In this document: positions 1 through 36,103 of the stretch, in pieces | Numbering within the stretch: position 1 is the stretch's first letter | How the letters are laid out: the number at the start of each line of letters is the position of its first letter | Source of the DNA: Burkholderiales bacterium | GTDB taxonomy: Bacteria; Pseudomonadota; Gammaproteobacteria; Burkholderiales; Burkholderiaceae_C | DNA length: 36,103 nt | Reading direction: 5' to 3' | Assembly: GCA_028869095.1 (NCBI GenBank) | Contig: JAGWTE010000004.1 | Span: forward strand, 1-36,103 | Translations under genes and position numbers: made by a program | Notes under the pieces: model-generated | What the model saw: only the letters and a program-made list of their open reading frames with translations | What the model was told of the DNA's origin: nothing | Database searches by the model: none

Positions 1-23
1 AAGCAGTGCATGGCGGCGGCAAC

Positions 24-809
24 ATGAAGACTTACTGGCATCAACACCCTGAGACGGTGGAACGTCTGGCAGCCGAATACGCGCTCGGCACCCTGCCCGC
101 TGCGGCCCGCCGACGGCTGGAAACCCTGATGCGGGATCGGCAGGACATCGCCCAGGCGGTCTGGTCCTGGCATGACACCTTGTCGGGCGCGCTTGTGTCT
201 CAAGCCCCGCTGCCGGTCGACCTCAAGCAATGGCATCGGCTGGAGTCCCGCTTGTTTGCGCCTGCGGCTGCGTCAACGGCCCAGACTGCACAGCGCGCGC
301 CATGGTGGTTTCGCTGGTTCGCCCCCCTGCCGTCCGGCATGCTGGCCTTGGGCCTGACCCTGGGCTTGGCCCTGCCCACCCTTTTGCCCACCTTGTCCCG
401 CACCTGGCAAAGCGAAACGCAGTCCACGCAACCATCCACGCAATTGCCCGAAAGCTATGTGGGTGTGTTGGCCACGCGCGATGGGCAAGCTGGATTGATC
501 GTGTCAAGCTTGCGCAAGGGGCTGCAGGTCGACATCAAGCAGCAAACCCCGGTTGAGGTTCCCAAGGGCCAGACGCTGTACCTGTGGCTGATCGACAAGG
601 CTGGCCAAGCTCATGCTGTGGCCCCGATCCCAAACGGGCGCTTCGTCAGCCTGCGCTTGAACGATCCGGCTGAAACGACCTTCCAGGCGGCGGTGGAGTT
701 GGCCGTGTCACTGGAACCCCAAGGCGGGGCGCCGACCCAAGCCAGTGGCGCGTTTGTCTATCGCGGGCTGTGCGGCAAGATCTGGAAGCCGCCTCTGGCG
801 CCCCGGTAA
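24..809 (+). CDS. Anti-sigma factor, RskA/anti-sigma-K family
   Basis: ORF 6..809; ATG at 24 (MKTYWHQHPETVERLAAEYALGTLPAAARRRLETL) gives the typical zinc-less anti-sigma N-terminus, a single TM segment (GMLALGLTLGLALPTLL) and an RskA-like C-terminal domain. Confidence 0.8.
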   Translation: MKTYWHQHPETVERLAAEYALGTLPAAARRRLETLMRDRQDIAQAVWSWHDTLSGALVSQAPLPVDLKQWHRLESRLFAPAAASTAQTAQRAPWWFRWFAPLPSGMLALGLTLGLALPTLLPTLSRTWQSETQSTQPSTQLPESYVGVLATRDGQAGLIVSSLRKGLQVDIKQQTPVEVPKGQTLYLWLIDKAGQAHAVAPIPNGRFVSLRLNDPAETTFQAAVELAVSLEPQGGAPTQASGAFVYRGLCGKIWKPPLAPR

Positions 810-813
810 ATCA

Positions 814-1092
814 TCAAGCCAAGGTTTTGGGCTGCCCTTCGGGACCAGGTGGCCCGCCCCGGTGCGATTTGCTCCAGCTGTAATCGGCGGGCAACTCATC
901 GCTGACGCCGGGCTTGCTCACGCAATCGCCCAACTCTGAGTTGGTGACGATGTGGGTGTGCAGAGGCTTGCCATCGGCATCCTTCTCCTTGCGCTTGGCT
1001 TCAGAGAAGGCCAAAGCCGCCAGAAGTTGGTCGTCCGCAAAGGACTCGACAAAGGGGCGACCCTGGGTCAGCCAATACACGACGATGCTCAT
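814..1092 (-). CDS. Small conserved hypothetical protein (92 aa)
   Basis: Intact ORF MSIVVYWLTQGRPFVESFADDQLLAALAFSEAKRKEKDADGKPLHTHIVTNSELGDCV, in a gap with no competing gene; no family recognised. Confidence 0.6.
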   Translation of the reverse strand: MSIVVYWLTQGRPFVESFADDQLLAALAFSEAKRKEKDADGKPLHTHIVTNSELGDCVSKPGVSDELPADYSWSKSHRGGPPGPEGQPKTLA

Positions 1093-1217
1093 GAAGGACT
1101 CAGAAAAGATGCCGGTGAGCCATCATAAGCGGGCGAGGTGCGCGGCCCACGCTGTGAACTGTCCTTCGCCCGCAGAAACCCATCAAATCAGCCTGATACC
1201 CATTGCAGGACACCGTC

Positions 1218-2027
1218 ATGAACAAAGCCCCCGTCTTCTTCATCTCTCACGGCGCCCCCACCTTTGCGCTGGAGCCCGGCCAACTCGGCCCTCGCCTGCA
1301 GGCGCTGGGCCAGGCCCTGTCCGACGTGAAGGCCGTGCTGGTGGTCTCGCCGCACTGGCAAACCCATCAGGCCGTGGCGATGACCACCGCCAGCCCGGCG
1401 ACGGTGCACGACTTTGGGGGTTTTGCCCCAGAGCTGTACACCCTGCAATACCCCGCCCAGGGCCACCCTCAACTGGCGCTGGAAGCCGCCCGCTTGCTCA
1501 GCCGCGCGGGCTTTGAAGCCGGGGTGGATGATCAACGTGGCCTGGATCACGGCGCCTGGGTGCCCATGCGCTATGTGCGACCTGAGGCAGACCTGCCTGT
1601 GTTCCAGGTGTCCATGCCCATCAGCCTCAACACGGCCAGCGCCGTGCGGCTGGGGCAGGCCCTCGCCCCTTTGCGCGAGCAAGGTGTGCTGATCGTGGCA
1701 TCCGGCAGCCTGACGCACAACCTCTATGAGTTCCGAGGCCCCACGACGCAGGTGGCGCCCTATGCCGTCGAGTTTGTCGACTGGACGCGCCAGGCCGTCA
1801 TCGACCACGATGTGGAACGCTTGGTCTCCTATCGCCAATTGGCACCGCACGCCGCGCGCGCACATCCCAGCGAAGAGCATTACCTGCCCTTGCTGGTGGC
1901 CATGGGCGCCCGCACGGATGACGAACCCGCCCAAGTCATCGAAGGCGGAATCCTCTATGGCATGTTGTCGATGGAGTCTTATGTTTGGGGGTTGCCGAAC
2001 GGCCCAACATCCGCCAACATCGCGTGA
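1218..2027 (+). CDS. LigB-family extradiol dioxygenase (4,5-DOPA dioxygenase-like)
   Basis: MNKAPVFFISHGAPTFALEPG...VLVVSPHW...LDHGAWVPMRYVRPEADLPVFQVSM...GSLTHNLYEF; conserved His motifs of the YgiD/DODA family. Confidence 0.9.
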   Translation: MNKAPVFFISHGAPTFALEPGQLGPRLQALGQALSDVKAVLVVSPHWQTHQAVAMTTASPATVHDFGGFAPELYTLQYPAQGHPQLALEAARLLSRAGFEAGVDDQRGLDHGAWVPMRYVRPEADLPVFQVSMPISLNTASAVRLGQALAPLREQGVLIVASGSLTHNLYEFRGPTTQVAPYAVEFVDWTRQAVIDHDVERLVSYRQLAPHAARAHPSEEHYLPLLVAMGARTDDEPAQVIEGGILYGMLSMESYVWGLPNGPTSANIA

Positions 2028-2050
2028 CCGCAGTCCACCAGGAGCTGACG

Positions 2051-2548
2051 ATGCACGATCTAGCCGTCCTTCACATCGGTGCAGAGCAAACCGTGGTCAT
2101 GCACGGCGGCGAGGTGGTGCCGCAAGCGGTGTTGACGCTGCCCATTGGTGCCCGCCAAACGGCCGCAGCGTATTTCCGCAGCCCGCGAGCCCGGCCCCTG
2201 GACATCGAGCGCGCCATCGCCGCGGTGGAAGACGAGGTCATGAAGCTGCGAGCCCTGATTCCAGACGACACCAAGCTGTGCACGACGGATGCGGCCATCG
2301 CCGAAATCGCGGTGCTGGCCGGTGCGCGCAAGGCGCCGCTGATGCACATGAGCCTGGATGCCATGGAGCAGGTGTTTGACCGCTGGACCGCCGTGGCCAT
2401 GGGTCGCCCCGTGTCGCAAGATGAGGTGCCCACCTCGCCCCCCTTTGCTGCCACGCTCTTGATCTTGCGCGAGTTCATGCACCACTTGCAGTTTGGCGAG
2501 ATCACCATCGTGGACCAATGCACGCCGGACGGGCCAACTGGTGCCTGA
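2051..2548 (+). CDS. Conserved hypothetical protein
   Basis: ORF from ATG 2051 (MHDLAVLHIGAEQTVVMHGGEVVPQ...), GGAG just upstream; family not recognised. Confidence 0.6.
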   Translation: MHDLAVLHIGAEQTVVMHGGEVVPQAVLTLPIGARQTAAAYFRSPRARPLDIERAIAAVEDEVMKLRALIPDDTKLCTTDAAIAEIAVLAGARKAPLMHMSLDAMEQVFDRWTAVAMGRPVSQDEVPTSPPFAATLLILREFMHHLQFGEITIVDQCTPDGPTGA

Positions 2549-2593
2549 AACAGGCGGCTGACGGTTTTACGGGAGAATGCCCGGACCCCATTC

Positions 2594-3439
2594 ATGGAGC
2601 CCGAGCGAATGAAGCCCATCGTCTTGATCACCGGTTGCGCCTCCGGCATTGGCAAAGCCTTGGCCCTGGCCTTTCACCAGCAGGGGCACAAGGTGTGCGC
2701 CACCGCGCGGCGTTTGGATGCCTTGGGCGATCTGGCAGCGCAGGGCATCCAGACCCAGCAACTCGATGTGACGGATGCAGCGGGGGTGCAAGCGGTTTTG
2801 CAGGCCCTTGAACAACAAGGCCAATGGGTCGAGACCCTGGTGAACAACGCAGGCTACGGCGCCATGGGGCCCCTCATGGATGTGTCACCTGAAGAAATGC
2901 AACGGCAGTTCGAGGTGAACGTCTTGGCGCCGATGGCGCTGTGCCGGGCGGTGCTACCCGGGATGGTGGCGCGGCGGGCCGGCCGCATCGTCAACATCAG
3001 CAGCGTGTCGGGCGTCATGCCCACGCCCTTTGCCGGGGCCTATTGCGCCAGCAAGGCCGCGCTCAATGCCCTGTCAGATGCCTTGCGCATGGAAGTGGCG
3101 CCCTTGGGCATCCAGGTCACCACCGTGCAACCCGGAGGCATCGAGTCCGGCTTTGGCGAAGCGGCGGGGCGCACGGTCATGCTCCAGTCGGGGTCCCCTT
3201 ATGAACCCGTTCGCGATGCCATCATCGGCCGCGCGCAAGAAAGCCAGAAAGACGCCACACCCGCTGCCGTGTTTGCCGCGCAGATGGTGCGGGCGGTGAT
3301 GCGCCCGGAGGCGCCTGCCGTCTTGCGCATCGGCAAGAAAAGCAGCTTGATGCCGGCTTTGAAAACCTGCTTGCCTGACCGCGTGCTGGACCGCCTCTTG
3401 CGCCGCAAGTTCGGACTGGAGCGGCTGCGCAACCCTTGA
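2594..3439 (+). CDS. SDR family oxidoreductase
   Basis: TGCASGIG Rossmann motif, NNAG, S...YCASKAAL catalytic motif. Confidence 0.93.
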   Translation: MEPERMKPIVLITGCASGIGKALALAFHQQGHKVCATARRLDALGDLAAQGIQTQQLDVTDAAGVQAVLQALEQQGQWVETLVNNAGYGAMGPLMDVSPEEMQRQFEVNVLAPMALCRAVLPGMVARRAGRIVNISSVSGVMPTPFAGAYCASKAALNALSDALRMEVAPLGIQVTTVQPGGIESGFGEAAGRTVMLQSGSPYEPVRDAIIGRAQESQKDATPAAVFAAQMVRAVMRPEAPAVLRIGKKSSLMPALKTCLPDRVLDRLLRRKFGLERLRNP

Positions 3440-3465
3440 CCCGATGGCGCAGGGCGCCACCCGAC

Positions 3466-4785
3466 TCACTTCTGGTTCGCGCCCCCCTGACTGGTGAAGA
3501 AGAAGTCCGGCAGCGACAAGGTGGCCTCGGCCACATCCAGCAGACGCCGGTTGTGGTCCATCGATGCCTTTTGCAGCGAGCGAAAGGCAGCCTCTTCGGT
3601 CAGACCCAGGCGCGACATCAAAGCGCCCTTGGCCCGCTCGATCACCTTGCGTTCATGCAAGGCCCGCCGTGCGGCATCCAATTCGACTTCCATGCTGGCC
3701 AGACGCGCGGACTGCGTCTGCAGCAGATCGGCCAATGAGGAGGCCTTGGCGCTGTCCTCGCCCACCTGGCTGCCCCCCGCACCGTCCGACAGGGTCGGCA
3801 AAACCGGGACCGCATCGGGCTGCTCGGACGCATTGAAGAACCGGTCCACGGCATGGGTGTGCGGCGGTGGGTTCTCGCGCAAACGTTTGATCAGGCCTTC
3901 TGAATCTTGCAGATCCTGTTGGGTGACTTGCAACTGGGCCTGGCAAGCTTGGCGCAGGCATTGCACCAAGTCGACCTGACGGCGCCCCAACTCGGAGATG
4001 CGCGCACTGGACACCTCAAACCAGCTGTCACTCAGGCCGGTGTCCAGGGCCGCGCCGGGCCGCGCGGTACACAGGGTGCGGCGCAGGCGCTCCAGTTGGG
4101 CCACATGGGGGGTCAACTGGTACTGCTGCCAGCTGGTGCGCAAGGCGGGTTCGGCAAACTCTTCGAACACCTGCAGGCTGCGCTCTTGCGCATCGATCAG
4201 GTGCATGACGCGTTGCTGCTCGGCCTCGTCACTGGCCCCCGACGCAAAGAGTTGGGCGCCCACAGCGCGCTCTTGTCCTGCCGCTTCTTTGCCCTGAACC
4301 AGGTGCAGAAATGCCACCAGCAGGCGCGAGATGCCTGGATACGAAGCCGCATCGGCCACATGAAAAATCAACTCGACCAGGCCCGCGATCACGCGGCTGA
4401 ACGCCGCCACGGCCTCATGCGCAGTGGGCGTGCGTTGGTCGATCTGCACCCGTAAATCAGCCAGGGCATCCAGGTCCAGCAGCACCCAGGCCATCAGCGA
4501 GAACATGCGCGCCGTGGCGCCGTGCTCTGGCACCAGCTGTTCGGCAAACAGCGTGCGCAATTCAGCCTCGATGGGTTTGGCCTTGTCCAGGGCCGATTGC
4601 CGTTCAAGCGCAAAGCGCTGGCCGCTGGAAGCCAGGTAAATGCTGGTCGCGCCCCGTTCACGCTGCAGCGCGTGGATGAGCTGGCCAATGACGTCCACCA
4701 GCTCGACCCGCCCGGCCAGATGCCTCACAGCATCAAGCTCCAGTTGTTTGGCGCGCAAAACGAGATGAGAAACAGACAGGGACAT
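3466..4785 (-). CDS. nasR: Nitrate/nitrite-sensing (NIT) - ANTAR RNA-binding antiterminator, NasR-like
   Basis: N-terminal NIT-like region (LIHALQRERGATSIYLASSGQRF) and C-terminal ANTAR (ALHERKVIERAKGALMSRLGLTEEAAFRSLQKASMDHNRRLLDVAEA); located directly downstream of nirBD. Confidence 0.85.
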   Translation of the reverse strand: MSLSVSHLVLRAKQLELDAVRHLAGRVELVDVIGQLIHALQRERGATSIYLASSGQRFALERQSALDKAKPIEAELRTLFAEQLVPEHGATARMFSLMAWVLLDLDALADLRVQIDQRTPTAHEAVAAFSRVIAGLVELIFHVADAASYPGISRLLVAFLHLVQGKEAAGQERAVGAQLFASGASDEAEQQRVMHLIDAQERSLQVFEEFAEPALRTSWQQYQLTPHVAQLERLRRTLCTARPGAALDTGLSDSWFEVSSARISELGRRQVDLVQCLRQACQAQLQVTQQDLQDSEGLIKRLRENPPPHTHAVDRFFNASEQPDAVPVLPTLSDGAGGSQVGEDSAKASSLADLLQTQSARLASMEVELDAARRALHERKVIERAKGALMSRLGLTEEAAFRSLQKASMDHNRRLLDVAEATLSLPDFFFTSQGGANQK

Positions 4786-4905
4786 GGAGATTGAGATCAA
4801 GGGGTCACAAGCAAAGACCCGATTGTCCGCAATTTATGCGCGCCTGTGTTGGCCGGCAGGCTGGGCCTGGTGGCCACAGCCCCTGTCCCGCAGGTGCGGC
4901 TCGCC

Positions 4906-5244
4906 TCAGTGAGCGGCGACCAGCACCCGGCCACTGTCAACGCGCACCTCGTGAGCGCGCACCGACAGGTCGGGCGATTCCAGACACTCGCCTGTCTTCA
5001 GGTCGAAGTGATGTTTGTACAGCGGCGAGGCCACCACGATCTTGTCGCCCAGGCTGCCGATCAGCCCGCGTGACAACACGCTGGCGCCGTTTTTGGGGTC
5101 GACGTTGTCGATGGCGAAACACTGATCCTGGCCCACGCGGAAGACAGCCACGTGGCGGTCTTCCACCAGCGCGCACACGCCGGTGTTGGGCAGGATGTCG
5201 TCAAAGGCGCAAATGGCCGTCCAGTTCAAAGTCGTGGTGCTCAT
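4906..5244 (-). CDS. nirD: Nitrite reductase (NADH) small subunit
   Basis: MSTTTLNWTAICAFDDILPNTGVCALVEDRHVAVFRVGQDQCFAIDNVDPKNGASVLSRGLIG; NirD Rieske-like fold, adjacent to nirB. Confidence 0.93.
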   Translation of the reverse strand: MSTTTLNWTAICAFDDILPNTGVCALVEDRHVAVFRVGQDQCFAIDNVDPKNGASVLSRGLIGSLGDKIVVASPLYKHHFDLKTGECLESPDLSVRAHEVRVDSGRVLVAAH

Positions 5245-5266
5245 GTCATTAGTCCTTCCTGGTCGA

Positions 5267-7798
5267 TCAAGCCTGGGTCGCGTCGATGGCGGCATCGGCA
5301 CGTTCTTCAACACGGGCCGGACGGATCTGGCCGCGTTCCTTGATGAACATGATTTGCTCGTCCTTCTTGTCGCTGTTGACGAAAGAGCGGAAGCGCTTGC
5401 GGGTTTCAGGATCGTTGACGGCGGTCTTCCATTCGCACTGATAGGTGTCGACCACGTGTTGCATCTGGGCTTCCAGCTCGGCGTTCAGGCCCAGGCTGTC
5501 CTTGAGGATCACGTCCTTGAGGTAGTCCAGGCCCCCCTCCAGGTTTTCGCGCCAGGTGCTGGTGCGTTGCAGGCGGTCGGCGGTGCGCACGTAGAACATC
5601 AGGAAGCGATCGACCAGCTTGATCAGATCGGCCTTGGTCAGGTCAGAGGCGATCAGCTCGGCATGGCGAGGCTTCATGCCGCCGTTGCCGCACACGTACA
5701 GGTTCCAGCCCTTGTCGGTGGCGATGATGCCCACGTCCTTGCCTTGGGCTTCTGCGCATTCACGGGTGCAGCCCGAGACACCGAACTTGATCTTGTGCGG
5801 GGCACGCAGGCCCTTGTAGCGGTTTTCCAGCTCCACAGCCAGGCCCACCGAATCATCGACGCCGTAACGGCACCAGGTCGAGCCCACGCAGCTCTTGACC
5901 GTGCGCAGCGACTTGCCATAGGCGTGGCCGGACTCGAAGCCGGCGTCGATCAACTCTTCCCAGATCGAGGGCAGTTGTTCCACACGGGCACCGAACAAGT
6001 CCACACGCTGACCACCGGTGATCTTGGTGTACAGGCCGTACTTCTTGGCCACTTGACCCACGGCGATCAAGCCATCAGGCGTGACTTCACCACCGGCCAT
6101 GCGAGGCACGACCGAGTAGGTGCCATCCTTTTGGATGTTGCCCAGGAAGTAGTCGTTGCTGTCTTGCAGACCAGCCAGGTCCTTCTTGAGGACGAAGTCG
6201 TTCCAGCACGACGCCAGGATGCTGGCAGCGGTGGGCTTGCAGATGTCGCAGCCCAGGCCCTTGCCATGCTTGGCCAGCAGTTCGTCGAAGCTGCGGATGT
6301 TGCCCACACGGATCATGTGGAACAGCTCTTGGCGCGAGTAAGCGAAGTGTTCGCACAGGTGGTTGTTCACCGCCATGCCTTGCTTCTTCATCTCCACCTT
6401 CATCACTTGCGTGACCAGGGGGACACAGCCGCCGCAAGTGGCACCGGCTTTGGTGCAGGCCTTGATCTCGCTGATGGAGGTGGCGCCTTCCGACACCGCC
6501 TTGCAGATCTGGCCCTTGGTGACGTTGTTGCACGAGCACAGTTGCGCACCATCGGGCAGCGCATCGGGGCCCAGGCCAGGCTTGGCCTTGCCATCGCTGG
6601 AAGGCAGGATCAGGAACTCGGGATCAGCCGGCAAGGTCAGGCCGTTGAGCGCCATTTGCAGCAGCGTGCCGTACTCGGTCGCATCGCCCACCAGCACGGC
6701 GCCCAGCAGCTTCTTGCCGTCTTCGCTCACCACGATCTTCTTGTAGATCTGGCGCAGCTCATCGGTGTAGTGGAAGGTGCGGGCGTTCGGGCTCTTGCCT
6801 TGGGCGTCGCCAATGCTGGCCACGTCCACGCCCATCAGCTTGAGCTTGGTGCTCATGTCAGCGCCCACAAAGGCCACGTCGTCCAGACCGGCAATGTGGC
6901 GGGCAGCCACGCGGGCCATGTCGTAGCCTGGGGCCACCAGGCCAAAGGTTTGGTCGTTCCAGGACGCGCACTCGCCGATGGCGTAGATGTTGTGGTCGCT
7001 GGTGCGGCATTCGCTGTCGATGACCACGCCACCCCGTGGGCCGATGGCCAGCACGCATTGGCGAGCCAGTTCATCACGTGGGCGGATGCCGGCGGAGAAC
7101 ACGATCATGTCGGTTTCCAGATAGCTGCCGTCTTCAAACACCATGCGGTGCAGGTGCTCGGCGCCATCGGTGATCTTCACGGTGCTGCGGCTGGTGTGAA
7201 CATGCAGGCCCAGCGCTTCGATCTTGTTGCGCAGGACACGGCCACCGCCTTCGTCCACTTGCGCAGCCATCAGGCGCGGTGCGAACTCCACCACATTGGT
7301 GTCCAGCCCCATGTCGCGCAAGGCCTTGGCGCATTCCAGGCCCAGCAAGCCGCCACCGACCACGACGCCGTTCTTGGACTTGGCACCGGCGGCCTTCATC
7401 GCATCCAGGTCTTCGATGGTGCGGTAGACAAAGCACTTGGCACGGTCACGGCCAGGCACAGGCGGCACGAAGGGCACCGAGCCGGTAGCCAGCACGAGTT
7501 TGTCGTAGTGCAGTTCTTCGCCGTCTGCGGTGGTCACCGTGTTGGTGCGGCGCTCAATGGCCACAGCCTTGGCAGCCAGGCGCAGGGTGAAACCGGTGCG
7601 CTCGAAGAAGCCGGGCTCGACCAGGGACAAGTCCTCAGCCGTCTTGCCGGAGAAGTATTCAGACAGGTGAACCCGGTCGTAAGCGGCACGGGGCTCTTCG
7701 CAAAGGACCGTGACTTCGGCGTCCTTGATGCCCGACTCAGCCAGGCTTTCCAGGAATTTGTGGCCAACCATGCCATGACCAACGACGACGATCTTCAT
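5267..7798 (-). CDS. nirB: Nitrite reductase (NADH) large subunit
   Basis: MKIVVVGHGMVGHKFLE...; FAD/NAD domains, BFD-like [2Fe-2S] Cys motif (CSCNN...CGGCVP), sirohaem/4Fe-4S motif (GVSGCTRECAEAQGKD). Confidence 0.97.
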   Translation of the reverse strand: MKIVVVGHGMVGHKFLESLAESGIKDAEVTVLCEEPRAAYDRVHLSEYFSGKTAEDLSLVEPGFFERTGFTLRLAAKAVAIERRTNTVTTADGEELHYDKLVLATGSVPFVPPVPGRDRAKCFVYRTIEDLDAMKAAGAKSKNGVVVGGGLLGLECAKALRDMGLDTNVVEFAPRLMAAQVDEGGGRVLRNKIEALGLHVHTSRSTVKITDGAEHLHRMVFEDGSYLETDMIVFSAGIRPRDELARQCVLAIGPRGGVVIDSECRTSDHNIYAIGECASWNDQTFGLVAPGYDMARVAARHIAGLDDVAFVGADMSTKLKLMGVDVASIGDAQGKSPNARTFHYTDELRQIYKKIVVSEDGKKLLGAVLVGDATEYGTLLQMALNGLTLPADPEFLILPSSDGKAKPGLGPDALPDGAQLCSCNNVTKGQICKAVSEGATSISEIKACTKAGATCGGCVPLVTQVMKVEMKKQGMAVNNHLCEHFAYSRQELFHMIRVGNIRSFDELLAKHGKGLGCDICKPTAASILASCWNDFVLKKDLAGLQDSNDYFLGNIQKDGTYSVVPRMAGGEVTPDGLIAVGQVAKKYGLYTKITGGQRVDLFGARVEQLPSIWEELIDAGFESGHAYGKSLRTVKSCVGSTWCRYGVDDSVGLAVELENRYKGLRAPHKIKFGVSGCTRECAEAQGKDVGIIATDKGWNLYVCGNGGMKPRHAELIASDLTKADLIKLVDRFLMFYVRTADRLQRTSTWRENLEGGLDYLKDVILKDSLGLNAELEAQMQHVVDTYQCEWKTAVNDPETRKRFRSFVNSDKKDEQIMFIKERGQIRPARVEERADAAIDATQA

Positions 7799-7899
7799 AT
7801 GTGCTCCTGCGACGGAAGAGGGGCGGCACTGTGCCGAAACCCAATTGAGGGGAAAGGACAGCCAGATGCCCAAGCCGTACGGATGGGATCTCACTGTTT

Positions 7900-7917
7900 T
7901 CCGCCGTCGTTAGCGGA
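7900..7917 (-). promoter_or_regulatory. ANTAR-type hexaloop hairpin 2 in nirB leader
   Basis: Minus strand UCCGCU-AACGAC-GGCGGA: 5 Watson-Crick pairs plus a closing U-G; hexaloop AACGAC has A1 and G4. Confidence 0.6.
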
Positions 7918-7933
7918 GACCTGAACCTGTGCA

Positions 7934-7953
7934 CGCAAGCGACGATACCGGCG
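7934..7953 (-). promoter_or_regulatory. ANTAR-type hexaloop hairpin 1 in nirB leader (weaker stem)
   Basis: Minus strand CGCCGGU-AUCGUC-GCUUGCG: stem with one C/U mismatch and wobbles; hexaloop AUCGUC has A1 and G4; 16 nt upstream of hairpin 2. Confidence 0.45.
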
Positions 7954-7969
7954 GGCACGTCTCTACCTA

Positions 7970-7986
7970 TGCAATCGGCGTGCCAG
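7970..7986 (-). promoter_or_regulatory. Sigma-54 (-24/-12) promoter of nirBD-nasR
   Basis: Minus strand CTGGCACGCCGATTGCA, matching YTGGCACG-N4-TTGCW with GG-N10-GC spacing; about 160 nt upstream of the nirB ATG. Confidence 0.75.
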
Positions 7987-8025
7987 CTCAAATCACGGGC
8001 CAAACCACAGGCCCAACACAGGAAA

Positions 8026-8045
8026 CGCACCACATCTGGGGTGCG
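8026..8045 (-). promoter_or_regulatory. Possible second NtrC-like enhancer site
   Basis: CGCACC-N8-GGTGCG inverted repeat; spacing is non-canonical (N8 rather than N5). Confidence 0.3.
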
Positions 8046-8058
8046 CCCAAAGCCAAGT

Positions 8059-8075
8059 CGCACCAAGGCGGTGCA
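8059..8075 (-). promoter_or_regulatory. NtrC-like enhancer site
   Basis: Minus strand TGCACC-GCCTT-GGTGCG, 11 of 12 half-site bases match TGCACC-N5-GGTGCA; about 108 bp upstream of the predicted start site. Confidence 0.6.
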
Positions 8076-8094
8076 ACGCACCCAGCCAGCGTGC

Positions 8095-8391
8095 TCAGGT
8101 GTTCCCCCCTCGGGCCATCGCATTCATGCGCTGTGCCAGGGTGAAGTCGAGTTCGGTCAGGCCGCCCACATCATGGGTGCTCAGATCGACCTGGACCACG
8201 TTGTAGACATTGGACCAATTGGGGTGGTGATTCATCCGCTCGGCCACCAGGGCGCACGCGGTCATGAACCCGAAGGCCTCGGCGAAATCGGCAAATTTGA
8301 AAACCTTGTGCAAGGCGCCATCGAGCACGCCCCACCCCGCGACCGTGGTCAAGCGCGCTTGCACCTCGTCTTCACTCAGCTTGTGCGACAT
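8095..8391 (-). CDS. 4a-hydroxytetrahydrobiopterin (pterin-4-alpha-carbinolamine) dehydratase
   Basis: [14 protein letters not shown]...[65 protein letters not shown]; characteristic PCD motif. Confidence 0.93.
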
Positions 8392-8513
8392 ATCAAGGCC
8401 ACTCCTTCCAGGCAAGGGGTCGAATGGCAGCGGGCTGTGACAACTTGATGACGTCACTCCCTTCATGAGACGGGCAGACCGCACCTGTTTTCACACTGCT
8501 CAAAACCACCCAG

Positions 8514-10709
8514 ATGACGATACTCGCAATGCGACTCTTTGTGTATCCCATCACGCTTATGTCTCACTACCTTCCCGCAGTCACTTCCCGGCGCCTGGTG
8601 CTGGCGATCGCCGCGCTGCTGGCATTGCTGTTGAGCACGGCCGGCGCATCGCTGTTGAAAGAACAGAGGATCGCGGCCCTGATCACCCAACAGGCTCAGG
8701 ACAATCAGGAGCGCACCGAGCTGTTTGCCGACATCAACGACAACGCCTTCGAGAGCACCCGCAAACTCATCATCTTGCTGACGGCACCGCGCGAAGTCCG
8801 GATGTATGCCCAAGAGGAAATCAACGCCGCCATCCGTCGGCTCGACAGCTCGATGAAGCTCTTGCCCCGCTACATCGACCAGGGCGATCACAACCCGGGC
8901 TTCGTCCTGATCGCCGATTGCCTGCGTCGCTACCAACAGTCTTCGACCCACACGGCCGCGCGCGTCAAGGCCGGCGACATGGCGGGAGCCCATCGCATGA
9001 TGCTCGAGACCACGGAATTTGACCTCTCCAGCCTGATTGGCGCCATCCAAAGCCTGCAGCACGCGGAACAACAACAGCAGGCCCAACGCGTGACCGCCAT
9101 GACGCAGCAACTGGATCGCTACAAGCAGTGGCTGCTGGTACTCAGCGCGACCGGCTTGCTGATCTCGATGGGCTTGTCTTGGTGGATCATCGCCGGCATT
9201 GCCGCACCGCTGCGCGCCGCAGCCAGTGCGGTGCGCAGCCTGGCCAAAGGGGATTACTCCAATCGCTGGACAGTGCAAAGCGGCGGAGAAGTCGGCGAAA
9301 TCGCCACCGCCTTCAACCACCTGGCCGACGAGGTGCAACGCCGCGAACAAGCCCTGCGCGATCTGATCGACATCGATCTGCTGACGGGTCTGGCGCAGCG
9401 CAATCGCTTCTTGTCCGACCATGCGGCCTTGGCCGATGCGGCCCGCCATGATGGCCCCCGCGTGGCCCTGTTCTGCTTCGACATCGAACGCCTGAAATCC
9501 ATCAACGCGGTGCTGGGCTTTGATGCCGGGGATGAGGTCATCGTCCAGGCCGCGCATCGCGCCAGCCAGTTGATTGGCGGCCCCAGCAAACTGGCCCGTC
9601 TGGGCGGTGGCACCTTGGCTGGCGTCATGACCCTGCACGCCGATGAAACCCCCATCGAGCGCGGCCACGCCTTCCAGCGTGCCATGGAGCATCGCATCCG
9701 CTGGCGGGAACACGATCTGGACATCGCCGTCACGGTGGGCCTTGCCTCAGGCCCGGAGCACGGCGCCAGTTTGCATGACCTGCTTCGCCGCGCCGAACAA
9801 GCCCTGTTCGATGCCAAGCGCCAGCGGCGCTCGCTGGTGACCTACAGCCCCTCGATCGAGGCCGCGCGCCTGTCCCACCTGAGCATGGTGTCAGAACTGC
9901 ACCAGGCCATTGAGCAAGGCCACCTGCGCCCCTTCCTGCAGGCCAAGCTGTGTCTGGCCACCAACCGCATCGTGGGTGCCGAAGCGCTGGTACGCTGGCA
10001 CCATCCCGAGCGCGGCATGATCCCGCCGGCCGAATTCATCCCGTTTGCAGAAAGCACCGGGCGGATTGTGGCCATCACCAACTACATGCTCGAACAGTGC
10101 ATTGCGCTGATGCAAAAGCGGTTGCCCGGCATGACAGTCGCCGTCAACGTGTCGACATACGATCTGCGTGACACCACCTTCCCGATGCGCTTGAAGGCAA
10201 CCCTGGAGCGGTATGGCGTTCCCGCCGAGCGCCTTCAGATCGAGATCACGGAAAGCGGCCTGCTGGACAGCGGCGATGTCCCGATTGCCTGCCTGAACGC
10301 CATACGCGAACTGGGCGTCAAAATCGCCATTGACGATTTTGGCACCGGCCAGTCGTCGCTGGCCTATCTGCAGAAACTGCCCGCGCAAGAATTGAAAATC
10401 GACCGTAGCTTCGTCGACCGATCGGATGCCGACCCGCAGCGGCGTGCCTTGCTGCAATCCATCGTGCGTCTGGGCCATGGCCTGGGCATGGTGGTCACCG
10501 CAGAGGGGGTCGAGACCCCGGGCGAGCTGGCCATGTTGCGCGAAGCCGGCTGCAACCTGGCTCAGGGTTACCTCATCGCCAAACCGATGGCCGTGGATGA
10601 CTTTTTAAAGCAGTTTGATCAGTTCAACGCGAGGGGCGCCGACGACAGCTTGGCCAACCTCGCCAGGAGATCTGCGGGGACCTCTTGCACCGTGTTGACC
10701 ACCCCTTGA
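8514..10709 (+). CDS. HAMP - degenerate GGDEF - EAL domain protein, probable c-di-GMP phosphodiesterase
   Basis: N-terminal TM and periplasmic region, second TM (LLVLSATGLLISMGLSWWIIAGIA) and HAMP; GGDEF signature reads GGGTL; EAL motifs intact (AEALVRW, EITES, DDFGTG, KIDRSFV, AEGVET). True start may be downstream (MSHYLPAVTSRR). Confidence 0.9.
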   Translation: MTILAMRLFVYPITLMSHYLPAVTSRRLVLAIAALLALLLSTAGASLLKEQRIAALITQQAQDNQERTELFADINDNAFESTRKLIILLTAPREVRMYAQEEINAAIRRLDSSMKLLPRYIDQGDHNPGFVLIADCLRRYQQSSTHTAARVKAGDMAGAHRMMLETTEFDLSSLIGAIQSLQHAEQQQQAQRVTAMTQQLDRYKQWLLVLSATGLLISMGLSWWIIAGIAAPLRAAASAVRSLAKGDYSNRWTVQSGGEVGEIATAFNHLADEVQRREQALRDLIDIDLLTGLAQRNRFLSDHAALADAARHDGPRVALFCFDIERLKSINAVLGFDAGDEVIVQAAHRASQLIGGPSKLARLGGGTLAGVMTLHADETPIERGHAFQRAMEHRIRWREHDLDIAVTVGLASGPEHGASLHDLLRRAEQALFDAKRQRRSLVTYSPSIEAARLSHLSMVSELHQAIEQGHLRPFLQAKLCLATNRIVGAEALVRWHHPERGMIPPAEFIPFAESTGRIVAITNYMLEQCIALMQKRLPGMTVAVNVSTYDLRDTTFPMRLKATLERYGVPAERLQIEITESGLLDSGDVPIACLNAIRELGVKIAIDDFGTGQSSLAYLQKLPAQELKIDRSFVDRSDADPQRRALLQSIVRLGHGLGMVVTAEGVETPGELAMLREAGCNLAQGYLIAKPMAVDDFLKQFDQFNARGADDSLANLARRSAGTSCTVLTTP

Positions 10710-12238
10710 TAGATGGCGCCAGCATTGCCATCCAAGGTCATTGTGTCCCCTTCTTGCAGCACCGTGTCGCCAATGCGAATGCTGCGACCTGATTCATCCA
10801 GCTGCAACTCGCCACAGCCCACCAGGCAGACCTTGCCCAACTGGCGCGCCACCACCGAGGCATGTGAGGTACGGGCACCACGCTGCGTCAGCAAGCCTTG
10901 AGCCGATTCCAGGGCCGCGATGTCGCTGGTTTCGGCATCCCGCCTGACCAGAATGAATGCAGCACCGTCGGCCTGGCGAGCTTTGGCGCGCTCCTGGTCC
11001 AACACGATCTCGCCAATGGCCACACCGGTGCAGGCTGTGGCCGCATGGGCGAGCGGGGTCAAGGGCTCGCCATCGGGTGACACGACGCGCCGAGACGCCA
11101 GCACGCCGGCATCAAGCCCCTCGGTGCGCGCACGTGCCACCTCCGGGGTGATCAAGCCTTCGTCCAGCATGTCCAAGGCAATGCGCGCGGCCGCCTGGGG
11201 CGTGCGTTTGCCATGGCGGGTCTGCAGCATGTACAGCTGCCCCTCTTGCACCGTGAACTCGATGTCTTGCATGTCCATCAAGGCGTGCTCCAGCTGCCGG
11301 GCCGCGTCTTGCAGGGCTTGCCAGGCTGCGGGCAAGACGGTCGCCAACTCGTCACTGCCGTGGGCACTGCGGCGACCTGACACCACGTCCTCGCCTTGCG
11401 CATTGAACAAAAAGTCCACCCACAGTCGCGGCTCGCCCGTTGCGGGGTCGCGCGTGAACCCCACCCCGGCCCCAGAGCGCCCGCCTGCATTGCCAAACAC
11501 CATGGTCTGCACGGTCACCGCTGTCCCCATCGAATCAGACAGCTGATTGACCCGGCGATACTCGCAGGCCTTGTCCGACTGCCAGGACGCCATCACCGCC
11601 TGGATGGCTTGCACCAGTTGCCGATGCGGATCCTGCGGAAAGGCGTGCCCCGCCCCTTGCTCATACACGGCCAGATACCGGCGCGTGAGCTCCCGCAGTT
11701 CCGAAAAATCCAAGTCCCGTTCATCCCGGCCTGCGGCCAGGGCCAGGGTTTCCGCCTCGAACACCTGGGCATCCAGCCCCGCCACCACTTCGCCATAACT
11801 GGCCACCAGACGGCGGTAGGAGTCCCACACCAAGCGGGGGTTGCCGGTTTGCCTCAAAAAGCCCGGCACAGTGGCATCGCACAGACCGATGTTGAGCAAG
11901 GTTTCCATCATGCCGGGCATGGACACCGGGGCCCCCGATCGCACCGACAGCAACAAGGGACGACGCGGGTCTCCCAGGGTCTGCCCCTGCCGGGTCTGCA
12001 AGGCAGCCAGACCTGCCTGCCAGGTGTCGAGGTGGCTGGCCCGCTCGCGACTGGTTTCATCTGCGCACCAGGCCGTGCCCAACACAAAGGCCGGTGGCAC
12101 GGGCAAGCCGAGGTCCGCCATGCGCAACAGGTTATAGGCCTTGAAGCCCATGCCCTGGGACGTGACCTGGCCTTGCTGTGCAGATCGTTGCTCTGGCGAG
12201 CCACATCCGATGAAGTAGAGCGAGTCGAGCGTGTTCAT
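10619..12238 (-). CDS. PPDK-like protein: N-terminal ATP-grasp plus phosphohistidine swivel domain, no PEP/pyruvate TIM barrel
   Basis: LLLSVRSGAPVSMPGMMETLLNIGL, FTRDPATGEPRLWVDFLFNAQGEDVVSG, MQDIEFTVQEGQLYMLQTRHGKRT and LLTQRGARTSHASVVARQLGKVCLVGC match PPDK; ORF ends at 539 aa. Confidence 0.88.
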   Translation of the reverse strand: MNTLDSLYFIGCGSPEQRSAQQGQVTSQGMGFKAYNLLRMADLGLPVPPAFVLGTAWCADETSRERASHLDTWQAGLAALQTRQGQTLGDPRRPLLLSVRSGAPVSMPGMMETLLNIGLCDATVPGFLRQTGNPRLVWDSYRRLVASYGEVVAGLDAQVFEAETLALAAGRDERDLDFSELRELTRRYLAVYEQGAGHAFPQDPHRQLVQAIQAVMASWQSDKACEYRRVNQLSDSMGTAVTVQTMVFGNAGGRSGAGVGFTRDPATGEPRLWVDFLFNAQGEDVVSGRRSAHGSDELATVLPAAWQALQDAARQLEHALMDMQDIEFTVQEGQLYMLQTRHGKRTPQAAARIALDMLDEGLITPEVARARTEGLDAGVLASRRVVSPDGEPLTPLAHAATACTGVAIGEIVLDQERAKARQADGAAFILVRRDAETSDIAALESAQGLLTQRGARTSHASVVARQLGKVCLVGCGELQLDESGRSIRIGDTVLQEGDTMTLDGNAGAIYQGVVNTVQEVPADLLARLAKLSSAPLALN

Positions 12239-14181
12239 GAGGTGATGCCCGTTTGGGTGAAGACCAATTCGCGCAGGCGGTAACCCGCGACCAACAATCG
12301 ATCAGAGGCCAATTCCAAAGTCTGAGCCAGGTCATTGACCAGCATCAGCGAGGGCGCATCGTCCACCACACGCAAGATGGTGCGGCGAGCGTGGCGCAGC
12401 AATTCATCACACTGACGCTCGGCATGCAAGACCGCCCACAAGGCGTCCAGGAAGGCATCGTTGTCTGCCGCATCACTGCCCGCCCCCAAGGTGCGCGCAA
12501 TGGTCAAGGCCTTGACATGATCCTGTGTCGACTGCAGCACGGTCTGGGCCAGCCGGGACAAGGCCTGCCGCACATCGCCATTCCAGCCCTTTTGATGGTG
12601 ATCGGCGATCAAGCTGATCAGGAAGGCGGCCTCTTCCAGTGCGTCCGCCACATCGTCAGACAGCCCCATCAGTTGCGCGGCCGGTTGCCAACGCGGTTGG
12701 CGTGCCGCCTCGTCACGCGCCTGCATGACCAAGTGATCAGCGCGACGCTCCCACACCTTGGCGCGTGCAGCCAGGTCCTGCGCCACATCGCGCAAGCCAT
12801 CGTGGCGGTGCGACAGCGCGTCGCTGACGGCTTGAGCCAGGGTCTGACAATAAGCGGCATGCTCATCGAGCAGGTCAAACTCCGCACCCCGCTTTTGCAC
12901 CTGCCGCGTCAGCAACATGCGGGTCTCGTCAGCCACCAAGGCCAGGGGTTGTCCGTTCAACAGGGCCTTGCAAGACAGACGCATCACGTCCAGCAAGAAG
13001 GCTTGCGCATTGGCCTCGCCCAAGACGGCATCCAGCCGATCACCGATTCGGAAGGCGCCCTCGCCCGCGGCCTCCATCGCACGATAGATGAGCTGCTCCC
13101 CCCCGGCCTTCAACCACGCCATGTGGCCGATCTCCAGCCGAGCCGCTTCCGTGAGCACCGCAATGGCGGGGGACTTGCCGATGAACGCCTGCAAGCGCTT
13201 GCGAGCACGGTTCCAGTCAATCAGGAAAACGATGCGAGCGCCGATGCCTTCCAGCGCGGTCGCCACCCCTTCGTCATCCGGACAGTCAAAGGTGGCGGTG
13301 CCCACGGTGTAGGCCACGCCCTGGTTCAAATCAGCGGACACGCGCGACTCGGGCGTCGACCAGCGCGCCCCCAGCGACGTGAGTTGCGCCTGAAAGAAAG
13401 CAAACCGGCTGCGATGCAGATCTGAATAGGTCAAGGTGATGGCCAGGTTCTGAACCTGGATCACCAGCACATGCGCATCGTTGGTGCCAATGTCATTTTG
13501 AAGCATCAGGCGGTCACCGTCGCGCGTGGCGGCGGTATCCAGGCCGGGGTGATCGAGCTTGAGCATCGCCGTGCGGTGCAGCCCTCGCATGAAGGCACTG
13601 ACCAATGGACGGTCTTCGTCGTGGAGCAGCCAGACATGCGCCCCATCCACTTCTTCGCTGGCCAGGTCCGCCGCCAAGCGGTTGATCTGTTTGTGCAGAT
13701 CCATGATCAAGATGTGAAGGCTGTCGCCGTCGGCGCGCTTGCCATGCGTCAGGCTGCGAAGTTGCGCCACATCAAGCTGCTCGCCCTTCAACGCGGCCAG
13801 CCAGTCCAGCCAATGCCGCACGCGCAGGTGGGGCTCTGCATCGTTGGTTGTGGACTCCAGCACCGGCCGCGCCATGATGACCAGGTCATCGTGCAGACAC
13901 TGAAGCAGGCGTTCCAGATCGGGTACCAACAGCGCATCGTCAATGCGACTGGCCCCCGCCACCAACTCCAGCAACCAAGACCCTGAGGTGATGCCCGCCG
14001 CCGCCAGCTCGCGCGACAAGTCCATGACCCCTTGGTGCGCATGTTCTGCGTGCACACAAGCCGCTTGCAACACCGTCAGGTACAGCTTGAGGCGATCATT
14101 GGCCAACAAAGCGGCCTTGACCCACACAGGCAACAACAACCCTCGCTGTCCCAGCGATACCAAGGCCTGATTCTTGTTCAT
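12235..14181 (-). CDS. Large protein with PhoU/DUF47-like helical C-terminal region, uncharacterised N-terminus
   Basis: ORF 12235..14196 with likely start MNKNQALVSLGQRG; 4-nt overlap with the PPDK-like gene; C-terminal helical pattern (DDVADALEEAAFLISLIADHHQ...ILRVVDDAPSLMLVNDLAQTLELASDRLLVAGYRLRELV) is PhoU/DUF47-like. Confidence 0.7.
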   Translation of the reverse strand: MNKNQALVSLGQRGLLLPVWVKAALLANDRLKLYLTVLQAACVHAEHAHQGVMDLSRELAAAGITSGSWLLELVAGASRIDDALLVPDLERLLQCLHDDLVIMARPVLESTTNDAEPHLRVRHWLDWLAALKGEQLDVAQLRSLTHGKRADGDSLHILIMDLHKQINRLAADLASEEVDGAHVWLLHDEDRPLVSAFMRGLHRTAMLKLDHPGLDTAATRDGDRLMLQNDIGTNDAHVLVIQVQNLAITLTYSDLHRSRFAFFQAQLTSLGARWSTPESRVSADLNQGVAYTVGTATFDCPDDEGVATALEGIGARIVFLIDWNRARKRLQAFIGKSPAIAVLTEAARLEIGHMAWLKAGGEQLIYRAMEAAGEGAFRIGDRLDAVLGEANAQAFLLDVMRLSCKALLNGQPLALVADETRMLLTRQVQKRGAEFDLLDEHAAYCQTLAQAVSDALSHRHDGLRDVAQDLAARAKVWERRADHLVMQARDEAARQPRWQPAAQLMGLSDDVADALEEAAFLISLIADHHQKGWNGDVRQALSRLAQTVLQSTQDHVKALTIARTLGAGSDAADNDAFLDALWAVLHAERQCDELLRHARRTILRVVDDAPSLMLVNDLAQTLELASDRLLVAGYRLRELVFTQTGITS

Positions 14182-14257
14182 GGTGAATGCTCCCAATGCT
14201 TGCCGATTTCAGTCTGGGTCGCTTGTGTGACGGCGAAGTGAAAGGCGCCTCAAGCTG

Positions 14258-14281
14258 ACAAGCGCGCCTGCACAGGCTTGT
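14258..14281. repeat. Inverted repeat ACAAGC-N12-GCTTGT in the PPDK-like/CHAD intergenic region
   Basis: Perfect 6-bp arms in the 190-bp divergent gap; inner GCCTG-CA-CAGGC also self-complementary. Confidence 0.4.
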
Positions 14282-14386
14282 TTCAGATCAAATGGCAAAA
14301 CGCCAAGCCCAACCCGCTCGCACGCCCGGCTCAATCAGGCGCAAAATGGTTTCAACGCCAAACAGGGCGAGCACGGCCCGGCTGGA

Positions 14387-15259
14387 GTGATGCACATGGC
14401 CTTGATCGGATGGGACTGTCAGATTGCCCCGGGCGCAGACACCGACCTCGCCCTGCGCCAGATGGTCGCTGCCTGCCTGCGGCAGATCGTGCCCAACGCC
14501 CAGGCCATCGCTGCAGGCGTGGCCAACCCAGAGCACTTGCACCAACTTCGCATTGGGCTGCGCGGGCTCCGCAGCGCCCTGCATGTGTTCAGTGACTGGT
14601 CCAGCGCAGTGGCCCCCGACTGGCAGCCTCGATTGGGCGAGGTGTTCATCCAACTGGGCCGCACACGGGATCGCGACATGCTGCAAGCCTCCGTGCTGCC
14701 TGATTTGCGGGCTGTCCATGCCCCGCTGGCTGAGTTGCCACCGGCTCCGCCACGCGACCTCCTCGCCAGGGACGTGCTGAACCACCCGGATTGCACCCAG
14801 TTGTTTCGTGATCTGATCGCCTTCGCCGACGGTTCGCTGCTGCCCTCTCGCACCTCGCCCAAGCAGTCAAGAAAGAGGCTGAGGCAGGCAGCGGGTGCGC
14901 GCTTCGCGCATCTTCATCGTCAACTTTTAAGAGATGCCAAGGCCTACCCGCAACTCAATGAAGTCCAGCGACACCGCGTTCGCAAGCGCCTCAAACGGCT
15001 GCGCTATGGCGTGGAGTTGTTGGCCTCGGTGTTCCCGAAAGGCGCCGTCAAGCCCTATCTGGCGCACTTGCAGCCAGCGCAGGCGATCCTCGGTCAGTAC
15101 AACGATCTGGTGGTGGCTGAACAGGTGTTCAAGCAACAGCTGCCAGCCGATCCACGCGCGTGGTTTGCGCTGGGCTGGATCGCAGCCCGGCAGGCCGCAT
15201 TGCGACAAGACGCGAGCCGCGCCCTGATCCGATTGGCCCGGGCGCCCACGTTCTGGTGA
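14387..15259 (+). CDS. CHAD domain-containing protein (no CYTH domain)
   Basis: EHLHQLRIGLRGLRSALHVF and LNEVQRHRVRKRLKRLRYGVELLASVF...AQAILGQYNDLVVAEQ: conserved basic/His helices of CHAD. Confidence 0.88.
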   Translation: MMHMALIGWDCQIAPGADTDLALRQMVAACLRQIVPNAQAIAAGVANPEHLHQLRIGLRGLRSALHVFSDWSSAVAPDWQPRLGEVFIQLGRTRDRDMLQASVLPDLRAVHAPLAELPPAPPRDLLARDVLNHPDCTQLFRDLIAFADGSLLPSRTSPKQSRKRLRQAAGARFAHLHRQLLRDAKAYPQLNEVQRHRVRKRLKRLRYGVELLASVFPKGAVKPYLAHLQPAQAILGQYNDLVVAEQVFKQQLPADPRAWFALGWIAARQAALRQDASRALIRLARAPTFW

Positions 15260-15295
15260 CCGGCCTCGGCGGTGGGTGATCTCGTCTGAAGCCGG

Positions 15296-15916
15296 CTACT
15301 TCTTGGCCCGGCCACGTCGCACCGGCTTGGCACCGCTCAATGCATGCTGCTGGTTGAGTTGCTCCAACCACAGCAAAGATTCTGCCTGAGACAGAAACCG
15401 CCGCAGGTAGTCGGGAGACAGGCCGCGCATCAAGCTCAGCGAACGCAGCATCAGCATGTGCGAATTGAGCGGGCCGGCGTTTTCAGGCCCGCGCCCTATG
15501 GCTTGATCCACCTGCTGTTCTGCCGCGATCTTGGACCACACCTCACTGAAGCCGCGCACGCTCTTCAACTCTGGCCGGCCCACACTGGCCCCACCGACTG
15601 CGCCCTCGCTGCTGTCGTGCGTGCGGCTGTGGATGTAGCGATTCAAATCGGCCAAGGGGGTGCTGCCAGCCTTGGGCAGTCTGGCCACGACGCGATGGGC
15701 GTCTTCCACGCGTTCTGGGCCACCGGATTGTGCCCATCGGCCGGTGTACGCCGTCAAGGCGTCTTGCAGCTTGCCCGCCAAGATCTGCCGCACCGCTTCA
15801 GGCTGGGCCTGCATGCGCTGAGCCAGCACCTGCATGTAATGAAAGCGAGCCGGGTCCAGACGATCGGCCCCCTCGCTTTGCAAGGCCTGCAGCGATGCCA
15901 GCAAGGACTCACTCAT
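15296..15916 (-). CDS. DUF2894 domain-containing protein
   Basis: MSESLLASLQALQSEGADRLDPARFHYMQVLAQRMQAQPEAVRQILAGKLQDALTAY; recognised as DUF2894; basic C-terminus KPVRRGRAKK; last gene of the four-gene operon. Confidence 0.7.
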   Translation of the reverse strand: MSESLLASLQALQSEGADRLDPARFHYMQVLAQRMQAQPEAVRQILAGKLQDALTAYTGRWAQSGGPERVEDAHRVVARLPKAGSTPLADLNRYIHSRTHDSSEGAVGGASVGRPELKSVRGFSEVWSKIAAEQQVDQAIGRGPENAGPLNSHMLMLRSLSLMRGLSPDYLRRFLSQAESLLWLEQLNQQHALSGAKPVRRGRAKK

Positions 15917-16565
15917 GGGCGTCAGGCTGGGTGTTGGCAGACCGCGGCACCGGCGCCATCTCAACGCGGCGATTCAGCGCCCGCCCCTTTTCATCGCTGT
16001 TGGAGGCCACTGGCTGCTCCGCCCCAAAGGCCGCAGCAAACACCTGATTTGAAGGCATGCCTTCTTCGATCAAAGCACGGGTCACCGTCAGGGCGCGCTG
16101 GGCCGACAGCTCCAGGTTGTCGGCAAAGCGACGGTCTTTGCCATCACGCAGGCGCTTGTCATCGGTGAAGCCGCTGACCATCAACATCTCATTGCGCTCG
16201 CCCAGATAGACCCGCAGGGGATTCACCAGGCTCTTCAGAATCTGCCGGCCATCAGGACGCAATTCATCCGAATTCACCGGGAACAACACGCTGCCGCTGA
16301 TGCCAATGCGGCCATTGTTCAAGGTGACGCGCCCCGTTTGCAAGGGGATGGCCAAGGCCTTTTCCAAGGCCATGCGGCGCTGCTCTTCCGCGCGGCGTTT
16401 TTCGATCTCGGCATTCAGGTTGGACACCAGGTCCAGCTGGACCACCAGCACCCCCACCAGGATCAGCACGAAAGCCCCCAGCAAACCCGCCATCAGGTCA
16501 CCGAAGACGGCCCAGACCGGCGCCGTCTGCTCGATGGCATCGTCCTGTTCGTCCACATCAATCAT
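15909..16565 (-). CDS. OmpA/MotB-like peptidoglycan-binding stator subunit (ZorB-like architecture)
   Basis: Single N-terminal TM with Asp at its start (VWAVFGDLMAGLLGAFVLILVGVLVVQL) and OmpA-like domain (VLFPVNSDELRPDGRQIL...VSGFTDDKRL...NLELSAQRALTVTRAL...NRRVEM). Confidence 0.87.
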   Translation of the reverse strand: MIDVDEQDDAIEQTAPVWAVFGDLMAGLLGAFVLILVGVLVVQLDLVSNLNAEIEKRRAEEQRRMALEKALAIPLQTGRVTLNNGRIGISGSVLFPVNSDELRPDGRQILKSLVNPLRVYLGERNEMLMVSGFTDDKRLRDGKDRRFADNLELSAQRALTVTRALIEEGMPSNQVFAAAFGAEQPVASNSDEKGRALNRRVEMAPVPRSANTQPDAHE

Positions 16566-18733
16566 CGAGCGCCACCCACGGCTTGCATGGCCGGCTTGCT
16601 GTGCAGGCGGCGCATGTCTTCCACGATGCCTTGTTGCGAGCTGATGCTCAGGTCAATCACCTCGCGCGCCTGGGCCACGTAGTAGGCCAGCTGTTCGTCG
16701 CTGCGCGTCATCGATTGCTGGATGGCGCCTTCCATGCGCTGCAGGCTGTCGATCAGCTTCTCGTTGGTCGCGTTGAACAGCTGGACGCCATGGCTGAAGG
16801 ACTCGCCCAGGCTGGCCAACTCCACGGCGCTGCTGGTCACGTGCGCGGCCACGTCGGCCACCTTGCCGGCTTGTGCGCTCAGCGATTCAGACAACTGGCT
16901 GCCCGCCTTGTCCAGCACCTGGGCAGCCGAGTTGACCATCGATTCAATCATCGCCTGCTGCTGGCCCGAAGCCTGGTTGATGGTCTGCAGCAAGGCACTC
17001 ATCTGCGCCATCATCGCCGTGCGCTCTTCCAGCGCGAGGTTGTCACGCGTGGTCAGCTGGCTCATTTCCTGGCGCAATTGCGTGATCACGGCCGCCGCAG
17101 CTTGGGGCACCTCGGCGGCGGTCTGCAGCAAGCGGGTCAAGGGGGTTTCCAGGGCCGATCCCAAGGCTGCCAAATGGCCCGCCACGGCGGCTTGCAACTC
17201 ATCCAATCGGTTCACGGCAGCCTGGCCCCGTGCGGCCTCCTCGTCTCGCAGCGCATTCAGTTCGGTACGCCACACGCTGGCCAGTTGGTCCATACGCTCG
17301 CCTTGGGATTGAATCCACGCGGACTCGGTCTCCATGCGCGAACGAATCAAGGCCTCAGACTGGTTCACCAATTGGGTCACGTCGCTCAAGGTCTGGCTGA
17401 CGTGTTCGCTGGCTTGTTCTGTGATCTGGCCGGCGGTGCTCTCCAAGGTCTGGCAGATCGCTTGCTGTTGCGCCATGGTCTGTGCACCCACTTGCTGCCA
17501 CTCCGTCGACAGCTGGGCGGCCATCTCACGCAGGGACTGCGTCCAGGCTGCCATGCGCTGGCGATCCGCCTCGGCCTGATCGGTTTGCGATCGGTTCGCG
17601 GTCTCGTTGATCGATGCCAACACCGCGTTGGAGCGCTGCTCGAACACCTCGGTGAACGACTTCAAGGCACGCTCGACCCCGTCCACCAATTGGGTGCTGC
17701 TTTGCGTGTGGGTCTGCAGCGCCGTCATCCACGTGTCGGACACCGTGCGTGCGGTGGACTCAAACTGCGACGACAAGCCCGTCAATTGGGTTTGCGTGGT
17801 GTCGATCAGGCGCTGGTGGCTGCGTTGCGACTCTTGCGCGATCTCGACCATCGCCGACGCCACCACGGGCTGGATGCTCTCACCCGCTGCTTTGGCGCTG
17901 GCGGTCAGGCTGTCTTTCAAAGACTTCCCAACCGTGTCAGACAGCTCGGTATAAGCCACCGACACATCGCGGTGGAACTGCGCTTGCTGCCCCAGCAACT
18001 GCTGATTCAACTGATCGCTGCGGCGCTCCAGCCCATCCATCATGGCCTGCAGCTTGTTGACGACCTCGGGCAGGGCATGGGCTTGCTGTTGCAGCGCCTT
18101 GAAGGTCTCCTGGCGTTGATGGGTCAGGGACAAGGGGCGGAACACCGTGGCAATGCGGGTGTCCAGCTGACGGGCCACATCCACCCGCTCACGGCGGCTG
18201 ATGGCCGAGATCAAACCCAGCATGGCGGACGCGGCCACACCGGCCACCGAGGTGCCAAACGACAAGCCCAAGCCTTTGATAGGCGCGGCCAAGGCCGAGC
18301 GAATGGCTTGCAGATCCGACGAGCCTTCCAGCGCGAACACCGCGCCCTTGAAGGTCACCACCATGCCCAAGAAAGTGCCCAGCATGCCCAGCATGACCAA
18401 GAGCCCCACCAGGTAGGGCGTCAACGCCGGACCGGGCAAAGCCACGCGCTCCCCCTCAATGCGCAGCCGCACCGGATTTTGCAATGAAGGATGCAAGCGC
18501 TGCAACCAGGTGCCGAATTCGGTCAAGGGCTGCGGGATGTCGGCCAGCGCATCCACCAAGGTCGCGGTGGCCGCACGAAACTGCTTGAGCTCCAAGGCAC
18601 CCAGCAAGTAGACAGCGGCGATCAGCGCCGTCATGGTCAAGGCCAACCAGCTGACGCCGACAAAGCCCACGCCCACCCAAACCACGGCCAACAAGCCCAT
18701 CGCAAAGGCCACAGCAAAAACGATTCTGTTCAT
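16562..18733 (-). CDS. DUF802 MotA/ExbB-like membrane protein with long coiled-coil cytoplasmic tail (ZorA-like architecture)
   Basis: N-terminal TM pair, PYLVGLLVMLGMLGTFLGMVVTFKGAVFAL and GLGLSFGTSVAGVAASAMLGLISAISRRER motifs, then roughly 500 aa of Gln/Ala-rich predicted helix. Confidence 0.85.
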   Translation of the reverse strand: MNRIVFAVAFAMGLLAVVWVGVGFVGVSWLALTMTALIAAVYLLGALELKQFRAATATLVDALADIPQPLTEFGTWLQRLHPSLQNPVRLRIEGERVALPGPALTPYLVGLLVMLGMLGTFLGMVVTFKGAVFALEGSSDLQAIRSALAAPIKGLGLSFGTSVAGVAASAMLGLISAISRRERVDVARQLDTRIATVFRPLSLTHQRQETFKALQQQAHALPEVVNKLQAMMDGLERRSDQLNQQLLGQQAQFHRDVSVAYTELSDTVGKSLKDSLTASAKAAGESIQPVVASAMVEIAQESQRSHQRLIDTTQTQLTGLSSQFESTARTVSDTWMTALQTHTQSSTQLVDGVERALKSFTEVFEQRSNAVLASINETANRSQTDQAEADRQRMAAWTQSLREMAAQLSTEWQQVGAQTMAQQQAICQTLESTAGQITEQASEHVSQTLSDVTQLVNQSEALIRSRMETESAWIQSQGERMDQLASVWRTELNALRDEEAARGQAAVNRLDELQAAVAGHLAALGSALETPLTRLLQTAAEVPQAAAAVITQLRQEMSQLTTRDNLALEERTAMMAQMSALLQTINQASGQQQAMIESMVNSAAQVLDKAGSQLSESLSAQAGKVADVAAHVTSSAVELASLGESFSHGVQLFNATNEKLIDSLQRMEGAIQQSMTRSDEQLAYYVAQAREVIDLSISSQQGIVEDMRRLHSKPAMQAVGGAR

Positions 18734-19407
18734 GGGTGCTTCTTAACCTCGTTGCTCAATGCCTCGATCAACCCCAAGACGGGTTGCAATCGAACGTCCA
18801 CTTCTGCCACCAACATCCCCTGCCACTCCTTGCGAAAGGTGTCCAACCAGCCAGGCTGGTCCGCCTTGCGCAAGGCCTCAAACCGCCGCTCCAGGAACAC
18901 CGGCACGGAGGCCATCAGCTTTTGCTCACGCGCGCCCAACATCTGCTCCATCAAGGCGTCCAGTGCGGCCAGTTGCCGCAACGGCGTCGAGACCCGAGAC
19001 AGCACTTGCCGAACCTGGGACCGCAGTGGCGCCACCTTCGATTCGATCTGGCGCTGCTGCTCCTGATGGCGCTGGTAGTACGCCGCGTACTCGGCCGCTC
19101 TTTCACCATCTGGTTCAGTGGGCATCAAGGGCAGACTGGCCTTGACGGTCTTCACCAGGCCGGATCGCACATGCTGAAATTCAGCCTCCACCGCCGCCAA
19201 GTTGGCTGACAGTCCCTGCCCAGGTCGTTGCGGCGCAAACGTCTGGATGGACTGCAAGGCCGCATCCAGGCGGACGGTGCCGACGGCGTCCAGCCACAAG
19301 CCCAATCGCTCCGCCACGTCCTGTTTGGAGGACTCCACCTCGACGCTGGTCAAATCACTGAGCAAACGGACAAGTTTTGAACGGCTGATGTTCCGGTGCA
19401 GATTCAT
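18730..19407 (-). CDS. DUF3348 domain-containing protein
   Basis: MNLHRNISRSKLVRLLSDLTSVEVESSKQDVAERLGLWLDAVGTVRLDAALQSI; overlaps the DUF802 gene by 4 nt. Confidence 0.75.
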   Translation of the reverse strand: MNLHRNISRSKLVRLLSDLTSVEVESSKQDVAERLGLWLDAVGTVRLDAALQSIQTFAPQRPGQGLSANLAAVEAEFQHVRSGLVKTVKASLPLMPTEPDGERAAEYAAYYQRHQEQQRQIESKVAPLRSQVRQVLSRVSTPLRQLAALDALMEQMLGAREQKLMASVPVFLERRFEALRKADQPGWLDTFRKEWQGMLVAEVDVRLQPVLGLIEALSNEVKKHP

Positions 19408-19412
19408 GAAAT

Positions 19413-19431
19413 GGGGCCGACAAGGGGCCCC
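19413..19431 (-). repeat. GC-rich hairpin immediately upstream of the DUF3348 start codon
   Basis: GGGGCC-GACAAGG-GGCCCC, perfect 6-bp stem with 7-nt loop, ending 5 nt before the ATG at 19407. Confidence 0.55.
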
Positions 19432-19463
19432 GATTCTATCAACCTGCCGTCAGCCCCCGCCCC

Positions 19464-20000
19464 TCACTTCACCCGCTGCTTTTCCAGCTTGCGGGCCAGG
19501 GTCCGGCGGTGCATGCCCAGGCGCCGGGCGGTCTCGGAGATGTTGAAGCCCGTCTCGGCCAAGGTTTCGTGGATGCGCTCCCACTCCAGGGTCTTGATGG
19601 AGGTGGTCCGCTCGGTCAACTCCACATCCGTGTCGCCCTCCACTTTGGAGAACGCCTCTTCGATGTCGTCCGTGTTGGCGGGCTTGGCCAGGTAATGGCG
19701 CGCCCCCAGTTTGATCGCTTCGACCGCCGTGGAGATGCTGGCATAGCCCGTCAGCACCACGATCACCATGTGCGGGTCGTGCGCATGCAAGTCTTGCACG
19801 CAGGCCAAGCCCGAATCGCCCCCCGCCAGCTTCAAGTCCACCACGGCATAGCCCGGCCGGTGCGTTTGCAGCAGCGCTTTGACCTCGGCCAGGCTGGCCG
19901 CCCGCAGCACGGCGTAGCCGCGGCGTTCGAACGAGCGCGACAGGGTGCGAGCAAAGGCCTCGTCGTCTTCGACAATGAGCAATTGGCGTGGGGCTTCCAT
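19464..20000 (-). CDS. regA: Response regulator, RegA/PrrA/ActR family
   Basis: LLIVEDDEAFARTLSRSFERRGY...VVDLKLAGGDSGL...YLAKPANTDDIEEAF and C-terminal Fis-type HTH (NISETARRLGMHRRTLARKL). Confidence 0.93.
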   Translation of the reverse strand: MEAPRQLLIVEDDEAFARTLSRSFERRGYAVLRAASLAEVKALLQTHRPGYAVVDLKLAGGDSGLACVQDLHAHDPHMVIVVLTGYASISTAVEAIKLGARHYLAKPANTDDIEEAFSKVEGDTDVELTERTTSIKTLEWERIHETLAETGFNISETARRLGMHRRTLARKLEKQRVK

Positions 20001-20006
20001 GGGTCG

Positions 20007-21338
20007 CTATTCTGAGGTCATCAAAGAAGCTAGGGGCAAGGTGATGACCACTTCCGCACCGCCATAGGGCCGGTTCATGGCTTCAATGCGCCCGCCCAAG
20101 GTCCGCGCCACGTTCACCGACAAGAACAGGCCCAAGCCACCACCGGTTCGTCCCTTGCTGGACTCATACGGCTTGCCAAACCGCTGCAACATCTCAGGTG
20201 TGAAGCCCGGCCCTTCGTCCTGCACACGCAGCGTCAGCGTGTCGTCCTGGCAGCTGGCAATGATGCGCACCCGCCCTTGCGGCGAGGCCTCCAGCGCGTT
20301 GTCCAGCACGTTGTCGATCATTTGCTTGAGGGCGGTGTCAGAAATGAAGGGCACATCGGCCAGGTGTTCGCGATCAAACTCCAAGACCTTGACCGGGCGC
20401 GTCTGGCGCCAGTTGTCCACCAAGTCATCCAGGAAGTCGTGCAGCGTGGTGACCTCGGGGGCCTCGCCCCGGGTTTCGCCCGCCGATTGCAAGATGCCGG
20501 TGACGATGGCCTTGCAGCGGCTGACCTGCACCTGCATTTGCTCGATCTCTTCACGCAATTCGGGCTCGGCCGCAAAGGGCGTCATGCGGGCCCAGTCACC
20601 CAGGATCACCGACAAGGTCGCCAAGGGCGTGCCCAACTCGTGAGCCGCCCCCGAGGCCAGCAAGCCCATGCGGACGATGTGTTCTTCTTCTGCCGCGCGC
20701 TGGCGCAGGTCGGCCAGCCGCGCATCACGTTGGCGCAGGTTGCGGCCAATGCGCCCGATGAAAATCACCAGCAAGGACGCGTTGATCAGGAAGCAGGCCA
20801 GCAGCCCTCCCACATAGTGCGCCGATGGCGTGGGGCCGACCGCCTCGGGCAAGGCCAGCGGGTGATGCCATTGCGTGAGCGCCACGAAGCACAGGCTGGT
20901 CACCACCACCATGGCCCAGGTGTAGCGGGGCACCAGCAAGACCGAGCCCACGGCCACCTGCAAGAGGTAGAGGTAAATGAAGGGGTTGGCGCTGCCACCC
21001 GAGTAGTAAAGCTGCCCCGTCAGCACGGCCACATCCACCAGCAGGCCGGCAAACAACTCGCCATTGCTGACCGGCAAGGCCAGTCGGTAGCGCAGCCAGC
21101 TCGCCACGTTGAACACCGCCAGCACTGCCAACAAGGTGACCATTTCAACCAGCGGCAGGGGCACGTCCAGCAAGAACTCGACGATCAGGATCGTGAGCAA
21201 TTGGCCCCCCACCGCCAACCAGCGCATCTGGATCAACTGCAGCAGGTTGTTGCTGTGCGCCAGGCGCTCGGGCACCAGGGCGACCTCGCCCAAAGGATGG
21301 AGCTGAGCGCCAGGATCAGTGTCGCGCTGGCTCGGCAT
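20007..21338 (-). CDS. regB: Redox sensor histidine kinase, RegB/PrrB/ActS family
   Basis: H-box AAHELGTPLATLSVI; quinone-site-like GGSANPF; conserved Cys in VSRCKAIVTGIL; upstream of regA. Confidence 0.93.
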   Translation of the reverse strand: MPSQRDTDPGAQLHPLGEVALVPERLAHSNNLLQLIQMRWLAVGGQLLTILIVEFLLDVPLPLVEMVTLLAVLAVFNVASWLRYRLALPVSNGELFAGLLVDVAVLTGQLYYSGGSANPFIYLYLLQVAVGSVLLVPRYTWAMVVVTSLCFVALTQWHHPLALPEAVGPTPSAHYVGGLLACFLINASLLVIFIGRIGRNLRQRDARLADLRQRAAEEEHIVRMGLLASGAAHELGTPLATLSVILGDWARMTPFAAEPELREEIEQMQVQVSRCKAIVTGILQSAGETRGEAPEVTTLHDFLDDLVDNWRQTRPVKVLEFDREHLADVPFISDTALKQMIDNVLDNALEASPQGRVRIIASCQDDTLTLRVQDEGPGFTPEMLQRFGKPYESSKGRTGGGLGLFLSVNVARTLGGRIEAMNRPYGGAEVVITLPLASLMTSE

Positions 21339-22137
21339 GGCTTGCGCGTTTGTCAGCAAGGCGACGCAGACGCCGCTCGTCGGCCACCACATAACCCAGC
21401 GCACCGGCCGTCATCGCGGCCAAGGCGAACCAGGTCAGGGCATAGACCAGATGGTTGTTCGTGAAACGCAGAACCGTCAGGCCCGGCCGAGGCCATGTGG
21501 GGGTCACAGTGGAAGCAGGACGGGACGCCGGCTGATCGGGCGCGGCCACATCGATGAAATAAGGCGCCACCGGCTGGCCGGCCAGGCCTTGTGCCGCCGC
21601 CATGGCCAGCACATCGCGCGAATACCAACGGCCCTGTGTGCCGTCGTTCTTTTGCAAGGCACTGCCACCGGGCTCGGACCAGCGCAGCAGGCCAACCACG
21701 GTCTGCTCACCCGTGGGCTCCGTGGCGCGCCGTTTGGATGGCTCGCGCCATTCGGGCGGCACAAAGCCCCGATTGACCCACACCCAAAAACCTTGCTCGG
21801 TGCGCAGCGGTGTCAGCACCCAGTAGCCCCCCCCCAGTTCGGTACTGGCCCGCACCAGGGTTTCCTGATCATGCGCGAACTGGCCACGCACGCTCAGGCG
21901 CCGGTATTCGTCGGCCTCGCGTTTCAGCGACATCCACGCCGCCGGCCCGGGCCCCATCGCGGGGGCGCCATGCACATTGCGTTCGACCTGCGCGATGAGC
22001 GCTTCCTTCCAGGCCAGGCGCTTGACTTGCCAGATGCCCAAGGACGTGAAAGCCGCAAAAGCCGCAGCGGCCGCGATGAACATCGCGGCCAGCGTGCGGC
22101 TAGAACGAGGGGTGTGCGGGTGTGTGGTCAGGGTCAA
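21316..22137 (-). CDS. SURF1 family cytochrome oxidase assembly protein
   Basis: AFTSLGIWQVKRLAWKEALIAQVE...YRRLSVRGQF...VNRGFVPPEWR...NNHLVYALTWFALA. Confidence 0.9.
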   Translation of the reverse strand: MTLTTHPHTPRSSRTLAAMFIAAAAAFAAFTSLGIWQVKRLAWKEALIAQVERNVHGAPAMGPGPAAWMSLKREADEYRRLSVRGQFAHDQETLVRASTELGGGYWVLTPLRTEQGFWVWVNRGFVPPEWREPSKRRATEPTGEQTVVGLLRWSEPGGSALQKNDGTQGRWYSRDVLAMAAAQGLAGQPVAPYFIDVAAPDQPASRPASTVTPTWPRPGLTVLRFTNNHLVYALTWFALAAMTAGALGYVVADERRLRRLADKRASHAEPARH

Positions 22138-22508
22138 GGCATGTTGCGCATGGCCTGAGGATCCATGCTGGGCATCATGTTGGTGTTGAGATGGTAGAGC
22201 ACCCAGATCGAACCCGACAACATGATCACCACCAGCGCCGTGGTGAAGACCATGGCCAGCAGCGACCAGCCACCTTCCACCTTGGCATTCAAGTGCAGGA
22301 AGTAGACCATGTGCACCACCATCTGCACGGCAGCAAAGCCCAGGATCACAAAGGCCGTCAGTTTTGACGAAGGCAAGACCTTGCCCATCACCAACCAGAA
22401 GGGAATGGCCGTCAGGACCACGGACAGGATGAAACCGGTCAAATAGCCCTTGTAAGAGGCGTGGTAGCCGCCCTCTTCTTCGTGGTGATTGTGTTGATCG
22501 TGACTCAT
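22134..22508 (-). CDS. cyoD: Cytochrome o ubiquinol oxidase subunit IV
   Basis: [41 protein letters not shown]...[14 protein letters not shown]; 124 aa. Confidence 0.93.
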
Positions 22509-23143
22509 GGCAAAACGCCCATCAGGTAGACAAAAGTGAACACACCGATCCAGACCAGATCGAGGAAGTGCCAGAACATGGACAGGCACATCAGGCGGCG
22601 TTTGTTTTCTGCGGTCAAGCCCAGCTTGGAGACCTGCAACATCAACGTGATCAGCCAGATCGAGCCAAAGGTGACGTGCAGGCCGTGCGTGCCGACCAGG
22701 GTGAAGAAGGCCGACAGGAAGCCGCTGCGCCAAGGGCCGGCACCTTCGTGGATCAGGTGTGCAAACTCGGTCAATTCCAGGCTCAAAAAACCCAGGCCGA
22801 ACAAGCCGGTGATGGCCAGCCAGCCCAGCACGCCCTTTTTGCTGCCGTTTTGCATCGCGATCATGGCAAAGCCATAGGTGATCGACGAGAACAGCAGCAA
22901 GGCCGTGTTGACCGCCACGATGGGCAGCTCGAACAAATCCGCCCCCGAAGGGCCGGCCGCGTAGCTGCGACCCAGCACGGCGTACACGGCAAAGAGCACC
23001 GCGAACATCAGGCAGTCGCTCATCAGGTAGAGCCAAAAGCCCAGGAGCGTGCCTTGTTGTGGATGATGGTCGCCGTTGTCAAAGAAGACCGGCGCACCGT
23101 TGGCGGACGTGAAGGCCGCAGTGTGTGTAGAAGCGTTAGCCAT
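22505..23143 (-). CDS. cyoC: Cytochrome o ubiquinol oxidase subunit III
   Basis: [24 protein letters not shown]...[20 protein letters not shown]...[21 protein letters not shown]. Confidence 0.95.
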
Positions 23144-23167
23144 GATGTTTACCAAAACCTCCGACGA

Positions 23168-25168
23168 TCAGGCTGCCGTAGCCAGGTGCGACGGGTCGCG
23201 AGCGTGCTCGCTGCGCGCCACCTCGTCTGCCGGGATGTAGAAGTCACGGTCGTAGTTGAACGTGTGCACGATGACGGCGATCACGACGGCCGCAAAGCCC
23301 AGTGCCGAGAACAACCACATGTGCCAGATCAGCGCAAAGCCCATGGCCGTGGCCAGCATCGCGATCACGAAACCAGCAGCCGTGTTTTTGGGCATGTGGA
23401 TGGGCTTGAAGCCCACCATCGGGCGCTGCGCGCCGCGTTGCTTCATGTCGTGCCAGGCATCGTTGTCATGCACGATGGGCGTGAACGCGAAGTTGTAGTC
23501 AGGTGGCGGCGAAGCGGTGGACCACTCCAGCGTACGGCCATTCCAGATGTCGCCCGTTTCGTCACGCAGTTGATCACGCTTGAGGTAGCTGACCAGCAAC
23601 TGCACGCCAAAGGCGGCAATGCCCAAAGCCACGATGCCCGCGCCCACCGCCGCGATCTGGAACCAGATCTGCAAAGAAGGATCGTCAAAGTGGTTCATGC
23701 GACGGGTGATGCCCATCAAGCCCAGCACATACAGCGGTGTGAAGGCCACCCAGAAGCCGATGAACCAGCACCAGAACGAGACCTTGCCCCAGAAGGCGTC
23801 CAGGCGATAGCCGAAGGCCTTGGGGAACCAGAAGTTGATGCCGGCAAACAGGCCAAACACCACGCCCCCAATGATCACATTGTGGAAGTGAGCGATCAGG
23901 AACAGGCTGTTGTGCAGCACGAAGTCCGCAGCCGGCACAGCCAGCAGCACGCCGGTCATACCACCGATGGCGAAGGTCACCATGAAGCCCACGGTCCACA
24001 GCATCGGCACTTCAAACTTGATGCGGCCACGGTACATCGTGAACAGCCAGTTGAAGATCTTGGCGCCGGTCGGGATCGAGATGATCATCGTCGTGATGCC
24101 GAAGAAGGAGTTGACGCTGGCGCCTGACCCCATGGTGAAGAAATGGTGCAGCCACACCAGGTAGGACAAGATCGTGATCACGACCGTGGCATAAACCATC
24201 GAGGCATACCCAAACAGCTTCTTGCCGCTGAACGTGGAGACCACTTCAGAAAAGATGCCAAACACGGGCAGCACCAGGATGTAGACCTCAGGGTGGCCCC
24301 AGATCCAGATCAGGTTCACGTACAACATGGGGTTGCCGCCCAGGTCGTTGGTGAAGAAGTTGGTGCCCAGGTAACGGTCTGCCGTCAACAGGGCCAGGGT
24401 CGCGGCCAGCACAGGGAAGGTCGCGACGATCAGCACGTTGGTGCACAGCGAGGTCCAGGTGAAGACGGGCATCTTCATCATGGTCATGCCCGGCGCACGC
24501 ATCTTGATGATGGTGGCGATCAGGTTGATGCCCGACAGCGTGGTCCCCACCCCCGCTATCTGCAGCGACCACAGGTAGTAGTCCACCCCCACATCCGGGC
24601 TTTGCATCAAGCCCGACAGCGGTGGGTAAGCCAGCCAGCCGGTCTTGGCGAATTCGCCGATGAACAGGGACACCATCACCAGGCCGGCGCCACCCGCCGT
24701 CATCCAGAAGCTGAAGTTGTTCAGGAAGGGAAAGGCCACGTCGCGCGCGCCGATCTGCAGCGGCACCACGTAGTTCATGAAGCCCGTCACCAAAGGCATG
24801 GCGACGAAGAAGATCATGATCACGCCGTGGGCGGTGAAGACCTGGTCAAAGTGATGCGGCGGCAAAAAGCCGGCGTTGTCGCCAAAGGCCATGGCTTGCT
24901 GGGCACGCATCATCACCGCGTCAGCAAAGCCGCGCAGCAACATGACCAGACCCATCACGATGTACATGATGCCGATCTTCTTGTGGTCGATGCTGCAGAT
25001 CCAGTCGCGCCACAGGGGGCCCCACAGGCGCATCTTGGTGAGCAAGGCCAACAAGCCTGCGCCACCCAGTGCCACTGCGGCAAAGGTGGCGACCAGGATC
25101 GGCTCGTGGTACGGGATCGCCTCAAGGCTGAGGCGTCCGAAGATCAATTGACTGAGTTCGGGGGACAT
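23168..25168 (-). CDS. cyoB: Cytochrome o ubiquinol oxidase subunit I
   Basis: 666 aa haem-copper oxidase; [54 protein letters not shown]. Confidence 0.97.
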
Positions 25169-25226
25169 CTTCGATCTCGTAAAGGCGTGATGCGCGACCC
25201 AAGCGGGTCACGCGGGATTCGTTGGA

Positions 25227-26312
25227 TCAGGGCTGGGCGACCACTGCGGCAGCGGGTGTCATGGCCAAGGCTTTGCCGGTCGGGTTGACTGGCGTGCACA
25301 AAGAAGCCACCACGGTGCGTTGCTGCATGCCATCAGCGGTGCGCCACGATTGCTGGGTCAGACCGCTCACGCCGCCCTTGCCCAGGCCACCACGGGCATC
25401 AATGGCCATCATCTGGTTCATGCACATCTTGCTGGCGTCGACGCAGCGATTGAGGATGGCGCCATACAGGTCGGCATCGACGCTGGCGTAGCGGCGCACG
25501 CCGTCACGCTGGCTGGGTTGTTCCAGCTTGAGGTAGCCGGCGCGATCCAGCTTCAGGCCATCGGCTTTGTTGCTGGCCACCCAGCGCTCAAAGTCCTCAG
25601 GGCTCAGACCGTGGAACTTGAAGCGCATGTCCGAGAAGCCGCCACCGCTGTAGTTGGCCGACAGGCCTTGGTAGACACCCGCCTTGTTGATGACCGCGTG
25701 CAGCTTGGTCTCCATGCCCGGCATCGCGTAGACCATGCCGGCCAGCTCGGGGATGTAGAAGGCGTTCATCACGGTCGACGCGGTGATCTTGAACTCGATG
25801 GGGCGGTCCACCGGCGCGGCCAGTTCATTGACCGTGGCCATGCCTTGCTCGGGGTAGACGAACAACCACTTCCAGTCCAGGGCAACCACTTCGACCACCA
25901 GAGGCTTGACATCGGCCGGCACGGTGCGCTGCGCGTCAATGCGGTCCAGAGGACGATAGGGGTCGAGCTTGTGGGTGCTGATCCAGGTGATGGCACCCAG
26001 CACGATGATGATCAGCAGCGGTGCGCCCCAGATCATCAGCTCCAGACGGGTGGAGTGATCCCACTCAGGCGTGTAGGTGGCCTCGGTATTGGATTCGCGG
26101 TATCGCCATGCGAAAAACAACGTCAACACGATCACCGGCACGATGATCAGCAGCATCAGCAAGGTCGACGTGACGATCAAGTCAGCCTGCTGCTGGGCGA
26201 TGTCGCCATGGGGCTTCATCACGACCCAATTGCAGCCCGACAGCGCGGCGGCCAGGCCAATCAGCCCCAAAAGGGGCAAAATTCTACGGGTTAAACGGGA
26301 AATGAGGTACAT
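25227..26312 (-). CDS. cyoA: Cytochrome o ubiquinol oxidase subunit II (lipoprotein)
   Basis: Start MYLISRLTRRILPLLGLIGLAAALSGC (lipobox); YTPEWDHSTRLELMIWGAPLLIIIVLGAITWISTHKLDPYRPL. The tracked ORF to 26660 extends too far upstream. Confidence 0.95.
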   Translation of the reverse strand: MYLISRLTRRILPLLGLIGLAAALSGCNWVVMKPHGDIAQQQADLIVTSTLLMLLIIVPVIVLTLFFAWRYRESNTEATYTPEWDHSTRLELMIWGAPLLIIIVLGAITWISTHKLDPYRPLDRIDAQRTVPADVKPLVVEVVALDWKWLFVYPEQGMATVNELAAPVDRPIEFKITASTVMNAFYIPELAGMVYAMPGMETKLHAVINKAGVYQGLSANYSGGGFSDMRFKFHGLSPEDFERWVASNKADGLKLDRAGYLKLEQPSQRDGVRRYASVDADLYGAILNRCVDASKMCMNQMMAIDARGGLGKGGVSGLTQQSWRTADGMQQRTVVASLCTPVNPTGKALAMTPAAAVVAQP

Positions 26313-26370
26313 CTGGGTTACCCGTGAAGGGGAAAACGAGAGTTGCGCGACGGGCGCAAATGTATCTTGA

Positions 26371-26384
26371 TTGAGCCAGATCAA
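26371..26384. promoter_or_regulatory. FNR/Anr-type box between cyoA and the MFS gene
   Basis: TTGA-GCCAGA-TCAA (TTGA-N6-TCAA). Confidence 0.6.
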
Positions 26385-26422
26385 CCATTGGACATTTTGT
26401 CCAAGGCAAGGAGTACGCTCAC

Positions 26423-27754
26423 ATGACCGTCGCCGGCACCCATGCTCTTCACTCCCTGAAAACCACTCCCAACGCCCATCAAACGGACCCCGTTTCAGTC
26501 GCCCCCGGCGACATCGCTGTCGGCGTCGTGATCGGGCGCGCATCGGAATACTTCGACTTCTTTGTCTACGGGATCGCCTCGGTGCTGGTCTTCCCGGCTC
26601 TGTTCTTCCCCTTCGTCGACCGCTTGCAGGGCACCTTGTACGCCTTCGCCCTGCTCGCACTGGCCTTTGTGGTGCGCCCCTTGGGGACCTTGGTGGGCAT
26701 GGCCATGCAACGGCAGTGGGACCGGGGCACCAAATTGACGGCCGCCCTGTTTTTGCTGGGCAGCTCCACCGTGGGCATGGCGCTGCTGCCCAGCTCCTCC
26801 ACGGTCGGCGCCTGGACGGCCATCACGCTGCTCACGCTGTGCCGCATCGGCCAAGGCCTGGCGCTGGGCGCCTCGTGGGATGGCCTGCCCTCTTTGCTGG
26901 CCCTGAATGCGCCTGAGAGCCGCCGCGGCTGGTATGCCATGCTGGGCCAGTTGGGCGCGCCGCTGGGCTTCATCCTTGCTTGCGGCTTGTTTGCTTATTT
27001 GTGGGGCAGCCTGTCGGCAGAAGACTTCTTGAGCTGGGGCTGGCGCTACCCCTTCTTCGCGGCCTTCGCGATGAACGTGGTGGGGCTGTTTGCGCGCCTG
27101 CGTCTGGTCGTGACCCATGAATACGAGCGCGAACTCGAACTGCATGAACTCGATCCCTGCAACCCCAAGGAGTTGTTTGAGCAGCAAGGCCTCAATGTGG
27201 TCATCGGCGCCTTTGCCGCGCTGGCCAGCTATGCGCTGTTCCACCTGGTGACGGTGTTCCCGCTGTCGTGGATCACGCTGTATTCGCAGCAGGCGATCGG
27301 GCAGTTCCTGTCGGTCGAGCTGGCAGGCGCGGTTCTGTGCGCCGCCGCCATGCCGGTGTCGGGCCTGATGGCCGACCGCATCGGGCGCCGCCGCACCTTG
27401 GGGACGCTGGCCATCTTGATTGCCGCCTTCAGCGTGGTCACGCCGTGGCTGCTGGGCGGCGGCTCAGTGGGTCAAGATGCTTTCATCCTCATCGGCTTCT
27501 TGCTGTTGGGGCTGTCGTATGGGCAATCGGCTGGCTCGGTGACGTCCAACTTCTTGCCTCGCTTCCGTTACACCGGCGCAGCCCTGACGGCGGATCTGGC
27601 CTGGTTGATCGGGGCGGCCTTTGCGCCCTTGATCGCCCTGGGCCTGTCAGCGCGGTTTGGCCTGGTGGCTGTCAGCGTCTACCTCTTGACCGGCGCGCTG
27701 TGCACCTTGCTGGCCTTGCGTGTCAACCGCGCCTTGTACGCCGTGCGTGACTGA
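26423..27754 (+). CDS. MFS transporter, metabolite:H+ symporter (MHS)-like
   Basis: GVVIGRASEYFDFFVYGIASVLVFPALFFP...ALAFVVRPLGTLVGMAMQRQWDR...GLMADRIGRRRTL; AAGGAG upstream of ATG. Confidence 0.9.
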   Translation: MTVAGTHALHSLKTTPNAHQTDPVSVAPGDIAVGVVIGRASEYFDFFVYGIASVLVFPALFFPFVDRLQGTLYAFALLALAFVVRPLGTLVGMAMQRQWDRGTKLTAALFLLGSSTVGMALLPSSSTVGAWTAITLLTLCRIGQGLALGASWDGLPSLLALNAPESRRGWYAMLGQLGAPLGFILACGLFAYLWGSLSAEDFLSWGWRYPFFAAFAMNVVGLFARLRLVVTHEYERELELHELDPCNPKELFEQQGLNVVIGAFAALASYALFHLVTVFPLSWITLYSQQAIGQFLSVELAGAVLCAAAMPVSGLMADRIGRRRTLGTLAILIAAFSVVTPWLLGGGSVGQDAFILIGFLLLGLSYGQSAGSVTSNFLPRFRYTGAALTADLAWLIGAAFAPLIALGLSARFGLVAVSVYLLTGALCTLLALRVNRALYAVRD

Positions 27755-27758
27755 TGAA

Positions 27759-28289
27759 TCAGGGTCCCGTGACCGCATTGGCGACATCGGGACCCGACAA
27801 GACCTCAGAGATCTGGTGGGATGTGCCGTTGACCCAACGGATGTCGGCATCGCTGAACGGCTGGTCCCTGTGCTCCATGCAACTGAAGTTGAAGGTGCCC
27901 CACACTTTGCTCTCATGAAAAATGGGGGCGCTGATGTAGGCCTCTAGCGGCAAGGTTTCGTACAGCGGATGAAGCCGAAGTCCGCGGACCCCGTCAATTT
28001 CCGTCAGCGCGATGGTGACCTTTCTCTCATACACGGCGCGGCAATAGGTGTTCATCAAGGGGAACACTTCTCCGGCCACAAACACCCCGGTGCGCGACGA
28101 GACGGCCACGATTTCATATCGGTCGCCCTCGATGCGGCTCACGATGCCCATGGACATGGACAGGCGTTGACGCCCTTCCTCCAACCACGCCTGACTCAGC
28201 GTCTTCAGTTTTTGCAAATTCACAGCACACCCATTTTTTTTGTCGACAAGCAAACCACTCAGGCCACGCAGTGCCCTCGGCGCGAACAT
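27759..28289 (-). CDS. GAF domain-containing protein
   Basis: MGIVSRIEGDRYEIVAVSSRTGVFVAGEVFPLMNTYCRAVYERKVTIALTEIDGVRGLRLHPLYETLPLEAYISAPIFHESKVWGTFNFS. Confidence 0.75.
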   Translation of the reverse strand: MFAPRALRGLSGLLVDKKNGCAVNLQKLKTLSQAWLEEGRQRLSMSMGIVSRIEGDRYEIVAVSSRTGVFVAGEVFPLMNTYCRAVYERKVTIALTEIDGVRGLRLHPLYETLPLEAYISAPIFHESKVWGTFNFSCMEHRDQPFSDADIRWVNGTSHQISEVLSGPDVANAVTGP

Positions 28290-28318
28290 GACTATCCCTG
28301 GTCAAGTATTGGATGGGC

Positions 28319-28344
28319 TGACATAGTCTGTCAAACTCGTTGAC
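28319..28344. repeat. Two overlapping dyads in the GAF/peroxiredoxin intergenic region
   Basis: TGACA-TAGTC-TGTCA (28319-28333) and GTCAA-ACTCG-TTGAC (28330-28344), sharing GTCA. Confidence 0.5.
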
Positions 28345-28369
28345 GAACCACAACTCGGAGGTATCCACC

Positions 28370-29023
28370 ATGGCTTTGCGCATCAACGACCTTGTCCCGA
28401 ACTTCACGGCTGACACCGACCAGGGGTCCATTCAGTTTCATGACTGGATCGGTTCGGGCTGGGCCATTTTGTTTTCGCACCCCAAAGACTTCACCCCCGT
28501 TTGCACCACCGAGTTCGGCGCCGTAGCCCAACTGTCGGCAGAGTGGGCCAAGCGCGGCACCAAGGTCATCGGCGTGTCCGTCGATGGCGTGGAAGCGCAC
28601 AAGAAGTGGAAGAGCGACATCGAAGCCTTCGGTGGCGCCAATGCGGGCTTCCCCATCATTGCGGACGAAGGCTTGGCCGTGTCCAAGGCTTTCGACATGC
28701 TGCCGGCCGAGGCTTACCTGCCCGATGGCCGCACGGCCAATGACACGGCCACCGTGCGCTCGGTGTTCATCATCGGCCCGGACAAGAAGCTCAAGCTGTC
28801 GATGACCTACCCCATGTCGGTGGGCCGCAACTTTGCCGAGGTGCTGCGCGCCCTGGACGCCTTGCAGCTGACTTACAACGTGCCGCTGGCCACTCCCGCC
28901 AACTGGACCGTGGGCCAAGATGTGATCGTCGCCTTGTCGCTCAACGACGACCAGGCCCGTGAGAAGTTTGGCAGCATCGACATCAAGCTGCCTTATCTGC
29001 GCACCACCAAGGCGCCCAAGTAA
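28370..29023 (+). CDS. Peroxiredoxin, 1-Cys Prx6 subfamily
   Basis: MALRINDLVPNFTADTDQGSIQFHDWIGSGWAILFSHPKDFTPVCTTEFGAVAQL; Prx6-like C-terminal domain. Confidence 0.95.
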   Translation: MALRINDLVPNFTADTDQGSIQFHDWIGSGWAILFSHPKDFTPVCTTEFGAVAQLSAEWAKRGTKVIGVSVDGVEAHKKWKSDIEAFGGANAGFPIIADEGLAVSKAFDMLPAEAYLPDGRTANDTATVRSVFIIGPDKKLKLSMTYPMSVGRNFAEVLRALDALQLTYNVPLATPANWTVGQDVIVALSLNDDQAREKFGSIDIKLPYLRTTKAPK

Positions 29024-29035
29024 TAGCTGGATCTC

Positions 29036-29073
29036 GGCGCCTGATGCCTCAAGCGAGGGGCAGGTCAGGCGCC
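29036..29073. terminator. Stem-loop at the convergent 3' ends of peroxiredoxin and methyltransferase
   Basis: GGCGCCTGA ... TCAGGCGCC perfect 9-bp arms with further internal complementarity; no strong T-tract. Confidence 0.45.
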
Positions 29074-29981
29074 TTGTAAACCAGCACCTTGAGCGAGCGG
29101 TCGCTGGACACATCGCCAAAGACCGCCGGGTTCTGCACCCGCTCCACAAAGCTCAACTGCGGTGCTTGCGCTTGCATGAGGTCTCGCAAGAAGGCCACGC
29201 CCAGTTTGGGCGAGTTCAAACACAGCAAGGCGTGCCCACCTGGTTTCAGCAGATCAGGCAGACGGCGCATCAAGCGGGCGTAGTCCTTCTCGGCAATGAA
29301 GCTGCCCTTTTGATACGAGGGCGGATCCGAGATGATCAAGTCATAGGGCCCACTGCGGGTGATCTTGCCCCACGAACTGAAGACGTCATGGGGCATGAAA
29401 CTGGCTCCGGCCGTGAGCCCGTTGAGCTGGTGGTTTTGCTTGCCGATCCCCAAGGCGCCCCCGCTCATGTCCATGTTGATCACTTGCCTGGCACCGGCCT
29501 GCAAGGCCACCACCGAGAACGCACAGGTGTAGGCAAACAGGTTGAGCACCTTCAGCCCAGGGCGGGCGGCCACATGCTCGCGCACCCAGCGTCGGCCCTC
29601 GGCCATGTCGACAAAGAAGCCATGGTTCTGGCCCCTGAGCACATGCACCCGATAGCGCGCGCCCTGCTCGGTGACCACATGGGGATCGGGCACGCTGCCG
29701 GCCATCAGCCTCGTGTCAGCTTGCGCTTCGTGTCGATGCTGGAAGACCCAGTTCAACGGCTGGTCGGGAGCCAACTGCTGCCAACGTTCAGCCAGAGCTG
29801 CGCCAATGGTGGCCAGTTCATCGTCGGTCGCCGGCAGGAAGCTGGTCAACACCCACACGGGTGGAAAACAATCCAGCGTCCATTGTTCGCAGCCTGGGTG
29901 CAGGCCACCGCGTCCATGGAACACCCGCTGGGCATCAGAGGGCAGGCTCATCTGGGCGATGGCGTCGAGCAAAGCTTGCAT
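29049..29981 (-). CDS. Class I SAM-dependent methyltransferase (RlmI/RlmK-like)
   Basis: VLNLFAYTCAFSVVALQAGARQVINMDMS...DLIISDPPSYQKGSF...HALLCLNSP. Confidence 0.85.
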   Translation of the reverse strand: MQALLDAIAQMSLPSDAQRVFHGRGGLHPGCEQWTLDCFPPVWVLTSFLPATDDELATIGAALAERWQQLAPDQPLNWVFQHRHEAQADTRLMAGSVPDPHVVTEQGARYRVHVLRGQNHGFFVDMAEGRRWVREHVAARPGLKVLNLFAYTCAFSVVALQAGARQVINMDMSGGALGIGKQNHQLNGLTAGASFMPHDVFSSWGKITRSGPYDLIISDPPSYQKGSFIAEKDYARLMRRLPDLLKPGGHALLCLNSPKLGVAFLRDLMQAQAPQLSFVERVQNPAVFGDVSSDRSLKVLVYKAPDLPLA

Positions 29982-30012
29982 GGGGTCGGTGTCGCTGGTC
30001 TATGCTGAGAGC

Positions 30013-30513
30013 ATGAAAAGCCGAAAGTCTATCTTGATCGTCTATCACTCCATGACGGGCGGCACGCGCCAGATGGCGGAAGCGGCACGCGCGGGCGCTC
30101 AAGCGGAGCCAGGTGTGGAGGTCAAGCTGCTGCACGCCTCGCAGGCGGGACCCGATGAGGTGTTGGCCGCAGACGGGTTCATCTTCGCCACACCCGAAAA
30201 CCTGGCCGCCATCAGCGGGCAACTCAAGGACTTTTTTGACCGCTGCTATTACCCTGTGCTCGACCGCATCCAGGGCCGCCCTTATGCCAGCCTGATCTGC
30301 GCGGGCAGCGATGGACACAATGCAGCCCGCCAGATTGATCGCATCGCCACGGGCTGGCGCCTCAAGCCCATCGCCGAGGCCTTGATCGTCTGCACGCACG
30401 CGCAAACGACAGAGGCCATTCTGGCGCCCAAGCACCTTGGCGCCGATGAACTGGAGGGCTGCCAGGCTTTGGGCGAAGCCCTGGCAACGGGACTGGTGCT
30501 GGGCGTGTTTTGA
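30013..30513 (+). CDS. Flavodoxin-like / NADPH-dependent FMN reductase family protein
   Basis: ATG at 30013: MKSRKSILIVYHSMTGGTRQMAEAARAGA...FATPENLAAISGQLKDFFDRCYYPVLDRIQGRPYASLICAGSDGHNA. Confidence 0.85.
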   Translation: MKSRKSILIVYHSMTGGTRQMAEAARAGAQAEPGVEVKLLHASQAGPDEVLAADGFIFATPENLAAISGQLKDFFDRCYYPVLDRIQGRPYASLICAGSDGHNAARQIDRIATGWRLKPIAEALIVCTHAQTTEAILAPKHLGADELEGCQALGEALATGLVLGVF

Positions 30514-30597
30514 CACGGCATGCCCTCGACGACTGGAAGGTGGCACGGCACCGTGATCCGTGGCAGCATCGGTGCTGCACCGACTTTTGATGTGTCC

Positions 30598-31953
30598 ATG
30601 CCCTCTCGCGTCTCTCACCGCCCCGCCCTGCCGATTCAATCGACGCTTCTCGCTGCGCTGCTCTCGCTGACGGTTCTGGCAGGCTGCGCCTCGGCGCCCA
30701 CTGGGTCCGTGCACACGCCGCAGCAGGCCGCATTGGCATCCAATCCAGCATCCAATCCGGCCTCTATGCCGGCCTCCGCACTGGACGGCACACCGCCCCC
30801 GGTTCAGTCTGGCAACGACGCGCAAGTCGAACAGCGGTTTGCACAATGGGTGGCCCGCTTCCAAGACACCGCGCGTGCGGCGGGCATTGACGAGGCCACG
30901 CTGCATGCGGCCTTTGACCACGTGCGCTTGCGCCCCCGCCTGGTCGAACAAGACCGCGCCCAACCCGAGTTCACCCGCACCTTGTGGGACTACCTGGAAG
31001 CCGTGGTCTCGCCACAGCGCATCGCCACCGGGCAGCAAAAACTGCTGCAGTTCCGCACCGAGGCCGATGCGGCCACCACACGCTACGGCGTGCCCGGCCC
31101 GATCCTGGCTGCGGTCTGGGGCATGGAGAGCAATTACGGCCGCAACTACGGCGATGTCCCTGTCATCGATGCCTTGGCCACACTGGGCTTTGAAGGACGG
31201 CGCGAGAGTTGGGCCAAGGGCGAGTTGCTGGCGGCGCTGAAGATCTTGCAACGCGGTGACATCGACCGCGATCACATGATCGGATCCTGGGCGGGTGCCA
31301 TGGGCCAGACCCAGTTCATGCCCTCGTCCTTCCTGTCGTATGCGGTGGACGCCGATGGCGATGGGCGCCGTGACATCTGGGGCAGCATGGCCGATGTGCT
31401 GGCGTCAACCGCCAACTTCCTGGCCCGCTCGGGTTGGCAGGCCGACGAGACCTGGGGGGCCGAGGTCCAGGTGCCCACCGGCTTTGATCCCGCCCGCGCC
31501 GACCCGGCTGTGCGGCAAGCCTCGGCCCAATGGGCTCTTGATGGCGTGCGCAGTCTGGACGGTGCACCCCTGCCCAATTTGGCCGACGCGGCGATCTTGC
31601 AACCTGCGGGCGCGCGTGGGCCGTCCTTCATCGTGGGACGCAACTACCGCACCATCTTGCGCTACAACAACTCGACCAGTTACGCGCTGACCGTGTGCAT
31701 GTTGGCGCAACGCATTGCAGGCGGCCCTGCCGTGCAAGCGGCCTGGCCTCGCGATTTGCGCGCGCTGACCCGCAGCGACATGCTGGCTCTGCAAACCGCC
31801 TTGAACCGACGTGGTTTTGACAGCGGCACACCAGATGGCCAGATGGGCCCGGCCACACGCCGTGCCTTGCAACAGTTCCAGCGCAGCAAGGGCCTGCCAG
31901 CAGACGGCTACCCCACCGCTGAACTGCTGGAGCTGTTACAGCAAGATCAGTAG
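30598..31953 (+). CDS. Lytic murein transglycosylase (MltB family) with C-terminal peptidoglycan-binding domain, lipoprotein
   Basis: Lipobox LTVLAGCAS; AAVWGMESNYGRNYGDVPVIDALATL, GAMGQTQFMPSSFLSYAVDADGDGRRDIW; C-terminal LQTALNRRGFDSGTPDGQMGPATRRALQQFQ. Confidence 0.92.
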   Translation: MPSRVSHRPALPIQSTLLAALLSLTVLAGCASAPTGSVHTPQQAALASNPASNPASMPASALDGTPPPVQSGNDAQVEQRFAQWVARFQDTARAAGIDEATLHAAFDHVRLRPRLVEQDRAQPEFTRTLWDYLEAVVSPQRIATGQQKLLQFRTEADAATTRYGVPGPILAAVWGMESNYGRNYGDVPVIDALATLGFEGRRESWAKGELLAALKILQRGDIDRDHMIGSWAGAMGQTQFMPSSFLSYAVDADGDGRRDIWGSMADVLASTANFLARSGWQADETWGAEVQVPTGFDPARADPAVRQASAQWALDGVRSLDGAPLPNLADAAILQPAGARGPSFIVGRNYRTILRYNNSTSYALTVCMLAQRIAGGPAVQAAWPRDLRALTRSDMLALQTALNRRGFDSGTPDGQMGPATRRALQQFQRSKGLPADGYPTAELLELLQQDQ

Positions 31954-31960
31954 CCCGAGC

Positions 31961-33049
31961 TCAAAGCCCGGCACGGCGCTCGACGGGCAGGCCCATTTGA
32001 TTCCAGGTCAGCATGCCGCCGCGCATATTGGCCAAGCGTGTGAAGCCGCCTTGCCGCAGCAGCACCGTGGCCTGGCCGGAGCGCATGCCGGCGTGGCACA
32101 CCGTGATCACTGGTCGGTCTTGCGGCACCTCGGCCATGCGATCTTTCAATTCGTTCAAGGGCAAGATTTGCGCCCCTTTGATGCGGCCCAGACGCTCGTC
32201 CATCTCCTCAGACTGGCGCACATCCAGCACCCAGACTTCATCCAGGTGCTCAGACACCCAATCGGGGTCGATCTCGTGCAGCCCGGCATAGGTCTGGCGC
32301 ACAGGGCCCCAGTCAGCCAGTTGCGGCACCTTGGCGTCGACCGGCTGACCGCAACGCAAGTTGGCCGGCAAGGCCACGGCCAGTTGCTTGGGGTGCGGCA
32401 AGTGCAGGTTCTCCATGAAGCCCACGAAGTCGCGCTCGTCCGCATGGCCGCCAATGCGCGGGTTGTGCGCCCGCTCTTCGGCCACGGATGACATGGTGCG
32501 CCCGCTGTAGTCGTGTCCCGGGAAGATCAAACAGTCATCCGGCAAGCTGAAGATCTGCTCGGTGATCGAGTGGTAGAGCGTGCGTGCATTGCCTTGTTGG
32601 AAGTCGCAGCGCCCTGCCCCGCGGATCAACAAGCAGTCCCCCGTGAAGGCCATGCGGTGGTCGTCACTCACGTAGGTGATGCAGCCATCGGTATGCCCCG
32701 GTGTGGCGCGCACTTCCAGGTGATGTTGGCCGAAGGTGACGCGATCGCCATGGTCCAGCAACAGGTCCGCGCCCTGCATGTCGGTGCCATAGCGCCTGGA
32801 GATGCCAATGCGGCAGCCCGTGGCCTGCTGCATCAGCCAGGCACCGGTCACATGATCGGCATGGCAATGCGTGTCCAGCGTGGCCACCAGTTTGAGGCCC
32901 AACTCGTCGATCAGGGCATGATCACGCAGGTGCTGTTCGTACACCGGGTCGATGATCACAGCCTGACGGGTGGCCGCGCAGCCCAACAAGTAGGTGTAGG
33001 TCGATGACGCAGCATCGAACAATTGACGGAAGATCAAATCACCGAACAT
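31961..33049 (-). CDS. Persulfide dioxygenase-like MBL-fold hydrolase fused to a rhodanese domain
   Basis: ETHE1-like LDTHCHADHVTGAWLM...TPGHTDGCITYV...FTGDCLLIRGAGRCDFQ; C-terminal rhodanese loop VCHAGMRSGQ. Confidence 0.9.
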   Translation of the reverse strand: MFGDLIFRQLFDAASSTYTYLLGCAATRQAVIIDPVYEQHLRDHALIDELGLKLVATLDTHCHADHVTGAWLMQQATGCRIGISRRYGTDMQGADLLLDHGDRVTFGQHHLEVRATPGHTDGCITYVSDDHRMAFTGDCLLIRGAGRCDFQQGNARTLYHSITEQIFSLPDDCLIFPGHDYSGRTMSSVAEERAHNPRIGGHADERDFVGFMENLHLPHPKQLAVALPANLRCGQPVDAKVPQLADWGPVRQTYAGLHEIDPDWVSEHLDEVWVLDVRQSEEMDERLGRIKGAQILPLNELKDRMAEVPQDRPVITVCHAGMRSGQATVLLRQGGFTRLANMRGGMLTWNQMGLPVERRAGL

Positions 33050-33113
33050 CGCTCACTCCGTTTGCCTGACACCATTATGCGGACCCGACCGGCGCCGTGT
33101 CAGCACATCAGGA

Positions 33114-34178
33114 TCAAACGCCGCAGGTGTCCAAGGCCACGGCTGACTCTGCCTCTGGTGCAGAAGGCGCTTCGTGACGCGATTTGCCTGCTGCGACCTG
33201 AGTGGGTTCGTTCAGGCGGACGCCGTTTTTCACCGCCACCACTTCAGCCAGGATGGACAGCGCGATCTCGGCCGGGGTCTTGCTGCCGATGTACAGCCCG
33301 GCTGGCCCATGCAGCGATTGCAGGGCCGACTCGGGCACATCGAAGTGCGTACGCAGCCGCTCGCGGCGGTGCATGCTGTTGCGACGCGAGCCGATGGCGC
33401 CCACATAAAACGCCTCGGACTGCAGGGCATCGATCAAGGCCAGGTCATCCAGCTTGGGGTCATGCGTCAAGGCCACCACGGCCGTGCGGGCATCGGGCTG
33501 CAAGCGCTGGATCAGGTCGTCCGGCATCTCATGGCACACGGTCACCCCGGCCAAACGCCAATTGGCCCGGTGTTCTTCGCGCGGGTCGCAGACGATGACC
33601 TCAAAGCCCACACTCAGCGCCATCTCGCTCAGGTAACGGGACAAGTCACCCGCACCGATGACGATGAGGCGGGCTTTGGGGCCCAGATAGGTCGTCAGGT
33701 GATGTTCATCCATGCGCGGCACGCCGTCACGCTGGCCTTCATGCAGGTCGACACGGCCCGTGCGCAAGTCCAGCACCCGCTCGGTGCTGCGTCGCTGCTG
33801 GCAGGCCTGTAGCAGCTCGTCCAGGCGACTGTGCTGGGACACGGGCTCCAGCACCAACTCGACCGTGCCGCCACAAGGCAGGCCAAAGCGATGCGCTTCG
33901 TCTGCCGAGATGCCATAGCGCAGCACCGTGGGCGTCGAACTGGCGCAAGCGGCCTGCACGCCCCCTTCACGAATGCGGTGGATGAGGTCGTCTTCGATGC
34001 AACCGCCGGACACCGAACCCACGGTCTCGCCCCGCTCATTGATGGCCATGAGCGAGCCCGGTGGACGAGGGGACGAACCCCAGGTCCGCGCCACGGTAAC
34101 CAGCACCACCGGCTGGCCGGCTTGGTGCCAACTCAGCGCGGTGCGCAAGACCAGGGTGTCCAGGTCTTCCATGATCAA
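33114..34178 (-). CDS. XdhC/CoxI family molybdoenzyme maturation protein
   Basis: VARTWGSSPRPPGSLMAINERGETVGSVSGGCIEDDLI...VIGAGDLSRYLSEMALSVGFEVIVCDPRE...YVGAIGSRRN; overlaps the downstream-strand partner by 4 nt. Confidence 0.92.
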   Translation of the reverse strand: MIMEDLDTLVLRTALSWHQAGQPVVLVTVARTWGSSPRPPGSLMAINERGETVGSVSGGCIEDDLIHRIREGGVQAACASSTPTVLRYGISADEAHRFGLPCGGTVELVLEPVSQHSRLDELLQACQQRRSTERVLDLRTGRVDLHEGQRDGVPRMDEHHLTTYLGPKARLIVIGAGDLSRYLSEMALSVGFEVIVCDPREEHRANWRLAGVTVCHEMPDDLIQRLQPDARTAVVALTHDPKLDDLALIDALQSEAFYVGAIGSRRNSMHRRERLRTHFDVPESALQSLHGPAGLYIGSKTPAEIALSILAEVVAVKNGVRLNEPTQVAAGKSRHEAPSAPEAESAVALDTCGV

Positions 34179-36103
34179 GCCAGCTTGAATGGCAGCTCAC
34201 GCACGGGCTTGCCGGTCAAGCGGGTGATGGCGTTGGCAAACGCTGGGGCCAGCGGCGGCAGGCCCGGCTCGCCCATGCCGGTAGGCGGGTCGGCACTGGG
34301 CACCACATGCACGGCAAATTCAGGCATGTCGGTGATGCGTGGCACCACGAAATCCCCGAAGTTGCTCTGCTGCACCTCGCCATCCTTGAGTGTGATGGCA
34401 GCCCCCGGCAGACACATGGACAAGCCCATCAGGGCCGCACCTTGGATCTGCGCTTCAATCGTGCGCGGGTTCACGGCCAAATTGCAATGCACACCGGCTG
34501 TCACGCGGTGCAGCACCGCGCTGCCCTTTTTGACCGACGCCTCGACCACATAGGCCACCACGGTTTCAAAGGACTCGTGCACCGCCACGCCCCAGGCGTG
34601 TCCCGCGGGCAAGCGCTTCTTGCCATAGCCACTTTGGTCCACCGCCAATTGCAGCGCTGCGCTGTGGCGCGGATGCTTGTCGCCAAACATCTGCATGCGA
34701 TAGGCCACCGGGTCTTGCTTGGTGGCCCGCGCGATTTCGTCGACCAGGGTCTCCATCACAAACGCGTTGTGGGTAGAGCCCACGCTGCGCCACCACAGCA
34801 CCGGCACGTTCACCTTGGGGTGATGCACCGTCAAACGCATGGGGAAGGGATAGGGCTCCAGCATGCCTTCCGGCCCCGTGGCATCGATGCCGTTCTTGAC
34901 CATGCTGCCTTCAAACGGCGTGCCCATGGTGATGGACTGCCCAACGATGACATGGTCCCAGGCCAGCACCTTGCCTTTCGCGTCAAAACCAATGCGCGCC
35001 TGGTGCAAGTGCATGGGACGGTAGTAGCCGCCACGGATGTCATCCTCACGGCTCCAGACCATGCGAACGGGCGCAGTCAAGCCGGCCGCGCGTGCGGCCT
35101 TGGCAATCTGGCAAGCCTCGACCACATAGTCGCTGCTGCCCACGGCCCGTCGGCCAAAGCCACCACCGGCCATTTGCACATGCACGGCCACTTGCTCGGG
35201 CTTGAGCCCCAGCACCCTGGCGGCCGCACCGCCATCCAGGCCGGGCATCTGAGAACCCACCCACAACTCGGCCTTGCCTTCCGAGAGTTGCACCGTGCAG
35301 TTCAAGGGCTCCATGGGCGCGTGGGCCAGGTAAGGGAACATGAACTCGGCCTCGATGTGTCGCGGTGCACTGGTCATGGGCGCCATGTCGGCATCGAAGC
35401 GGCGAGGGCCAGGCTGCTTGGCCAGCTCGCGGTACTGGGCCAGTTGCTTGGCGCTGTCGACCTTCTCGACCTTGGACGTGTCCCATTGCAGCTTCAAGGC
35501 ATCGCGCCCCTGCTTGGCGGGCCAATAGCCATCGGCCACCACGGCCACGCTCTCGCCGCCACGATCCGCCGGCACACGCAGCACCGCCTTCACGCCTTTG
35601 ATGGCACGGGCTGCACTGTCGTCCACCGAAGTCAGGCGGGCACCGAACACGGGCGGGTGGGCCACCACCGCCGTCAACTGACCCGGCAAGTGCATGTCAA
35701 TGCCAAAGCTCTGCCGCCCACTGCTCTTGGCCTTCGCATCCAAACGGTTGGTGGGTTGGCCAATGAGGCGGAAGGTTTTGGGGTCCTTCAACGCCACCTT
35801 CTCAGGCACGGGCTGCGCCATCGCGGCCTCGGCCAGTTCGCCATAGCTGGCCTTCAGCCCGCCGGGGCCCAAGACGGCACCCGACTGCGTGCGCAAAGAG
35901 CTCACGTCCACCTTCCAGCGCGCGGCCGCAGCGCCCAACAACATGGCACGGGCACGCGCACCCAGCTCACGGTATTGCGTGAAGCTGTGCTTGACCGAGT
36001 TAGAGCCCCCGGTCAGGTGCATGCCCCACAGCGGGTCCACATAAGCCGGGTCGTTCGAGCCGTGCTGACTGCGCACCAGGCTCCAGTCGGCATCCAACTC
36101 TTC
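34175..36103 (-). CDS. Xanthine dehydrogenase family molybdopterin-binding subunit (IorB-like), N-terminus truncated by window edge
   Basis: AGGGFGRRAVGSSDYVVEACQIAKAA, WSREDDIRGGYYRPMH, GEPGLPPLAPAFANAITRLTGKPVRELPF; reading frame open to the window edge. Confidence 0.9.
   Translation of the reverse strand, partial: EELDADWSLVRSQHGSNDPAYVDPLWGMHLTGGSNSVKHSFTQYRELGARARAMLLGAAAARWKVDVSSLRTQSGAVLGPGGLKASYGELAEAAMAQPVPEKVALKDPKTFRLIGQPTNRLDAKAKSSGRQSFGIDMHLPGQLTAVVAHPPVFGARLTSVDDSAARAIKGVKAVLRVPADRGGESVAVVADGYWPAKQGRDALKLQWDTSKVEKVDSAKQLAQYRELAKQPGPRRFDADMAPMTSAPRHIEAEFMFPYLAHAPMEPLNCTVQLSEGKAELWVGSQMPGLDGGAAARVLGLKPEQVAVHVQMAGGGFGRRAVGSSDYVVEACQIAKAARAAGLTAPVRMVWSREDDIRGGYYRPMHLHQARIGFDAKGKVLAWDHVIVGQSITMGTPFEGSMVKNGIDATGPEGMLEPYPFPMRLTVHHPKVNVPVLWWRSVGSTHNAFVMETLVDEIARATKQDPVAYRMQMFGDKHPRHSAALQLAVDQSGYGKKRLPAGHAWGVAVHESFETVVAYVVEASVKKGSAVLHRVTAGVHCNLAVNPRTIEAQIQGAALMGLSMCLPGAAITLKDGEVQQSNFGDFVVPRITDMPEFAVHVVPSADPPTGMGEPGLPPLAPAFANAITRLTGKPVRELPFKLA

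Follow-up and report, generated by a model that had tools for sequence, protein, structure and literature searches.

Genes of the locus and assignment to type III Zorya

The window analyzed here, i.e., the whole stretch of 36,103 nucleotides, holds an operon of four minus-strand genes with zorG as the first gene, followed by zorA, zorB, and zorF (Table 1). All three gene junctions are overlaps, amounting to 4 nt between the stop of zorG and the start of zorA, again 4 nt between zorA and zorB, and 8 nt between zorB and zorF, with the zorF ATG located at positions 15914-15916. ZorA3 combines a MotA/ExbB-like motor domain (residues ~1-200) with a cytoplasmic tail of ~520 aa. In ZorB3, D23 is followed by a single transmembrane (TM) helix and an OmpA/MotB peptidoglycan-binding domain. 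A first-pass annotation had already described the pair of a 723-aa and a 218-aa ORF, with DUF802 in the large and OmpA in the small protein, as well as a long helical tail. Coordinates of the pair, on the minus strand, and both domain assignments were confirmed, and the ~520-residue tail is helix-compatible by composition and periodicity, since it contains only 6 Pro and 21 Gly and shows a hydrophobic period of 3.6. A promoter scan of the locus found nothing, and the count of terminator-like sites at the locus was not above chance. The names ZorF and ZorG follow PADLOC-DB 2.0.0, in which DUF3348 is ZorG and DUF2894 is ZorF. The two labels are swapped between sources, DUF3348 being ZorF and DUF2894 being ZorG in Payne 2021 (PMC8565338) and in PMC11890865.

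Table 1. Features of the type III Zorya locus and of its surroundings in the window
Feature	Coordinates	Strand	Match or basis
DUF3348 protein ZorG, 225 aa	18730..19407	(-)	PF11828 E 7e-54; PDLC00658 ZorG3 E 8.5e-65
ZorA3, 723 aa	16562..18733	(-)	PDLC00648 E 1e-265; PF05650 DUF802; 8VVN ZorA match
Tail-tip motif RSDEQLAYYVAQAREVID, ZorA residues 677-694	16652..16705	(-)	type III ZorA alignment
ZorB3, 218 aa	15909..16565	(-)	PDLC00651 E 2e-107; PF00691 OmpA
DUF2894 protein ZorF, 206 aa from ATG 15916	15296..15916	(-)	PF11445 E 5e-54; PDLC00652 ZorF3 E 9e-63
CHAD-domain gene	14387..15259	(+)	PF05235 5e-38
PPDK-like PEP-utilising protein, 539 aa, coupled to 653-aa protein	10619..14196	(-)	weak PhoU_div match (653-aa protein)
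RegA/RegB-like response regulator and histidine kinase, next to SURF1-like and cytochrome oxidase genes	19464..25168	(-)	named by resemblance
Gene with methyltransferase-type match	29049..29981	(-)	PADLOC mad2 3e-18

All four PADLOC type III Zorya HMMs matched proteins of the locus, with E values from 1e-62 to 1e-265. The 2021 definition of type III Zorya is a zor pair with a DUF3348 and a DUF2894 gene on its flanks, of which 6,401 instances were given (Payne 2021, PMC8565338). Since genes of these two families flank ZorA3/ZorB3 on both sides, we consider it virtually certain that the locus is a complete canonical type III Zorya anti-phage operon in the order zorG-zorA-zorB-zorF, carried by an Aquabacterium-group MAG. 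Compared with type III, all four components, their adjacency, the pore Asp, and the OmpA domain of ZorB are alike without substantive difference, and Burkholderiales as hosts fit the distribution reported in PMC11890865. The locus is an ordinary member of an already described system. Phage protection by this locus would be expected by analogy, the experimental basis being the type III Zorya of Stenotrophomonas nitritireducens, which made E. coli phage-resistant (PMC8565338).

The first-pass annotation had seen a ZorAB-like pair outside any canonical Zorya locus, which may be undescribed. The likeness to ZorAB was borne out by PADLOC, by the 8VVN motor-profile match, and by the position of D23. 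Its two qualifiers had to be given up, as the type III partners DUF3348 and DUF2894 lie directly on both sides of the pair and the name type III Zorya, together with experimental proof of its anti-phage activity, dates from 2021 (PMC8565338). The reported lack of ZorC, ZorD, and ZorE was correct, none of them being present at the locus (genes: DUF3348, DUF2894, CHAD, PhoU-like, PPDK-like, RegBA-like pair), but it is no sign of a non-Zorya system, since this absence is typical for type III. Likewise, PADLOC returned no hit for nine of the ten other window genes and only mad2, methyltransferase-type, for the tenth. Types I and II share with the locus the motor pair, the long ZorA tail, the peptidoglycan-binding ZorB, and a pore Asp at position 21-24. 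They differ in possessing ZorC, ZorD, or ZorE, whereas the locus has DUF3348 and DUF2894 as partners and another tail-tip sequence.

The ZorAB motor

Hydropathy analysis placed TM segments of ZorA near residues 4-22, 108-126, and 157-175, and the single TM segment of ZorB at residues 24-42, directly after D23. The Pfam matches cover residues 320-370 of ZorA (PF05650 DUF802, E 4.8e-12) and residues 94-199 of ZorB (PF00691 OmpA, E 5e-18). The conservation of D23, on which the first-pass annotation had made its motor reading depend, was found to be complete in an alignment of 18 ZorB homologues. In ZorA, T120, T161, and S162 are invariant among 20 aligned proteins. In the ZorB structures solved for types I and II, the pore Asp is D24 and D21, respectively, motors of both types combine this Asp with a Ser/Thr ring, and a 5:2 ZorA:ZorB stoichiometry was shown for both (PMC11890865). 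The conserved ZorB D23 and ZorA Ser/Thr residues are in line with such a type I/II ring.

Matches of full-length ZorA to the PDB mainly reflected coiled-coil composition, and therefore the motor part was searched alone. When 16 type III motor domains were combined into a profile, the sole significant PDB chain was the Shewanella ZorA of 8VVN (E 1.3e-4), the alignment spanning the pore helices. The NCBIfam model ZorA_2 matched ZorA and no other protein of the genome (E <= 0.001), albeit with a score below the model cut-off (35 vs 100 bits). PF01618 (MotA_ExbB) found five other proteins in a genome-wide search and did not match ZorA, neither there nor among Pfam hits up to E = 1. As PF01618 misses ZorA while ZorA_2 finds only ZorA, membership in the TolQR/ExbBD/MotAB families was rejected. 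MotAB/PomAB resemble the pair in motor fold and MotB-type OmpA domain, but differ by the long cytoplasmic tail of ZorA, by matching PF01618, and by flagellar genes, which are absent alongside the locus. To TolQR/ExbBD, the pair shows a distant motor homology with ExbB/TolQ-type pore helices, in contrast to the OmpA peptidoglycan-binding domain of ZorB, the long ZorA tail, and the own operon partners.

Distribution and genomic neighborhood

Of 37 congeneric genomes, 18 have DUF3348 above cut-off, precisely these 18 also have DUF2894 above cut-off, and DUF3348 matches extended to 89 of 300 genomes of the family and 8 of 369 of the class. The DUF2894 Pfam model also scored above cut-off in the Corynebacterium glutamicum control genome, which is remote from the usual hosts. 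Wherever a complete locus was examined, six more distant genomes included, the gene order was G-A-B-F on one strand. A fifth conserved gene was not found, and since no other flanking family occurred at more than 3 of 28 loci (236 flanking ORFs), the system appears to consist of these four genes. None of the window's own neighbor genes accompanies Zorya III in the complete loci examined. The CHAD-domain gene, convergent with zorF and 36 bp from its end, is accordingly regarded as a neighbor and not as a component, being absent alongside the compared type III loci. The congener G013 matches Aquabacterium olei, whose Zorya III copy resides on plasmid pTB101, in a stretch also holding a DNA methyltransferase gene, an AbiEii-type gene, an integron integrase, and an IS3 transposase. 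Type III Zorya is an accessory, movable module. A recent foreign origin by composition was rejected for the present copy, with GC being flat across the locus. Viral carriage was rejected as well: a pattern scan of IMG/VR gave no relative, and phage records yielded only partial OmpA-domain matches of <=35% identity.

In the congener G021, the PPDK-like, PhoU-like, RegA-like, RegB-like, and SURF1-like genes are ordered as in the window. The gap from the PhoU-like to the RegA-like gene measures ~600 bp in G021 vs ~5.3 kb in the window, and G021 carries its Zorya III on another contig. Apart from a 145-aa ORF (L139:3873-4310, minus strand), G021 has nothing at the site that the CHAD gene and Zorya III occupy in the window. 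DNA similarity of the window to six relatives breaks off at 19462-19464, where the RegA-like gene ends. The RegA/RegB-like region is an ordinary respiratory cluster retained in several congeners. The PPDK-like gene and its PhoU_div-matching partner stay together in G021 and G019 (L139, L145) and possibly form an uncharacterised phosphate-linked two-gene unit. In L140 and L141, relatives of the mad2-matching protein were found near the RegA-like gene, at the place where the window has Zorya III.

The ZorA tail tip, the partner proteins, and phage arrest

Type III ZorA proteins of the aligned set range from 555 to 987 aa, with a conserved motor part and a mid-tail varying in length and sequence. 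Regardless of this variation, the motif RSDEQL[AK]YYVxQARE[VI]ID is near-invariant in 20/20 type III ZorA and always situated 19-31 residues from the C-terminus. This 18-residue tip is the most conserved tail stretch of that length, with a mean top-residue frequency of 0.99. Among the loci found with the NCBIfam type I/II ZorA models, it was present in 4/4 type III loci and absent from the non-type-III ones, a comparison set small in true type I/II proteins, of which only L217 passes its curated cut-off. A sequence search with the tail tip gave no match, and a description of the motif was not found in the Zorya literature drawn on here. On grounds of this conservation, we tentatively propose the tip as contact point for ZorF and/or ZorG, an assignment that we hold to be about as open to doubt as to belief. 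Alternatively, the tip could cap, seed, or close a pentameric coiled-coil tail.

The partner proteins themselves gave few clues by homology. The AlphaFold model of ZorG is all helical (pLDDT 83), and this good model had no fold match with E < 0.1 in the PDB or among viral models. The model of ZorF is poor (pLDDT 67 overall); its N-terminal helices are predicted with confidence but its C-terminal part is not, and the model had no match with E < 0.1 in the PDB. HMM, PDB sequence profile, and fold searches revealed no nuclease, helicase, or other enzyme match for either protein. Mean pairwise identities were 38% for ZorF and ZorG each, 70% for ZorB, and 60% for the ZorA motor part, in samples differing somewhat between the components; by these values, ZorF and ZorG appear to be the fastest-diverging ones. 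Within ZorF, the invariant core is AGPLNSH, and a conserved acidic/His catalytic set does not stand out. Its C-terminus is basic in nearly all of 27 homologues, with a median net charge of +6 over the last 20 residues. While structures and effectors are published for types I and II, with the type II effector ZorE being a nickase (PMC11890865) and ZorC/ZorD acting as cytoplasmic effectors (review PMC12409349), the same literature has only DUF assignments for the type III proteins ZorF and ZorG.

If built like the type I/II complexes of known structure, ZorA and ZorB would assemble in a 5:2 ratio into a peptidoglycan-anchored, ion-driven motor in the inner membrane, which may be activated when a phage alters the envelope. 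From there, the signal would travel along the long helical ZorA tail to the cytoplasm, where the tail tip may bind or release ZorF and/or ZorG. These type III-specific proteins would then act in place of ZorC/D or ZorE. We consider this explanation as a whole, comprising type III Zorya identity, motor, signalling tail, and tip docking, to be probable. It is a good deal more doubtful, yet conceivable, that the motor drives a tail of free length and only the last ~45 residues engage ZorF/ZorG, which would stop phages without a known nuclease fold. Type III might arrest phages through partner proteins that act on DNA or through the ion flow as such.

A housekeeping motor of the cell envelope, akin to TolQR/ExbBD/MotAB and with a long tail by chance, would share the distant fold, and the periplasmic domain of ZorB indeed also matches MotB, PomB, and Pal-type domains. 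The operon moreover often lies among housekeeping genes, adjoined here by the RegBA-like pair and cytochrome oxidase genes and following a gyrB-like gene in L055, L056, and L059. This explanation is nevertheless highly improbable considering the patchy presence across congeners, family, and class, the differing neighborhoods with a plasmid-borne copy in A. olei, the detection by PF01618 of five proteins of the same genome other than ZorA, and the experimentally shown phage resistance conferred by type III (PMC8565338).

Two further explanations concern the step downstream of the motor. Activated ZorAB might pass ions and depolarise the cell, with ZorF and ZorG being regulators only. This stands near the view of Payne 2021, in which both were proposed as ZorAB regulators (PMC8565338), and is in line with the invariant pore residues and the missing enzyme matches of ZorF and ZorG. 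However, types I and II use dedicated cytoplasmic effectors, i.e., the ZorE nickase (PMC11890865) and ZorC/D (PMC12409349), and the invariant, type III-specific tail tip speaks for a signal transfer in the cytoplasm, at a great distance from the pore, so that we regard depolarisation as rather unlikely. The same degree of reserve applies to the other explanation, in which ZorF or ZorG, with a new fold, would be a cryptic effector that binds or cuts nucleic acid and meets injected DNA at the tail tip, to which it is brought. The basic ZorF C-terminus, the fast divergence of both proteins, and their unmatched folds would suit such an effector, whereas basic tails are common and the AGPLNSH core of ZorF offers no evident acidic/His catalytic set.

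The locus itself adds a further copy to a system already described, and the lead on type III signalling is its useful by-product. A near-invariant motif of 18 residues ending a variable tail provides a sharp and cheap handle on this signalling and points to where a ZorF/ZorG contact may be sought.

Self-BLAST of the ZorA proteins of L085 and L077 for tail duplication gave nothing beyond the full self-match. On visual inspection of the alignment, a long segment seems to occur twice in the tail of the 987-aa ZorA of L085 (L085:9369-12332).
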